Assembly: GCF_009905435.1 (NCBI RefSeq)
Contig: NZ_JAAAMT010000017.1
Span: 1-64,000, forward strand
Length of the DNA: 64,000 nt
Direction: 5' to 3'
From: Pseudomonas sp. R5(2019)
Lineage (GTDB): Bacteria; Pseudomonadota; Gammaproteobacteria; Pseudomonadales; Pseudomonadaceae
The notes beneath the pieces are model-generated. The model ran no database searches, was not told where the DNA came from, and saw nothing but the letters and a program-made list of their open reading frames with translations. Positions 1 to 64,000 of this stretch are shown piece after piece (the first letter of the stretch is position 1; each line of letters opens with the position of its first letter). The translations under genes were made by a program, and so were the position numbers.

Positions 1-120
1 CGATGGGCTGCGAAGCGGCCCCAGCGATTCTGAAACCGCCGGCACTCGCAAGCTGAGTCGCAGATGTCACTGGCCTAAGGGGCCGCTTCGCAGCCCATCG
101 CGGCCAGGTCCGCTCCTACA
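1..120. repeat. REP inverted pair
   Basis: Two perfect 22-bp arms (1-22 and 79-100) face each other. They have the GATGGGCTGCGAAGCGGCCC core found again at about 2.4, 4.9 and 12.4 kb. The right arm continues into the tail GGCCAGGTCCGCTCCTAC. It lies downstream of the binding-protein gene and could also end its transcript. Confidence 0.85.
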
Positions 121-175
121 AGATCGCGAGCAAGCTTTGCCCACAAAAGCCCGCGCAGCGATTAGGTTCTGGGGG

Positions 176-1240
176 TTAGTTCATCTCGATGATGACTTGC
201 TCTTGCCACATTTGTGGCAGCTTCCTGGAGGTGGCTTCCCAGGCATCGGCATCCTTGATCGGCTTGGCATTCTTGTACTGCTCGTTGGGCAGCAACTTGG
301 CCTGCACCTCTTCGGGCAGCTTCAGGCTTTCGGCACGAATCGGCCGGGCGTTGCCCTTGGCCAGGTTGATCTGGCCGGCGTCGCTGAAGATGTATTCGCG
401 GGTCAGCTTGGCGGCATTCGGGTGCTTGGCGTATTTGTTGATGATGGTGGTGTAGCCGGAGATCACGGTGCCGTCGGACGGGATCAGCACGGTAAAGCGG
501 GAAGGGTCGATCTTTTCGCGGTAGCTCAGGCCGTTGAAGTCCCAGACCACGCCGACTTCCACTTCACCCTTTTCCAGGGTCTGGATGGTCGGGTTGGCCA
601 GCGACAGACGTTTCTGCTGGGCGATCCTGGTGAACAGCTGCAGGCCTGGCTCGATGTTCTTTTCATCACCGCCACGGGCGATGGCGGCGGCGAGTACGCC
701 GTTGGCGGCCTGGGCCGCGGTGCCTACGTCACCGATGGCGACCTTGTATTTGCCTTTCTCGAGGTCGGCCCAGCTCTTGGGGGCATCGGCGTCCTTGACC
801 AGCTGCTTGTTGATGATGAACGCGATGGTGCCGGTATAGGCCAGCGCCCAGTGGCCGTCCTTGTCCTTGGCCCAGTCCGGGATCTGCTCCCAGGTGCTTG
901 GCTTGTAGGGCTGGGTGACGCCCTTGGCCACCGCAATCGGGCCGAAGGCTGCACCGACGTCACCAATGTCGGCGCTGGCGTTGTCTTTTTCCGCGTCGAA
1001 CTTGGCCACTTCCTGGGCCGAGCTCATGTCGGTGTCGATGTGTTTGAGACCGTATTGGCTGGCCAGGTCTGCCCAGGTGCCTTTCCAGTTCGCCCAGTCA
1101 TCGGGCATGCCGACACTGTTGACGGCACCTTCGCTTCTGGCGGCGGCTTCCAGGGTTTTCAGGTCAGTGGCGGCGGCCATGGCAGAGGTGCACAGGGCGA
1201 TGGCCGAGCCTAACAGTGATGCCAGGAAAAGCTGTTTCAT
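176..1240 (-). CDS. ABC transporter periplasmic substrate-binding protein
   Basis: 354-residue periplasmic solute-binding protein of the Fe3+/polyamine/2-aminoethylphosphonate type (extracellular binding protein family 1/6). Residues 1-23 form a Sec signal peptide ending in AMA. The mature part has the usual two-lobe composition, with the segment SGYTTIINKYAKHPNAA typical of this group. The ATG at 1240 is chosen because AAGGAG lies about 8 nt upstream and the signal peptide starts there; longer reading would add 40 unlikely residues. The divergent neighbour is a PhnR-like GntR regulator, so a phosphonate or related ligand is inferred. Permease and ATPase genes are not in the window and may lie to the left. 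The ligand cannot be read from sequence alone. Confidence 0.88.
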   Translation of the reverse strand: MKQLFLASLLGSAIALCTSAMAAATDLKTLEAAARSEGAVNSVGMPDDWANWKGTWADLASQYGLKHIDTDMSSAQEVAKFDAEKDNASADIGDVGAAFGPIAVAKGVTQPYKPSTWEQIPDWAKDKDGHWALAYTGTIAFIINKQLVKDADAPKSWADLEKGKYKVAIGDVGTAAQAANGVLAAAIARGGDEKNIEPGLQLFTRIAQQKRLSLANPTIQTLEKGEVEVGVVWDFNGLSYREKIDPSRFTVLIPSDGTVISGYTTIINKYAKHPNAAKLTREYIFSDAGQINLAKGNARPIRAESLKLPEEVQAKLLPNEQYKNAKPIKDADAWEATSRKLPQMWQEQVIIEMN

Positions 1241-1309
1241 CCGAAGCTCCTTTTGGGTGCAGTGCAATACGTACGTTTTCTTTTGATTGAGCGTTGTTTG
1301 CGATTCGGG

Positions 1310-1323
1310 CTGGTCTAGGTCAG
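1310..1323. promoter_or_regulatory. Candidate GntR operator, binding-protein side
   Basis: Imperfect palindrome CTGGTCTAGGTCAG, 70 nt upstream of the binding-protein start. It matches 11 of 14 positions of the perfect palindrome in front of the regulator gene (1582-1595). UTRA-type GntR proteins bind such CTAG-centred sites. The assignment is inference. Confidence 0.5.
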
Positions 1324-1581
1324 CAAACCTTGCGCCAAATTTAGGCCTGTTGGATGACATTTGTATGTCCGAACTGCCCCCAAAAGCCCGCTTGCACGGT
1401 GACGTGCGAGTAAGCGTAGCCCACTTTCAAAACCCTGAAGCGCCACGCCCGGCAAGGGCTTGCGGGCCTTGCGCGGGTGACCGTTGGGCGGCTGCGTCAT
1501 CTGTTGGTCATTTGTGTTGCCTAATCTTGCAAGACTCCCCTGAGCCCGGCGCCGCGTCGCAATAGGGCTCTTTTGAACAGG

Positions 1582-1595
1582 CTGGACTAGTCCAG
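1582..1595. promoter_or_regulatory. Candidate GntR operator, autoregulatory side
   Basis: Perfect 14-bp palindrome CTGGACTAGTCCAG that ends 13 nt before the GntR start codon. A repressor bound here would block its own gene. It has a relative at 1310-1323 in the facing promoter. Confidence 0.5.
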
Positions 1596-1608
1596 GCAGG
1601 AAACCTTG

Positions 1609-2322
1609 ATGCAGGCACAGGCCCCACGGGCGGTAACGGCGATCTGCACGGCGCTGCAAGAGCAGATCGAACACGGTTTATTGGCGGCCGGCTGCAAGCT
1701 GCCGGCCGAGCGCAAACTCAGCGAAGTGTTCGCCACCACCCGCATCACCTTGCGTGAAGCCTTGGTGCAGCTGGAAGCCCGGGGCTTGATCTACCGCGAG
1801 GAGCGGCGCGGCTGGTTCGTCTCGCCGCCACGGCTGACGTACGACCTGATGAAACGCAGCCACTTCCATGCCATGGTTCGCGAGCAGGGCCGCGAGCCGT
1901 CCACGCATTTGCTCTCGGCGCGCCTGCAACCGGCGTCGGCGGCGGTGTGCGCGGCGTTGCAGCTACCGGCGTTGTCCAGCGTGATCCGCATCTGCCGCAG
2001 CCGCTGCATCGATGGCCGGCCGGTGCTGTACGCCGAGCACTACCTGAACCCGCAATACTTTCCCGGGATTCTGGCGTTAGACCTGGGGCAGTCCTTGACC
2101 GAACTGTATGCCCGGCATTACCAGATCGAGTACGGCCGGGTGCGCTTTGAAATGCTGCCCACCGCCTTGCCGGCTGCCGCGGCGGCGGCGCTGAAGGTGG
2201 CGCTGGGCACGCCGGGGCTGCATATCACGCGGGTTAACCATGACCAACAGGGGCGGTTGATTGATTGTGACCTGGAGTTTTGGCGGCACGATGCGATTTG
2301 CATGAGTGCGGTCGTGGGGTGA
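1609..2322 (+). CDS. GntR family (UTRA domain) regulator, PhnR-like
   Basis: 237-residue HutC/UTRA-type GntR regulator. A winged helix occupies roughly residues 10-75, with the typical PAERKLSE and TLREALVQLEARGLI segments. A ligand-sensing UTRA domain fills the rest and includes a VLYAEHYLNPQYFP-type motif. The ATG at 1609 has AGGA about 10 nt upstream; a TTG one codon earlier is also in frame. It is divergent from the substrate-binding protein, and the two related palindromes between them suggest it controls both genes. By family resemblance it is close to phosphonate regulators (PhnR), so 2-aminoethylphosphonate or a breakdown product is a reasonable inducer guess, not shown by the sequence. 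Confidence 0.85.
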   Translation: MQAQAPRAVTAICTALQEQIEHGLLAAGCKLPAERKLSEVFATTRITLREALVQLEARGLIYREERRGWFVSPPRLTYDLMKRSHFHAMVREQGREPSTHLLSARLQPASAAVCAALQLPALSSVIRICRSRCIDGRPVLYAEHYLNPQYFPGILALDLGQSLTELYARHYQIEYGRVRFEMLPTALPAAAAAALKVALGTPGLHITRVNHDQQGRLIDCDLEFWRHDAICMSAVVG

Positions 2323-2323
2323 T

Positions 2324-2429
2324 CCGGGGGCTGCTGCGCAGCCCATCGCGGCCGGGTCCGCTCCTACAGGAGTTACGCAATCCCATGTAGGAGCGGACCT
2401 GGCCGCGATGGGCCGCAAAGCGGCCCCAG
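2324..2429. repeat. REP inverted pair
   Basis: Two head-to-head copies of the GATGGGC(T/C)GCG..GCGGCCCC element joined by a short spacer, each with the CCGCTCCTACA tail pointing inward. It fills the gap between the convergent GntR and mechanosensitive channel genes and may act as a bidirectional terminator. Confidence 0.8.
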
Positions 2430-2432
2430 TGA

Positions 2433-4589
2433 TCACGAAGCCGACTCGGTCTTCCCACCGCCGGCGGTAACGACGTGCACACTCAGGCGCGGCATCGCCA
2501 GGTCCAGCCCGGATTCGTCCAGTTGGCGCTTGAGCGCCAGGTTGAAGGCGCGGGAGACTTCCCATTGTTTGATCGGCGCGGTCTTGAAGCGGGCGCGCAA
2601 AATGGCGGAGCCGGACTCGAAACTTTCCACCCCCTGAATCTCCAGCGGCGACCAGATGTTGCGGCGCTGCAATGGGTCGGTGCGCATTTTCTGGCCGACA
2701 TCACGCATCAGCCCGATGGCTTCGTCGATTTCCATGTTGTGCGGGATCGCTACCCGGAAGATCGCGTAACCAAACTCGCGCGAGTAGTTCTTGATGCTCT
2801 TGATCTCGCTGAACGGAATGGTGTGCACGATGCCGTCGATATCGCGCAGGCGCACGGTGCGGATGGTCAAGCCCTCCACCGTCCCGAGGTGCCCGCCCAC
2901 GTCCACGTAATCGTCAATGGCCAGAGAGTCTTCGATGATGATGAACAGGCCGGTGATCAAGTCCGCTACCAGCGATTGTGCACCAAAGCCGATCGCCAGG
3001 CCGATCACACCGGCACCGGCCAGCAGCGGCGTCACGTTCATGCCCATGTTCGCCAGGGCGACGATCAACGCCACGATAAAGATCACCACAAACAGCACGT
3101 TGCGAATCAACGGCATCATGGTTTGCGCCCGGGCATTGGCCAGGCCCTTGCGCGAGCGGGTGAGGGCGTGGTGCACCGCGGTGTCGGCGAGAATCCAGAT
3201 CAGCCAGGCGAAGACCAAGGTGCCGGTCAGGCCCAGCACCCGAACGCTGATTTCATGGCCGTCGCCTTCGGCGTAGCGGATCAGCGACAAGCCCCAGACC
3301 CGCATGCCCAACTCGATAAACACCAGCCAGATAAACAGGTGCACCAGCGTGTAGCCGAAGTTCTTCAAGCGCTCGGAATACAAGGCATGGCGCTTGTGTC
3401 CGCGCTGGGGCTTGAGCGCGTGGCGACGGACCAGGCCATTGCTGACCATGCACATCACCAGCAACACCGTGCACAGCAGCGACTGGCGCAGGGCGGTGCT
3501 GGTGTCGCCGGCGGAAATGAAGGTGGCAAACAGCGACACCGCCACCAGCACCAGTGCCGGCAAATACCAGAAGGTGCCGAGGATATCGATGGTGTCGCTC
3601 AGGGCGCGGCGGGTCAGGCGCCGGGACAGCGGCTGGTTGCGGATCAGGTGGGCGATGGGGCGACGAAAGCGCAGGATAAACACGCCGCTGGACAGCGCCG
3701 CCAGCACATTGGCCAGGGTCGCGGCGCTGTGCGCCAGGTGCAGGCCCAGGGTTTCGACCAGCCGCGGGTCACTGATCGCCTCGCCAAACGCGGCAAAGCT
3801 GCCGATCAGCCACAGCGGATGGAACGCCTGATGGCGCAGGATATACAAGGCGCGATGACGATGCGGGCCATCGAGCAAAGAGAAGGCGATGACGCAGACC
3901 GCCGAGAAACAGGTACCGATCACCAGCGCGTAAGCCAGCACCATCGCCAGCGATTTGCCCAGCGATGAAGGCAGGGCGTAGCTCAGGTAAACGGTGAAGA
4001 TCAGCGCGATCAGCCAGGGGCCGAGTTTGCGCAGGGCAAACAGCACCAGATCCCAGGTGCGCGGGTGTTGTGGCAACTCCAGGGCCAGGCCGAAGCGCTG
4101 GCGCACCCGGTGGCCAATCCAGATCAGGCCATAGGCGAGCAGGCTCCAGGCCAGCAGGATCAGCACAAAGCCGAAGATGATCGTCGGCCACTGTTCGGTC
4201 GGCGCGATCAGCGCCATGAACTCATCCTCGGCCTGGTCCCATTCAGCCGACCAGCGCATGAGCGGGCTGTCTTCGCCGACAAACTGCTGCTCGAAACGGC
4301 TCAAGGTGCTGCCAATCAAGCCCAGCACGCCCTGCTCGGCGGGGGGTTGGGCCTGCCTGGTGCTGTCGCGCAGCTTCTTGAGGTCCGACAGTAGCTTGCT
4401 CCGTTGCTGATCGTTTTCCAGGGTCTGGATCACTTCATCGAGCGACTGGCCCAGCGGCTGAGTGGCTTCCGGCTGCGGCTTGCTGCCACCGAGCAGGCTG
4501 GGCAGCCCTGCCGCCTGGGCGGAAGAAAAGGCCAGCAGGGCGATCAAAAACAGACAGGGCAAGGCAAGCAAGCGGGTGAAGGCAGGCAC
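2433..4589 (-). CDS. Mechanosensitive ion channel family protein (MscS type)
   Basis: About 718-residue inner-membrane MscS-family channel with a long N-terminal extension. From the GTG at 4589 it begins with a signal peptide cleaved near SAQA, followed by a soluble segment, then about ten membrane spans. The MscS core is at the C-terminus: the pore helix ANMGMNVTPLLAGAGVIGLA, then the beta domain with GFGAQSLVADLITGLFIIIEDS. The family gates in response to membrane tension and protects against hypo-osmotic shock. Start choice: an in-frame ATG at 4646 would put 19 charged residues before the signal peptide and lacks a Shine-Dalgarno; the GTG has GAGG about 12 nt upstream. The small membrane protein at 4661-4825 lies just upstream in the same direction. 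Confidence 0.88.
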   Translation of the reverse strand: MPAFTRLLALPCLFLIALLAFSSAQAAGLPSLLGGSKPQPEATQPLGQSLDEVIQTLENDQQRSKLLSDLKKLRDSTRQAQPPAEQGVLGLIGSTLSRFEQQFVGEDSPLMRWSAEWDQAEDEFMALIAPTEQWPTIIFGFVLILLAWSLLAYGLIWIGHRVRQRFGLALELPQHPRTWDLVLFALRKLGPWLIALIFTVYLSYALPSSLGKSLAMVLAYALVIGTCFSAVCVIAFSLLDGPHRHRALYILRHQAFHPLWLIGSFAAFGEAISDPRLVETLGLHLAHSAATLANVLAALSSGVFILRFRRPIAHLIRNQPLSRRLTRRALSDTIDILGTFWYLPALVLVAVSLFATFISAGDTSTALRQSLLCTVLLVMCMVSNGLVRRHALKPQRGHKRHALYSERLKNFGYTLVHLFIWLVFIELGMRVWGLSLIRYAEGDGHEISVRVLGLTGTLVFAWLIWILADTAVHHALTRSRKGLANARAQTMMPLIRNVLFVVIFIVALIVALANMGMNVTPLLAGAGVIGLAIGFGAQSLVADLITGLFIIIEDSLAIDDYVDVGGHLGTVEGLTIRTVRLRDIDGIVHTIPFSEIKSIKNYSREFGYAIFRVAIPHNMEIDEAIGLMRDVGQKMRTDPLQRRNIWSPLEIQGVESFESGSAILRARFKTAPIKQWEVSRAFNLALKRQLDESGLDLAMPRLSVHVVTAGGGKTESAS

Positions 4590-4660
4590 CGGGCGGTCAA
4601 CCTCAACGATGGAAATCGAGCGAGTGTACGAGGCCCCCGAAGGCATTGCGAGGGTAATTG

Positions 4661-4825
4661 TCAGGCGAGCTTTTCGAGGATCTTGTAGACCATCAAGCCG
4701 AGGATGCCGATCATCCCGATCCAGATCATCAGCACGCCGAAATTGCTTTCACGGTAATTGAACCCGATGGTCAACAGCAAAAGCCCGGCGAGGACGGGGA
4801 TGAACATCGACTGGAACGGTGACAT
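4661..4825 (-). CDS. Small membrane protein, 54 residues
   Basis: Short open frame encoding 54 residues with two hydrophobic stretches (about 8-22 and 29-46) separated by NYRES, ending in KILEKLA. That is the layout of a small two-span inner-membrane protein. It ends 71 nt before the chosen mechanosensitive channel start (14 nt before the alternative ATG), on the same strand, so the two are probably cotranscribed. A weak AGGG lies about 9 nt before the ATG. I do not recognise a named family. It could be an accessory subunit of the channel or an independent small protein. Confidence 0.7.
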   Translation of the reverse strand: MSPFQSMFIPVLAGLLLLTIGFNYRESNFGVLMIWIGMIGILGLMVYKILEKLA

Positions 4826-4881
4826 GGGATGATTCCCTATGCGCTAGGTGGGTGCCTTAAGCATAGGTTGGTTTAGGAAGG

Positions 4882-5001
4882 CCGGGGCTGCTTTGCAGCC
4901 CATCGCGGCCAGGTCCGCTCCTACAGGAATCTGCGCGGACCCTGTAGGAGCGGCGGTCCGGCGACCCGGCCTGGCCGCGATGGGCCGCGCAGCGGCCCCG
5001 G
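4882..5001. repeat. REP inverted pair
   Basis: Head-to-head GATGGGC..GCGGCCCC REP elements with CCGCTCCTACA tails inward. The right copy carries the extra GGCGGTCCGGCGACCCGGC insertion that is also seen in the 12.4 kb cluster. It sits between the small membrane protein and the aminopeptidase gene, so it may separate their transcripts. Confidence 0.8.
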
Positions 5002-5006
5002 ATGGA

Positions 5007-6296
5007 TCATGGCAAATCGTGACTGGCGTAGAACGCCCCCAGCACCTTGACCAGGTGCGCCAGGTCCTGGCTGCCACACACCTCGCGAATCGAGTGCATG
5101 CCGAAGGTCGGCAGGCCGATGTCGACGGTACGCACGCCCAGGTGGCTGGCGGTGATCGGGCCGATGGTCGAGCCGCAACCCATGTCGCTGCGTACCACAA
5201 AGCTTTGCACCGGCACTTCCACCGCCATGCACAGGTGGCGGAAGAAACCGGCGGTTTCGCTGTTGGTGGCGTAGCGCTGGTTGTTGTTGACCTTGATCAC
5301 CGGCCCCGCGTTGAGCTTGGGCCCGTGGTTGCCGTCGTGTTTGTCGGCATAGTTGGGGTGCACGCCGTGGGCGTTGTCGGCCGAGACCAGCAGCGAGCGC
5401 TGGATAGTGCGCACGTAATCGTCACCGTCCGGCAGCAGGCGCTGCAGGGTTTGCTCCAGCATCGGGCCATCGGCGCCGCAGGCCGAGCAGGAACCGACTT
5501 CTTCATGGTCGTTGCAGACCAGCACGCAGGTTTCGTCGCCTTCGGCATCGAGCAGCGCCTGCAGGCCGGCATAGCAGGACAGCAGGTTGTCGAGCCGCGC
5601 GCCAGCGATGAAATCGCCGTTCAGGCCAATGACCGCCGCGCTTTGGGTGTCGTAGAAGCTCAGCTCGTAATCAAGCACCACATCGGCGTTCAGACCGTGC
5701 TCGCGGGCCAGCTGCTCGGTCAGCAGGGCGCGGAAATCCACGCGCTCGTCCCCGGCCACCTGGGCCAGTACCGGTGGCAGCTCGGTTTGCGGGTTGATCA
5801 TCCAGCCTTCGTTGGCGGTGCGATTGAGGTGGATGGCCAGGTTGGGGATGATCGCAATCGGTGCCTTGAAGTCGACCAGCTGGCTCTCGACCTTGCCGTC
5901 ACGGCGGAAGGTCACGCGGCCGGCCAGCGACAGGTCGCGGTCGAACCACGGCGCCAGCAGGGCTCCGCCGTAGACCTCGACGCCCAGTTGCAGGAAGCCC
6001 TGGCGCTGCAGCTCTGGCTGCGGCTTGACGCGCAGGCACGGGCTGTCGGTGTGGGCGCCGACCAGGCGGATACCGTTAAGCAGCGGCGAGTGACGGCCGA
6101 GCTTGATGGCGATAATCGAAGAGTCGTTGCGCGTCAGGTAATAGCGCCCACCCGGGGCGGTGGACCAACTGTCGCGTTCATCCAGACGCTGGTAGCCGGC
6201 GGCTTCGAGGCGCTGCGCCAGGCTTGCGGTGGCGTGGAAGGGGGTAGGGGAGGCCTTGAGGAAATCGATCAGGCCTTGATTCAAAACGTCGCGCAT
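5007..6296 (-). CDS. apeB: M18 family aminopeptidase
   Basis: 429-residue cytoplasmic zinc aminopeptidase of family M18 (aspartyl aminopeptidase-like), releasing N-terminal residues from peptides. Metal-site motifs are visible in order: [14 protein letters not shown] (about 79), ARLDNL (about 230), [18 protein letters not shown] (about 255) and [11 protein letters not shown]-like [14 protein letters not shown] near the C-terminus. Length fits the bacterial family (about 430). The ATG at 6296 has GGAG 6 nt upstream; upstream sequence is REP DNA, so the longer frame is rejected. It neighbours rluA and min genes as recalled for PAO1 (PA3247). Confidence 0.95.
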
Positions 6297-6363
6297 AGGT
6301 GGCTCCAGACAGCAGTGGCGCGAGTTTACCGTATTGAGTCGATCCAGACACTGCAGCGCCTGC

Positions 6364-6460
6364 ATTCGCGGCGGTCCGGCGATCCGGTAAATCCGCTCCC
6401 ACAAATACCCCACTTACTCTGTGTGGAGCGGGCTTGTGGGAGCGGATTTATCCGCGAATA
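6364..6460. repeat. REP pair upstream of the RAYT gene
   Basis: Two inward-facing copies of the TGTGGGAGCGGATTTA..CCGCGAA element. The outer copy (6364-6403) is a variant with GGTCCGGCGATCCGG inserted in its stem; the inner copy (6435-6460) is the standard form. The matching variant occurs on the far side of the transposase gene at 7075-7106. Confidence 0.85.
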
Positions 6461-6555
6461 GCCTCACCACCGTAACACTCTGCAAACCACCCATCCAGCT
6501 TCACTTCTCACACCCATGTACTTTCCCCCAACACCCAAAAAACAAGGACGTTTTC

Positions 6556-7005
6556 ATGGCTGACTCTCGCCGCCTGCGCACAGGCCGGTACTCCGAGCCC
6601 GGGCGCATCTATCTGGTCACTTCGGTCGTGATCGACCGTCAGCCGGTATTTGCTGATTGGCGCCTGGGCCGACGGGTCGTCAGCCAATTCAGGCAGGCGC
6701 AGGAGGAAGGTCTCGCATCGTCCATCGCCTGGGTAGTGATGCCCGACCATTTTCACTGGTTGATCGAGCTGCGCGCGGGCGAGCTTTCGGACGTTGTACG
6801 CCGCACCAAGGCAAGGACCACGCACAGCGTCAATGCGGCGATGGGGCGGTCGGGCCGGTTGTGGCAAGCGGGGTTTCATGATCGGGCGGTGCGGCGGGAA
6901 GAAGATGTGAAACGGTTGGCGCGGTATGTGATTGCCAATCCGGTGCGGGCCGGGCTGGTGGAGCGGGTGGGGGATTATCCGCTGTGGGATGCGATGTGGA
7001 TTTGA
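6556..7005 (+). CDS. REP-associated tyrosine transposase (RAYT)
   Basis: 149-residue single-domain HUH endonuclease related to IS200/IS605 TnpA. The metal-binding HUH motif is H65-F-H67 in MPDHFHWL, and the likely nucleophile is Y124 in ARYVIANPVRAGLV. Such enzymes nick REP hairpins in single-stranded DNA and are thought to spread them; they are usually single-copy and vertically inherited. The ATG at 6556 starts the conserved region; AAGGACG lies about 7 nt upstream. It is flanked on both sides by REP pairs of one family, forming a complete REPtron. No frameshift or missing catalytic residue is seen, so it is likely functional. Confidence 0.93.
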   Translation: MADSRRLRTGRYSEPGRIYLVTSVVIDRQPVFADWRLGRRVVSQFRQAQEEGLASSIAWVVMPDHFHWLIELRAGELSDVVRRTKARTTHSVNAAMGRSGRLWQAGFHDRAVRREEDVKRLARYVIANPVRAGLVERVGDYPLWDAMWI

Positions 7006-7012
7006 GGGCCTC

Positions 7013-7107
7013 ATTCGCGGATAAATCCGCTCCCACAAAAGCCCTTACACAGAACCTGAGCGGGGAGCTTTTCATGTGGGAGCGGATTTACCGGACCGCC
7101 GCGAATG
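7013..7107. repeat. REP pair downstream of the RAYT gene
   Basis: Standard TGTGGGAGCGGATTTATCC element in inverted orientation (7013-7037) followed by a variant copy (7075-7106) carrying GGACCGCC in the stem. The variant mirrors the outermost copy upstream of the gene but lacks 8 bases of its insertion. Confidence 0.85.
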
Positions 7108-7120
7108 CAGACGCCGCCGA

Positions 7121-7756
7121 TCAAAACGGCGCCGGGCACTCGAACTTCAACCGCTCACCCGTCACCGGATGAGTAAAGCCCAGCATGCTCGCATGCAAAC
7201 ACAGCCGCTCATGGGCCGCCAATGCCTGTTCATGGGCATACAACCGATCACCCAACAGCGGATGCCCGATCGACAGCATGTGCACCCGCAGCTGGTGCGA
7301 GCGGCCGGTGATCGGGGTCAGTTCGACGCGGCTGTAGTCACCGCAACGCTCCAGCACGCGCCAGAAGGTCAGGGCATGCTTGCCGAACTCGTGATCGACC
7401 ACATGCCGCGGCTTGGTGGGCGGGTCGTAGCGCAGGGGCAGGTCGATGCTGCCGCTGTCCAATTCCGGGCTGCCCCAGCACAGTGCGGTGTAGGCCTTTT
7501 CAGTTTCGCGGTCGTGGAACTGGCGCGACAGTTCTCGGTGGGCGTCCGGGTTGCGGGCAAGCAGGATAATGCCGGAGGTTTCCCAATCCAGGCGGTGAAC
7601 GATCAGCGCCCCGGGGTAGCCGTTCTCCTGCAGGCGGGTGATCAGGCAGTCCTTGTTGTCCTCGGCACGGCCGGGGACGGACAGCAGCAGGGTGGGCTTG
7701 TCGATCACCAGGAAGGCTGGGTCCTGGTGAATGACGCGGATGTTCGACAACGGCAT
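7121..7756 (-). CDS. rluA: RluA family pseudouridine synthase
   Basis: 211-residue pseudouridine synthase that isomerises uridine in RNA. Similarity over the whole length to E. coli RluA (23S U746 and tRNA U32) supports the name: LLSVPGR, the catalytic HRLDWETSG with Asp57, and the PITGRSHQLRVHMLSIGHP block. No S4 domain precedes the catalytic domain, again as in RluA. An ATG eight codons upstream (7780) is an alternative start; neither has a strong Shine-Dalgarno, and homologues I recall begin at MPLSNIR. It is followed upstream by a REP palindrome and then minE. Confidence 0.92.
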   Translation of the reverse strand: MPLSNIRVIHQDPAFLVIDKPTLLLSVPGRAEDNKDCLITRLQENGYPGALIVHRLDWETSGIILLARNPDAHRELSRQFHDRETEKAYTALCWGSPELDSGSIDLPLRYDPPTKPRHVVDHEFGKHALTFWRVLERCGDYSRVELTPITGRSHQLRVHMLSIGHPLLGDRLYAHEQALAAHERLCLHASMLGFTHPVTGERLKFECPAPF

Positions 7757-7802
7757 TTGAATCGTCTCGGTAAACGGCATTTACAGACAGCACATAAAAC
7801 AC

Positions 7803-7887
7803 TGTGGGAGCGGATTTATCCGCGAATAGCTTCAACACACATTCTGGATCTGTGTTGAAGCTATTCGCGGATAAATCCGCTCCCACA
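7803..7887. repeat. REP palindrome, 37-bp perfect arms
   Basis: Perfect inverted repeat: arms 7803-7839 and 7851-7887 with an 11-nt spacer. The arms contain the TGTGGGAGCGGATTTATCC REP plus 11 more identical bases (AGCTTCAACAC), longer identity than the REP alone needs. It lies between minE and rluA, both leftward, and may uncouple their expression. Confidence 0.88.
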
Positions 7888-7926
7888 AAAGCCGGCCCCT
7901 CACAAGAGCAAGCCTGCCTTAAATGA

Positions 7927-8181
7927 TCAGCGATCCGGCAGGGTGATGTTGAGCTCCAGAATCGAGCAGCTGCCCTGGCTCTCAAGGGCGACCTGAACCT
8001 GATCGTTCTCGATCTGCACGTACTTGCGAATGACCTCGACCAGTTCCTTCTGCAAGGCTGGCAGGTAGTCCGGGGTGCTGCGCTGGCCGCGTTCGTGCGC
8101 CACGATGATCTGTAGACGCTCTTTCGCTACCGAAGCGGTGCTTACTTTCTTGCTGGCACGAAAGAAGTCAAAAAGGTTCAT
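7927..8181 (-). CDS. minE: Cell division topological specificity factor MinE
   Basis: 84-residue MinE. It stimulates MinD ATPase, releases MinD from the membrane and so drives the pole-to-pole Min oscillation that places the division septum at mid-cell. The N-terminus [12 protein letters not shown] is the membrane-binding helix, the following segment is the anti-MinCD part ([13 protein letters not shown]), and the C-terminal half is the topological domain. Its ATG overlaps the minD stop by 4 nt (ATGA), so translation is coupled in the minCDE operon. Confidence 0.97.
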
Positions 8182-8996
8182 TTTTTCCCACCTCCAAACA
8201 GGCGCTCGAAGAACCCTTTCTTCTCTACGTCCAGGAACCGATGATCTACCGTTTTGCCCAGCAGGCGGTCGACGGTATCGCTATAGGCCTGGCCAGCGTC
8301 GCTCTGGTCATCGAGGATGACCGGCACGCCCTGGTTGGAGGCCTTCAATACCGCCTGGGATTCAGGGATCACGCCCAGCAGGGTCACCGAAAGGATTTCC
8401 TTGACGTCTTCAACGCCAAGCATTTCGCCGTTGCTGACGCGCTCCGGGTTGTAACGGGTGATCAGCAGGTGCTCCTTGATCGGGTCTTCGTTGCGTTCGG
8501 CGCGGCGCGATTTGCTCGCCAGGAGGCCGAGCATGCGGTCCGAGTCACGTACCGAGGAGACTTCCGGGTTGGTCACCACAATCGCTTCGTCAGCGAAGTA
8601 CATGGCCAGGTGGGCACCTTTCTCGATCCCGGCCGGCGAGTCGCAGACCACGAATTCGAAGGTTTGCTTAAGGTCCATCAACACCTTTTCAACGCCTTCC
8701 TGGGTCAGCGCGTCCTTGTCACGGGTTTGGCTTGCGGCCAGCACGAACAGGTTTTCAAGGCGCTTGTCCTTGATCAGGGCTTGTTGCAGGTTGGCTTCAC
8801 CGTTGACGACGTTGACAAAGTCGTAAACCACTCGGCGTTCACAGCCCATGATCAAGTCGAGGTTACGCAGGCCGACGTCGAAGTCGACGATGACTGTTTT
8901 GTGGCCGCGCAGCGCGAGGCCGGTACCGATAGCGGCGCTGGTGGTGGTCTTACCCACACCACCCTTGCCGGATGTAACCACGAGAATCTTGGCCAA
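8178..8996 (-). CDS. minD: Septum site-determining ATPase MinD
   Basis: 272-residue deviant Walker A ATPase (KGGVGKTT, residues 11-18) that dimerises on the membrane with ATP, recruits MinC and is removed by MinE. The C-terminal [12 protein letters not shown] is the amphipathic membrane-targeting helix. The start codon is TTG at 8996: the [11 protein letters not shown] sequence begins there and AGGGGTG lies about 9 nt upstream; no ATG is available before the Walker motif. It follows minC by about 96 nt and overlaps minE by 4 nt. Confidence 0.97.
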
Positions 8997-9092
8997 GGTG
9001 TTTCACCCCTAAAGAAAAAGGACGATCAGTCCCAAAAAATACAAAAAAGACAACTTAACTAAAAATGGCGCAGAAAATGGCGGCAGTATCCG

Positions 9093-9833
9093 TTAAAGAC
9101 GGGTGATGTTCAACATGTCACCCGATAGGCTGAACTGCACTGAGGCCCCCCACAGCGGATCGCGGCGTAGATCTTCAGAGACCTTGTACTGCCCGGCGAT
9201 AGAGACCAGCTCTGCGGTCATCTGCTGGCAGAAAATCCGCGCCTGGGTATTGCCCTTGATACCCGCCAGGGCACGACCGCGCATGGCGCCGTACACATGG
9301 ATGTTGCCATCGGCCAGAAGTTCCGCCCCGGGGCTTACCGACGACACCACGACCAGATCCCCGCCCTGAGCATAGATCTGTTGGCCGCCACGTACAGGCG
9401 AAGTGATGACACGCGTCGGTTTGATCGCAGGCACAGGCGCAGGCACCGGCTCGGGCTTCTTCTCCACCACCTCGACGACCTCCAGCGGCCGCTCTCGGGC
9501 GCCGGAGGGCGGCAACACCGGCAAATCGATGGCAATCGCCGCGGCGATGTCCTCGATGCGGCTGGCGCGAATGGCCAGCGTGCGCAGGCCGTGCTGGCGG
9601 CACACGCGCATCAGCCCGGGCAGGTCGATGGCGCCTTCGCCGGCCGGCAGCTTGTCCAGCGCCAACACCAGTGGTGTGTTGCTGAAGAAGTTCGGGGCCT
9701 GGGCAACCTTGGCCGCCAACTGGCGATCCAGGCCCTCCAGGTTGTTACGGGCCAGCTCAAGCACTGTAATGGCGAGCATGCTGCCCTTGAGCTGGAACAC
9801 GGGATCTTGGTCTAGCAATTCGGTTTGGCTCAT
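9093..9833 (-). CDS. minC: Septum formation inhibitor MinC
   Basis: 246-residue MinC, which blocks FtsZ assembly away from mid-cell when bound to MinD. The N-terminal FtsZ-inhibiting domain (about 1-105) is followed by a proline-rich linker (about 110-145, [13 protein letters not shown]) and the C-terminal beta-helix domain with [25 protein letters not shown] and [14 protein letters not shown], which dimerises and binds MinD. The ATG at 9833 gives the family length; an ATG three codons upstream (9842) is equally possible and neither has a clear Shine-Dalgarno. It is first gene of minCDE and divergent from the acyltransferase gene. Confidence 0.96.
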
Positions 9834-9956
9834 GGTCGGCATCAAGCAGCTTGTAACGAAAAAGTCGCCGTGACTTATAACGAGAACGCCCACAAGCCGC
9901 AACCCGCGTCGAACCGTTGTAGAATGCGCGACCTTGTTGTCTGTCCGGAATCTGCA

Positions 9957-10892
9957 ATGGATCGCCCGCATTTTAGTCGCTCATTCTTGCACCCGCGTTA
10001 CTGGCCGCTCTGGCTGGGGCTGGGGCTGCTGTGGCTGATCGTTCAGCTGCCATACCCTGTTTTACGGTTGAAAGGCCGTGCACTGGGCGCGTTGATGTAT
10101 CGCGTGGCCGGCGAACGTCGGCGCATTGCGGCGCGCAATCTGGAGCTGTGCTTCCCGCAGATGTCGGTCGACGAACGGCAGCGGTTATTGAAAGAAAATT
10201 TTGCCTCCACCGGCATCGCCTTCTTCGAAATGGCCATGAGCTGGTGGTGGCCAAAGGCCCGTCTGGCCAAGCTGGCGCACATTGAAGGGCTGGAACATCT
10301 GCAGGCTGCGCAGCGGGAAGGGCAGGGCGCGATCCTGATGGCCCTGCATTTCACCACGCTGGAAATCGGCGCCGCCCTGCTGGGCCAGCAACACACCATC
10401 GACGGCATGTACCGCGAGCACAAGAACGCGCTGTTCGACTACGTGCAACGGCGCGGCCGCGAGCGGCACAACCTTGACTCGCTGGCGGTGGAACGTGAAG
10501 ACGTGCGCGCCATGCTCAAGCTGCTGCGCAGCGGCCGGGCGATCTGGTACGCGCCAGACCAGGACTACGGCGCCAAACAGAGCATTTTCGTGCCCTTGTT
10601 CGGCGTCGAAGCGGCCACCGTGACCGCCACCACCAAATTCGCCCGCCTGGGCAAGGCCCGGGTGATCCCCTTTACCCAGCAGCGATTGGCCGACGGCAGC
10701 GGCTACCGGCTGGTGATCCACCCGCCGCTGGCGGATTTCCCGGGGGAGAGCGAAGAGGCCGACTGCCTGCGGATCAACCGCTGGATCGAAGCCTCGGTCA
10801 GCGAATGCCCGGCGCAGTACCTGTGGGCCCATCGGCGCTTCAAGTCGCGGCCGCCGGGGGCGCCTAAGCTGTATGAGAAGAAGCGGCGGTAG
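9957..10892 (+). CDS. lpxL: Lipid A biosynthesis (lauroyl/myristoyl) acyltransferase, LpxL/HtrB family
   Basis: 311-residue inner-membrane enzyme that transfers an acyl chain from acyl-ACP to the Kdo2-lipid IVA precursor. One N-terminal membrane helix (residues about 18-35, [16 protein letters not shown]). The HX4E active-site signature is in [11 protein letters not shown]. Further family blocks are [20 protein letters not shown] and [12 protein letters not shown] near the C-terminus. It corresponds to the acyltransferase beside minC in PAO1 (PA3242, recalled). Which hydroxyacyl position it modifies cannot be told from sequence. Start: ATG 9957 with GGAAT about 6 nt upstream. Confidence 0.93.
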
Positions 10893-10904
10893 CGGGCGCA
10901 GCGG

Positions 10905-11078
10905 GCTTGCCCAATGCCAGTCAGTCAAGGCATAGGCCGTGTAGGAGACATAGACCCTGTGGGAGCGGATTTATCCGCGAATAGATTCACCACGGTGCGT
11001 CAGGTGAACCGTGGTAAGGCCATTCGCGGATAAATCCGCTCCCACATTAAAGTGATTCGCCTTAACTGACTGGGCAAG
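10905..11078. repeat. Composite REP element, copy A
   Basis: A TGTGGGAGCGGATTTATCC REP pair (10958-11046) lies inside a second inverted repeat: left arm 10905-10930 (CAATGCCAGTCAGTCAAGG) and right arm 11060-11078 (CCTTAACTGACTGGGCAAG). The right arm lacks five bases (CATTG) present in the other copies. The same outer arms occur around 12.3-12.6 and 28.2-28.3 kb. It fills the gap between the acyltransferase and patatin genes. Confidence 0.8.
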
Positions 11079-11134
11079 CCTTGCTCCTACATCATCAGTT
11101 TCAGTGAAATGCCCTCAAGCCAGGGAGCCCCTGC

Positions 11135-12289
11135 ATGCCCGCAACACCCCCCACCACCGGCCTGATCCTCTCCGGCGGCGGCGCCCGCGCCGCCTATCAG
11201 GTGGGGGTATTGGCCGGTATCGCCGACCTGCTCCCGCCCAACGCCAGCAACCCGTTCCCGGTCATCGTCGGCACCTCCGCCGGCGCCATCAACGCCGTCA
11301 CCCTCGCCAGCGGCGCCCTGCACTTTGGCGAAACCATCCGCCGCCTCACCGCTTTTTGGGAAAACTTTCGCAGCCACCGGGTGCTACGCAGCGACTGGCC
11401 CGGGGTCATCCGCCAGGCCAGCCGCTTTGTCAACCACAGCCTGCTCGGCATCGGCTCGCCTACTCCGGTGGCCCTGCTCGACAACTCGCCCCTGCGCGGC
11501 CTGCTCGACACCCACCTCAACCTCGGCGGCATCAACGAGGCGATCAACCAGCAGCAACTGCGCGCCGTCGCCGTCACCGCCTTCGGCTACGAATCCGGCC
11601 AGGCGGTCACGTTCTACCAAGGCAAAGGCGCCATCCAACCCTGGCTGCGCCATCGCCGCATCGGCGTGCCCACTCTGCTGTCGGTCGAGCACCTGCTGGC
11701 CAGCGCCTCGATCCCGCTGCTGTTTCCACCGGTGAAGATTGATCAGGAATTTTTCGGTGACGGCGCCGTGCGCCAGTCCGCGCCCATCAGCCCGGCCTTG
11801 CACCTGGGCGCCAGCCGCGTGCTGGTGGTGGGTGTCAGCGGCAACCCCCGCGGCCCGGACAAGGTCGCGACCCGCGAACGGGCGTTCAGTGGCCAGCATC
11901 CGACCCTGGCGCAGATCGGCGGGCACATGCTCAACAGCACCTTCATCGACAGCCTGGAAGACGACATCGAGCTGCTGCAGCGGCTCAACCTGTTCAGCCT
12001 GCTGATCCCCGCCAACGGCGAGCCCAAGCCACTGGGCATCGCCCCGGTCGAGGTCCTGGTGATCGCCCCCAGCCAACCGCTGGACGAAATCGCCGCCCGC
12101 CACCGCAGCGAACTGCCTGCGGCGCTGCGACTGTTTCTGCGCGGCCCGGGCGCGACCAAAACCAGCGGGGCAGGGGTGCTCAGCTACCTGCTGTTCGAAG
12201 CCGGCTACTGCAGCGAACTGATCGAACTGGGCCGCCGCGACGCCCTGGCCAAGCGCGAAGCGCTGTGCCGATTCCTGGGCTTGCCCTGA
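11135..12289 (+). CDS. Patatin-like phospholipase family protein
   Basis: 384-residue patatin-fold acyl hydrolase. Motifs in order: oxyanion loop LSGGGARAAYQ (about 12), nucleophile elbow GTSAG (Ser at about residue 47), and the DGA catalytic-Asp motif in EFFGDGAVRQ (about 208). The C-terminal 170 residues match the patatin-plus-DUF3336-free type seen in Proteobacteria. No signal peptide, so a cytoplasmic or injected enzyme is possible. GGGAG 9 nt before the ATG supports the start. Substrate unknown; phospholipid or lysophospholipid hydrolysis is the family expectation. It stands alone between REP clusters. Confidence 0.88.
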   Translation: MPATPPTTGLILSGGGARAAYQVGVLAGIADLLPPNASNPFPVIVGTSAGAINAVTLASGALHFGETIRRLTAFWENFRSHRVLRSDWPGVIRQASRFVNHSLLGIGSPTPVALLDNSPLRGLLDTHLNLGGINEAINQQQLRAVAVTAFGYESGQAVTFYQGKGAIQPWLRHRRIGVPTLLSVEHLLASASIPLLFPPVKIDQEFFGDGAVRQSAPISPALHLGASRVLVVGVSGNPRGPDKVATRERAFSGQHPTLAQIGGHMLNSTFIDSLEDDIELLQRLNLFSLLIPANGEPKPLGIAPVEVLVIAPSQPLDEIAARHRSELPAALRLFLRGPGATKTSGAGVLSYLLFEAGYCSELIELGRRDALAKREALCRFLGLP

Positions 12290-12321
12290 TACCCGCCGCC
12301 GGGGATCGGGTAGGAGCCGGG

Positions 12322-12566
12322 CTTGCCCCAATGCCAGTCAGTTAAGGAATAGAACGACGCAACCCTTGTAGGAGCGGCGGTCCGGCGTCCCGGCCTGGCC
12401 GCGATGGGCTGCGCAGCAGCCCCCGAGGCCGGTGATATCTACGACAAGCCCTGGGAGTGCGGGCGGTTTCGGAATCGCCGGGGCCGCTTCGCAGCCCATC
12501 GCGGCCAGGTCCGCTCCTACATGGATTTCGGCGGTTCATCCCTTAACTGACTGGCATTGGGGCTTG
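12322..12566. repeat. Composite REP element, copy B
   Basis: A GATGGGCTGCG-type REP pair (12367-12521) is enclosed by outer arms 12322-12347 and 12541-12566 that match over 23 bp (core CCTTAACTGACTGGCATTGG). Thus the outer arms are the same as in copies A and C, although the REP pair inside is of another family. This element fills most of the 350-base gap between the patatin gene and acnB; nothing else is seen there except the acnB terminator. Confidence 0.82.
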
Positions 12567-12590
12567 CCCGCGATGCTTTTGAGGCTGCAT

Positions 12591-12621
12591 AAAAAACCCC
12601 GTCATGTAGACGGGGTTTTTT
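12591..12621 (-). terminator. Rho-independent terminator of acnB
   Basis: Perfect 13-bp stem AAAAAACCCCGTC / GACGGGGTTTTTT with loop ATGTA, 18 nt downstream of the acnB stop. The T-run reads correctly on the minus strand and, by symmetry, on the plus strand too. Confidence 0.9.
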
Positions 12622-12639
12622 CAGCGCGGTGTAACGTGA

Positions 12640-15249
12640 TTAAGCTTGAACAACCGGGATGTTGGCGTTCGCAGCGGCTTCACGGAACTCGGCGATCTGG
12701 TCGAAGCTCAGGTAGCGGTAGACGTCGGCCGCCATGCTGTCGATCTTGCCAGCGTACTCCATGTACTCCTCGACGGTCGGCAGTTTGCCCAGGATGGACG
12801 CAACAGCGGCAAGCTCCGCCGACGCCAGGTACACATTGGCACCATCGCCCAGGCGGTTCGGGAAGTTACGGGTCGAAGTGGAAACCACGGTGGAGTTCGG
12901 CTCAACACGTGCCTGGTTACCCATGCACAGCGAGCAGCCCGGCATTTCCATGCGCGCGCCGGCCTTGCCGTAGATGCCGTAGTAGCCTTCTTCGGTCAGT
13001 TGGTGAGCGTCCATCTTGGTCGGCGGCGACAGCCACAGACGGGTTGGCAGCTGACCCTTGACCTGCTCCAGCAGTTTACCGGCAGCGCGGAAGTGACCGA
13101 TGTTGGTCATGCACGAACCGATGAACACTTCGTCGATCTGCTCGCCCTGGACGGTCGACAGCAGACGCGCGTCGTCCGGATCGTTCGGCGCACAGAGCAC
13201 AGGCTCATTGATGTCGGCCAGGTCGATCTCGATGATTTCGGCATACTCGGCATCGGCGTCGGCGGACAGCAGTTCCGGGTTGGCCAGCCAGGCTTCCATC
13301 GCCTGTGCACGACGTTCCATGGTGCGCGCATCGCCGTAACCTTCGCTGATCATCCAGCGCAGCAGGGTGATGTTCGACTTCAGGTACTCGGCAATGGCTT
13401 TTTCCGGCAGCTTGATGGTGCAACCTGCAGCGGAACGTTCAGCCGAAGCGTCGGACAGTTCGAACGCTTGCTCGACGGTCAGGTCGTCCAGGCCTTCGAT
13501 TTCCAGGATGCGGCCGGAGAAGGCGTTGATCTTGCCCTTTTTCTCGACGGTCAGCAGGCCGTTCTTGATGCCGTAGTAAGGGATGGCATGGACCAGGTCG
13601 CGCAGGGTAATGCCCGGTTGCAGCTTGCCCTTGAAGCGAACCAGTACCGACTCCGGCATGTCCAGCGGCATGACGCCGGTGGCTGCGGCGAAGGCGACCA
13701 GGCCGGAACCGGCCGGGAACGAGATGCCGATCGGGAAACGGGTGTGCGAGTCGCCGCCGGTGCCGACGGTGTCAGGCAGCAGCATGCGGTTCAGCCAGCT
13801 GTGGATGATGCCGTCGCCAGGACGCAGGGACACGCCGCCACGGGTGCGGATGAAATCCGGCAGGGTGTGGTGGGTGGTGACGTCGATCGGTTTTGGATAG
13901 GCAGCGGTGTGGCAGAACGACTGCATGACCAGGTCAGCGGAGAAGCCCAGGCACGCCAGGTCTTTGAGCTCGTCACGGGTCATCGGGCCGGTGGTGTCCT
14001 GGGAACCGACGGTGGTCATCTTCGGTTCGCAGTAGGTGCCAGGACGTACGCCTTTGCCTTGCGGCAGGCCGCACGCCTTGCCGACCATTTTCTGTGCCAG
14101 GGTGTAGCCCTTGCCGGTGTCGACAGGTGCTTCAGGCAGCTTGAACAGATCGGTTGGGCCCAGGCCCAGCTCGGCACGCGCCTTCTCGGTCAGGCCACGG
14201 CCGACGATCAGCGGGATACGGCCGCCAGCGCGGACTTCATCCAACAGCACCGGGGTCTTCATTTCGAAGGTGGTGATGACTTCGTCGGTACCGTGCTTGC
14301 ATACTTTGCCAGCGTGCGGGTACAGGTCGATCACGTCGCCCATGTGCATGTTCGACACATCGAATTCGATCGGCAGGGCGCCGGCGTCTTCCATGGTGTT
14401 GTAGAAGATCGGGGCGATCTTGGAGCCGAAGCAGAAACCACCGCCGCGCTTGTTCGGCACGTAAGGGATGTCGTCGCCGAAGAACCACAGTACCGAGTTG
14501 GTGGCCGATTTACGCGAGGAACCGGTACCGACCACGTCACCGACGTAGGCGATCGGGAAGCCCTGGCCGCGCATTTCTTCGATTTGCTTCATGGGGCCGG
14601 TGACGCCTTGCTCGTCCGGCACGATGCCGTCACGGGCCATTTTCAGCATGGCCAGGGCGTGCAGCGGGATGTCCGGGCGCGACCAGGCGTCTGGAGCCGG
14701 GGACAGGTCGTCGGTGTTGGTTTCGCCGGTGACCTTGAAGACGCGCAGGCTGATCTTGTCGGCCAGGGTCGGACGCTTCTTGAACCACTCGCCGTCGGCC
14801 CAGGATTGCAGCACGGCCTTGGCGTTGACGTTGCCCGCCTTGGCTTTTTCGGCCACGTCGTGGAAGGCGTCGAACATCAGCAGGGTGTGCTTGAGTTGTT
14901 CAGCGGCAACGCCAGCCAGCTCGGCGTTGTCCAGCAGCTCGACCATGGTGGCGATGTTGTAGCCGCCTTGCATGGTGCCCAGCAGCTCAATGGCGCGGGT
15001 TTTGTCGATCAGGGGGGAGGTCGCTTCGCCCTTGGCGATAGCGGACAGGAAACCGGCCTTGACGTAGGCGGCTTCGTCCACTCCAGGTGGAACGCGATTG
15101 GTGATCAGGTCGACGAGGACAGCTTCTTCGCCGGCCGGGGGATTCTTCAGCAGCTCGACCAGGCCTGCGGTTTGTTCGGCGTTAAGCGGCTGGGGCACGA
15201 TACCCTGGGCGGCACGCTCTTCGATGTGTTTGCGGTAGGCTTCAAGCAC
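12640..15249 (-). CDS. acnB: Bifunctional aconitate hydratase 2 / 2-methylisocitrate dehydratase
   Basis: 869-residue aconitase B, converting citrate to isocitrate in the TCA cycle through a [4Fe-4S] cluster. It can also act on 2-methylaconitate in the propionate route. Domain order is that of AcnB: HEAT-like domain, swivel domain, then catalytic domains. Cluster cysteines are visible in [13 protein letters not shown] and [11 protein letters not shown]. The start is GTG at 15249 ([14 protein letters not shown]), with GAGGG 9 nt upstream and the usual 869-residue length; the ATG 16 codons earlier would lack a ribosome site. The roughly 250-nt upstream region on the same strand contains nested inverted repeats (15369-15506) that could regulate it. 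Confidence 0.97.
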
Positions 15250-15368
15250 AGTTATTACCCTCATCAGTGGTCCCAAATGGGTGTCCGGGACGCTCATCCG
15301 GAAATACCAGTACCCATGCGCTGCGAGGCTTTATGAGCCACTTAGCCAGGGTTAAAGGCATTTCCTCC

Positions 15369-15506
15369 AGAAGCTGCTTTCAAAGTTTTACGCCTGCAGA
15401 ACGGGAGCTGATGAGGGCTGGTACGGAAGACTTGCGTGTCAAATACTCCGTACCAACGCCGTTCTGAAGGATCGACTGTGCTCGTGACGCTTTGAAAACA
15501 GCTTCT
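15369..15506 (-). ncRNA. Candidate structured leader of acnB (or unlisted small RNA)
   Basis: Three nested helices are visible: outer 15369-15385 with 15490-15506 (17 bp), middle 15397-15404 with 15459-15466 (8 bp), inner 15419-15427 with 15447-15455 (9 bp, loop 19 nt). The single irregular pair of the outer helix is C-A if read on the plus strand but G-U if transcribed on the minus strand, so the minus-strand RNA would pair fully. That places it in the acnB 5' leader, 120 nt before the GTG. The whole gap 15250-15656 (406 bases) otherwise shows only the two divergent promoters, which I could not pin down. Alternatively the repeats are DNA operator sites. Confidence 0.4.
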
Positions 15507-15656
15507 AACGGACATTGGTGCCTTACGAAAGGCCGGCTGATTCTACGGGAAAAACTCGATAAAGGTAAGTTGGCTGAGCAGACTTGTGAGGTGACCGCGG
15601 TTAGACAAAGGGCTAACATGGCGGCTTGTCAGATTTCCCCAGCTGCTTTTTTGCCC

Positions 15657-16124
15657 ATGTCCAATCAATCCATCAAGACGCCGTGTGTCGGTCTGTGTTC
15701 AACCGTCTATGGTGATCTCGTATGCCGCGGCTGCAAGCGCTTCCACCACGAGGTCATTCACTGGAACGGTTACAACGACGATGAAAAGCGTGCGGTGTGG
15801 TTGCGCCTTGAGCAATTGCTGGTGCAGGTGATGACCGCCAAGCTCGAAGTGTTCGACGCCGGCAAGCTGCGCCTGCAACTGGAGCAGCGCAAGATCCGCT
15901 TCGTCGAGCACCAGTCGGTGTATTGCTGGGCCTACCAGCTGATCGCCCGCGGGGCGCGGGTGATCAACCAGCTGGAGGCCTATGGCATGGTGCTGCTGCC
16001 GGAGTTTCGCGGCTGGGAGCTTCCTCAGCTGCGCGATGCCATTGATCGGGAATTTTTCCTGCTGTCAGAAGCGCACTACCAACGCTACATCGCCCCCGGG
16101 TTTCTCAAGGATGCCCTCGGGTAA
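15657..16124 (+). CDS. DUF1289 domain-containing protein
   Basis: 155-residue cytoplasmic protein whose N-terminal 50 residues are a DUF1289 domain, with the cysteine pattern CVGLC and CRGCKR and the WNGY motif, possibly a small metal-binding site. The remaining 100 residues are helical and unassigned. Function unknown. ATG 15657 begins the conserved SNQSIKTPC segment; an ATG at 15618 in frame is an alternative. Its position divergent from acnB is as recalled for PAO1 (PA1788). Confidence 0.85.
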   Translation: MSNQSIKTPCVGLCSTVYGDLVCRGCKRFHHEVIHWNGYNDDEKRAVWLRLEQLLVQVMTAKLEVFDAGKLRLQLEQRKIRFVEHQSVYCWAYQLIARGARVINQLEAYGMVLLPEFRGWELPQLRDAIDREFFLLSEAHYQRYIAPGFLKDALG

Positions 16125-16201
16125 GCGGATGATTTCCATCTGATCGCCGATGATGCGGGGCCGTAACGTTTCTCTTGAGTTCGCAAACACAGGAGAACCG
16201 T

Positions 16202-16819
16202 ATGAGTTATGTATTCAAACCCGAGAAAAGCTTTATCGCCAGGCTGTACTGGCAGGAGCCCGGATTTATCGCGCTTGAAGACTGGGAAGCGTCGAAAAGC
16301 CGTGTACACCGCATAGGTGTCGGTTTTGACGGTGAAGCACCATGGGGCAATGAAGGCTGGCTGTTTGCAGGGCGGGACACTTACTCCCAGCCATCTGAGT
16401 CGCACATCCTTCGTAAAATCGTTTTCAAGGCACAGTTCTGGTTTGGCTGCTACGAAACGGCAGGCGAGTACGACTACGAGATCAGGTCGGCACACGTCGA
16501 CAACCGGGATCGCAGATGGAGATACTTCAATCGGCGGCTGGATGTCAGTCGCAACGGTTACCTCGGTCTGTATGAGGCACCTGGTGAGGTCGGGTTGCCC
16601 CCGCAGGACACGGGCATGCAGGTCTGGCGGCTTGAGAATTTCAACCCGGCGCAATGCGTTGACGGCGCTGTTTTCCCCAATGTCGATCTGATCAGCCTGC
16701 ACGGTTTGACGGTTAAAAGGCTTTACGAAAGTGACTACCCCTATCTCAATCAGCAGGATGGCGAGCCAGGAAAATTGGCCCTGAAGATTCTCGAAGCGGG
16801 GGTTGCGCGTCCTGAGTAA
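16202..16819 (+). CDS. Hypothetical protein, unrecognised, 205 residues
   Basis: Well-supported gene with AGGAG 8 nt before the ATG and an uninterrupted 205-codon frame, yet no family I recognise. The protein is acidic-neutral, rich in Trp and Tyr (clusters EGWLFAGRDTY, KAQFWFGCYETAGEYDYEI, RRWRYFNRRLD), with no signal peptide and no membrane span. Alternating aromatic and polar residues suggest mostly beta structure. It lies between the DUF1289 gene and usp, which I recall as neighbours in PAO1, so it looks like a lineage-specific insertion. Codon use is somewhat less GC-biased than its neighbours by eye. Confidence 0.75.
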   Translation: MSYVFKPEKSFIARLYWQEPGFIALEDWEASKSRVHRIGVGFDGEAPWGNEGWLFAGRDTYSQPSESHILRKIVFKAQFWFGCYETAGEYDYEIRSAHVDNRDRRWRYFNRRLDVSRNGYLGLYEAPGEVGLPPQDTGMQVWRLENFNPAQCVDGAVFPNVDLISLHGLTVKRLYESDYPYLNQQDGEPGKLALKILEAGVARPE

Positions 16820-16830
16820 AGCGGTTGGCA

Positions 16831-16869
16831 GTGCGCTTCAAGTCCGTTCAGAACGGCCTTGAAGCGCAC
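16831..16869. terminator. Hairpin between convergent genes
   Basis: Perfect 12-bp outer stem GTGCGCTTCAAG / CTTGAAGCGCAC enclosing CCGTT-CAG-AACGG. It sits between the hypothetical gene and usp. There is no long T-run on either side, so strength as an intrinsic terminator is uncertain. Confidence 0.6.
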
Positions 16870-16885
16870 GGGGTATGACAAAGCG

Positions 16886-17749
16886 TCAACCTCTGGCCAA
16901 TTCGGTCAGGTGAGCGGTGATTTCCTCGGTCTTGAGCACCAATACATCACTCTCGAGCTTGTCCAGCACCGCCTCTGCCGTGTTGCCGATCAGTGCGCCT
17001 GAAATGCCGGTGCGTGCCACCGTGCCGATCACCGTGACTGCTGCCTTGAGCGAGCTCGCATAGTGCGGAATCAGCACGTCGGCGGGGCCTTCGTCGATGT
17101 GCAGGTGCGCATCATCAACGTCGAACTCGGCCTGGAACGCCTTGCATTGCTCGCGAAAGCGCGCCTGGATGGTTTCGGTCAGCTGCAGCGCCGGGTCGGC
17201 GGCTGACAGCATGGGCGAGGGGTGGGCGCTGATCACATGCAGATCGGCCTTGGCCAGCGAGGCGATACTGTAGCCATGCTCGATGATGTTGTTGTGCAGG
17301 TGTCGGTGATTTTCGTCGGGGTTGCCGACATCCACGGCGGCGAGGACCACCCGGTCTTTCCACGGCTGTTCGTGCTTGACCATCAGCACCGCGCAGGGGC
17401 AATAGCGCAGCAGTTTCCAGTCGGAAGGCGTGAGGAGGGCCTTTTTCAGCGGGTTGTCGGGGCGGTGCTCCTTGATGACCAACTGACAACCTTCAGCCTG
17501 CTGAACACTGATGATCGATTCATGCAGCGAGTCGTCCCGGGTTTGCTCGGCGGTGACGTTATTGAAGCCGTCATCGTGCAATTGGCTCTTGAGCAGGCTG
17601 AGCAGGGCTTCGTGGTCCTGCTTTTTGTCGCACATCAGCAAGTGCAGGTCGGCGCCTGTGGCGCCAGCGATCAGCTTGGCCCGTGCCAGGGCCTTGCTAT
17701 GGGCGTGCTCGGGGTCGAGCACCACCAGAATGCGGCGAACGGCTTTCAT
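16886..17749 (-). CDS. Universal stress protein, tandem Usp domains
   Basis: 287-residue cytoplasmic protein of two UspA-like domains (about 1-145 and 150-287), similar in design to E. coli UspE. The second domain keeps an ATP-site-like GTVARTGISGALIGNTAEAVL stretch, of the GX2GX9G(S/N) type; the first domain is degenerate there. Such proteins accumulate in stationary phase or under low oxygen. Start at ATG 17749 with GGGAG 9 nt upstream; the longer frame upstream is rejected. Convergent with the hypothetical gene and divergent from miaE. Confidence 0.92.
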   Translation of the reverse strand: MKAVRRILVVLDPEHAHSKALARAKLIAGATGADLHLLMCDKKQDHEALLSLLKSQLHDDGFNNVTAEQTRDDSLHESIISVQQAEGCQLVIKEHRPDNPLKKALLTPSDWKLLRYCPCAVLMVKHEQPWKDRVVLAAVDVGNPDENHRHLHNNIIEHGYSIASLAKADLHVISAHPSPMLSAADPALQLTETIQARFREQCKAFQAEFDVDDAHLHIDEGPADVLIPHYASSLKAAVTVIGTVARTGISGALIGNTAEAVLDKLESDVLVLKTEEITAHLTELARG

Positions 17750-17901
17750 GATCGGAACTCCCTTCAGAAATGGCGGCCAGTGACTGACGATAGTCGGCCC
17801 CAGTTGCAACGGGTGTTGATACACATCAAGCATAGTCGCTGGTGATCGCCACCGGCGCCGGTATAATCGGCGGCCTTGCTGTCGTCCCTGCCTGTGAGCT
17901 T

Positions 17902-18513
17902 ATGCACCTTATTCCTGAAATCGACGCCTTCCTGGCCTGCCGCACCCCCGACACCTGGGTGGCGGCCGCGCTGCAAAATCTTGATATTTTGCTGATCGAC
18001 CACGCCAACAACGAAAAGAAGGCGGCTGGCGCTGCGTTCCAGTTCATGTTCCAGTACAGCGACAAGCCTGACCTGCTGAACAAGATGTCGCGCCTGGCCC
18101 GTGAAGAGCTGCGCCACTTCGAGCAGGTGCTGGGCATTATCAAGCGGCGCGGCATCCCCATGGCCAACGTCGGCTCGGCGCGCTATGCCGGGGGCTTGCG
18201 CAAGCATGTGCGCAATCACAACCCTTATCGGCTGACGGATGCCTTGATCGTTGGCGCCTATGTCGAGGCGCGCTCTTGCGAACGGTTTGCCGCGCTGGTG
18301 CCGCATCTGGATGAAGATTTGGCCAAGTTCTATGCCGGGTTGCTCAAGTCCGAGGCGCGGCATTTTCAGGATTACCTGAAGCTGGCCTATCTGTATGGCG
18401 AGGCGGCGGATATCGATGCCAAGGTGTTGGAGATTCGCGAGGTCGAACGCGAGCTGATCGAGTCGCCGGACCATGAGTTCCGCTTTCACAGTGGTGTGCC
18501 TGCCGCGACTTGA
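17902..18513 (+). CDS. miaE: tRNA-(ms2io6A37) hydroxylase MiaE
   Basis: 203-residue non-haem di-iron monooxygenase that hydroxylates the isopentenyl group of ms2i6A37 in tRNAs reading UNN codons. Di-iron ligand motifs are visible: REELRHFEQVL (about residue 70), EARSCERF (about 122) and SEARHFQDYLKL (about 152). Length fits the family. Start at ATG 17902, where MHLIPEIDAFL begins. It is followed by a long perfect palindrome that may terminate it. Confidence 0.95.
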   Translation: MHLIPEIDAFLACRTPDTWVAAALQNLDILLIDHANNEKKAAGAAFQFMFQYSDKPDLLNKMSRLAREELRHFEQVLGIIKRRGIPMANVGSARYAGGLRKHVRNHNPYRLTDALIVGAYVEARSCERFAALVPHLDEDLAKFYAGLLKSEARHFQDYLKLAYLYGEAADIDAKVLEIREVERELIESPDHEFRFHSGVPAAT

Positions 18514-18531
18514 TTGATCTCGCTGGCCTCT

Positions 18532-18579
18532 TCGCGGGCGAGCCCTGCTCCTACCGGTAGGAGCAGGGCTCGCCCGCGA
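18532..18579. repeat. 48-bp perfect spacerless palindrome
   Basis: Two 24-nt arms meet with no spacer at CCGG (centre 18555/18556). The arms are REP-like (TAGGAGCAGGGCTCGCCCGCGA). It lies 18 nt after the miaE stop and is a likely terminator or REP derivative. Confidence 0.85.
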
Positions 18580-18632
18580 TGCTTTTGGGGTCACCACTAA
18601 TCGTCAAAATACCAAGCAAGCTAATTAATGCT

Positions 18633-18660
18633 TTTACACTGGCTGCCCAGGCAGTAATAT
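18633..18660 (+). promoter_or_regulatory. Promoter of the efflux operon with candidate operator
   Basis: TTTACA at 18633-18638 and TAATAT at 18655-18660, spaced 16 nt, 40 nt before the marR start. The spacer holds CTGCC-CA-GGCAG (18643-18654), an inverted repeat well placed for a MarR repressor to block RNA polymerase. Inference from position and sequence only. Confidence 0.55.
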
Positions 18661-18699
18661 CTGGACATATTCTCTGCCTAAGCAGGTTTCTGTTCCGTC

Positions 18700-19173
18700 A
18701 TGAAGCATTTCACCCCCGAAACCTTCCAAAACTGCACCCTCGGGCTTTTGCTCGGGCGGGCTCATCTGGTCAAGGACCGCATCCTTGATACGCACCTGAT
18801 GCCGTTCGGCATCACCGCTGCCCAGTTCAAGGTGCTGATCATCATGTCTCAGTTCTCGGTCGATACTCCGGCCGAGTTGTGCCGCTACCTGTCGCTGGAC
18901 AGCGGGGCAATGACGCGGATGCTCGATCGCCTGGAGCAAAAAGACCTGATCGCCCGGCGCCGTTGTGAAAACGACCGTCGCCAGGTGCGCCTGGCGTTGA
19001 CGGTGGAAGGCGGCAAAGTGGTCGATCATCTGCCGGTCATTGGCGCCGAGGCGATGAACGAGTTGGTGGGGGCGCTGGAGCCCGAAGAGCTGGCCATGTT
19101 GGAGCGGCTGTTGACCAAGATGTTGCTGGCCGCCGGTGACGCCCTGACCGAACTGCGGATGGGCAGCAAATGA
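18700..19173 (+). CDS. MarR family transcriptional regulator
   Basis: 157-residue winged-helix repressor of the MarR family. The DNA-binding region spans about residues 45-105, with TPAELCRYLSLDSGAMTRMLDRLEQKDLI as helix-turn-helix and RRRCENDRRQVRLALT as the wing carrying the conserved DxRxxR-like motif. It is first in an operon: its stop overlaps the start of the outer-membrane channel gene (ATGA at 19170-19173), followed by HlyD and MFS genes. By analogy with MprA/EmrR it probably represses the pump until a toxic ligand binds. Confidence 0.92.
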   Translation: MKHFTPETFQNCTLGLLLGRAHLVKDRILDTHLMPFGITAAQFKVLIIMSQFSVDTPAELCRYLSLDSGAMTRMLDRLEQKDLIARRRCENDRRQVRLALTVEGGKVVDHLPVIGAEAMNELVGALEPEELAMLERLLTKMLLAAGDALTELRMGSK

Positions 19174-20639
19174 AATCAAAAACCTGGCGTCACCGCGTGA
19201 GCCTGGTGTTGTTGGCCCTGAGCCTGGCCGGCTGTGCCAGCTTCAGCGGGCTGAGCCCTGAAGGCGTCAGCCTGGAAGCGAAAAACCTCAAGGCCGAGCA
19301 ATCACTCAAAGGCATCACGCTGTCTCCCGCGGCTTGGCCGAAAAGCGATTGGTGGACCAGCCTCGGTGACCCGCAACTCGATGGCCTGATTCGTGAAGCC
19401 CTGCGCGACAGCCCGGACATGCAAATTGCCAGCGCCCGTGCCCACCAGGCCAGCGCAGCGGCCATGGCCGCCGACGCCGCACGCATGCCAACTCTGGATG
19501 CCGAGGCCAGTGTCAGCCGTTCGCGGCTGGCGCGTGACCAGGATCCGCTGGGGCAGGGCGGTGTCTATTCGACCCTTCGCAGCCTCGGCGTCAGCTTCAA
19601 CTACACCTTCGACCTCTGGGGTGGCCAGCGCGCCGCTTGGGAAGCAGCGCTGGGCCAGGCGCGCGCCACCGAAATCGATCGCCAGGCCGCACAGCTGACC
19701 CTGGCCGCCGACGTGGCCCGGGCCTACAGCAATCTGGGGCAAGCCCATATCGTTTATGACCTGACCCGGGATGACCTCAAGCGCACCCGGCAAATGCTCG
19801 ACCTGAGCGAGCGCCGGCTCAAGGCGGGCATCGACAGCGACTACCAACACCAGCAGACCGAAAGCCTGGTTGCCAGCTCCGAAGAGCAGGCGATCAATGC
19901 CGAGAAACTGTTGCAGAGCGCGCGGGTGGCAATGGCCGTATTGCTGGGCAAGGGCCCGGACCGCGGCAATGAAATCGCCCGGCCCAAGGTACTCAAGCCC
20001 AGCGTCGTAGCCCTGCCTTCGTCACTGCCGGCCGACCTGCTCGGGCGGCGCCCGGACCTGGTCGCCGCGCGGTGGCGTGTGGAGGCCGCCAGTCGCAACA
20101 TCGAGGCCGGCAAGACCAACTTCTACCCGAACCTGAACCTCAGTGCCGCTGCCGGCACCCAGTCGTTGCTCGGTGATGCGCTGTTCGGCAGTGCGAGCCG
20201 CTTCTTCAATATTGCCCCGGCGGTGTCGTTGCCGTTGTTCGACGGCGGTCGCCTGCGCGCCGACCTGGATGCTCGCGACGCCGACTACGACCTGGCCGTG
20301 GCGCAGTACAACAAGAGCCTGGTCAAGGCGCTGGGCGATGTCAGTGACACCATCGACCAGTTGCGTGCCGTCGGTCGCCAGATCACCGCCAAGCAGCATG
20401 CCACCGACATTGCCCAGAGCTCCTACGGCACGGTCGTGCAGCGCTATGGCTCGGGCATCGGTAACTACCTGGATGTGCTGAGCATCGAACAGCAACTACT
20501 GCAGGCCCAGCGCCAGCTGGCCGACTTGAACGCCGAACAGATCGATTTGTCGATTCAACTGATGCAGGCCCTGGGCGGCGGCTTCCAGGCCGAGAACCTC
20601 GCCGCGGCGCCCGCAGCGCCAGCGACCCAGAACAAATAA
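19170..20639 (+). CDS. Efflux outer-membrane lipoprotein, NodT/OprM family
   Basis: 489-residue TolC-like outer-membrane factor. Signal sequence with lipobox LAGC gives Cys22 as acylation site. Two copies of the outer-membrane efflux repeat follow, with the family motif LLGRRPDLVAARWRVEAAS (about 283) and the C-terminal GIGNYLDVLSIEQQLLQAQ. It forms the exit duct for the adjacent HlyD-MFS pump. Overlaps marR by 4 nt; 28 nt separates it from the next gene. Confidence 0.94.
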   Translation: MKSKTWRHRVSLVLLALSLAGCASFSGLSPEGVSLEAKNLKAEQSLKGITLSPAAWPKSDWWTSLGDPQLDGLIREALRDSPDMQIASARAHQASAAAMAADAARMPTLDAEASVSRSRLARDQDPLGQGGVYSTLRSLGVSFNYTFDLWGGQRAAWEAALGQARATEIDRQAAQLTLAADVARAYSNLGQAHIVYDLTRDDLKRTRQMLDLSERRLKAGIDSDYQHQQTESLVASSEEQAINAEKLLQSARVAMAVLLGKGPDRGNEIARPKVLKPSVVALPSSLPADLLGRRPDLVAARWRVEAASRNIEAGKTNFYPNLNLSAAAGTQSLLGDALFGSASRFFNIAPAVSLPLFDGGRLRADLDARDADYDLAVAQYNKSLVKALGDVSDTIDQLRAVGRQITAKQHATDIAQSSYGTVVQRYGSGIGNYLDVLSIEQQLLQAQRQLADLNAEQIDLSIQLMQALGGGFQAENLAAAPAAPATQNK

Positions 20640-20667
20640 AAGCCGACTCAACAGCAAGGGATTCGTC

Positions 20668-21870
20668 ATGGCTACTGCCACTACTGCTCAAACACCTGAC
20701 AACGGGCAAGACGCGAGCAACCAGCGCAAACGCAAAAACTGGCTGCTGGGCTTGCTGGTGCTGGTCGTGCTGCTGGGCGCCGGCGTCTGGGCCTGGCATG
20801 AATTCTATGGGCGCTGGAGCGAAAGCACCGACGACGCCTACGTCAATGGCAACGTGGTGGAAATCACCCCGCTGACCACCGGTACGGTCATCAGCATTGG
20901 TGCCGATGATGGCGACCTGGTGCGCGAGGGTCAGGTGCTGGTCGAATTCGACCCCAGCGATGCCCAGGTCAACCTGCAAAGTGCCAAGGCCAATCTGGCC
21001 CGTGCCGTACGTGAAGTGCGCGGCCTGTATAGCAATGTCGATGGCATGAAGGCCCAGGTCGAGGCTCGCAAGGCCGAACTTACCAAAGCCCAGGAAAACT
21101 TCAGTCGACGCAAGACGCTTGCTGCCGGCGGGGCGATTTCCCAGGAAGAACTGTCCCACGCGCGCGATGACCTGAGCTCGGCGCAAAGCGCCCTGAGCAA
21201 TGCCCAGCAGCAACTGAACACCACCACCGCGCTGGTGGACGATACCGTGGTGTCGTCGCACCCGCAGGTGATGGCTGCCGCCGCCAACGTGCGTGAAGCC
21301 TATCTGGCCAGTGCCCGTAACACCTTGATCGCACCGGTGACGGGCTACGTTGCCAAGCGCACCGTGCAGCTGGGCCAACGCCTGCAGCCGGGTGTGGCAA
21401 CCATGGCCGTGATCCCGCTGGACCAACTGTGGATCGATGCCAACTTCAAGGAAACCCAGTTGCGCCATATGCGTATCGGCCAGCCGGTGGATATCGTCGC
21501 CGACCTGTACGGCAACGACGTGAAATACAGCGGCACCATCGACAGCCTCGGCGCCGGCACCGGCAGTGCGTTTGCGCTGCTGCCAGCCCAGAACGCCACC
21601 GGTAACTGGATCAAGATTGTCCAGCGGGTGCCGGTGCGCATTCATATCAACCCGCAGGAGCTGGCCGCGCATCCGCTGCGGATCGGCCTGTCGACCCAAG
21701 TGGATGTCGATTTGCACGACCAGAGCGGCCCGGTCCTGGCGCAACAGCCGCCGCAGAAGGCCTCGTTTGCCACCCGCGTCTACGACCGCCAGCTGGTCGA
21801 GGCTGACGAGATGATCGCGCACCTGATCCACGACAACAGCGCCGGCGCCGGCAAAACCGTGCAGCGCTGA
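20668..21870 (+). CDS. HlyD family membrane fusion protein, EmrA-like
   Basis: 400-residue periplasmic adaptor anchored by one N-terminal membrane helix (about 24-46). The biotinyl-lipoyl halves flank a long coiled-coil hairpin (about 105-185), followed by beta-barrel segments with LIAPVTGYVAKRTVQLGQ and QLWIDANFKETQL, which are typical of EmrA. It bridges the MFS pump in the inner membrane and the NodT channel. Confidence 0.94.
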   Translation: MATATTAQTPDNGQDASNQRKRKNWLLGLLVLVVLLGAGVWAWHEFYGRWSESTDDAYVNGNVVEITPLTTGTVISIGADDGDLVREGQVLVEFDPSDAQVNLQSAKANLARAVREVRGLYSNVDGMKAQVEARKAELTKAQENFSRRKTLAAGGAISQEELSHARDDLSSAQSALSNAQQQLNTTTALVDDTVVSSHPQVMAAAANVREAYLASARNTLIAPVTGYVAKRTVQLGQRLQPGVATMAVIPLDQLWIDANFKETQLRHMRIGQPVDIVADLYGNDVKYSGTIDSLGAGTGSAFALLPAQNATGNWIKIVQRVPVRIHINPQELAAHPLRIGLSTQVDVDLHDQSGPVLAQQPPQKASFATRVYDRQLVEADEMIAHLIHDNSAGAGKTVQR

Positions 21871-21899
21871 TTCGCCCTGGTTAATCCAAAGGATCCGCG

Positions 21900-23429
21900 A
21901 TGAGTTCCAACGCGTCTTTCACGCCGCCCAGCCTGCTGCTCACCACGATCGGGCTGTCATTGGCGACGTTCATGCAGGTCCTCGACACCACCATCGCCAA
22001 CGTGGCGTTGCCGACCATTGCCGGCAACCTGGGCGTCAGCTCCGAACAGGGCACCTGGGTTATCACCTCGTTTGCGGTGAGCAACGCCATTGCCTTGCCG
22101 CTGACCGGCTGGTTGAGCCGACGTTTCGGCGAGGTAAAGCTGTTTATCTGGGCGACTTTGCTGTTTGTGGTGGCCTCGTTTCTCTGTGGTATCGCCCAGT
22201 CGATGTCGGAGCTGGTGGGCTTTCGGGTGCTGCAAGGGATTGTCGCCGGTCCCCTGTACCCGATGACTCAAACCTTGCTGATTGCGGTCTATCCCCCGGC
22301 CAAGCGAGGGATGGCGCTGGCGCTGTTGGCCATGGTCACCGTGGTGGCGCCGATTGCCGGGCCGATATTGGGGGGCTGGATTACCGACAGTTACAGCTGG
22401 CCATGGATCTTCTTTATCAACGTGCCGATCGGTTTGTTCGCCGCCTTCGTGGTGCGCCAGCAGATGCGTGCGCGGCCGGTCAGCACCAGTCGCCAACCGA
22501 TGGATTACGTGGGGCTGTTGACCTTGATTATCGGCGTCGGCGCCTTGCAAATCGTGCTTGATAAAGGCAACGACCTGGACTGGTTCGAGTCGAACTTCAT
22601 CCTGATCGGTACGCTGATCTCGGTGGTGTTCCTGGCCATTTTTGTGATTTGGGAATTGACCGACAAACACCCGGTGGTCAATTTGCGGTTGTTTGTGCAC
22701 CGCAACTTTCGGATTGGCACCCTTGTGCTGGTGGGCGGTTATGCCGGCTTCTTCGGCATCAACCTGATCCTGCCGCAGTGGTTGCAGACGCAGATGGGCT
22801 ATACCGCTACTTGGGCGGGGCTGGCGGTGGCGCCGATCGGGCTTCTGCCGGTGATTCTTTCACCGTTTGTCGGGCGTTATGCGCATAAGTTCGACCTGCG
22901 CTTGCTGGCCGGGCTGGCGTTTCTGGCGATCGGTACCAGTTGCTTCATGCGTGCAGGTTTCACCCATGAGGTGGACTTCCAGCACATCGCGCTGGTCCAG
23001 CTGTTCATGGGCATTGGTGTGGCGCTGTTCTTCATGCCGACCCTGAGCATCCTGCTGTCGGATCTGCCGCCGGACCAGATCGCCGATGGTTCGGGCCTGG
23101 CGACCTTCCTGCGGACCCTGGGTGGCAGCTTTGCCGCGTCCCTGACCACCTGGATCTGGATTCGCCGCGCCGATCAGCATCATGCCTACCTGGGCGAAAG
23201 CATCAGCACCTATGACCCGGTGACCCGCGAGGCGTTGAATCACCTGGGTGGTGCCAACAGCCAGGCGTATGCACAGCTCGACCAGATGATCGGCAGCCAG
23301 GCGTACATGATGTCGACGGTGGACTACTTCACCTTGATGGGGTGGGTGTTTGCCGGCTTGATCCTGCTGGTATGGCTGGCCAGGCCGCCGTTTACGGCGA
23401 AGGCGGGGCCAGAGGCTTCGGGGCATTGA
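21900..23429 (+). CDS. DHA2 family MFS multidrug transporter, EmrB-like
   Basis: 509-residue inner-membrane proton antiporter with 14 predicted membrane spans. The motif-C-like LDTTIANVALPTIAGNLG near the N-terminus and GNLGVSSEQGTWVITSFAVS are hallmarks of the EmrB/QacA group. Motif A is at GWLSRRFGEVKLF. Partner of the preceding HlyD and NodT proteins in a tripartite pump. A strong palindrome follows its stop codon. Substrates cannot be inferred. Confidence 0.95.
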   Translation: MSSNASFTPPSLLLTTIGLSLATFMQVLDTTIANVALPTIAGNLGVSSEQGTWVITSFAVSNAIALPLTGWLSRRFGEVKLFIWATLLFVVASFLCGIAQSMSELVGFRVLQGIVAGPLYPMTQTLLIAVYPPAKRGMALALLAMVTVVAPIAGPILGGWITDSYSWPWIFFINVPIGLFAAFVVRQQMRARPVSTSRQPMDYVGLLTLIIGVGALQIVLDKGNDLDWFESNFILIGTLISVVFLAIFVIWELTDKHPVVNLRLFVHRNFRIGTLVLVGGYAGFFGINLILPQWLQTQMGYTATWAGLAVAPIGLLPVILSPFVGRYAHKFDLRLLAGLAFLAIGTSCFMRAGFTHEVDFQHIALVQLFMGIGVALFFMPTLSILLSDLPPDQIADGSGLATFLRTLGGSFAASLTTWIWIRRADQHHAYLGESISTYDPVTREALNHLGGANSQAYAQLDQMIGSQAYMMSTVDYFTLMGWVFAGLILLVWLARPPFTAKAGPEASGH

Positions 23430-23449
23430 TAGAGATCGCGGTGTGGTTA

Positions 23450-23500
23450 TTCGCGGGCAAGCCCGGCTCCTGCGGCAGGAGCCGGGCTTGCCCGCGAATG
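23450..23500. terminator. REP-like bidirectional terminator
   Basis: 24-bp perfect arms (23450-23473 and 23477-23500) around CGG, made of the ATTCGCGGGCAAGCCCGGC repeat. It sits between the convergent emrB-like and lpxH genes, 9 nt from the lpxH stop, so probably ends both transcripts. Confidence 0.75.
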
Positions 23501-23508
23501 AGGCCCGC

Positions 23509-24231
23509 TCAGGCGACATCAAAGGCCGCCAAAGAAAACCCGTGCTCATTGACTTCCAATGCCCAACCCTGCCGATCCCAGTCCCCCAGCACAATCCGCC
23601 TGGCAGGCTCATCGCCCAGCATCAGCTTGTGAATCGCTGGCCGATGGGTATGTCCATGAACCAGCGTACGCACGCCGAACGCGTTCATGATTCGCGGTAC
23701 TTCTTCAGGCGTCACATCAACGATGTCGTTGGCCTTCATCCGCGTCTGCGCCTTGCTTTCGCTGCGCAGCTTGCGTGCCAGTTTCTGCCGGGTACGCAGC
23801 GGCAGGTGCCGCAGGATCCAGAGGCTGACCGGGTTGCGCAGGTAGCGACGCAGGCGCATATAGGCTTCATCACGGGTGCAAAGGCTGTCGCCATGCATCA
23901 GCAGCACCGGCTCGCCGCCCATCTCAACGACGCTCGGGTCACTCAACAGGCTGCAGCCGGCCGCCTTGCAAAAGGCTTTACCGAGCATAAAGTCGCGGTT
24001 GCCGTGCATCAGAAAGATTTGCGTGCCGCTGTCGCTGAGGGTGCGCAGGGCGGTGCAGATCGACGCCTGGTACGGGGTCATGGCATCGTCGCCGATCCAG
24101 GCCTCGAAGAAGTCGCCGAGGATATACAGCGCCTGCGCCTGTCTGGCGCGAGTCGCGAGCAAATCAAGAAACGCCCGGGTAATGTCCGGGCGTTCTTCTT
24201 GCAAATGCAGATCAGAGATCAGCAGTATCAC
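23509..24231 (-). CDS. lpxH: UDP-2,3-diacylglucosamine diphosphatase
   Basis: 240-residue peripheral membrane metallophosphoesterase that hydrolyses UDP-2,3-diacylglucosamine to lipid X and UMP in lipid A synthesis. Metal ligands are in SDLHL (Asp7, His9), GDFFEAW, HGNRD, LMHGDS and HGHTHRP. Start codon is GTG at 24231, overlapping the ppiB stop (GTGA), so translation is coupled to ppiB. It ends next to a bidirectional terminator. Confidence 0.96.
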
Positions 24232-24731
24232 TCAATGATCTCGGCTTTCTCGATGATCACGTCTTCAGCGGGCACGTCCTGGTGGCCAGACTTCATGGTG
24301 GTGGCCACGCCCTTGATCTTGTCGACCACGTCAGTGCCGGCGGTCACTTTACCGAATACCGCGTAACCCCAGCCCTGGACGTTCTTGCCGCTGTGGTTGA
24401 GGAAGCTGTTGTCGGCAACGTTGATGAAGAACTGCGCCGAGGCTGAATGCGGCTCCATGGTACGGGCCATGGCGATGGTGTACTTGTCGTTGCTCAGGCC
24501 GTTGTCGGCTTCGTTCTGGATGCTTGGACGCTTGTCTTTCTTCTCTTTCATGCCCGGCTCGAAGCCGCCGCCCTGGATCATGAAGTTACCGATCACACGG
24601 TGGAAGACAGTGTTCGAGTAGTGGCCAGCTTTGACGTACTCGATGAAGTTGGCCACGGTGATCGGGGCCTTGGCAGCGTTCAGTTCCACGACGATGTCGC
24701 CATGGTTGGTGGTCAGTTTGACTTGAGTCAT
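24228..24731 (-). CDS. ppiB: Cytoplasmic peptidyl-prolyl cis-trans isomerase B
   Basis: 167-residue cyclophilin without signal peptide. Active-site signatures are [32 protein letters not shown] and WGYAVFGKV. It speeds prolyl isomerisation in protein folding. ATG 24731 starts the conserved [13 protein letters not shown]; the longer frame upstream is not supported. The stop overlaps the lpxH GTG, a pairing also found in other Pseudomonas (recalled). Confidence 0.97.
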
Positions 24732-24968
24732 TGTAGAAATCGCTCTTTTTGGAAAGAAATCATCGGGTTGCGCGAGAATCGCACAAAACCTGGACGCACA
24801 GTTTACAGGCGGCGATACGCCACCTGTGGCTGTTTTTTTCGTCATCCGCAGGATTTACCCGGCAGTTTGTCGGCCATGGCCTGTCAGCGGCTTGACAGCT
24901 TCGGCTATGATAAGCGCTTTGATTTAGTCGGCCTACCCTGGCCGAACACCAGTACGTTCAAGGATCCT

Positions 24969-26672
24969 ATGAGCAAGCCCACCGCCGACACCGCTCCCAA
25001 TGCCGCTGCCAAAGGCGCCCCCGTCGTTCCCGCCAACTTCCTGCGCCCGATCGTGCAGGCAGACCTGGACGCGGGCAAGCACAGCAGCATCGTCACCCGT
25101 TTTCCACCAGAGCCCAACGGCTACCTGCACATCGGTCACGCCAAGTCGATCTGTGTGAACTTCGGGCTGGCCAAGGAGTTCGGCGGTGTCTGTCACCTGC
25201 GCTTCGATGACACCAACCCGGCCAAGGAAGACCAGGAGTACATCGACGCCATCGAAAGCGACGTCAAGTGGCTGGGCTTCGAATGGGCGGGTGAAGTCCG
25301 CTACGCCTCGCAATACTTCGATCAACTGCACGACTGGGCTGTCGAGCTGATCAAGGCCGGCAAGGCGTACGTCTGCGACCTGACCCCGGAACAAGCCCGC
25401 GAATACCGCGGCAGCCTGACCGAGCCTGGCAAGAACAGCCCGTTCCGCGAGCGTTCGGTCGAAGAGAACCTGGACCTGTTCGCGCGCATGAAAGCCGGCG
25501 AGTTCAAGGACGGTGAGCGCGTGCTGCGGGCCAGGATCGACATGGCCTCGCCGAACATGAACCTGCGTGACCCGATCCTTTATCGCATTCGTCACGCGCA
25601 CCACCACCAGACCGGTGACAAGTGGTGCATCTACCCCAACTATGACTTCACCCACGGTCAGTCCGACGCGATCGAAGGCATCACGCACTCCATCTGCACC
25701 CTGGAGTTCGAAGGCCATCGCCCGCTGTACGAGTGGTTCCTGGACAACCTGTCGGTGCCGTGCAAGCCGCGCCAATACGAGTTCAGTCGCCTGAACCTGA
25801 GCTACACCATCACCAGCAAGCGCAAGCTCAAGCAACTGGTCGATGAGCGGCACGTCAATGGCTGGGATGACCCGCGCATGTCGACCCTGTCGGGCTTCCG
25901 CCGTCGTGGCTACACCCCGGCTTCGATCCGCAACTTCTGTGAAATGATCGGCACCAACCGCTCCGACGGCCTGGTCGACATGGCCATGCTCGAGTTCAGC
26001 ATCCGTGACGACCTGGACCGCACTGCGCCGCGCGCCATGTGCGTGCTGCGTCCGCTGAAAGTGGTCATCACCAACTACCCAGAAGGCCAGGTCGAGAACC
26101 TCGAACTGCCTTGCCACCCGAAAGAAGACATGGGCGTGCGCGCCTTGCCGTTCGCCCGGGAAATCTACATCGACCACGACGACTTCATGGAAGAGCCGCC
26201 CAAGGGCTACAAGCGCCTGGAGCCAGCCGGTGAAGTTCGCCTGCGTGGCAGCTACGTGATCCGCGCCGACGAAGCCATCAAGGATGCCGACGGCAACATC
26301 GTCGAGCTGCGTTGCTCGTACGACCCGGACACCCTGGGCAAGAACCCGGAAGGCCGCAAGGTCAAGGGCGTGATCCACTGGGTCCCGGCCGCGGCCAGCG
26401 TTGAATGCGAAGTGCGCCTGTACGACCGCCTGTTCCGTTCGGCCAACCCTGAAAAGGCCGAAGAGGGCGGCAGCTTCCTCGACAACATCAATCCCGATTC
26501 GCTGCAAGTGCTGACCGGTTGCCGCGCCGAGCCTTCGCTGGGCCAGGCCAAGCCGGAAGATCGCTTCCAGTTCGAGCGCGAAGGTTACTTCTGTGCCGAC
26601 CTGAAAGACTCCTTGCCGGGTCGTCCGGTCTTCAACCGGACCGTGACGCTGCGCGACTCGTGGGGCAGCTGA
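24969..26672 (+). CDS. glnS: Glutamine-tRNA ligase
   Basis: 567-residue class I aminoacyl-tRNA synthetase charging tRNA-Gln. HIGH motif at HIGHAKS (about 56), the KMSKS equivalent at TITSKRKL (about 281), and the two anticodon-binding beta-barrels in the last 220 residues. AAGGA precedes the ATG by 6 nt. cysS follows after only 3 nt, forming a synthetase pair. Divergent from ppiB-lpxH. Confidence 0.98.
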
Positions 26673-26675
26673 GGA

Positions 26676-28064
26676 ATGACCGTGCTTAGCATTTACAACA
26701 CGCTCACCAAGAGCAAAGAAGTCTTTACCCCGCTGGAAGGCAACAAAGTACGGATGTACGTGTGCGGCATGACCGTGTACGACTTCTGCCACCTGGGCCA
26801 CGGTCGCAGCATGGTCGCGTTCGACCTGGTCACCCGCTGGTTGCGTTACAGCGGTTACGACCTGACTTATGTGCGCAACATCACCGACATTGACGACAAG
26901 ATCATCAATCGCGCCAATGAAAACGGCGAATCGTTCGATGCCCTGACCGCGCGCATGATCGACGCGATGCATGAAGACGAGCGTCGCCTGAACATCCTGC
27001 CGCCGGATCAGGAGCCGCGTGCCACCGACCATATCGCCGGCATGCACGCGATGATCCAGACCCTGATCGACAAGGGCTACGCTTACGCACCGGGCAATGG
27101 TGATGTGTATTACCGGGTCGGCAAGTTCCAGGGTTATGGCAAGCTGTCGCGCAAGAAGATCGAAGACCTGCGCATCGGCGCGCGTATCGAAGTCGACGAA
27201 GCCAAGCAGGACCCGTTGGATTTCGTGCTCTGGAAAGGCGTCAAGCCGGGCGAGCCGAGCTGGGAGTCGCCTTGGGGGCCGGGCCGTCCGGGCTGGCACA
27301 TCGAGTGCTCGGTGATGTCCACCTGCTGCCTGGGCGAAAGCTTCGACATCCATGGTGGCGGCAACGACCTGGAGTTTCCGCACCACGAGAACGAAATCGC
27401 CCAGAGCGAGGCAGCGACTGGCAAGCCGTACGCCAACGCCTGGATGCACTGCGGGATGATCCGCATCAACGGCGAGAAGATGTCCAAGTCGTTGAACAAC
27501 TTCTTCACCATTCGCGACGTGCTGGAAAAGTACCACCCGGAAGTCGTGCGTTACCTGTTGGTATCGAGCCACTACCGCAGTTCGATCAACTACTCCGAAG
27601 ACAGCCTGCGCGAGTCCAAGGGCGCGCTGGAGCGTTTCTACCATGCGCTCAAGGGCCTGCCGGTAGTGGCCGCGGCAGGTGGCGAGAGCCATGTGGAGCG
27701 TTTCGCTGTCGCGATGAACGACGACTTCGGCACGCCGGAAGCTTGTGCGGTGCTGTTTGACCTGGTGCGCGAGATCAACCGTCTGCGTGAATCCGATGTG
27801 GATGCAGCGGCGGGCCTGGCCGGGCGCTTGCGCGAGCTGGCGGGCCTGCTGGGCGTGCTGCAACTGGATGCCGATGACTTCCTGCGCGCCGGTGCCGAAG
27901 GCAAAGTGGATGCGGCTGAAGTTGAAGCGCTGATCCAGGCGCGCCTGACGGCCCGGACCGGCAAGGATTGGGCGGAGTCCGACCGTATTCGCGATCAGCT
28001 CACCGCCATGGGCGTGGTGCTCGAAGACGGCAAGGGTGGCACCACCTGGCGCCTGGCCGACTAA
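26676..28064 (+). CDS. cysS: Cysteine-tRNA ligase
   Basis: 462-residue class Ia synthetase. HIGH-type motif CHLGHGRSM (about 36), zinc-site residues around [15 protein letters not shown] and [14 protein letters not shown], and KMSKSLNNF (about 269). The DALR anticodon domain is at the C-terminus. GAGGA sits directly before the ATG inside the intergenic trinucleotide region, so it depends on read-through from glnS. A hairpin at 28398-28421 could terminate the transcript. Confidence 0.98.
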
Positions 28065-28172
28065 GCCGCATCGCCCCATTCGCGGTGCTCCGGCTCCCAC
28101 CTGTAGGAGCAAGGCTTGCCCGCGATGAAGACACCGCGTTGTATCAGGAGCTCGGCGGCGCCTGCATCGCGG

Positions 28173-28341
28173 GCAAGCCCCAATGCCAGTCAGTTAAGGA
28201 TGGAGCGCCGACAACCTAAATGTGGGAGCGGATTTATCCGCGAATTCAGGCACCGCGGTTTATCAGGCATTGCGTGGCGCCTTCATTCGCGGATAAATCC
28301 GCTCCCACATGTAATTCGCCTTAACTGACCGGCATTGGGGC
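28173..28341. repeat. Composite REP element, copy C
   Basis: A TGTGGGAGCGGATTTATCC REP pair (28221-28309) lies between outer arms 28173-28199 and 28319-28341 with the core CAATGCCAGTCAGTTAAGG, as in copies at 10.9 and 12.3 kb. Upstream, 28101-28172 adds another inverted pair of GCTTGCCCGCGATG REP sequence. These repeats account for nearly all of the 372-base gap between cysS and folD. Confidence 0.82.
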
Positions 28342-28397
28342 TAGCTCGGCTCCTACAGCCGAATCCGGCAGGTAGATTTGGGTTTGTCAGCAGTCTG

Positions 28398-28421
28398 ACG
28401 GCACCGCAAGGGTGCCGTTTT
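28398..28421 (+). terminator. Terminator hairpin after cysS
   Basis: Stem ACGGCACC / GGTGCCGT with loop GCAAG followed by TTTTC on the plus strand. It fits the end of the glnS-cysS transcript after the REP cluster; it could also end folD in reverse, but the T-run faces plus. Confidence 0.75.
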
Positions 28422-28436
28422 CATCAATGCAGCGCT

Positions 28437-29291
28437 TCAGTCGTGAAGTGTTTCGGCTGCATAGAGGGTGTTTTCCAGCAGGCAGGCGCGGGTCATCGGG
28501 CCTACACCGCCCGGTACTGGCGTGATCCAGCCAGCGCGGGGCAGGGCGGTCTCGTAGACCACGTCGCCCACCAGCTTGCCATCTTCCTGGCGGTTGATGC
28601 CGACGTCGATGACGATGGCACCTTCCTTGATCCATTCACCCTTGACCAGGCCAGGCTTGCCGGCGGCAACCACGACCAGATCGGCGCGGCCGACGTGGCC
28701 AGCCAAGTCCTTGGTAAAGCGGTGGGTGACGGTGACGGTGCAGCCGGCCAGCAGCAGTTCCATGGCCATCGGGCGGCCAACGATGTTGGACGCGCCAACC
28801 ACCACGGCGTTCATGCCGTAGAGATCCTGGCCGGTGCTTTCCAGCAGCTCCATGATGCCCTTCGGCGTGCAGGGGCGCAGCAGCGGAATGCGCTGGGCCA
28901 GGCGGCCGACGTTATAAGGGTGGAAGCCGTCGACGTCCTTGTCCGGGCGGATGCGCTCGAGCAGGGGCGAGGCGTCCAGGTGCTCGGGCAGCGGCAATTG
29001 CAGCAGGATGCCGTCGATGTTCGGATCGTCATTCAGGCGATCGATCAGGCTGGTCAACGCTTCTTGGGTGGTGTCGCTGGGCAGGTCGAACGCCTGGGAG
29101 AGAAAGCCGACCTCTTCGCAGTCTTTACGCTTGTGCGAAACATAAACCTGGGAGGCGGGGTCGGAGCCGACCAGAATCACCGCGAGGCCGGGAGTGCGCA
29201 GGCCTTGCTGGCGACGCTCGGCGACACGTTGGGCGATCTGCTGGCGCAGGCTAGCGGCGATCGCCTTGCCGTCGATTAGTTGTGCAGTCAT
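28437..29291 (-). CDS. folD: Bifunctional methylenetetrahydrofolate dehydrogenase / cyclohydrolase
   Basis: 284-residue cytoplasmic enzyme interconverting 5,10-methylene- and 10-formyl-tetrahydrofolate with NADP. Active-site block [13 protein letters not shown] contains the catalytic Lys; [12 protein letters not shown] and the nucleotide-binding [17 protein letters not shown] follow, then [10 protein letters not shown]-like residues at the C-terminus. Length is typical (about 284). Divergent from the tRNA cluster. Confidence 0.98.
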
Positions 29292-29423
29292 GACGCGTGA
29301 TTAACCATCGAGAGGGAAAGAAAAAGAGCAGGCATTCTCGCATGACATGGCCCACGGGCAAAGGCGCTTGGTCCGGGAAATCCGCTAAGCCCTTTAATTA
29401 AATGAATTTTTTAGAAAAAAGTG

Positions 29424-29450
29424 TTGACGACCTTTTCGCTCGTCTATAAC
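29424..29450 (+). promoter_or_regulatory. Candidate promoter of the tRNA cluster
   Basis: TTGACG (29424-29429) and TATAAC (29445-29450) in an AT-rich stretch after folD, with a GC-rich segment downstream. The 15-nt spacing is short; TAACAT two bases later gives 17. The transcript would start about 125 nt before tRNA-Arg. The 290-base gap 29292-29581 shows nothing else. Confidence 0.5.
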
Positions 29451-29581
29451 ATTCGTCGCACTTGTCGGGCAGAGCCTAGCACTGGTTAGCAAGGTCAGGC
29501 AGAATAAGCAGATTTTTCGGCTTGTTCGCAATGGCTGAAAGCTCTTTGGTTTGTAATCTTCACGGAATACAGATTAAATAA

Positions 29582-29658
29582 GCGCCCGTAGCTCAGCTGG
29601 ATAGAGCATCCGCCTTCTAAGCGGATGGTCGCAGGTTCGAGTCCTGCCGGGTGCGCCA
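29582..29658 (+). tRNA. tRNA-Arg (anticodon TCT)
   Basis: 77-nt cloverleaf with encoded CCA. Acceptor stem GCGCCCG / CGGGTGC (one G-U), anticodon loop CTTCTAA, T-loop TTCGAGT. Reads AGA and AGG. First of three tRNAs in the order Arg-His-Leu. Confidence 0.97.
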
Positions 29659-29699
29659 ATAGGCAGCTTTGGCACAAGTAACGAAGTAAACGCAATATG

Positions 29700-29775
29700 G
29701 TGGGCGTAGCTCAGTTGGTAGAGCACAGGATTGTGACTCCTGTTGTCGTGGGTTCGATCCCCATCGTCCACCCCA
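29700..29775 (+). tRNA. tRNA-His (anticodon GTG)
   Basis: 76-nt cloverleaf with encoded CCA. Anticodon loop ATTGTGA, T-loop TTCGATC. The base before it (29699) is a G that can pair with the discriminator C as the extra G-1 typical of tRNA-His. Confidence 0.97.
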
Positions 29776-29833
29776 TATTCCGAAAGGCGCCCGATTTAAT
29801 CGATCTGGCGCCTTTGCTTTAAAAGCTTCACAT

Positions 29834-29918
29834 GCGGACGTGGTGAAATTGGTAGACACACTGGATTTAGGTTCCAGCGGCGCAAGCTGTAAGAGTTCGA
29901 GTCTCTTCGTCCGCACCA
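29834..29918 (+). tRNA. tRNA-Leu (anticodon TAG)
   Basis: 85-nt class II tRNA with a long variable arm (CGGCGCAAGCTG) and encoded CCA. Anticodon loop TTTAGGT. Reads CUN codons, mainly CUA and CUG. Confidence 0.97.
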
Positions 29919-29956
29919 TATAGATATCGTCGTGCTCTTGAGCAGCGGCGAAAGCC

Positions 29957-29990
29957 AGAAAAAGCCGCCTTCAGCGGCTTTTTCTGTTTT
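29957..29990 (+). terminator. Terminator after the tRNA cluster
   Basis: Stem AGAAAAAGCCGC / GCGGCTTTTTCT with loop CTTCA followed by GTTTT, 39 nt after tRNA-Leu. Confidence 0.9.
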
Positions 29991-30025
29991 TGCGCTTTCA
30001 TTATTCCATTCTGAGAGGTCGCGCC

Positions 30026-30322
30026 ATGATCCCGAAAGAATCCCGTCAGGAAGTCGCGCTGCAGCGGTTTGTGGCTGCTCGTCCAGCGATGCAGGAAGAG
30101 ATCAGCCAGCTCAGTGCCAAAGAGCAGCAACAGCAGATCCAGTGGGCGTTCGAGGATGAGGCCGAGGAGCAGGGTGTCGAACCCTGGGATCTGGCTTTGC
30201 AATTGATCGCCGAGTCGCCCGAAGAGCTGGCGGCCATGCGCCTTGAGGTGCATCGTGAGGTGGCCGAAGCGCTCGGTCTGGGTTGGGAAGAATACTGCTC
30301 CTTCAACGACATCGAGCCTTGA
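30026..30322 (+). CDS. Small acidic protein, DUF6388-like
   Basis: 98-residue acidic cytoplasmic protein, mostly helical, with FEDEAEEQGVEPWDLALQLIAESPEELAAMRLEVH in its middle (shown in part: GVEPWDLALQLIAESPEEL) and WEEYCSFNDIEP at the end. From memory this resembles the DUF6388 family of Pseudomonas; I could not check. GAGAGG lies about 9 nt before the ATG. No function is known to me. It sits between the tRNA terminator and tig and is followed after 6 nt by a 49-codon frame. Confidence 0.8.
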   Translation: MIPKESRQEVALQRFVAARPAMQEEISQLSAKEQQQQIQWAFEDEAEEQGVEPWDLALQLIAESPEELAAMRLEVHREVAEALGLGWEEYCSFNDIEP

Positions 30323-30328
30323 GTCTCG

Positions 30329-30478
30329 ATGAAATATTGTCAGGATTTTACCGGGCAGCCCTGCTCCGGTTGCACGCGCAAGGCCTTGGTCTGCGGCTAT
30401 CGGGGCAATGATCATGGTCTGTCGGGTTGTCCTGCTGAAACCAAAACTTCCGGTCGTTTTCCGAGGTGTTTCCAGTAG
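30329..30478 (+). CDS. Small cysteine-rich ORF, 49 residues
   Basis: 49-codon frame starting 6 nt after the preceding stop. It encodes six cysteines (4, 12, 15, 22, 34, 47) with the run GQPCSGCTRKALVCGYRGN, a spacing that recalls metal- or cluster-binding cysteine motifs. No clear Shine-Dalgarno, though coupling to the upstream gene is possible. It ends about 90 nt before tig. No family recognised; it could be a chance frame. Confidence 0.45.
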   Translation: MKYCQDFTGQPCSGCTRKALVCGYRGNDHGLSGCPAETKTSGRFPRCFQ

Positions 30479-30568
30479 GGTGACTTCTTGTGTTTGACCC
30501 ACTAGAATGCATGCCCTTGATCTGGAGTCGGGAATCGCCGGCTAACGTCTGTGCAACGAGGAATATCC

Positions 30569-31879
30569 ATGCAAGTTTCTGTTGAAAACACTTCCGCTCT
30601 CGAGCGTCGCATGACCATCGCCGTTCCGGCCGAGCGCGTCGAGACCGAAGTCAACAAGCGTCTGCAACAGACTGCCCGTCGTGCCAAGGTTCCAGGCTTC
30701 CGTCCTGGCAAAGTGCCGATGAGCGTGATCCGTCAGCGTTACGAAGATGCAGCCCGTCAGGAAGCCTTCGGTGACCTGGTCCAGGCTTCCTTCTACGAAG
30801 CTGTGGTCGAGCAGAAGCTGAACCCGGCTGGCGCGCCTGCCGTTGAGCCAAAATCGTTCGAAAAAGGCAAGGGCCTGGAATACGTCGCCATTTTCGAAGT
30901 GTTCCCTGAGTTCGCCGTTGCCGGTTTCGACTCGATCGCTGTCGAGCGCCTGAGCGCCGAAGTGGCTGACGCCGACCTGGACAACATGCTGGAAATCCTG
31001 CGCAAGCAGAACATCCGTTTCGAGCAGGCTGACCGTGCTGCCCAGAACGAAGACCAGCTGAACATCGACTTCGTCGGCAAGATCGACGGCGAAGCCTTCG
31101 CTGGCGGTTCGGCGACCGGCACTCAGCTGGTACTGGGCTCCGGCCGCATGATTCCTGGCTTCGAAGAAGGCCTGGTGGGTGCAAAAGCCGGCGAAGAACG
31201 CGTTCTGACCCTGACTTTCCCAGAGGACTATCAGAACCTGGACCTGGCCGGCAAGGCTGCCGAGTTCACCGTGACCGTCAACAGCGTTTCCGAGCCGAAG
31301 CTGCCTGAGCTGACCGAAGAGTTCTTCGCTCAGTTCGGTATCAAGGAAGCTGGCCTGGAAGGTTTCCGCACCGAAGTTCGCAAGAACATGGAGCGTGAAA
31401 TGAAGCAAGCGATCAAGACCAAGGTGAAGAACCAGGTCATGGACGGTCTGCTGGCCGCCAACCCGATCGAAGTGCCAAAGGCACTGCTGTCCAACGAAGT
31501 TGACCGCCTGCGCGTTCAAGCCGTTCAGCAGTTCGGTGGCAACATCAAGCCTGACCAACTGCCGGTCGAGCTGTTCGAAGAACAAGCCAAGCGTCGCGTT
31601 GTGCTGGGTCTGATCGTCGCTGAAGTGGTCAAGCAAAACGAACTGAAGCCAGACGAAGCCCGCGTTCGCGAGCTGATCCAGGAAATGGCGTCGGCATACC
31701 AGGAGCCTGAACAGGTCGTGGCCTGGTACTACAAAAACGACCAGCAACTGAACGAAGTGCGTTCGGTTGTGCTGGAAGAGCAAGTTGTGGATACTGTTCT
31801 GCAGAAAGCGACTGTGACCGACAAATCGGTCTCTTACGAAGAAGCTGTCAAGCCGGCAGAAGCTCCACAAGCCGACTGA
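30569..31879 (+). CDS. tig: Trigger factor
   Basis: 436-residue ribosome-associated chaperone. N-terminal ribosome-binding domain with the signature [10 protein letters not shown] (about 44-53), then an FKBP-type prolyl isomerase domain (about 150-240, with [16 protein letters not shown]), then the helical C-terminal substrate-binding domain. GAGGA precedes the ATG at 30569. It opens the tig-clpP-clpX-lon block; a hairpin lies between it and clpP. Confidence 0.98.
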
Positions 31880-31902
31880 TTGTTTCGCTCGTTCGAAAAC
31901 AC

Positions 31903-31930
31903 CATAAGCCAGCCTTCGTGCTGGCTTATG
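31903..31930 (+). terminator. Hairpin between tig and clpP
   Basis: 11-bp perfect stem CATAAGCCAGC / GCTGGCTTATG with loop CTTCGT. No T-run follows, so it is more likely an attenuator or an mRNA-stabilising hairpin than a full terminator. Confidence 0.65.
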
Positions 31931-31969
31931 CGTATTCAAGACATGACTATTTGGGAGTGAGTGCAGGAC

Positions 31970-32611
31970 ATGTCCCGCAATTCTTATATTCAGCAGAGCT
32001 CTGACATCCAGGCCGCAGGCGGTCTGGTCCCGATGGTTATCGAGCAATCCGCTCGTGGCGAACGCGCCTACGACATTTACTCGCGCCTCTTGAAGGAGCG
32101 GGTGATCTTCCTGATTGGTCCGGTAGAAGACTACATGGCCAACCTGGTGGCGGCGCAATTGCTCTTCCTTGAAGCGGAAAACCCGGACAAGGACATCCAT
32201 CTCTACATCAACTCGCCGGGCGGCTCGGTGACGGCAGGCATGTCGATCTACGACACCATGCAGTTCGTCAAGCCGGACGTCTCCACCACCTGCATCGGTC
32301 AGGCCTGCAGCATGGGTGCATTCCTGCTGGCTGGCGGCGCGAAGGGCAAGCGTTTCTGCCTGCCGAACTCGCGCGTGATGATCCACCAGCCACTGGGCGG
32401 TTTCCAGGGGCAGGCGTCGGACATCAGCATCCACGCTCAGGAAATCCTGTCGATTCGCAAGCGTTTGAACGAATTGCTGGCGTTCCACACCGGGCAGCCG
32501 TTTGAAGTCATCGAACGCGACACCGACCGCGACAACTTCATGAGCGCCGAGCGTGCCGCCGAATACGGCCTGATCGACTCGGTGATCAACAAGCGTCAAA
32601 TGTCCGCCTAA
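31970..32611 (+). CDS. clpP: ATP-dependent Clp protease proteolytic subunit
   Basis: 213-residue serine peptidase forming the two-ring ClpP barrel that works with ClpX or ClpA. Catalytic triad by alignment with E. coli: Ser114 ([10 protein letters not shown]), His139 (MIHQPLGG), Asp188. A short propeptide precedes the mature N-terminus. The ATG at 31970 gives the usual length; a GTG three codons earlier is too close to GGGAG to be preferred. clpX follows after 104 nt. Confidence 0.98.
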
Positions 32612-32653
32612 GCGGCTAAAAACAGGTGGTTGGGCCAACCAGCCACCTGTGGA

Positions 32654-32682
32654 CTTGAAAAAGCCCGCAATTGCCTTCATCT
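32654..32682 (+). promoter_or_regulatory. Candidate sigma-32 promoter of clpX
   Basis: CTTGAAA (32654-32660), 13-nt spacer, CCTTCATCT (32674-32682). The -35 is an excellent RpoH match, the -10 a moderate one (consensus CCCCAT). It would allow clpX to be induced by heat shock apart from clpP. Confidence 0.5.
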
Positions 32683-32715
32683 TGTGTTGCAAGCCTACCG
32701 GATTGGATCGATCGA

Positions 32716-33999
32716 ATGACTGATACCCGCAACGGCGAGGACAACGGCAAATTGCTCTATTGCTCTTTCTGCGGCAAAAGCCAGCATGAAGTACGCAAAT
32801 TGATTGCCGGCCCCTCGGTCTTTATCTGCGACGAATGCGTCGACCTGTGCAATGACATCATCCGTGAGGAGGTGCAGGAAGCCCAGGCTGAAAGCAGCGC
32901 GCATAAATTGCCTTCGCCTAAAGAAATCAGCGGCATCCTGGATCAGTATGTAATTGGTCAGGAGCGCGCTAAAAAGGTTCTTGCGGTAGCGGTGTATAAC
33001 CACTACAAGCGCCTGAACCAACGCGACAAGAAAAACGACGATGTCGAGCTTGGCAAAAGCAACATCCTGCTGATCGGCCCTACCGGGTCGGGCAAGACCC
33101 TGCTCGCCGAAACCCTCGCGCGTCTGTTGAATGTACCGTTCACCATTGCCGACGCCACCACCCTGACTGAAGCAGGCTATGTGGGTGAGGACGTTGAGAA
33201 CATCATTCAAAAGCTGCTGCAAAAGTGCGATTACGACGTAGAAAAAGCCCAGATGGGCATTGTCTACATCGATGAAATCGACAAGATTTCGCGCAAGTCC
33301 GACAACCCTTCGATCACCCGCGACGTGTCCGGTGAGGGCGTGCAGCAAGCGCTGCTGAAACTGATCGAGGGTACGGTGGCTTCCGTTCCGCCACAGGGCG
33401 GTCGCAAGCATCCGCAGCAGGAATTCCTGCAGGTCGACACGCGAAACATCCTGTTCATCTGCGGTGGTGCGTTCTCGGGCCTGGAAAAGGTCATCCAGAA
33501 CCGTTCCACCCGCGGCGGCATCGGTTTCAACGCCGAAGTGCGCAGCAAGCAGGAAGGCAAGAAGGTGGGCGAGTCCCTGCGTGAAGTCGAGCCTGACGAT
33601 CTGGTCAAGTTCGGTCTGATCCCGGAATTCGTGGGCCGTCTGCCGGTATTGGCAACGCTGGACGAGCTCGACGAAGCTGCGCTGATGCAGATTCTGACCG
33701 AGCCGAAAAACGCGTTGACCAAGCAGTACGCCAAGCTGTTCGAAATGGAAGGCGTAGACCTCGAGTTTCGCAGCGATGCGCTCAAGTCGGTGGCCCGTCG
33801 TGCGCTGGAGCGCAAGACCGGTGCGCGTGGTTTGCGTTCGATCCTCGAAGGCATTCTGCTCGACACCATGTACGAGATCCCTTCGCAGGCCGACGTCAGC
33901 AAAGTGGTGATCGACGAAAGCGTCATCGAAGGCTCGTCCAAGCCGCTGTTGATCTACGAAAACAGCGACCCGCCAGCCAAGGTCGCTCCCGACGCCTGA
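32716..33999 (+). CDS. clpX: ATP-dependent Clp protease ATP-binding subunit ClpX
   Basis: 427-residue AAA+ unfoldase. N-terminal zinc-binding domain with Cys16, Cys19, Cys38 and Cys41. Walker A GPTGSGKT (about 118), Walker B VYIDEIDK, pore loop GYVGEDV, and the ClpP-binding IGF-type loop region (IGF at GGIGFNAEV). It recognises tagged substrates and feeds them to ClpP. ATG 32716 gives the standard length. A terminator follows the gene. Confidence 0.98.
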
Positions 34000-34021
34000 G
34001 TCGAATAGCGGCATGTTTGAA

Positions 34022-34048
34022 GCAAGGGGCCTACGGGCCCCTTTTGCT
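34022..34048 (+). terminator. Terminator of clpPX
   Basis: Stem GCAAGGGGCC / GGGCCCCTTTTGC with loop TAC and a T-rich 3' side, 23 nt after the clpX stop. Confidence 0.85.
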
Positions 34049-34063
34049 TTTCCTGTCTTAGCG

Positions 34064-34091
34064 CTTGTTTTTTTGCGGGGCTGCCCCCACA
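34064..34091 (+). promoter_or_regulatory. Candidate sigma-32 promoter of lon
   Basis: CTTGTT (34064-34069) and CCCCACA (34085-34091), spacing about 15 nt, fits the RpoH pattern CTTGAA/CCCCAT with two changes. It lies 64 nt before the lon ATG. lon is a classical heat-shock gene. Confidence 0.5.
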
Positions 34092-34154
34092 TTAACTTCC
34101 AAGCTCAAATTCCTTTCTGATCACGGCCATTAGTGCCGCTGTAGAGGCGAAATC

Positions 34155-36551
<2,397 letters not shown>

Positions 36552-36575
36552 TACAGATTCGTCTGGGGGGCTTCC

Positions 36576-36604
36576 TTGACAGCTTTTTAGAGCCCTTGTT
36601 ATAA
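36576..36604 (+). promoter_or_regulatory. Sigma-70 promoter of hupB
   Basis: Consensus TTGACA (36576-36581), 17-nt spacer, TTATAA (36599-36604). It lies between lon and hupB, about 95 nt before the hupB start, giving HU its own strong expression. Confidence 0.8.
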
Positions 36605-36699
36605 AGCGGCTCTTAAAGTGTCAGCAGGCCATTCAGTGCCCGTTTTTGCTTCCACATAAATTTAGAAACAAACTCAATATAGATATAAGGGGACTTAGA

Positions 36700-36972
36700 G
36701 TGAACAAGTCGGAACTGATTGATGCTATCGCTGCATCTGCTGACATCCCGAAAGCCGTTGCAGGCCGTGCGCTGGACGCAGTAATCGAATCCGTCACTGG
36801 CGCCCTGAAGGCTGGCGACTCCGTCGTTCTGGTCGGCTTCGGCACTTTCTCCGTGACCGACCGTCCTGCTCGTGTAGGTCGCAACCCACAAACCGGCAAA
36901 ACGCTGGAAATCGCCGCCGCCAAGAAGCCTGGCTTCAAAGCCGGTAAAGCACTGAAAGAAGCCGTAAACTAA
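36700..36972 (+). CDS. hupB: DNA-binding protein HU-beta
   Basis: 90-residue histone-like nucleoid protein. The signature [20 protein letters not shown] spans the DNA-binding arm, with the intercalating Pro in NPQTG. The start is GTG at 36700, preceded by AAGGGG at good distance; this gives the family's standard 90 residues. The usual C-terminus ends in ALKEAVN. Own promoter upstream; a decayed tRNA and a terminator downstream. Confidence 0.97.
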
Positions 36973-37022
36973 GCGTCTTCTTGGGCGAAAGCCTTCCCGG
37001 GTCGGTTTCTGGCCTGGTTGCG

Positions 37023-37099
37023 GAACTAGAGTCCAGACGGGCCGGTGGCCTGTCTGTCACGTTGGGAGTCACGGGTACGAGCTCCCGTCCGCTCCGCCA
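37023..37099 (+). pseudogene. Decayed tRNA-Asp (GTC) relic
   Basis: 77 bases align with tRNA-Asp. The anticodon loop CTGTCAC is intact, the T-stem ACGGG / CCCGT pairs fully, and the 3' end TCCGCTCCGCCA is as expected. The damage: 5' acceptor GGAACTA no longer pairs with CCGCTCC, the anticodon stem CCTGT / GTTGG is poor, and the T-loop is TACGAGCT (8 nt, conserved TTC lost). It is unlikely to make a working tRNA. A terminator follows at once, as after a real tRNA. Confidence 0.7.
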
Positions 37100-37107
37100 G
37101 TTGCGAG

Positions 37108-37134
37108 AAGGCGCATCCTCGGATGCGCCTTTCT
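37108..37134 (+). terminator. Terminator before ppiD
   Basis: Stem AAGGCGCATCC / GGATGCGCCTT around TC, followed by TCTTC. It ends transcription from hupB and the tRNA relic. Confidence 0.8.
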
Positions 37135-37198
37135 TCTATCCGGCTTCTACCCACTTCCCGCGGTTGCTTAATTCAATACAACCGTTCCTGGGGGACTC

Positions 37199-39055
37199 AT
37201 GCTGCAGAATATCAGGGACAATTCACAAGGTTGGATTGCCAAGACCATCATCGGTGTGATCATTGCACTGATGGCACTGACTGGCTTCGATGCCATTTTC
37301 CAGGCCACCACCAACAGCCAGGATGCGGCGAAGGTGAATGGCGACACCATTAGCCAGAACGAGCTGAGCCAGGCCGTCGACATGCAACGTCGGCAGTTGA
37401 TGCAGCAGTTGGGCCGGGATTTCGATCCCGCCATGCTCGACGAAAAGATGCTGCGTGAAGCGGCGCTCAAAGGCCTGATCGATCGCACGCTGCTGCTGCA
37501 GGGCGCTCAGGATGCAGGCTTCGCCTTCTCCGAAAGCGCGCTGGACCAAGTGATCCTGCAGACGCCTGAATTCCAGGTGGACGGCAAGTTCAGCGCCGAG
37601 CGTTTCGACCAGGTCATTCGCCAGATGGGCTATGGCCGCTTGCAGTTCCGCGAAATGCTGGCTCAGGAAATGCTCATCGGTCAGCTGCGCACCGGCCTCG
37701 CCGGCAGCGGTTTCGTGACCGATTCGCAGGTGGATGCCTTCGCCCGCCTGGAAAAACAGACTCGCGATTTCGCCTCGCTGACCTTCAAGGCTGATCCGGC
37801 TGCGGCCAAGGTCACCGACGAAGCGGTCAAGGCGCACTACGACGAGCACGCCAAGGAGTTCATGAGCCCTGACCAGGTCGTCATCGACTATCTGGAACTC
37901 AAGAAGTCTGCCTTCTTCGACCAGGTTTCGGTCAAGGATGAGGAGCTTCAGGCGCTGTACCAGAAGGAAATCGCCAACCTCGCCGAACAACGCCGCGCTG
38001 CGCACATCCTTATCGAAGTCAACGACAAGGTGAATGAAGCGCAAGCCAAGGCCAGGATCGAAGAGATCCAGCAGCGTCTGGAAAAAGGTGAAGACTTCGC
38101 CGCGTTGGCCAAGGAGTTCTCGCAGGATCCGGGCTCTGCCACCAAGGGTGGTGACCTGGGTTACGCAGGTCCTGGCGTTTACGACCCGGTGTTCGAAACG
38201 GCCCTGTATGCCTTGCAGAATGACAAGGTCTCGGCGCCGGTTCGTAGTGACTACGGCTGGCACCTGATCAAGTTGCTGGGCGTACAAGCGCCGGACGTAC
38301 CCTCGTTCGCCAGCCTGAAAGACAAGCTGACCCGCGATCTGAAAACCCAGCAGGTCGAGCAGCGTTTCGTTGAAGCGACCAAGCAGCTGGAAGACTCGGC
38401 GTTCGAAGCGGCTGACCTGGCGCAGCCCGCTCAGGAGCTGGGCTTGAAGGTGCAGACGTCCGAGCCGTTCGGTCGTGATGGCGGCCCCGAAGGTGTGACC
38501 GCCAACCGTGCCGTGATTCAGGCTGCTTTCAGTGACGAAGTGTTGAGCGAAGGTTCCAACAGTGCCGGCATCGAGCTGGACCCTGAGACCATCGTTGTGG
38601 TGCGCGTCAAAGAGCATCGCAAGCCTGCCCAACTGCCGCTGGACGCTGTTGCCACGAGCATTCGTGCGCAGCTGGCCAAGGAGCAGGCGAGCAAGGCGCT
38701 CAATGAAAAGGCCGAGACGCTGATCAAGGACCTGCGTGAAGGTAAGGGCGGCAACCAGGACTGGAACGTCCAGGAGGCGGTCATGCGCGGTCAGGAAGGC
38801 ATCGATCCTGCTGTCCTGCAGGCGCTGTTCCGCATGGCCAGACCAGAAGCCAAGGACAAGCCGACCTACGCCAGCGTTACGCTGCGTGACGGCAGTGTCG
38901 TGGCACTGCGCTTGAACGGCGTGAATGATGGCAGCACGGCCTCTGAGGAAGAGAAGGGGCAGTACCGCCGCTTCCTGGCCTCGCGTGCCGGCCAGCAGGA
39001 CTTCACGGCGTATCGCAAGTCGCTGGAAACCAAGGCTGACATCACCCGCTACTAA
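37199..39055 (+). CDS. ppiD: Periplasmic folding chaperone PpiD (SurA N-terminal / parvulin domains)
   Basis: 618-residue inner-membrane-anchored chaperone. One membrane helix at residues about 13-33 (IAKTIIGVIIALMALTGFDA) puts the rest in the periplasm. SurA-N-like helical domain, then a parvulin domain (about 262-360, with AAHILIEV and GDLGYAGPG), then a C-terminal domain. It assists proteins leaving the Sec translocon. ATG 37199 is preceded by GGGGG. Gene order after lon-hupB is conserved in gammaproteobacteria. Confidence 0.96.
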   Translation: MLQNIRDNSQGWIAKTIIGVIIALMALTGFDAIFQATTNSQDAAKVNGDTISQNELSQAVDMQRRQLMQQLGRDFDPAMLDEKMLREAALKGLIDRTLLLQGAQDAGFAFSESALDQVILQTPEFQVDGKFSAERFDQVIRQMGYGRLQFREMLAQEMLIGQLRTGLAGSGFVTDSQVDAFARLEKQTRDFASLTFKADPAAAKVTDEAVKAHYDEHAKEFMSPDQVVIDYLELKKSAFFDQVSVKDEELQALYQKEIANLAEQRRAAHILIEVNDKVNEAQAKARIEEIQQRLEKGEDFAALAKEFSQDPGSATKGGDLGYAGPGVYDPVFETALYALQNDKVSAPVRSDYGWHLIKLLGVQAPDVPSFASLKDKLTRDLKTQQVEQRFVEATKQLEDSAFEAADLAQPAQELGLKVQTSEPFGRDGGPEGVTANRAVIQAAFSDEVLSEGSNSAGIELDPETIVVVRVKEHRKPAQLPLDAVATSIRAQLAKEQASKALNEKAETLIKDLREGKGGNQDWNVQEAVMRGQEGIDPAVLQALFRMARPEAKDKPTYASVTLRDGSVVALRLNGVNDGSTASEEEKGQYRRFLASRAGQQDFTAYRKSLETKADITRY

Positions 39056-39068
39056 GGTGTGTCGCTAA

Positions 39069-39098
39069 CAGAAAAGGCCGCTGATGCGGCCTTTTCTG
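39069..39098 (+). terminator. Terminator of ppiD
   Basis: Perfect stem CAGAAAAGGCCGC / GCGGCCTTTTCTG with loop TGAT, 14 nt after the ppiD stop. Confidence 0.9.
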
Positions 39099-39149
39099 TG
39101 TGTTGAATTCAAGCCCTTGCGGCGTAAAAACGGCTTCAGCCGCCGGAGA

Positions 39150-39189
39150 CTGTGGGAGCAAGGCTTGCCCGCGATGGCCTTGCTCCCAC
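39150..39189. repeat. REP-like hairpin
   Basis: 14-bp perfect arms TGTGGGAGCAAGGC / GCCTTGCTCCCACA around TTGCCCGCGATG, the third REP sequence type of this window. It lies between the two terminators of ppiD and fabI. Confidence 0.75.
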
Positions 39190-39220
39190 ATCTGGGCTAC
39201 GGGTTCGTGACAGTCGACCA

Positions 39221-39249
39221 TAAAAAAAGGCCGCATCGGCGGCCTTTTT
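39221..39249 (-). terminator. Terminator of fabI
   Basis: Stem AAAAAAGGCCGC / GCGGCCTTTTTT with loop ATCG, 14 nt beyond the fabI stop. Symmetric, so it can act on both strands. Confidence 0.88.
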
Positions 39250-39262
39250 TACATCGGCAGGA

Positions 39263-40057
39263 TTACTCCGCGATGTCGCCCATGGCGGTGGTGTTGAAGC
39301 CACCGTCCACGTACATGATTTCACCGCTGACACCCGACGCCAGGTCGGAGCAGAGGAAGGCGCCGGCGTTGCCGACTTCGTCGATGGTGACGTTGCGACG
39401 CAGCGGGGTTTGCGCTTCGTTGGCCGCCAGCATCTTGCGGAAGCTCTTGATGCCGGAAGCCGCCAGGGTGCGGATCGGGCCTGCGGAGACGGCGTTGACG
39501 CGAGTGCCTTCCGGGCCCAGGCTGCCTGCCAGGTAGCGAACGCCCGCTTCCAGGCTGGCCTTGGCCATGCCCATCACGTTGTAGTTCGGCATGGTGCGCT
39601 CGGCGCCCAGGTAGGACAGGGTCAGCAGGCTGCCATTGCGGCCTTTCATCATTTCGCGACCGGCCTTGGCCAGGGCGATGAAGCTGTAGGCGCTGATGTC
39701 GTGAGCAATGCGGAAACCGTCACGGGTGGTGACTTCGGTGAAGTCGCCGTCCAGCTGGTCGCCCGGGGCGAAACCGACGGAGTGGACGATGCAGTCCAGA
39801 CCGTCCCACTTTTTGCTCAGCTCTTCGAAGACCTTGGCGATTTCGGCATCGCTGGCAACGTCACAGGGGAAGCACAGCTCTGGACTCGAACCCCAGCCTG
39901 CGGCGAACTCTTCGACGCGGCCCTTGAGCTTTTCGTTCTGGTAGGTGAAGGCAAGTTCTGCACCCTCGCGATGCATGGCGGCAGCGATGCCGGATGCGAT
40001 GGACAGTTTGCTGGCGACACCGACGATCAGGACGCGCTTACCGGCGAGAAAACCCAT
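39263..40057 (-). CDS. fabI: Enoyl-ACP reductase [NADH] FabI
   Basis: 264-residue SDR enzyme completing each fatty acid elongation cycle. Cofactor site [14 protein letters not shown] at the N-terminus. Catalytic Tyr159-x6-Lys166 (NYNVMGMAK) with Tyr149 in LSYLGAERT, the classical FabI pattern and the triclosan target. Length fits. Its stop faces ppiD across two terminators. It is 18 nt downstream of the yejF-like gene, so it may be partly cotranscribed with the transporter operon. Confidence 0.97.
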
Positions 40058-40075
40058 GTGTTGTTCCTCTTCAGG

Positions 40076-41686
40076 TTAATCGACAGCTGTTGGGGCCAAA
40101 AAAGCGGCTTCCAGCAGCTGCTGTGTATAAGGATGTTGCGGTGCGGCAAAGATACTGCGTGCCGAGCCCTGTTCAACCACTTGACCCTGCTTGACCACCA
40201 TCAGTTGGTGGCTCAGCGCCTTGACCACCGCCAGATCATGGCTGATGAACAAGTACGTCAGGTTGTACTTGGCCTGTAGCGAGCGCAGCAGCTCCACCAC
40301 TTGACGCTGGACTGTGCGGTCGAGCGCCGAAGTGGGCTCGTCTAGCAGTATCAGCGCCGGTTTCAAAACCAGTGCCCGGGCAATGGCGATACGTTGCCGT
40401 TGGCCCCCGGAAAACTCGTGAGGGTAGCGGTACCGGGTGTCCGGATCCAGGCCTACCTCCTTGAGCGCATCAATGATGGCCTGTTCCTGCTCTGCTGCCG
40501 TACCGATCCGATGAATGCGCAGGCCTTCTCCGACAATCTCGCTCACGCACATGCGCGGGCTGAGGCTGCCGAACGGGTCCTGGAACACCACCTGCATCTG
40601 CCGACGCAAGGGGCGCACCTCTTGCTGCGACAGGCAGTCTAGCGTCTTTCCCTGAAAGCGGATCGTGCCCTGGCTGCTCAGCAGCCTCAGGATCGCCAAC
40701 CCCAGGGTGGACTTGCCCGAACCACTCTCGCCCACAATCCCCAGGGTCTGGCCCTGGGGCAGGCTGAAGTTGATACCGTCTACCGCTTTCACATGATCGA
40801 CGGTCCGGCGCAGCAGCCCCTTCTTGATCGGGAACCACACGCGCAGGTCCTCGACTTCGAGCAATGGCGCGCCGGCAATGTTGCTAGCCGGCCCACCACT
40901 GGGCTCTGCGCCCAGCAGAACCTGAGTGTACGGATGCTGCGGTGCACGGAACAGCTCATCGCATGATGCTTGTTCGACGATGCGACCGCGCTGCATGACA
41001 CATACTCGGTGCGCAATTCTTTTCACCAGGTTCAAATCGTGGCTGATCAGCAGCAAGGCCATGCCCAGGCGGGCCTGCAATTGCTTGAGCAGTTCGAGGA
41101 TTTTCAGCTGGACAGTCACATCCAGCGCCGTGGTGGGCTCGTCGGCAATCAGCAGTTCCGGCTCGTTGGCCAGGGCCATGGCGATCATCACCCGCTGACG
41201 CTGGCCGCCGGACAGCTCGTGAGGCAGGGCCTTGAGCCGCTTGTGCGGCTCGGGAATGCCCACCATCTCCAGCAACTCGAGGGTGCGCGCCGTGGCGGCC
41301 TTGCCGTGCAGGCCCTTGTGCAGTGCGAGGATCTCGTTGATCTGCTTTTCGATGTTGTGCAGCGGGTTCAGCGAGGTCATCGGCTCCTGGAAGATCATGG
41401 CGATGCGGTTGCCACGAATATGCCGAAGCTGTTTTTCACCCAGGTGCAGCAGGTCTCGATTGCCGTAGGTGATGGTGCCGGAGGGGTGATGTGCCAGGGG
41501 GTAGGGCAGCAGGCGCAGGATCGAGTGTGCCGTCACCGACTTGCCCGAGCCGCTCTCACCGACCAGGGCCAGGGTCTCGCCGCGGCGGATGTCGAAGCTG
41601 ACGCCTTCAACCACCCGCTGGCGCTGCTGGCCAACGGTGAACTCGACGGCAAGGTCGCGGACTTCGATCAGATTGTCCTGATTCAT
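40076..41686 (-). CDS. yejF: Oligopeptide ABC transporter, fused ATP-binding subunit YejF
   Basis: 536-residue cytoplasmic ATPase with two complete ABC domains in one chain. Each has Walker A GESGSGKS (about 43 and 323) and signature SGGQRQR (LSGGQRQR and FSGGQRQR). The C-terminal part of each half has the oligopeptide/dipeptide ATPase extension. This fused form is typical of YejF (529 residues in E. coli). ATG 41686 follows the permease stop by 1 nt and has GAGG upstream. Confidence 0.95.
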
Positions 41687-41687
41687 C

Positions 41688-42707
41688 TTATTTCCTCGGG
41701 TCGAAGGCATCGCGGGCGGACTCGCCGATAAATACCAGCAAGCTCAACATCAGCGCCAGCACGGCGAAGGCACTGATGCCAAGCCAGGGCGCCTGCAGGT
41801 TGGATTTGCCCTGGGCCACCAGTTCGCCCAGCGACGGCGCGCCGGGGGGCAAGCCGAAGCCGAGGAAGTCCAGCGCGGTCAAGGTGCCGATCGCACCGGT
41901 CAGAATGAACGGCAGGAAGGTCATGGTCGAGACCATGGCGTTGGGCAGGATATGCCGGTACATGATTGCGCCATTCTGCATGCCCAGCGCCCGTGCCGCC
42001 CGCACGTACTCAAGGTTTCGCCCACGCAGGAACTCGGCACGCACCACGTCCACCAGGCTCATCCAGGAGAACAGCAGCATGATCCCCAGCAGCCACCAGA
42101 AATTCGGCTGTACAAAGCTTGCGAGGATGATCAACAGGTACAGCACCGGCAAGCCTGACCAGATTTCAAGAAAGCGCTGACCGGCCAGGTCGACCCAGCC
42201 GCCGTAATAACCCTGCAGTGCCCCGGCAAGCACGCCGATGACGGAACTCAGCAGCGTCAGGGTCAAGGCGAACAACACCGAGATGCGAAAGCCATAGATG
42301 ACCCGGGCCAGTACGTCACGGCCCTGGTCGTCGGTGCCCAGCCAGTTCTGCGCTGAGGGTGGCGCGGGCGCCGGGACTTTCAGGTCGTAGTTGATGCTCT
42401 GGTAGCTGAACGGAATGGGCGCCCAGAGGACCCAGCTGTCCTTGGCGGCCAGCAATTCACGGATATAGGGGCTTTTGTAATTGGCTTCCAGCGGGAATTC
42501 ACCGCCGAAGGTGGTTTCCGGGTAGCGTTTGACGGCCGGGAAATACCATTCGCCGTCATAGCGCACGGCCAGCGGTTTGTCGTTGGCGATCAGTTCGGCT
42601 CCCAGGCTCAGGCCAAACAGGATCAAGAACAGCCAGAGCGACCACCAGCCGCGCTTGTTGGATTTGAACAGTTCGAAACGGCGGCGATTGAGTGGTGACA
42701 GTTTCAT
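41688..42707 (-). CDS. yejE: Oligopeptide ABC transporter permease YejE
   Basis: 339-residue inner-membrane permease of the DppC/OppC type. N-terminal membrane span (about 21-38), a periplasmic loop, and five more spans carrying the EAA-like motif near RAARALGMQNGAIMYRHILPNAM. The order yejA-yejB-yejE-yejF follows the E. coli operon. Only 1 nt separates it from yejB and from yejF. Confidence 0.95.
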   Translation of the reverse strand: MKLSPLNRRRFELFKSNKRGWWSLWLFLILFGLSLGAELIANDKPLAVRYDGEWYFPAVKRYPETTFGGEFPLEANYKSPYIRELLAAKDSWVLWAPIPFSYQSINYDLKVPAPAPPSAQNWLGTDDQGRDVLARVIYGFRISVLFALTLTLLSSVIGVLAGALQGYYGGWVDLAGQRFLEIWSGLPVLYLLIILASFVQPNFWWLLGIMLLFSWMSLVDVVRAEFLRGRNLEYVRAARALGMQNGAIMYRHILPNAMVSTMTFLPFILTGAIGTLTALDFLGFGLPPGAPSLGELVAQGKSNLQAPWLGISAFAVLALMLSLLVFIGESARDAFDPRK

Positions 42708-42708
42708 C

Positions 42709-43782
42709 TCAATGCCCCCGGCTTTCGAAGTCGATGCGTGGATCGACCAGGGTGTAGGTCAGGTCGCCAATCAATTTCACCACCAGCCCCAGCAGGGTAA
42801 AGATAAACAGGGTACCGAACACCACGGGGTAGTCGCGGTTGATCGCCGCCTCGAAACTCATCAGGCCCAGGCCGTCGAGGGAGAAGATGACTTCGACCAG
42901 TAGGGAGCCGGTGAAGAAGATCCCGATAAAGGCCGATGGGAAACCAGCAATCACCAACAGCATGGCGTTGCGGAACACGTGGCCGTAGAGCACGCGGTTC
43001 TTGCTCAGGCCCTTGGCTCGGGCGGTGATCACGTATTGCTTGTTGATCTCGTCGAGGAAGCTGTTCTTGGTCAGCAGGGTCATGGTTGCAAAGTTGCCGA
43101 TGACCAAGGCGGTGACCGGTAGCGCCAGGTGCCAGAAGTAATCGAGGATCTTGCCGCCCAGGCTCAATTCATCGAAGTTGTTGGACGTCAGCCCGCGTAG
43201 CGGGAACCAGTCGAAATAACTGCCGCCGGCGAACATCACGATCAGCAGGATGGCGAACAGGAACGCCGGAATGGCATAGCCGACGATGATGGCCGAGCTG
43301 GTCCAGACATCGAAGCTGCTGCCATGGCGGGTGGCCTTGGCGATCCCCAGCGGGATCGACACCAGGTACATGATCAGGGTGCTCCACAGCCCCAGGGAGA
43401 TCGACACGGGCATCTTTTCCGCGATCAGGTCGATCACCTTGGCGTCACGGAAAAAACTGTCGCCAAAATCCAGCCGGGCGTAGTTCTTGACCATGATCCA
43501 CAGCCGTTCCGGCGCTGACTTGTCGAAGCCGTACATGCGCTCGATTTCCTTGACCAGTGCCGGGTCCAGGCCCTGGGCGCCGCGGTAGCTGGAGCCGGCA
43601 ACCGAGACTTCGGCGCCGCCACCGGCGATCCGGCTGGTGGCGCCTTCGAAGCCTTCGAGCTTGGCGATCATTTGTTCCACCGGCCCGCCGGGCGCGGCCT
43701 GGATGATCAGGAAGTTGATGACCAGAATGCCGAACAGGGTCGGGATAATCAGCAGCAGGCGCCGCAGGATATACGCCAGCAT
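42709..43782 (-). CDS. yejB: Oligopeptide ABC transporter permease YejB
   Basis: 357-residue permease of the DppB/OppB type. Starts with [19 protein letters not shown], the typical first membrane span, and has the EAA region [21 protein letters not shown]. It pairs with YejE to form the channel. 1-nt gaps to both neighbours show tight operon packing. Confidence 0.95.
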
Positions 43783-43783
43783 G

Positions 43784-45643
43784 TCAGTGCTCCCCGTTGT
43801 CAGGCGTGGCCGGGTCGTCCGCTTGCGGCGCGGGCGTCACGGCGGGCTTGGCATCGGGCTTGAGCCACCAGGTGGTGGTGCCGAGATCGTATTTGGGTGT
43901 CACGGCCGGGTGACCGATATGGTCCCAGTAGGCCACGCGCCAGGTCTTGATATGCCAGTTGGGGACCACATAGAAGCCCCACAGCAGGACACGGTCCAGG
44001 GCGCGGGCATGGTCGATCAGGTTCTGCCGCGAATCGGCGTTGATCAGGCTTTCGACCAGGCTGTCGATGGCCGGGTCTCTGAGGCCGATGTAATTGCGAC
44101 TGCCCGGGTTGTCGGCGCTGGATGACTGCCAGTATTCCCGTTGCTCGTTACCCGGCGAGCTGGACTGCGCAAAGCCGCCGACGATCATGTCGAAGTCCCG
44201 CGAGCGCAGGCGGTTGATGTACTGCGAGACGTCCACCCGGCGGATCACCAGCTCGATGCCCAGGTCGCTGAGGTTGCGCTTGTAGGGCAGCAGTACGCGT
44301 TCGAATTCGGTCTGGGCGAGCAAAAATTCGATGGACACCGGTTTGCCCTGGGCATCGACCATCTTGTCGTCCTTGATGCTCCAGCCGGCTTCCTGAAGCA
44401 GTTGGTAGGCGCGACGTTGCTGGTTGCGGATCATGCCGCTGGCGTCGGTCACCGGGTTCTTGAAGGCTTCGGTGAAGACCTTTTCCGGGATCTGGCCGCG
44501 CAGTGGCTCGAGGATTTTCAGCTCTTGCGCCGAGGGCAGGTCGCGGGCGGCCATTTCCGAGTTTTCGAAATAACTGCCGGTGCGGGTGTAGGCGCCGTTG
44601 AAGAGCTGCTTGTTGGTCCATTCGAAGTCCAGCAGCAGGCTCAGCGCTTCTCGCACGCGCACATCCTGGAACACCGGCTTGCGCAGGTTGAAGACAAAGC
44701 CTTGCATCCCGGTGGGGTTGCCGTTGGGAATCTGTTCGCGCTGCAGGCGTTTCTCGCGCACCGCCGGGGTGTCGTAGGCGGTAGCCCAGTTCTTGGCGCT
44801 CGTTTCCAGCCAGTAGTCGAAGTTGCCGGACTTGAGTGCTTCGAGCGCCACGGTGTTGTCGCGGTAGTAATCGGTGGTCAGGTAATCGAAGTTGTAGTAA
44901 CCGCGGTTGATCGGCAGGTCCTTGGCCCAGTAATCCTTGACCCGCTCGTAGCGGACCGAACGCCCGGCCTGGACCGAGGCCACCTTGTACGGGCCGCTGC
45001 CCAGCGGAATTTCCAGGTTGCCCTTGGCGAAATCGCGTTGCTCATACCAGTGCCTGGGCAGGACCGGCAGTTGGCCAAGGATCAGCGGCAGCTCGCGGTT
45101 GTTGCTGTGCTTGAACTTGAACAGTACCCGCAGCGGGTCTTCAGCGACCACCTCGGCCACGTCGGCATAGTAGGCGCGGTACAGTGGTGCGCCGTTCTTG
45201 ATCAGGGTCTGGAAGCTGAATACCACGTCCTCGGCGCGCATCGGGTGGCCATCATGGAAGCGCGCTTTGGGGCGGATGTAAAAGCGCACCCAGCTGTTGT
45301 CCGGGGCCTTCTCGATCTTGCCGGCGACCAGGCCATATTCGGTGAAGGGTTCGTCCAGGCTCTGGCGGGCGAGGGTGTCATAGATCAGGCCGACGTCGTC
45401 GGCAGGCACGCCCTTGTTGATAAACGGATTGAGGCTGTCGAAGCCGCCAAACCCGGCCTGGCGGAAGGTGCCGCCCTTGGGCGCGTCCGGGTTGACGTAG
45501 TCAAAGTGCTTGAAGGTGGCGGGGTACTTCGGGGCTTCGTCGTACAGGGTCAGGGCGTGCTGGGGGGCCGCCAGGGCCAGGCCGCTCAGGCCGGCCAGCA
45601 ACAGGCCGCCGGCCAGCTGGCGCAGTGTGCGCGTGGGCATCAT
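43784..45643 (-). CDS. yejA: Extracellular oligopeptide-binding protein, YejA-like (second copy)
   Basis: 619-residue SBP family 5 protein. Signal peptide cleaved near ALA-AP (about residue 25), then the peptide-binding fold with [16 protein letters not shown], a YejA hallmark. GGAG lies 9 nt before the ATG at 45643, which overlaps the stop of the upstream paralogue by 4 nt (ATGA). In E. coli YejABEF imports peptides such as microcin C. The C-terminal tail [20 protein letters not shown] is an unusual proline-rich extension. Confidence 0.94.
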
Positions 45644-47472
45644 TGGGCTTTCTCCGAAGGCTTCAGCCACCAGGCGCTCAGGCCCAGGGTATAGGGCGGC
45701 GTGGTGACGAAGGCGAACCGGTTGCGGTACGCCAGGCGATGATAGTTGAGGTACCAATTGGGAATCATGTAGTGCTGGGACAACAGCACGCGGTCCAGTG
45801 CCTTGGCTGTCGCCACTTGTTCGTCGCGGGTCTGGGCGCCGAGCAGATGTTCGAGCAGGTGATCGACGATCGGGTCGGCCACGCCTGCATAGTTCTTGCT
45901 GCCCTTGATCGTGGCCTGGCTTGAGTGAAAGTACTGCCATTGTTCAAGGCCGGGGCTCAAGGTCTGATTGAGGGTCATCAGAATCATGTCGAAATCAAAT
46001 TGGTCGAGCCGTTGTTTGTACTGGGCGCGATCGACCGTGCGCAAATGCGCATCGATGCCGATGCTGGCAAGATTTTCGACATAAGGTTGCAGGATCCGCT
46101 CAAGGTTCGGGTTGACCAGCAGGATCTCCATCCGCAACGGCTGCCCGGCGCTGTTGAGCAGTCGCTGGCCCGAGAGCTTCCAGCCGGCCTCGCCTAACAG
46201 ACCCAGGGCGCGGCGCAAGGTTTCCCGCGGGATCCCGCGGCCATCGGTGCGCGGCACGCTGAACGGCTGGGTGAACAGGCTGGGCGGCAACTGCTGGCGC
46301 CAGGTCGACAGCAACAGCCATTCGCGCCCGGTCGGCAGGCCGCTGGCGGTGAATTCGCTGTTGGGGTAGTAGCTGAGCGCGCGCTGGTAGGCGCCGCTGA
46401 ACAAGGTGCGGTTGGTCCACTCGAAATCGAACATCATCCCCAGCGCCTGGCGAACCCTGACATCGCTGAAGGCCGGCCGGCGACTGTTCATGAACAGGCC
46501 TTGGGTCTGGGTCGGGGTCTGGTGCGGGATCTGCGCCTTGATCACTTCGCCACGGCGCACGGCCGGGAAGCGGTAACCGTTGTCCCAGTTTTTGGCCTGG
46601 TGTTCGATGTAGATATCGAATTCGCCGGCCTTGAAGGCTTCGAAGGCGACACTGCTGTCGCGGTAGAACTCGACTTCAACGCGATTGAAATTGTACTTGC
46701 CGCGATTGACCGGCAAGTCCTTGCCCCACCAGTCCTTGACCCGCTCAAACACCAGCCGCCGACCTGGCTGCACTTCGGTAATGCGGTAAGGCCCGCTGCC
46801 CAAGGGTGGCTCGAAGGTGGTGGCCTTGAAATCGTGGTTTTTCCAGTAGTGACGCGGCAGCACCGGCAGCTCGCCCAGGCGCAGGATCAGTAGCGGGTTG
46901 CCGGCGCGTTTGAAGACGAATCGAATCCGATGGGCATTGAGAATGTCGACCCGCTGGACTTCCTGCAGGTTGGTCCGGTACAGCGGATGGCCTTCCTTGA
47001 GCAGGGTGCGGTAGGAAAACGCCACGTCGGCAGCGGTAATCGGCACGCCATCATGAAAGCGTGCTTGCGGGCGCAGGTTGAACACCACCCAGCTGCGGTC
47101 CTCACTGTACTCAACCGAATGCGCGATCAGGCCATAGCTGGAAGTGGCTTCGTCACCAGACGGGTCGTACTGCCCGGTGCCGGCCATCAGTGTCTCATTG
47201 AGCTCGTTGATGCCGTATTGCAGGAAGTTGGGTGTCGCGACCGGGCTGGTGCCCTTGAAGGTGTAGGGGTTCAGGGTGTCGAAGGTGCCAAATGCCATGG
47301 CCCGCAACGTCCCCCCCTTGGGGGCGTCGGGGTTGACCCAGTCGAAGTGGGTAAATTTGGCTGGGTACTTGAGCGTGCCGAACTGCGCGTAACCGTGGCT
47401 TTCACTGATTGTTGCGCTCGCAGGAAAGCTCAATGCCAGGCTGATGATCAGCAGGAGGAGGGGACGCTTCAA
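45640..47472 (-). CDS. Extracellular oligopeptide-binding protein, YejA-like (first copy)
   Basis: 610-residue SBP family 5 protein, paralogue of the next gene (shared block [21 protein letters not shown] near the N-terminus). A signal peptide starts at MKRPLLLLIISLALSFPASA. The start codon appears to be TTG at 47472, since no ATG or GTG precedes the signal peptide; the Shine-Dalgarno is weak (GGATC). First gene of the operon. Two binding proteins feeding one permease suggest a wider peptide range. Confidence 0.93.
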   Translation of the reverse strand: MKRPLLLLIISLALSFPASATISESHGYAQFGTLKYPAKFTHFDWVNPDAPKGGTLRAMAFGTFDTLNPYTFKGTSPVATPNFLQYGINELNETLMAGTGQYDPSGDEATSSYGLIAHSVEYSEDRSWVVFNLRPQARFHDGVPITAADVAFSYRTLLKEGHPLYRTNLQEVQRVDILNAHRIRFVFKRAGNPLLILRLGELPVLPRHYWKNHDFKATTFEPPLGSGPYRITEVQPGRRLVFERVKDWWGKDLPVNRGKYNFNRVEVEFYRDSSVAFEAFKAGEFDIYIEHQAKNWDNGYRFPAVRRGEVIKAQIPHQTPTQTQGLFMNSRRPAFSDVRVRQALGMMFDFEWTNRTLFSGAYQRALSYYPNSEFTASGLPTGREWLLLSTWRQQLPPSLFTQPFSVPRTDGRGIPRETLRRALGLLGEAGWKLSGQRLLNSAGQPLRMEILLVNPNLERILQPYVENLASIGIDAHLRTVDRAQYKQRLDQFDFDMILMTLNQTLSPGLEQWQYFHSSQATIKGSKNYAGVADPIVDHLLEHLLGAQTRDEQVATAKALDRVLLSQHYMIPNWYLNYHRLAYRNRFAFVTTPPYTLGLSAWWLKPSEKAQ

Positions 47473-47605
47473 GTCAGAGATCCGATCCAGGCGGCTTGGG
47501 CTTTATCGCCGCTACAGTAACAGTTTGTCTGGACAGGAAAAAGAGTGCCTTGCCGGGCTGGATGCCAGTCGGCCGCGAGGTTGCCCAAGCGGCCGGCGGG
47601 TGGTT

Positions 47606-49024
47606 TCAGTGCGGCTTGTAGACGGTCAGGGTCTGGCCTGGCTTGAGGGCGCGAGCGCTGTTCGGGTTCCAGCGCTTGAGATGCTGCATTTCGACGTTGA
47701 AACGCTTGGCAACCATGTACAGGGAATCACCCTTGCGAACCTTGTAGGTGGTGGCTCTTTTCTTGCCGGCGGAGCTGGTGGCGCGGGTGCGGGTGTTGTC
47801 CTGCATGACCAGGGTTTGCCCGACCTTGAGGTTCTTGCCGGTCACCTTGTTCCAGTGCTGCAGGTCCTTGACGTCGACCTTGTTGGCCTTGGCGATACTG
47901 GTCAGGGTATCGCCCGGCTTGATCCGGTAGTTGCGCGGGCGGCTCGGCGCGCGGCTGGCCACTTCCTCGAAGACTTGCTGCTTGGGCTGCAGGCTCAGCA
48001 GTTCTTCGGGCTTCATGTTCGACAGGCTGGCGGTCAGGATCTGCGCCTTGGCGGTGGGCACCAGCAGGTGCTGGGGGCCATCGAGGGTCATGCGCTTCTT
48101 GAACGCCGGGTTGAGCTGGAACATTTCGTCTTCGTCGATGTTGGCCAATGCAGCAACCCGCGAGAGGTCGAGCCGATTGTTGATTTCAACGACTTCAAAA
48201 TACGGCTCGTTGGCGATCGGGGTCAGGTTGACCCCGTAGGCGTCGGGCGCCAGCACGACCTGCGACAGGGCCAGCAGCTTGGGCACGTAGTCGCGGGTTT
48301 CCTGCGGCAACGGCAGGTTCCAGTAGTCGGTGGGCAGGCCGAGCTTTTCGTTGCGCTCGATGGCGCGGCTGACGGTGCCTTCGCCGGCGTTGTAGGCCGC
48401 CAGGGCCAACAGCCAGTCGCCGTTGAACATGTCGTGCAGGCGCGACAGGTAGTCCAGTGCCGCGCCGGTGGACGCGGTGACGTCGCGGCGGCCATCGTAG
48501 ACATTGGTTTGACGCAGGTTGTAGTAGCGACCGGTGGAGGGGATGAACTGCCACAGGCCCACCGCATGGCTGCGCGAATACGCCAGTGGGTTGTAGGCGC
48601 TCTCGATGACCGGCAGCAGCGCAAGCTCCAGCGGCATCTCGCGCTCTTCGAGACGCTCGACGATGTAATGAATATAGAGGCTGCCCCGATCGCCGGCACC
48701 CTCAAGGAAGGATGGGTTGCTGGCGAACCACAGGCGCTGCTGTTCGATGCGCGGGTTGACCGCGATGCCATCTTGCAGCTTGAAGCCTTGGCGCATGCGC
48801 TCCCAGACGTCCTGAGGCGTTTCCTGGGCCGGCTTCTGGGCCAGGACAACGGGTTTGGGCTTGGCCCGCGTGGCCAGGTTATGGGCACGCGGGTTTTCTG
48901 TGTCCGAGACGTGCCCGGTGCTCTGGCAACCGACCAGTGTAGCGGCGGACAGCGCGACCGCGATGGCTTGTGCCAGTCGCGTCAGGGCGTCTGCTTTGGT
49001 GGTTTTGCGTATAGAGAACGACAT
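47606..49024 (-). CDS. mltD: Membrane-bound lytic murein transglycosylase D
   Basis: 472-residue outer-membrane lipoprotein cutting peptidoglycan with 1,6-anhydro product. Lipobox LVGC gives Cys33. The transglycosylase SLT domain (about 115-260) has catalytic Glu in PVIESAYNPLAYS and GLWQFIPSTGRYY. Two LysM peptidoglycan-binding repeats lie at the C-terminus (about 340-383 and 405-450: YRIKPGDTLTSIAK, YKVRKGDSLYMVAK). ATG 49024 chosen as start of the signal sequence. Next to gloB, as in E. coli. Confidence 0.95.
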   Translation of the reverse strand: MSFSIRKTTKADALTRLAQAIAVALSAATLVGCQSTGHVSDTENPRAHNLATRAKPKPVVLAQKPAQETPQDVWERMRQGFKLQDGIAVNPRIEQQRLWFASNPSFLEGAGDRGSLYIHYIVERLEEREMPLELALLPVIESAYNPLAYSRSHAVGLWQFIPSTGRYYNLRQTNVYDGRRDVTASTGAALDYLSRLHDMFNGDWLLALAAYNAGEGTVSRAIERNEKLGLPTDYWNLPLPQETRDYVPKLLALSQVVLAPDAYGVNLTPIANEPYFEVVEINNRLDLSRVAALANIDEDEMFQLNPAFKKRMTLDGPQHLLVPTAKAQILTASLSNMKPEELLSLQPKQQVFEEVASRAPSRPRNYRIKPGDTLTSIAKANKVDVKDLQHWNKVTGKNLKVGQTLVMQDNTRTRATSSAGKKRATTYKVRKGDSLYMVAKRFNVEMQHLKRWNPNSARALKPGQTLTVYKPH

Positions 49025-49123
49025 TGGCTGGAAGAGAGTTCCGGGCAAAAATGTCGGGCGATTCTAGGAAGCGGCCCTTGAGCGGTCAACCGTTGAGAAC
49101 TTTACGAATCTACAAGAGCCTGT

Positions 49124-49903
49124 TTAGAACGTATCCTTCCAAGCGCGCAACCCTGCAAAAACGGCACTCGGGCTGTCTAGTTCGTGGCCTGCCCGTTTGT
49201 CCGCTTTTTCTTTAACAGATGTTTCGCCGACCCTCAGAAAGGGGTTTGTGCGCTTCTCCAGTGCCACAGTTGATGGCAAAGTGATGCGATTTTGCTGGCG
49301 AAGTTGCTGAACCTCGTCGAAGCGACGCAGAACGTGCGGATTCTCGGGCTCCACCGCGCACGCGAAACGCAGGTTGCTCAGGGTGTATTCGTGGGTGCAA
49401 AAAACCAGCGTATCGTCTGGCAGGCTCGCCAGGCGGCTCAGCGAGGCGTGCATCTGTTCCGGGGTGCCTTCGAACAGGCGACCACAGCCGGCGGCGAACA
49501 GGGTATCGCCGCAGAACAGCAGCGGGGCAGCCGCCCGCGGGTGGTAATAGGCGATATGCCCCAGGGTATGGCCGGGCACCGCGATAACCTGCAAGCGCAG
49601 GCCGAGGACCTCAAGGGTGTCGTTATCCGCCAGGTCCCGGTCACGAGCCGGGATGCTTTCGGCGCGAGGGCCGAATACCGTAGCGCCGGTCGCTTGCTTG
49701 AGGCGTTCGACGCCGCCGACGTGGTCATGATGATGGTGGGTGATCAAGATGGCCTCAAGCTGCCAGTCGGCGTGCGCCTTGAGCCAGGCCAGGACCGGTT
49801 CGGCATCGCCTGGGTCGACCACGGCGCAACGACGCGTGGCGTCATCTTGCAACAACCAGATGTAGTTGTCGGAAAAAGCGGGCAGAGCATCAATCTGAAT
49901 CAT
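49124..49903 (-). CDS. gloB: Hydroxyacylglutathione hydrolase (glyoxalase II)
   Basis: 259-residue metallo-beta-lactamase-fold enzyme that hydrolyses S-D-lactoylglutathione, the second step of methylglyoxal removal. Metal motif THHHHDH (residues 55-61), followed by [24 protein letters not shown] and [11 protein letters not shown]; the C-terminal substrate domain is present. ATG 49903; a TTG five codons earlier is possible. Divergent from the yafS-like methyltransferase gene, matching the E. coli order. Confidence 0.95.
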
Positions 49904-49971
49904 GGTGGTGTTCGCCAAGCGGGAAACAATGGTGCATCTTAGAGGTTCAAGGGTTGCAGGAGAACAGTGCG

Positions 49972-50730
49972 ATGACCGATAACGCCTTCGCTCAAGCCGA
50001 TCCGGACTGGCTGGAGCTGATCAGCCTGGCGCGGGACTGGTTCGCCGGGCCGCTGGGCCAGCAACTGCTGCGGGCCGAACAGCGACTGCTCGAGGATGAG
50101 CTGACGCGTTACTTTGGCGGTTACCTGGTGCATTACGGGCCCAGCGCCGAAGCGCCGCCCAGTGCTGCCCAGGTGCAACGCAACGTGCGCCTCGGCGCGC
50201 CGTTCGCAGGCGTCGAGATTGTCTGCGAAGAACAGGCCTGGCCGCTGAGCGAACATGCGGCCGACGTGGTGGTGCTGCAACACGGCCTGGATTTCAGCCT
50301 GTCGCCCCATGGCCTGTTGCGCGAGGCCGCTCATGCGGTGCGCCCCGGTGGCCATCTGCTGATTGTCGGAATCAACCCCTGGAGTGCCTGGGGGCTGCGG
50401 CATGCCTTTGCCCATGATGCCTTGCGCAAGGCACGCTGCATCTCGGCTTCCAGGGTCGGTGACTGGCTCAACCTGCTGGGCTTTGCGCTGGAGAAGCGCC
50501 GCTTCGGATGCTATCGTCCGCCGCTTGCGTCGCCGGCCTGGCAAGCGCGGCTTGAAGGTTGGGAGCGGGTTGCCGGGCGCTGGCAAAGTGCCGGTGGCGG
50601 TGTCTATTTACTGGTGGCGCGCAAACTGGTGGTGGGCCTGCGCCCGCTGCGCCAGGTCCGTCGCGAGCCGATGGGCAAGCTGCTGCCGTTGCCGTTGGCC
50701 AAGGTCAACCGGCGCGATTCCAAGCCGTGA
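49972..50730 (+). CDS. Class I SAM-dependent methyltransferase, YafS-like
   Basis: 252-residue predicted methyltransferase. The motif [33 protein letters not shown] resembles the post-I to motif II part of Rossmann methyltransferases (seen in part: [14 protein letters not shown]), then [20 protein letters not shown]. The N-terminal GxGxG glycine motif is not obvious, as in YafS. Substrate unknown. AGGAGA before the ATG. Position between gloB and rnhA equals E. coli yafS. Confidence 0.85.
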
Positions 50731-50763
50731 AGCGTACGGCAAACATTGATGGATAGTGGGTAG

Positions 50764-51216
50764 ATGAGCGATAGCGTCGAGATTTACACCGATGGTGCCT
50801 GCAAGGGCAACCCGGGCGTGGGTGGGTGGGGTGCCTTGCTGGTGTGCAAGGGTGTCGAGAAGGAATTGTGGGGCGGTGAGCGGGAAACCACCAACAACCG
50901 CATGGAGCTGACCGCGGCCATTCGTGGCTTGCAGGAGCTCAAGCGAAAGTGCGAGGTGCTGTTGGTCACCGACTCCGAATATGTCATGAAAGGCATCAAC
51001 GAGTGGATGGTCAACTGGAAGAAGCGCGGCTGGAAGACCGCCGCCAAGCAACCGGTCAAGAATGCCGACCTCTGGCAGCTGCTCGACGAGCAGGTGGGCC
51101 GTCATCAAGTCACCTGGAAGTGGGTGCGCGGTCACACCGGCCACCACGGTAACGAGCGTGCCGACCAGTTGGCCAATCGTGGTGTCGATGACGTTCGAGG
51201 CTACAAGCAGTCTTGA
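50764..51216 (+). CDS. rnhA: Ribonuclease HI
   Basis: 150-residue enzyme removing RNA from RNA-DNA hybrids. Catalytic Asp10 ([11 protein letters not shown]), Glu48 ([10 protein letters not shown]), Asp70 ([11 protein letters not shown]), plus the [12 protein letters not shown] block with the fourth acidic residue. Length and sequence follow E. coli RnhA. dnaQ is not the next gene here; four other genes lie between. Confidence 0.98.
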
Positions 51217-51223
51217 AAGCGTT

Positions 51224-51262
51224 AACGCTCCGATGCCGTCCAGTGCATCGGAGCGTTTTTGA
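51224..51262 (+). terminator. Terminator of rnhA
   Basis: Stem AACGCTCCGATGC / GCATCGGAGCGTT with loop CGTCCAGT and a following TTTT, just after the rnhA stop and next to the copD stop. Confidence 0.9.
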
Positions 51263-52129
51263 TTACGCCGGCATCGGCGGCATCGTTCCCAGCCAGGACA
51301 CCGCCGCGACGGCGCCCAGGCCGATCATCCACTCCAGGTTCACGCTGGTTTGCAAGATCTGCAGCCTGCCTGACTGACTGCTCAGCCGGTTGAGCAGCGC
51401 CAGTATCAGCATCGCCAGTACCAGGGTCACCTTGATCAGCAGAATCAGGGCAAAGCCGGAAAACACCGGCGTCGGCCAGAAGTGCCCGGTCAAGACTCGC
51501 ACATTGATCAATCCGGTCAGCACAATCCCCGCCACCAACCCATAGCCGATGCCGCTGAAGCGGTGCAGCACCTGACGCACGTTCGGCGCCTGCGGTGGCG
51601 CCAGCATCAAGGCCAGCAGCAGCAAGCCGCCCAGCCAGGCTCCAACGCACAGCAGGTGCAGCAGCTGGTTGAACATCAACAGCTGGCCGGCCAGGCCATC
51701 GAGCATCGCCCCGTGGCCGACAGGGGCGAGGGTGGCGAGCACCGCCGCGCTCAAGATTTCGCGTAGTTTGAAGGGGTTACTGCGCAGCAACAGCAGACAG
51801 CCGAGCAGGGTGACATTCAGCGCCAGATGCCAGCGCCAGACTTGACCGAAAAACGTCCCGTCCAGCACGCGCCAGAGCATTTCGGGCTCGAGCGCGGCGG
51901 GCCAACTGCCGACCATGCTGGCGGTGGTCAGCAGCAACCAGGCAACCCCGCTGACCAGCGCCAGGAAGGCCAGCCAGCGCAGTATCCGTTCAAGCGTTCG
52001 TTGCAGTTTATCCGACTGGCCTGCACCGTACCCGGCGGTGATCAGCAAGGGCCTGAGTAAACAGGCCCCGAATATCAGCAGCACAATAGAGAAATGTACG
52101 AACCGACAGAAGACTATTGCGCTGTGCAT
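51263..52129 (-). CDS. copD: Copper homeostasis membrane protein CopD
   Basis: 288-residue inner-membrane protein with eight predicted spans, CopD/PcoD family, thought to bring periplasmic copper into the cytoplasm together with CopC. Conserved histidines suitable for copper are seen in FCRFVHFSIV (first span), WRWHLALN and HLLCVGAWLGGLLLLALM (the W-x-GG motif of the family). It follows copC by 4 nt. CopA and CopB are not nearby, so this is a copper-import-type copCD pair, not a full resistance operon. Confidence 0.9.
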   Translation of the reverse strand: MHSAIVFCRFVHFSIVLLIFGACLLRPLLITAGYGAGQSDKLQRTLERILRWLAFLALVSGVAWLLLTTASMVGSWPAALEPEMLWRVLDGTFFGQVWRWHLALNVTLLGCLLLLRSNPFKLREILSAAVLATLAPVGHGAMLDGLAGQLLMFNQLLHLLCVGAWLGGLLLLALMLAPPQAPNVRQVLHRFSGIGYGLVAGIVLTGLINVRVLTGHFWPTPVFSGFALILLIKVTLVLAMLILALLNRLSSQSGRLQILQTSVNLEWMIGLGAVAAVSWLGTMPPMPA

Positions 52130-52133
52130 GAAC

Positions 52134-52508
52134 TCAATTGCCTACCTTGAAGCCGTAACGGCCATCGCTTTTGTGGGTATCGACGGACAGCACTTCCCAC
52201 TTCACTTCATAGTCGCCGGCGGCCAGGGGCTGCTCCGGGGTAACGATCAGTACCTTCTTGTCGCTGGCATCGGTGGTGACACTTTTGACGGCGATCGCCT
52301 CGCCGTTACGGGTGAGAGTGACCTTGCTGAATTTTTCCTCGATGCCTTCCGAGAAATTCAGCCTTACCTCGGCGGGAGCGACGACGGTGCTGTCGGCGGC
52401 AGGTGCTTCGCTTTTCAGGTGCGCATGCGCCAGGGCGGATTCGGCGGTGGCGAAGCTGGCCAGCAGAAGCAGCGTCGTTAGCAGGGAGGGCGCGCGGAAG
52501 GCGGGCAT
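52134..52508 (-). CDS. copC: Periplasmic copper-binding protein CopC
   Basis: 124-residue periplasmic CopC. Signal peptide 1-27 (ends ALA) leaves His28 as the mature N-terminus, needed for Cu(II) binding; Asp110 and His112 in VDTHKSDG complete the site. The Met-rich Cu(I) loop of resistance-operon CopC is absent, so it is the Cu(II)-only form. AAGGAATT precedes the ATG. Transcribed with copD, divergent from the trehalose synthase gene. Confidence 0.93.
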   Translation of the reverse strand: MPAFRAPSLLTTLLLLASFATAESALAHAHLKSEAPAADSTVVAPAEVRLNFSEGIEEKFSKVTLTRNGEAIAVKSVTTDASDKKVLIVTPEQPLAAGDYEVKWEVLSVDTHKSDGRYGFKVGN

Positions 52509-52576
52509 CGTTCAATTCCTTTTTGAGGGAAGGCGTTATGGGCATTGTAGGCGAGCGGTGTAGGCAAGCATGCGAT

Positions 52577-52588
52577 GTAAACGGTTAC
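52577..52588. promoter_or_regulatory. Candidate LacI-type operator before treS
   Basis: GTAAACGGTTAC, a near-palindrome with CG centre like LacI-family operators, followed 22 nt later by the inverted repeat TGGTTA-TG-TAACCA (52610-52623). Both lie in the copC-treS divergent promoter region, 210 bases long. The regulator is not in the window. Confidence 0.35.
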
Positions 52589-52719
52589 GAGTGGGGGTAA
52601 AGAAGTGTCTGGTTATGTAACCACATCAAAAAAATGCGAACGATTACAGTCCTGGGCCACTCTTATTACCCGCGGGTCGCACATTCCAACGCATCGCTCA
52701 TGAGCAGGAGAAACCTTTC

Positions 52720-54786
52720 ATGGCGACACAGGACAAGCACTATACCCACTGGCTGGTAGAGCGCTCGATGCTGCAGGCTGCCAAGGATCGGGCGCGGCTC
52801 TATGCGGGGCACGGGCGGCTGTGGCAACAGCCCTACGCCCACACCCGGCCACGGGATGCCAGTGCCATCGCTTCGGTGTGGATCACCGTGTACCCGGCGT
52901 CGATCATCACCGCGCCAGAGGGGTCGGTGCTCGAAGCGCTGGCGCATGACAAGCTCTGGTCGTGCCTGTCGCAGATTGGCGTCCAGGGCATTCATACCGG
53001 GCCCTTGAAACAGTCTGGCGGGATTGTCGGCTACGAGCTCACGCCCAGTGTGGATGGTAACTTCGACCGCATCAGCAGCAGCATCGACCCGCGCTATGGC
53101 AGCGAAGATCAGTTGCTACAGCTGGCGCGCATGGCCGCCGCACACAACGCAGTGACCATCGAGGACTCCATCCCCTCGCACACCGGCAAGGGCGCGGATT
53201 TTCGTTTGGCCGAGATGGCCTATGGGGAATACCCAGGGCTGTATCACATGGTCCAGATCAATGAAGAAGACTGGCCGTTGCTGCCCGTAGTGCCCGAAGG
53301 CCGCGATGCAGTCAACCTGCTGCCGGCCACCGTCGATGCCCTGCGCGACAAGCACTACATCGTCGGCCAACTGCAGCGGGTGATCTTCTTCGAGCCCGGG
53401 GTCAAGGAAACCGACTGGAGTGCTACCCCGCCTGTGCTGGGGGTGGACGGCAAGCTGCGGCGCTGGGTGTACTTGCATTACTTCAAGGAGGGCCAACCGT
53501 CACTGAACTGGCTGGACCCGAGTTTCGCCGCGCAGCAGCTGATCATAGGCGATGCCTTGCAGGCCATTGATGTGTTCGGGGCACGGATCCTGCGCCTGGA
53601 CGCCAATGGTTTTCTCGGGGTTGAGCGCAGGGCCGAAGGCAATGCCTGGTCGGAAAGCCACCCCTTGTCCGTCACCGGCAACCAGCTGCTCGGCGGCATG
53701 ATTCGCAAGGCCGGCGGCTTCAGTTTTCAGGAGTTGAACCTGACCCTGGACGATATCGCCGGCATGTCCCGGGGCGGCGCCGACTTGTCCTACGATTTCA
53801 TTACCCGACCGGCCTACCAGCACGCCTTGCTGACCGGCGACACCGAATTCCTGCGCTTGATGCTGCACCAGATGCATGCCTTCGGCATCGACCCGGCTTC
53901 GTTGATTCATGGCCTGCAAAACCATGACGAGCTGACGCTGGAGCTGGTGCACTTCTGGACCCTGCACGCCAACGATAACTACCTGTACAAGGGCCAGACG
54001 TTTCCCGGCAGCATTCTGCGCGAGCATATCCGCGAGGAAATGTACGAGCGCCTGGCCGGCGAGCACGCGCCGTACAACCTCAAGTTCGTCACCAACGGGG
54101 TGTCGTGCACCACCGTCAGCATCATCACCGCCGCCCTTGGGCTGCGCGATCTGGAGCGTATAACGGCCGCTGACCTGGCGTTGATCCAGCAGGTTCATGT
54201 GTTGTTGGTGATGTACAACGCCATGCAGCCGGGCGTATTCGCCCTGTCAGGCTGGGACCTGGTCGGTGCGCTGCCACTGGCAGCTGAGCAGGTGGCGGGC
54301 ATGATGGGCGATGGCGATACGCGCTGGATTCACCGTGGCGCCTATGACCTGGCCGATTTGGCAGCCGATGCCACGCATTCCGCCGAGGGCATGCCACGGG
54401 CACGGGCACTCTATGGCAGCCTGGTGGCGCAGCTGGAAAAGCCCGACTCGTTTGCCAGCACGGTGAAGAAAATTCTGGCGGTGCGGCAGGCTTATTCGAT
54501 TGCCGCCAGCCGACAGATCCTGATTCCTGACGTTACCAACCCGGCGTTGCTGGTGATGGTCCATGAGTTACCGGCAGGGCGCGGCATCCAAGTGACTGCA
54601 TTGAATTTCAGTCCCGTGCCGCTCAGTGAAACCCTGATTTTGCCTGGCATCACACCCGGCACGGTGGTCGACATGATTAACGAGCGGGTGGAAGGGGACC
54701 TGACGGAAACCGGCGAAATGACGGTGAATCTGGCGGGTTATGAAGGGCTCTCGCTGCGGATCGTCAATAGCACACCGTCGATGTAA
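52720..54786 (+). CDS. treS: Trehalose synthase (maltose alpha-D-glucosyltransferase), P. stutzeri CJ38 type
   Basis: 688-residue GH13-like enzyme predicted to convert maltose to trehalose and back. Strong resemblance, from memory, to the 689-residue TreS of Pseudomonas stutzeri CJ38, a form distant from the common TreS. Candidate nucleophile Asp294 in [12 protein letters not shown] and transition-state stabiliser Asp403 in [15 protein letters not shown]. The barrel is followed by a C-terminal beta domain (about 600-688). No signal peptide, so cytoplasmic. GCAGGAG before the ATG. It stands alone, without treY/treZ or otsAB nearby. Trehalose would serve as osmoprotectant. Confidence 0.88.
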
Positions 54787-54818
54787 TCCTTTGCGGGACT
54801 TGTTTTTGTCGGTTGACC

Positions 54819-54909
54819 CGACCGGCCGGTCGCGATAAATACATGCCCGCCAATCCGTGCCCGGCGACCGTGACCTTTGGCGGTTATTTGGGCATGCTTG
54901 GCGGGCATG
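54819..54909. promoter_or_regulatory. Inverted repeats upstream of tyrB
   Basis: 14-bp palindrome CGACCGGCCGGTCG (54819-54832) and a 12-bp perfect inverted repeat CATGCCCGCCAA / TTGGCGGGCATG (54842-54853, 54898-54909). GGGCATGC also repeats directly at 54890-54897. They fill the gap between treS and the aminotransferase and could be a terminator plus operator. Confidence 0.4.
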
Positions 54910-54960
54910 CACTGATCGACGCTATCGAATCGCCCGGGCGTCACCCTTAGGAGTAATGAA

Positions 54961-56169
54961 ATGTTCAACCATGTGGCGCCCTATGCTGGCGATCCGATTC
55001 TTTCGCTGATGGAGGCTTTCGAGCAGGATCCGCGGGCGAACAAGATCAACCTCAGCATCGGTCTGTATTACGACAACGAAGGCGCGATCCCGCTGCCGGC
55101 CGCCGCCCTGGCTGCGGAATGCGAGCTGTTCGAAGACGAGCAGGGCGCCTCCCTGTACCTGCCGATGGAAGGCCTGGCAGCGTACCGTTCCGGTATCCAG
55201 GCATTGCTGTTCGGTGAAGAACACCCAGCCGTGAACGAAAAACGCGTTGCCACGGTGCAAACCGTCGGCGGTTCTGGCGCGTTGAAAATCGGTGCCGACT
55301 TCCTCAAGCGTTACTACTCGCAGTCGCAGGTCTGGGTCAGCGATCCGACCTGGGCGAACCACCACGCGATCTTTACGGGCGCAGGCTTCACGGTCGGCAC
55401 CTACCCGTACTTTGACGCCGCCACCGGTGGCGTGCGTTTCGACGCCATGCTCCAGGCACTGCAAACCCTGCCGGCCCAGAGCATCGTGTTGCTGCACCCG
55501 TGCTGCCACAACCCGACCGGCGCCGACCTGACCCCAACCCAATGGGACCAGGTGACCGAGGTGGTCAAGGCGCGCGATCTGATCGCCTTCCTCGACATCG
55601 CCTATCAGGGCTTTGGCGACGGCATGGAGGAAGATGCCTACGCCATTCGGGCGATGGCCAACGCAGGCGTCAACTGCCTGGTCAGCAACTCGTTCTCGAA
55701 GATCTTCTCGCTCTACGGCGAGCGGGTTGGCGGGCTGTCGGTGGTCTGCGACGATGCCCACACCGCTGACAACGTGCTCGGTCAGCTGCAGTTCACCATC
55801 CGCCAGAACTACTCCAGCCCACCCCGTCACGGCGCCCAGATCGTCGCCAAGGTACTGAGCGACACCTCGCTCAAGGCTTCGTGGACGGCAGAAGTCGAGG
55901 CCATGCGCTTGCGTATCGTGAGCATGCGCGAGCAGTTGGTCGCGCGTCTGAGTGCAGCCTTGCCTGACCAGGATTTCAGTTTCTTCCTGACGCAGAAAGG
56001 CATGTTCAGCTACACCGGCTTCACCGCCGCTCAAGTGGATCGCCTGCGCGAAGAACAAGCGGTCTATCTGATCGGCAGCGGCCGGATCTGCATGGCCGGC
56101 CTCAACGAAGAAAACCTTGAGCCGGTGGCCCAGGCGTTTATCCGCCTGTACGGTGCCCGCGCGCAGTAA
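54961..56169 (+). CDS. tyrB: Aromatic-amino-acid aminotransferase
   Basis: 402-residue class I PLP aminotransferase making or breaking tyrosine and phenylalanine (and aspartate) with 2-oxoglutarate. PLP lysine Lys247 in [17 protein letters not shown]; substrate-binding Arg in [13 protein letters not shown] near the C-terminus; [12 protein letters not shown] is also typical. AGGAGTAATGAA before ATG. Similar to TyrB/PhhC; without the phh neighbours, biosynthetic or catabolic role is open. Confidence 0.92.
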
Positions 56170-56248
56170 CGGTCGGCCAGGAAAGACGTCCCCCATCCAT
56201 GCTAAGATTCGCCGCTTGTTCGAACGGCGTGATGGGGGATTGCCACTA

Positions 56249-56983
56249 ATGGCTCAGAGAATGGTTGTACTCGATACCGAAACCACCGGTATGCCAGTGA
56301 CCGATGGTCACCGGATCATCGAGATCGGCTGTGTCGAACTCATCGGCCGTCGCCTGACCGGGCGGCACTTCCATGTGTACCTGCAGCCGGATCGCGAGAG
56401 CGATGAAGGCGCCATCGGCGTCCACGGTATTACCAACGAATTCCTGGTGGGCAAGCCCCGTTTCGCTGAAGTGGCCGACGAGTTCTTCGAGTTTATCGAG
56501 GGCGCGCAGCTGATCATCCACAACGCGGCGTTCGACGTTGGCTTCATCAACAACGAATTCGCCTTGATGGGCCAGCAGCACCGGGCCGATATCACCCAGC
56601 ATTGCACCATCCTCGATACTCTGCTCATGGCCCGGGAACGCCACCCCGGCCAGCGCAACAGCCTCGATGCCTTGTGCAAACGCTATGGCGTCGACAACTC
56701 CGGCCGTGAACTGCACGGCGCCTTGCTCGACTCCGAGATTCTCGCCGACGTTTACCTGACCATGACCGGCGGCCAGACCAGCCTGTCGCTGGCCGGCAAT
56801 GCCACCGATGGCGAAGGTAACGGCAACGCCAACCAGGGCAGCGAAATCCGCCGCCTGCCGGCCGACCGGGCGCTGACGCGAATTATCCGCGCCAGCGAAA
56901 GCGAACTGGCCGAGCATGTCGCGCGGCTGGAAGCGATCGCCAAGTCGGCAGGGGCGCCGGCGATGTGGGTGCAGCTGTTGTAG
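56249..56983 (+). CDS. dnaQ: DNA polymerase III epsilon subunit (proofreading exonuclease)
   Basis: 244-residue 3'-5' exonuclease of the replicase. ExoI DTETTG (Asp9, Glu11), ExoII HNAAFDVGF, ExoIII HGALLDSEIL. After the domain, QTSLSLAG (about 178) is the likely beta-clamp-binding motif, followed by a flexible Gly/Asn linker and the C-terminal alpha-binding tail. GGGGG before ATG 56249. It normally follows rnhA in Pseudomonas. Confidence 0.97.
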   Translation: MAQRMVVLDTETTGMPVTDGHRIIEIGCVELIGRRLTGRHFHVYLQPDRESDEGAIGVHGITNEFLVGKPRFAEVADEFFEFIEGAQLIIHNAAFDVGFINNEFALMGQQHRADITQHCTILDTLLMARERHPGQRNSLDALCKRYGVDNSGRELHGALLDSEILADVYLTMTGGQTSLSLAGNATDGEGNGNANQGSEIRRLPADRALTRIIRASESELAEHVARLEAIAKSAGAPAMWVQLL

Positions 56984-57078
56984 GAGCCGAGCTTGCTCGC
57001 GATGAAGGCGCCGCGGTATTCCCGATATACCGCGGCGCCTTCATCGCGACGGTTCGGCGCCCCGACAAGCTCGGCTCC
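56983..57078. repeat. Nested palindrome after dnaQ
   Basis: Outer arms GGAGCCGAGCTTG (56983-56995) / CAAGCTCGGCTCC (57066-57078) enclose 23-bp perfect arms 56997-57019 / 57027-57049. REP-like and terminator-like, directly after the dnaQ stop. A single REP-type half (TGTGGGAGCAAGGCTTGCC) follows at 57152-57170. Confidence 0.8.
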
Positions 57079-57213
57079 CACCTCAAAAAAATTGCAGTCA
57101 GCCATAGAATCTCCCACATTCCCAGCTTTGACATCGGTTAATGCTTGCTTTTGTGGGAGCAAGGCTTGCCTGCGAAGGGCCGGACGCCCCACATAAAACA
57201 TCGCGAAAGGCTA

Positions 57214-57252
57214 CCCTGAAGCATGAGGCCCATTTGGCCTGCTGCTTCAGGG
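57214..57252 (+). promoter_or_regulatory. Leader hairpin of ldcA
   Basis: CCCTGAAGCA (57214-57223) pairs with TGCTTCAGGG (57243-57252), with an inner GGCC/GGCC stem. The 3' arm contains AGGG, the best ribosome-binding site for the ATG at 57265. Folding would hide it. Function inferred. Confidence 0.45.
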
Positions 57253-57264
57253 ATGCTGTCGCGT

Positions 57265-59523
57265 ATGTACAAAGACCTGAATTTCCCCATCCTGATCGTC
57301 CACCGCGACATCAAGAGCGATTGCATCGCCGGTGATCGGGTGCGCGGCATTGCCGCCGAGCTTGCCCAGGACGGTTTCAGCATTTTGTCCGCCGTCGACT
57401 ACGCCGAAGGTCGGCTGGTGGCGTCGACCCATCATGGCCTGGCCTGCATGCTGGTAGCCGCCGAAGGCGCTGGCGAGAACACCCATCTGCTGCAGAACAT
57501 GGTCGAGCTGATTCGCGTGGCTCGTACCCGTGCGCCACATCTGCCGATCTTCGCCTTGGGCGAGCAGGTGACACTGGAAAATGCCCCCGCCGATGTCATG
57601 AGCGAACTCAACCAGTTGCGCGGCATTCTCTATCTGTTCGAAGACACGGTGCCGTTTCTGGCGCGTCAAGTGGCGCGGGCTGCGCACAATTATCTGGATG
57701 GCCTGTTGCCGCCGTTTTTCAAGGCGCTGGTGCAACACACCGCGCAATCCAATTATTCGTGGCATACGCCGGGCCACGGCGGGGGTGTGGCTTACCGCAA
57801 AAGCCCGGTGGGGCAGGCGTTTCACCAGTTTTTCGGCGAGAACACCCTGCGCTCGGACCTGTCGGTGTCGGTACCGGAGCTTGGGTCGCTGCTCGATCAC
57901 ACCGGCCCCCTGGCCGAAGCCGAAGCCCGCGCGGCGCGCAACTTTGGCGCCGATCACACGTTTTTCGTCATCAACGGTACGTCGACCGCCAACAAGATTG
58001 TCTGGCATGCGGTGGTCGGCCGCGATGATCTGGTGCTGGTGGACCGCAACTGCCACAAATCGGTGGTGCACGCGATCATCATGACCGGCGCAATCCCGCT
58101 GTACCTGTGCCCGGAACGCAATGAACTGGGCATTATCGGGCCGATTCCGTTGAGTGAATTCAGCGCCGAATCGATCCAGGCCAAGATCCAGGCCAACCCG
58201 CTGGCCCGCGGGCGCGCGCCCAAGGTCAAGCTGGCGGTGGTCACCAACTCCACTTACGACGGCCTCTGCTACAACGCCGAGCTGATCAAGCAGACCTTGG
58301 GCAACAGCGTCGAGGTGCTGCACTTTGACGAGGCCTGGTACGCCTATGCCGCCTTCCACGAGTTTTTCAGCGGTCGCTACGGCATGGGCACCTCGCGCAC
58401 GCCCGAGAGCCCGTTGGTGTTTTCGACCCATTCCACCCACAAGCTGCTGGCCGCGTTCAGCCAGGCGTCGATGATCCACGTCCAGGACGGCGGCGCCCGG
58501 CAACTGGACCGCGACCGCTTCAATGAAGCCTTCATGATGCATATCTCCACCTCGCCGCAGTACAGCATCCTGGCCTCGCTGGATGTGGCCTCGGCGATGA
58601 TGGAGGGGCCGGCCGGGCGCTCGTTGCTGCAGGAGATGTTCGATGAAGCGCTGAGCTTTCGTCGGGCGCTGGCCAACCTGCGCGAGCATATGGTCGCCAG
58701 CGACTGGTGGTTCAGTATCTGGCAACCGCCGCAAGCCGATGGCGGCCACCGGCTGGAGACCCAGGACTGGGTGCTGACGCCCCAGGCGCCCTGGCACGGC
58801 TTCGGTGATGTGGCCGAGGATTACGTGCTGCTCGACCCGATCCGCGTGACTTTGGTGATGCCGGGCCTGACCGCCGGTGGCGCCTTGAGCGAGCACGGCA
58901 TTCCAGCCGCCGTGGTCAGCAAATTCCTCTGGGAGCGGGGCCTGGTGGTGGAGAAAACCGGCCTGTATTCCTTTCTGGTGCTGTTCTCCATGGGCATCAC
59001 CAAGGGCAAGTGGAGCACCTTGCTGACCGAGTTGCTGGAGTTCAAGCGCAGCTACGACGCCAATATCGAACTGACCGCCAGCCTGCCCTGTGTCGCCCGA
59101 CTCGATCCGGCCCGCTACAGCGGCCTGGGGCTGCGCGACCTGTGTAACCAGTTGCATGCCTGCTATCGCAGCAACGCCACCGCCAGGCACCTCAAGCGCA
59201 TGTACACGGTGCTGCCGGAACTGGCGATGAAACCGGCCGATGCTTACGACAAGCTGGTGCGCGGCGAGGTCGAAGCGGTGCCGATCGATAAACTCGGCGG
59301 GCGCATCGCCGCGGTGATGCTGGTACCTTACCCGCCGGGGATTCCTTTGATCATGCCGGGCGAGCGCTTTACCGAGGCCAGCCGCTCGATCATTGATTAC
59401 CTGGCTTTTGCGCGCACGTTCAACAGTGGTTTTCCGGGTTTTGATGCTGATGTCCACGGCCTTCAGCATGATGCCGATGAGCACGGGGTGCGGGTTTACA
59501 CGGTCGATTGCGTCAAGGCGTGA
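57265..59523 (+). CDS. ldcA: Lysine/arginine/ornithine decarboxylase (LdcA-like)
   Basis: 752-residue PLP fold-type I decarboxylase with an N-terminal wing (receiver-like) domain (about 1-125), the PLP core and a C-terminal domain. PLP lysine Lys393 in FSTHSTHKLLAAFSQ. Gene place beside dnaQ and length match PAO1 LdcA (PA1818, recalled), a lysine decarboxylase giving cadaverine. Whether lysine or arginine is preferred cannot be settled from sequence. ATG 57265 chosen from family start MYKDLNFPIL. Confidence 0.93.
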   Translation: MYKDLNFPILIVHRDIKSDCIAGDRVRGIAAELAQDGFSILSAVDYAEGRLVASTHHGLACMLVAAEGAGENTHLLQNMVELIRVARTRAPHLPIFALGEQVTLENAPADVMSELNQLRGILYLFEDTVPFLARQVARAAHNYLDGLLPPFFKALVQHTAQSNYSWHTPGHGGGVAYRKSPVGQAFHQFFGENTLRSDLSVSVPELGSLLDHTGPLAEAEARAARNFGADHTFFVINGTSTANKIVWHAVVGRDDLVLVDRNCHKSVVHAIIMTGAIPLYLCPERNELGIIGPIPLSEFSAESIQAKIQANPLARGRAPKVKLAVVTNSTYDGLCYNAELIKQTLGNSVEVLHFDEAWYAYAAFHEFFSGRYGMGTSRTPESPLVFSTHSTHKLLAAFSQASMIHVQDGGARQLDRDRFNEAFMMHISTSPQYSILASLDVASAMMEGPAGRSLLQEMFDEALSFRRALANLREHMVASDWWFSIWQPPQADGGHRLETQDWVLTPQAPWHGFGDVAEDYVLLDPIRVTLVMPGLTAGGALSEHGIPAAVVSKFLWERGLVVEKTGLYSFLVLFSMGITKGKWSTLLTELLEFKRSYDANIELTASLPCVARLDPARYSGLGLRDLCNQLHACYRSNATARHLKRMYTVLPELAMKPADAYDKLVRGEVEAVPIDKLGGRIAAVMLVPYPPGIPLIMPGERFTEASRSIIDYLAFARTFNSGFPGFDADVHGLQHDADEHGVRVYTVDCVKA

Positions 59524-59552
59524 GGCGACGTATTCACGGAACATGAGGGATT

Positions 59553-60101
59553 ATGCGTTCGCTCAACTCAAGGCTGCAGGTGCGTACGGCAGGCGACGAT
59601 TTTGCTGGTTACGTATTGGGCAGTGATTTTGGTTTTACCATCAATGGCTATGTCACGGCCGTCTTTGGCCAACCGGTCGAAAAATGGTCTATCAGCACGG
59701 TCGAGCCCTATCGCAAGTGCTATGGCATCGACCCGGAAGAGTTCAAGAGCTACCGCGACGCCGCCGACAGCGCGGTGCTAGTGGCCTGGCTCGACGATCG
59801 AGCGGTCGGCCATGTTGTGGTCAGCACCAACTGGAACGGCTATGGCCACGTCGACGAATTGGCGGTCACCGCTGCCGCTCGCCGCAGCGGTGTGGCTCGT
59901 GCGCTGCTTGACGCCGCCTGTCGCTGGGGGCGCGACAAGCGTTTGCCGGGGCTGATGTTGGAAACCCAGAACAACAACCTCGGTGCCTGTCGGCTGTATG
60001 AGGGCTACGGGTTCGAACTGGGCGGTATCGATTACTTGCGCTATCGCGGTATCGACCTGGATACCCGCGAAGTGGCACTGTTCTGGTACTTCATGTTCTA
60101 G
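59553..60101 (+). CDS. GNAT N-acetyltransferase, streptothricin acetyltransferase-like
   Basis: 182-residue acetyltransferase. The acetyl-CoA motif is at AARRSGVARALLDAACRWG; LMLETQNNNLGACRLYEGYGFELGG (seen in part: LETQNNNLGACRLY) and ALFWYFMF at the end closely resemble Sat-type streptothricin acetyltransferases, where the antibiotic's beta-lysine is acetylated. The resemblance is from memory; the true substrate may be another amine. GAGGG 6 nt before ATG. Starts 29 nt after ldcA, so perhaps cotranscribed; 3' end overlaps the lysR gene by 11 nt tail to tail. Confidence 0.85.
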   Translation: MRSLNSRLQVRTAGDDFAGYVLGSDFGFTINGYVTAVFGQPVEKWSISTVEPYRKCYGIDPEEFKSYRDAADSAVLVAWLDDRAVGHVVVSTNWNGYGHVDELAVTAAARRSGVARALLDAACRWGRDKRLPGLMLETQNNNLGACRLYEGYGFELGGIDYLRYRGIDLDTREVALFWYFMF

Positions 60102-60999
60102 CGGCTTGACTGGCCAGCAGGGCGCCGGCTTTTTCCGTGAGGATCTCCAGCAGCGTCTTGAGCGCCGGCGACGCTTCGTGCTCGCGCAAGGTCAGGGCGT
60201 AGAGGGTTACCGGAATGGCCGGGGCAATCGGGCACATATCCAGGCCCGCCGCGCGGGCGCCGAGGGCGGTGAAAGGGTCAACCACCGCCAGCCCTTCGCC
60301 GGCTTCGACCATGCTGCGCATCATCGGGTAAGTCTGCACGCGGGTCTGGATAAGCGGTGCCGGGCGCAGGGTCTGCAGTCTGTTTTCCAGCAAGCGCCGC
60401 AGCGGGTCCTCGCCATCCAGGCCAATCATGGTCTGCCCGGCCAGGTCTTGCAGGGCGATGTATTTCTGCTTCGGTTGCAGCCAGCCGTGCGGCGCCAGCA
60501 GCTGCAGTTTGCCCTGGACCAGGGCCGCGCCGGTGATGGCGGGGTGCTCGCAAGGCTCCAGGCTCAGGCCGACGTCGCAGTCGCGCAACAGCAGGCTGCG
60601 GACAATCGCCTGGTTGCTCTGGCTGGACAGCGAGCAGGGGGTCTCGCGAAAACGCCGGCGCAGGGCGGCAACGCTCTGGGGCAGCAGCTGTTGGGCGAGG
60701 GTCGGGGTGCAGACAACCCGCAAGGGCGGGTCCTGATGCTGACGCAGGTCGCAGGCCAGGCGCCGGATGTGCTCGAGTCCGTCATACAGTCGGTTGAATT
60801 CGTTTTCCAGCGCCAGCGCTTCGCGGGTCGGTTGCAACCGGCCCCGGCCCTGAGCGAACAGCATGTAGCCCAATTGCTGTTCGGCCTCTTGCAGGGTCGC
60901 GCTGACGGCGGTGGAGGGGAGGTCGAGCGAGGCGGCTGCGGCCGTCAGGTTGCCGGTCTGCAGAATCGCCTGGATCACTTCAATATGACGCAGTCGCAT
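60091..60999 (-). CDS. LysR family transcriptional regulator
   Basis: 302-residue LysR regulator. N-terminal winged helix-turn-helix (about 1-60: MRLRHIEVIQAILQTGNLTAAAASL) and a periplasmic-binding-like co-inducer domain (about 90-290). Its target is unknown; the GNAT gene is convergent and the neighbouring small gene is on the same strand upstream, so no obvious divergent target. Family members usually regulate a divergent gene; here that gene is not present. Confidence 0.92.
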   Translation of the reverse strand: MRLRHIEVIQAILQTGNLTAAAASLDLPSTAVSATLQEAEQQLGYMLFAQGRGRLQPTREALALENEFNRLYDGLEHIRRLACDLRQHQDPPLRVVCTPTLAQQLLPQSVAALRRRFRETPCSLSSQSNQAIVRSLLLRDCDVGLSLEPCEHPAITGAALVQGKLQLLAPHGWLQPKQKYIALQDLAGQTMIGLDGEDPLRRLLENRLQTLRPAPLIQTRVQTYPMMRSMVEAGEGLAVVDPFTALGARAAGLDMCPIAPAIPVTLYALTLREHEASPALKTLLEILTEKAGALLASQAART

Positions 61000-61051
61000 G
61001 AACTCCCTTTCTCCCGGGTCAAGGCCTCGATTGGCCGTATCCTACGGCAGA

Positions 61052-61258
61052 TCAGGGAACGCGGGTGATCTTGACCCCGCTTTGCACCAGTTCGAACACA
61101 TCGTCTTCTACGTGATTGACGCGATCGCCAATGGCCAGACGGTAGGTGGTGAGGTTGCTGCCATCCGCTTGAGGGGTGGATTCCTGATATTCATGAACGG
61201 GATAAATCCGACCTTCTGCGTCCCTTGCATGAAATTGTCCAACGAGTACTGCAGCCAT
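61052..61258 (-). CDS. Small conserved hypothetical protein, 68 residues
   Basis: 68-residue acidic cytoplasmic protein, MAAVLVGQFHARDAEGRIY at the start, then DGSNLTTYRLAIGDRVNHV and VFELVQSGVKITRVP. The pattern suggests a small beta-barrel. GAGG lies about 11 nt before the ATG at 61258; an in-frame start ten codons upstream is less likely. No recognised family. It sits 52 nt upstream of lysR on the same strand. Confidence 0.7.
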   Translation of the reverse strand: MAAVLVGQFHARDAEGRIYPVHEYQESTPQADGSNLTTYRLAIGDRVNHVEDDVFELVQSGVKITRVP

Positions 61259-61444
61259 TTGTTCAAGAACCTCTAGAAAAATCCACAATTTGCGTCAGCT
61301 GTAGACCACTGATTTACAGGCGAAGTTTAGCCGACACTGAAAAATAATCTTCTGTCCGACAGAACGAAAGCACCATACAGCGGAATAATCGGGAACTGTC
61401 ATCTATAAGTTAACCTCCTCAAGTCAGATAAGTCGGAAACTCTT

Positions 61445-62005
61445 ATGAGCAAAGTCTATTCAGTGGCCGTGGTGGTCGGCAGTCTGAGGAAGGAATCGTT
61501 CAACAAAAAGGTGGCGCTGGCCTTGAAAAACATGGCCCCGGCGAGCCTATTGCTTGAGTTGATCGAGATCGGCGAGCTGCCGTTGTACAACGAAGATATT
61601 GACAGTGATTCACCGCCAGCGGCCTATACCGCGTTCCGTGAAAAAATTCGCAACAGCGACGCGGTGCTGTTTGTTACCCCGGAATACAACCGTTCGGTCC
61701 CCGGCGTGTTGAAGAATGCGATCGACGTCGGCTCGCGGCCTTATGGCAAAAGTGTCTGGAACAAGAAACCGGGCGCGGTCATCAGCGTTTCGCCAGGCGC
61801 GGTCGGTGGCTTTGGTGCCAACCATCATCTGCGCCAGTCCATGGTCTTTTTGAATGTGCCGTGCATGCAGATGCCGGAGGCCTATATAGGCAGGGCGGGC
61901 TCGTTGTTTGACGATGCCGGCAAGCTCTCGGAGCAAACCCGGCCGCTCTTGCAGAGCTTTATCGACAGCTACGGCCAGTGGGTCGAAAAACAACTCAATG
62001 CCTGA
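61445..62005 (+). CDS. NADPH-dependent FMN reductase (ChrR/azoreductase type)
   Basis: 186-residue flavodoxin-fold quinone/azo/chromate reductase using FMN and NAD(P)H. FMN phosphate loop GSLRKESFNKK (residues 12-22), TPEYNRSVPGVLKNAID and a G-rich SVSPGAVGGFGANHH. Such enzymes reduce quinones by two electrons and guard against oxidative stress; chromate reduction is a side activity. Start at ATG 61445 with no strong Shine-Dalgarno (GGAAAC). Convergent with phnX. Confidence 0.93.
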   Translation: MSKVYSVAVVVGSLRKESFNKKVALALKNMAPASLLLELIEIGELPLYNEDIDSDSPPAAYTAFREKIRNSDAVLFVTPEYNRSVPGVLKNAIDVGSRPYGKSVWNKKPGAVISVSPGAVGGFGANHHLRQSMVFLNVPCMQMPEAYIGRAGSLFDDAGKLSEQTRPLLQSFIDSYGQWVEKQLNA

Positions 62006-62060
62006 AGCAACGACGCCGCAGTCCCTTGCCGGGGCTGCGGCGTCGTTGTGTTCAACGGCC

Positions 62061-62888
62061 TCAGGCCGCTTGTGGCGTCTCGCCATTGGCCAGGCGACGG
62101 TTGATGTCGGCGACCACTTGCGGCAGTTCATTGATGGTGTCGATCAGGTAGTGCGGGCGCGAACCTTCGAACAGTGCGTGGATGCGCTTGCGTTCGGTGT
62201 CCAGCTGATCCGAGCCCAGGGCGCGGAAGCCTTCGTAGGTCAGGCCCAGGGCGTTGCCCGAGCACACCAGCGCCACGGTCCACATGCCGGCACGGCGGCC
62301 TTCCAGGATGCCCGGGACGGTGTCATCGACCTTAACGCAGGCGGCGACGTCGTCGATGCCCAGGGCGATCACGTTGGCCAGGGCCTGGGCCGGCCAAGGG
62401 CGGCCGTTAGGCACTTCGTCGGTGGCGACCACATGGTCGGCGACATAGCCATTCTTGGCCGCCAGCTCAACCACCTTCTCCATCACCACCGCCGGGTAGC
62501 CGGAGCAGGAGCCGATTTTCAGGCCGTCGTTGCGCAGTTGGGTGATGGTCTCCAGCGCACCCGGGATCAGCGCCGAGTGGGTGGCGATCTTCTCGATCTG
62601 CAGCGGCATGAAGCGCTTGTAGATGGCGGTCACGTCGTCATCGGTCGGGGTGCGGCCGAATACCTGCTTGTAGCGTTCGGCGATCTGCGGCTGGTCGCAC
62701 AGGGTGCGGATGTGGTCCCACTTGCCCATGCCCATCGGGCCGCGCGCTTCTTCGATGGAGACCTGCACGTCGAACTCGCCGAAGGCTTCGACAAAAATCT
62801 GCGTCGGGGCAAAGGAGCCGAAGTCGACCACGGTGCCGGCCCAGTCGAGGATGGCGGCTTGAAGCTGGGTAGGGTTGTTGTAGTTCAT
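62061..62888 (-). CDS. phnX: Phosphonoacetaldehyde hydrolase (phosphonatase)
   Basis: 275-residue HAD-superfamily enzyme cutting the C-P bond of phosphonoacetaldehyde to acetaldehyde and phosphate. Nucleophile Asp15 in [12 protein letters not shown], Schiff-base Lys56 in MGMGKWDHI, both as in Bacillus cereus PhnX, with SCSGYP and VKVDDT loops following. AAGGAATT before ATG 62888. Downstream of phnW on the same strand with a 55-nt gap: the two catalyse consecutive steps of 2-aminoethylphosphonate degradation. Confidence 0.97.
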
Positions 62889-62943
62889 GTCTGAATTCCT
62901 TGAATGGTCGTGCTGCAAATAAGGGTTAACAAGCAGAAGCGGT

Positions 62944-64000
62944 TCAGATGTCCAGCACTTCCATTTCGCGCAGGACTTCGGCGATAGCGTTGACGGCGGC
63001 GCTCATACCGTCCGGGCCGACGCAGCCGATGCTGCCGACGCGGAAGGTTTCGACCTGGGTCAATTTGCCCGGGTAGAGAATGAATCCCTTGGCCTTGACG
63101 CGCTCGTAGAAGTCCTTGAACTGGTAGCGGGCATCACGCGGGGCGTGGAAGGTGACGATGATCGGCGCCTGGATCTCGGCCGGCAGGAAGCTGCGCAGGC
63201 CAATCTCGGCCATGCCATCGAGCAGCGTCTTGCAGTTGGCGGCGTAGCGGGCGTGGCGAGCGGGCAGGCCGCCTTCTTCGTTGTACTGCAGCAGGGCTTC
63301 GTGCAGCGCCGCCACCACGTGGGTGGGCGGGGTGAAGCGCCATTGGCCGCTCTTGGCCATGTAGGTGTGTTGGTCGTACAGGTCCATGGCCAGCGAGTGG
63401 GCATTGCCTTCGGCCTTGGCCAGCGAGTCTTTGGCGGTGAACACAAAGCCCATGCCGGGCACGCCTTCAAGGCATTTGCCGGAAGCGGCGATCAGGGCAT
63501 CGAACGGGATTTCCCGGGCATCGATCGGCAAGGCGCCGAAGGAGCTCATGGCATCAATGATCAGGCGTTTGCCGTGCTGGGCCACCACCTGGGCGATTTC
63601 TGCCAGTGGGTTGAGAATGCCGGTGCTGGTCTCGCAGTGGATCAGGGCGACGTGGGTGATGGCGCTGTCGGCGCGCAGCAGGCGGTCAACGTCTTGCGCG
63701 GTGGTGGGTTCGTCTTCGGCGGTTTCAAAGGTGCTGAAGTCACGGCCCAGCACTTTGCAGATCTTCGCCAGGCGCTGGCCGTAGGCGCCGTTGATCAGTA
63801 CCAGCACCTTGCCATCGCGCGGCACCAGGGTGCCGATCGCCGCTTCCACGGCGAAGGTGCCGCTGCCTTGCAGGGGCACGCAGTGGTGACTGTCGGCACC
63901 GTTGACGATGGCCAACAGTTGTTGGCAGAGGCTGGCAGTCAGGTCGTTGAAGCGGCTGTCCCAGGAACCCCAGTCAACCATCATCGCTTGCCGCGTACGG
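62944..64000 (-). CDS. phnW: 2-aminoethylphosphonate-pyruvate aminotransferase, 5' end outside the window
   Basis: PLP enzyme (fold type I, class V-like) converting 2-aminoethylphosphonate and pyruvate to phosphonoacetaldehyde and alanine. 351 codons are visible; the reading frame continues past base 64000 ([17 protein letters not shown] at the edge), so the start and about the first 15-20 residues are missing. PLP lysine in [12 protein letters not shown]. Overall shape matches the roughly 370-residue PhnW. Feeds phnX. Confidence 0.96.

Follow-up and report, generated by a model that had tools for sequence, protein, structure and literature searches.

IRP1 is an aconitase-family protein that acts through the iron-responsive element (IRE), a CAGWGH loop on a 5-bp stem with a bulged C. 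Leaders that sequester the ribosome-binding site (RBS), either as riboswitches or as protein-responsive leaders such as those of r-protein genes, are a known kind of control element; riboswitches are usually found at several genes of one pathway across taxa, and a distribution at one gene in one family resembles that of protein-responsive leaders. The Pseudomonadales leader motifs sucA-II, rne-II and Pseudomon-groES are listed in a table of Weinberg 2010 (PMC2864571), in the main text of which the strings 'aconit' and 'acnB' are absent. As described in PMC4150767, RyhB acts at the RBS of Escherichia coli acnB, and apo-AcnB binds the 3' UTR of its own mRNA, where it counters RyhB-induced cleavage. 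PMC2851614 describes acnB as encoding a main TCA-cycle aconitase and as a target of PrrF in Pseudomonas aeruginosa, where PrrF represses it and deletion of prrF derepresses it. The first-pass annotation of the locus reported here knew of no described leader RNA for Pseudomonas acnB, and none was found in the open-access literature searched, nor in the main texts of PMC8297930, PMC8632094, PMC2864571, PMC6321483 and PMC4448311.

The window analysed is a stretch of 64,000 nt from Pseudomonas sp. R5(2019) (assembly GCF_009905435.1, contig NZ_JAAAMT010000017.1, positions 1–64,000). Nested inverted repeats had been noted in it between acnB and the gene on the other flank, which encodes DUF1289, and they are present as described: an outer repeat of 17 bp (15369–15385 with 15490–15506), the helix P2, with eight contiguous pairs and a 3-bp extension past one mismatch, and the hairpin P3 (Table 1). 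The sole irregular pair of the 17-bp helix had been read as a wobble on the acnB strand, and it is indeed U·G there and an A·C mismatch on the opposite strand. Folding of 15340–15530 gave a z score of −6.69 for the acnB strand and −4.24 for the opposite strand, with 0/200 shuffles as good in either case, and across 47 leaders the domain z was −6.5 versus −6.3 on the two strands, the acnB strand being better in 28/47. Since the domain folds about equally on both strands, the strand is assigned from the wobble pairs and the position of the gene. The inter-arm spacer folded alone, with the arms removed, has a mean z of −2.5 and lies below −2 in 34 of the 47 leaders. The family-wide conservation beside acnB, the covariation of the inner helices and the wobble-type changes described below strongly support the earlier proposal that the 5' leader of acnB folds as a structured RNA. 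The element reaches past 15369–15506 to include promoter-like boxes, a 5' hairpin, two further structured domains and the RBS.

Between the arms of P1, the RNA runs through CGUC–ACG, the anti-start segment AGCACAGU, P2, P3, the anti-Shine–Dalgarno (anti-SD) segment CCCUCAUCAG, P2' and CGU–AAAA, and 3' of P1 it continues through D2, the D3 hairpin, the SD CUGAUGAGGG and the GUG start. The start of acnB is placed at this codon because GTG is kept in 165/165 acnB genes read; an upstream in-frame ATG of the long acnB open reading frame was rejected, as it falls out of frame in leaders that are one base shorter. The inter-arm spacer varies from 43 to 226 nt. In four leaders (L082, L127, L129 and L136) it is longer by some 50–120 nt, which may represent a further hairpin domain. 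D2 contains a GGC-loop-GCC hairpin and covaries as a domain of its own; it is missing, to judge from the spacing, in several genera in which the distance from the arm to the GTG is around 66 nt.

Table 1. Parts of the acnB leader in the window, ordered 5' to 3' along the acnB strand
Feature	Position	Strand	Basis or remark
-35-like box TTACCT of putative acnB promoter	15563..15568	-	consensus match only
-10-like box TAGAAT	15540..15545	-	consensus only; predicted transcript start around 15533
5'-terminal hairpin GCCUUUCGUAAGGC	15520..15533	-	GCC-loop-GGC kept among leaders
P1 5' arm GAAGCUGUUUUCAAAG	15490..15505	-	14 of 16 pairs invariant among 157 pattern-selected leaders
CGUC + ACG, 5' side of internal loop and short helix above P1	15483..15489	-	near-invariant; 97–100% per position (157 leaders), invariant in alignment A1
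Anti-start segment AGCACAGU, complementary to the start-codon region ACUGUGCU	15475..15482	-	
P2 5' strand	15459..15470	-	covarying helix
P3 hairpin	15417..15457	-	covariation
Anti-SD segment CCCUCAUCAG, perfect complement of acnB SD	15408..15417	-	
P2 3' strand	15393..15404	-	inverted repeat and covariation
CGUAAAA, 3' side of short helix and internal loop	15386..15392	-	97–100% per position, 157 leaders
P1 3' arm CUUUGAAAGCAGCUUC	15370..15385	-	inverted repeat, leader comparison
D2, second structured domain	15300..15365	-	four pairs at E<0.05, tree-aware test
D3, GUCCC...GGGAC hairpin just upstream of SD	15270..15291	-	one pair at E 0.02
Ribosome-binding site as a whole	15245..15267	-	
acnB Shine–Dalgarno region CUGAUGAGGG, also predicted PrrF target	15258..15267	-	
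Start-codon region ACUGUGCU	15245..15252	-	GUG start at 15249–15247
acnB, aconitate hydratase 2	12640..15249	-	TIGR00117 1520 bits, PF11791, PF06434, PF00330

As for the 5' end of the leader, a TTAACT/TTACCT-type −35 box separated by 17 nt from a TAGAAT-type −10 box is found in 82 of the 92 leaders with enough upstream sequence, the −10 box ending 28–34 nt (median 32) before the first P1 arm in these 82, and a GCC-loop-GGC hairpin lies at most 45 nt upstream of the P1 arm in 91 of 94 non-redundant leaders. A generic promoter scan listed no promoter at 15540–15568. The promoter-like pair upstream of the fold would fit transcription of acnB starting upstream of 15369, and in lineages with a short 3' part a promoter would hardly fit between P1 and acnB. 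A terminator scan of 15000–16200 found no terminator-like site on the acnB strand, the sole candidate being on the plus strand at 15677, and a transcription attenuator with an intrinsic terminator was rejected, as no hairpin plus U-run is present on the acnB strand of this interval. The same result argues against a reading in which an enzyme such as RNase III cuts the leader at P1 and releases a discrete RNA of around 140 nt that acts in trans like PrrF; we consider this reading very unlikely although CCCUCAUCAG resembles the PrrF seed CUCCUCAUCAG and lies exposed in the fold.

The leader is found in nearly all sampled genomes of the genus and in most of the family sample. Within the genus, 298 genomes were sampled and the leader DNA query matched 293 of them at E<=0.01; the remaining five are also without an AcnB match at E<=1e-20 and are therefore probably assembly gaps. 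In the family sample, matches came from 79 of 99 genomes, representing 16 of the 19 genera. Among acnB leaders located by protein, those of g18 retain P1, those of g7 (L154 and L159) have a modified P1 with the end pair changed from G-C to A-U and pair 14 broken, and P1 is absent from four loci of g5 and one of g3. The g5 leaders (L145, L148, L151 and L153) carry a different long leader, alike among themselves, with the SD and start nearly the same. In the order sample (293 genomes, 19 with a match in all), a two-mismatch pattern matched six genomes outside the family, and the AcnB start motif was absent from these six loci in up to 3 kb read for each. A covariance-model search of the class with strict filters matched three of 369 genomes, two of them in the family; the third, outside the family, is a weak match with an E value of 0.03 (L202, G886:C83:2004-2065). 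An exact-match scan of GTDB genomes found at least 120 stretches, and all 80 matches listed are titled Pseudomonas, Stutzerimonas or Pseudomonadaceae. In 73 of these 80, the acnB start follows on the same strand at a distance of 165–392 nt downstream, and the second arm lies in the interval; two more (L246 and L248), missed by the motif, encode VLVAYRKH where the acnB start is expected; 75 of the matches listed adjoin acnB and the other five end at the edge of the stretch. The element has a conserved place upstream of one gene on the same strand, as a cis-regulatory leader should, whereas the spread over genes and taxa usual for riboswitches is not seen, only acnB and only this family being represented in the samples searched.

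In its own genome the element is single-copy, and a dispersed repeat or MITE was rejected on this ground; plasmid-borne copies were not found at E<=0.01. At the gathering threshold, Rfam matched only three tRNAs in the whole window, which form a cluster at 29582–29915, and Rfam 15 gave no match for 15200–15600 at E<=10; a known Rfam RNA family was rejected, as no covariance model matched the element.

The helices differ in how far they vary. The pattern used to collect P1 permits change at pairs 3 and 8 only and matches 157 of 165 loci, so that the per-pair counts inherit this selection. The eight loci outside the pattern are one at a contig end (L111), two of g7, four of g5 and one of g3, and because of these identities the near-invariance of P1 is a fact of the sample and not of the pattern alone. 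The variants within the 157 leaders are U-A or U·G at one pair (95/62) and a change from A-U to G·U in three leaders. The first-pass annotation had named covariation across species as a check on the helices; the inner helices do covary, whereas covariation cannot test the 17-bp helix because it hardly varies. In alignment A1, which comprises 44 of the 94 non-redundant leaders, picked for similar layout, and takes its structure from the window row, there are 160 two-sided changes versus 62.5 (s.d. 8.4) in shuffles, 87.2% standard pairs versus 80.8% and a covariation score of 0.182 versus 0.096, with 0/500 shuffles reaching any of the three. Two measures were weaker: 46/500 shuffles reached the tally of pairs showing any two-sided change, and 6/500 reached the number of pair types. 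Relatedness alone can exceed the shuffle null of this test, but this explanation of the excess is disfavoured because controls with the structure slid along A1 stay at 26–81 two-sided changes. Such changes occur in five of the 11 pairs of P2 (helices 3 and 4), and changes on both sides occur in 14 of the 17 pairs of P3 (helix 5). A tree-aware test restricted to the structure (79 leaders, with a purpose-built substitution-placing simulation as the null, not R-scape) gave six of 92 pairs at E<0.05: one in P3, four in D2 and one in D3 (dn86–103, E 0.02), with E 0.0009 for the P3 pair; no P2 pair reached E<0.05 in this test. An unrestricted scan of all pairs in the same number of leaders gave one pair below E 0.05. 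RNAalifold on A1 recovered little of P2 and placed the base of the inner arm slightly differently, so that the arm as modelled may be closed by CGUC with GGCG or by ACG with CGU. Taken together, the inner helices covary as RNA, which is the behaviour of a structured leader.

The arms could instead be two operator sites for a DNA-binding regulator, as their sequence is almost fixed across the wide range of spacer lengths. The changes that they tolerate, however, break the repeat as DNA with mismatches, whereas in the RNA of the acnB strand they form wobble pairs; the inner helices covary as RNA, and the own genome contains, at two mismatches, eight further arm sites versus five with a reversed-pattern control; we regard such a DNA-level role as highly improbable.

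Going beyond the repeats first noted, the predicted fold leaves complements of the acnB SD and of the start-codon region single-stranded. In the window, CCCUCAUCAG complements the SD perfectly, and a single G·U occurs in the pairing of CGAGCACAGU with the start region ACUGUGCUUG. Of 143 distinct leaders, 88 contain an exact complement of their own SD 8-mer, where 0.48 are expected, and 118 contain a complement of their own start 8-mer within the first 30 nt of the spacer, where 0.13 are expected. The expectations come from a dinucleotide shuffle, and the counts, taken from related leaders, are not independent events. When one G·U is allowed, the longest SD complement averages 8.4 nt versus 5.7 nt in shuffles (94 leaders). 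This sequence complementarity provides the contact with the RBS that an expression platform requires, at p<=0.05 in 62 of the 94 leaders and p>0.05 in the other 32. Lineages that keep P1 with a missing or weak anti-SD include g15 (Stutzerimonas), g17 and g18, and within the genus of the window the same holds for L109, L119, L122, L167 and L170. An earlier duplex-energy test gave p<0.05 for the SD in 65 and for the start in 111 of the 143 leaders; we think that this test is weak because free duplex folding joins distant pieces. In the domain fold of the leaders that have these segments, the mean unpaired probability is 0.82 for the anti-SD (n=57) and 0.77 for the anti-start (n=81), compared with 0.43 for the whole spacer, and both segments are therefore mostly unpaired, as expected of strands meant to pair elsewhere.

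Genus g13, represented by two species, shows a compensatory change, with AAAGAGGG as the SD and CCCTCTTT as the anti-SD; its spacer is only 43–44 nt, and CCCTCTTT occupies the loop, 9 or 10 nt long, of a GGAA/UUCC hairpin. A further variant pair, GATGAGGT with ACCTCATC, occurs in L087. The covariation of the clamp rests on this genus and L087, because the RBS pairs are invariant among the 79 leaders, a set selected to have the anti-SD word intact. In g6 (P. oryzihabitans and relatives), L091 and L108, too, a hairpin loop carries the SD complement, and L113, L115, L121 and L152 have this complement at the same position as L108. The five acnB leaders without P1 (g5 and g3) have no complement beyond chance (p 0.42–1.0 for the SD and 0.47–1.0 for the start), and four of the five carry the same SD. 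Two g7 and two g18 loci, with P1 present, are likewise without an SD or start complement beyond chance.

The same SD is a predicted target of PrrF. The own genome has two PrrF copies, and PrrF was found in 40/40 family genomes tested, covering all 19 genera, with 39 over the cut-off. One of the two prrF copies lies at 83337–83486 (minus strand) on the same contig, beyond the window and around 68 kb from acnB. Folding within a short seed window predicts pairing of the PrrF seed CUCCUCAUCAG to the SD of acnB at −21.9 and −22.4 kcal/mol, and the corresponding energies are −23.0 in g18, −25.1 and −21.9 in g6, −19.2 in g10, −17.7 in g15 and −15.4 and −12.1 in g13. The g13 PrrF retains the seed CUCCUCAUCAG although the acnB SD has changed, whereas the cis anti-SD tracked the SD, and this single evolutionary case separates a cis clamp from a PrrF site. 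It argues against a passive reading, in which the structured leader protects the mRNA and shapes the access of PrrF, and the complementarity reflects selection around the PrrF site. The presence of PrrF in every family genome tested, its predicted pairing with this RBS and the repression of acnB in P. aeruginosa, described in PMC2851614, favour such a reading; against it, besides the g13 case, the anti-start is a separate conserved segment and the P1-less leaders of the PrrF-bearing genera g5 and g3 have no cis complement, and we consider it doubtful.

We propose that the element is probably a family-specific cis-regulatory 5' leader RNA that clamps the acnB RBS in competition with the ribosome and PrrF, and that it probably controls the level of iron-dependent aconitase B made. 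Comparison of the leaders shows a rigid P1 with a near-invariant internal loop that closes a covarying P2–P3 arm, and in most leaders this arm exposes two strands, one anti-SD and one anti-start. These strands may clamp the RBS either as a pseudoknot, which would keep P1, P2 and P3 intact while both exposed strands bind the RBS, or as a nested alternative fold, in which P1 and P2 melt. Translation initiation would then be set by the occupant of the RBS: the clamp, the 30S subunit or PrrF, the sRNA of iron starvation. The pseudoknot is preferred because P1 is transcribed first and because versions with the anti-SD in a hairpin loop exist. For the leader of the window, the nested clamped fold is less favourable than the P1 fold by 9.5 kcal/mol, and for this reason only the pseudoknot version would clamp well there.

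A bistable switch, with P1, P2 and P3 formed in a translation-ON state, an RBS-clamped fold with P1 broken as OFF, and a P1-stabilizing factor turning acnB on, would draw on the apparently near-equal energies of the two nested folds. In the 50 of 94 leaders with the exact anti-SD word these differ by a mean of −1.2 kcal/mol (s.d. 5.2), with the P1 fold better in 25/50 and 34/50 within 5 kcal/mol, on totals that are mostly −100 to −145. A 16-bp P1, however, would form before the RBS is transcribed and be slow to melt, and the position of the anti-SD in a hairpin loop in g6, g13 and L108 suits a pseudoknot with P1 intact, so that we hold such a switch to be possible but somewhat unlikely.

For the clamp proposed here, the invariant P1 and internal loop may, more tentatively, be the receptor for a trans-acting protein or ligand that sets it. 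A protein such as AcnB seems likelier than a metabolite because the element is found at one gene in one family, and AcnB would be an attractive first candidate by analogy with the binding of E. coli apo-AcnB to its own mRNA. Autoregulation of this kind, with iron-poor apo-AcnB binding P1 and the internal loop of its own leader and setting the RBS clamp as a bacterial counterpart of IRP1, agrees with this restricted distribution in the samples searched, with P1 and the loop remaining near-invariant while other helices drift, and with the E. coli precedent in PMC4150767. IRE-like CAGWGH hairpins, however, occur in 0/94 leaders, and the acnB genes of g5 and g3 lack the element; we judge AcnB autoregulation unlikely. 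The fuller version, in which apo-AcnB on P1 and the internal loop would set a two-part SD/start clamp competing with PrrF, as an independently evolved counterpart of IRP1–IRE, is somewhat less likely still. With a family-wide cis clamp, iron or citrate metabolism would receive a second input that does not depend on PrrF, and in this widely studied group the leader makes it possible to test aconitase self-regulation directly in bacteria.

Compared with known systems, the leader would resemble IRE/IRP1, if the AcnB hypothesis holds, in combining the aconitase family with translation control through a 5' leader; it differs in having no CAGWGH hairpin in any of the 94 leaders, and identity with the IRE was rejected on this basis. 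With r-protein-type leaders and riboswitches it shares a structured leader at a single gene, an anti-SD and a conserved core, and it differs from them in matching no Rfam 15 family and in carrying two separate complements, the anti-SD and the anti-start. Like the Pseudomonadales motifs of Weinberg 2010, it is a lineage-restricted structured RNA found by comparison. The PrrF sRNAs (Rfam RF00444) present a near-identical antisense core, CCUCAUCAG, against the same acnB SD; PrrF is trans-acting, whereas the leader would act in cis and tracks the SD in g13, where the PrrF seed does not. The control of E. coli acnB concerns the same gene, the same iron logic and a control point at the RBS, with PrrF here in the role of RyhB; in E. 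coli, however, the protein-binding element is in the 3' UTR, whereas in Pseudomonas the structured element is a 5' leader with a built-in complement of the RBS.
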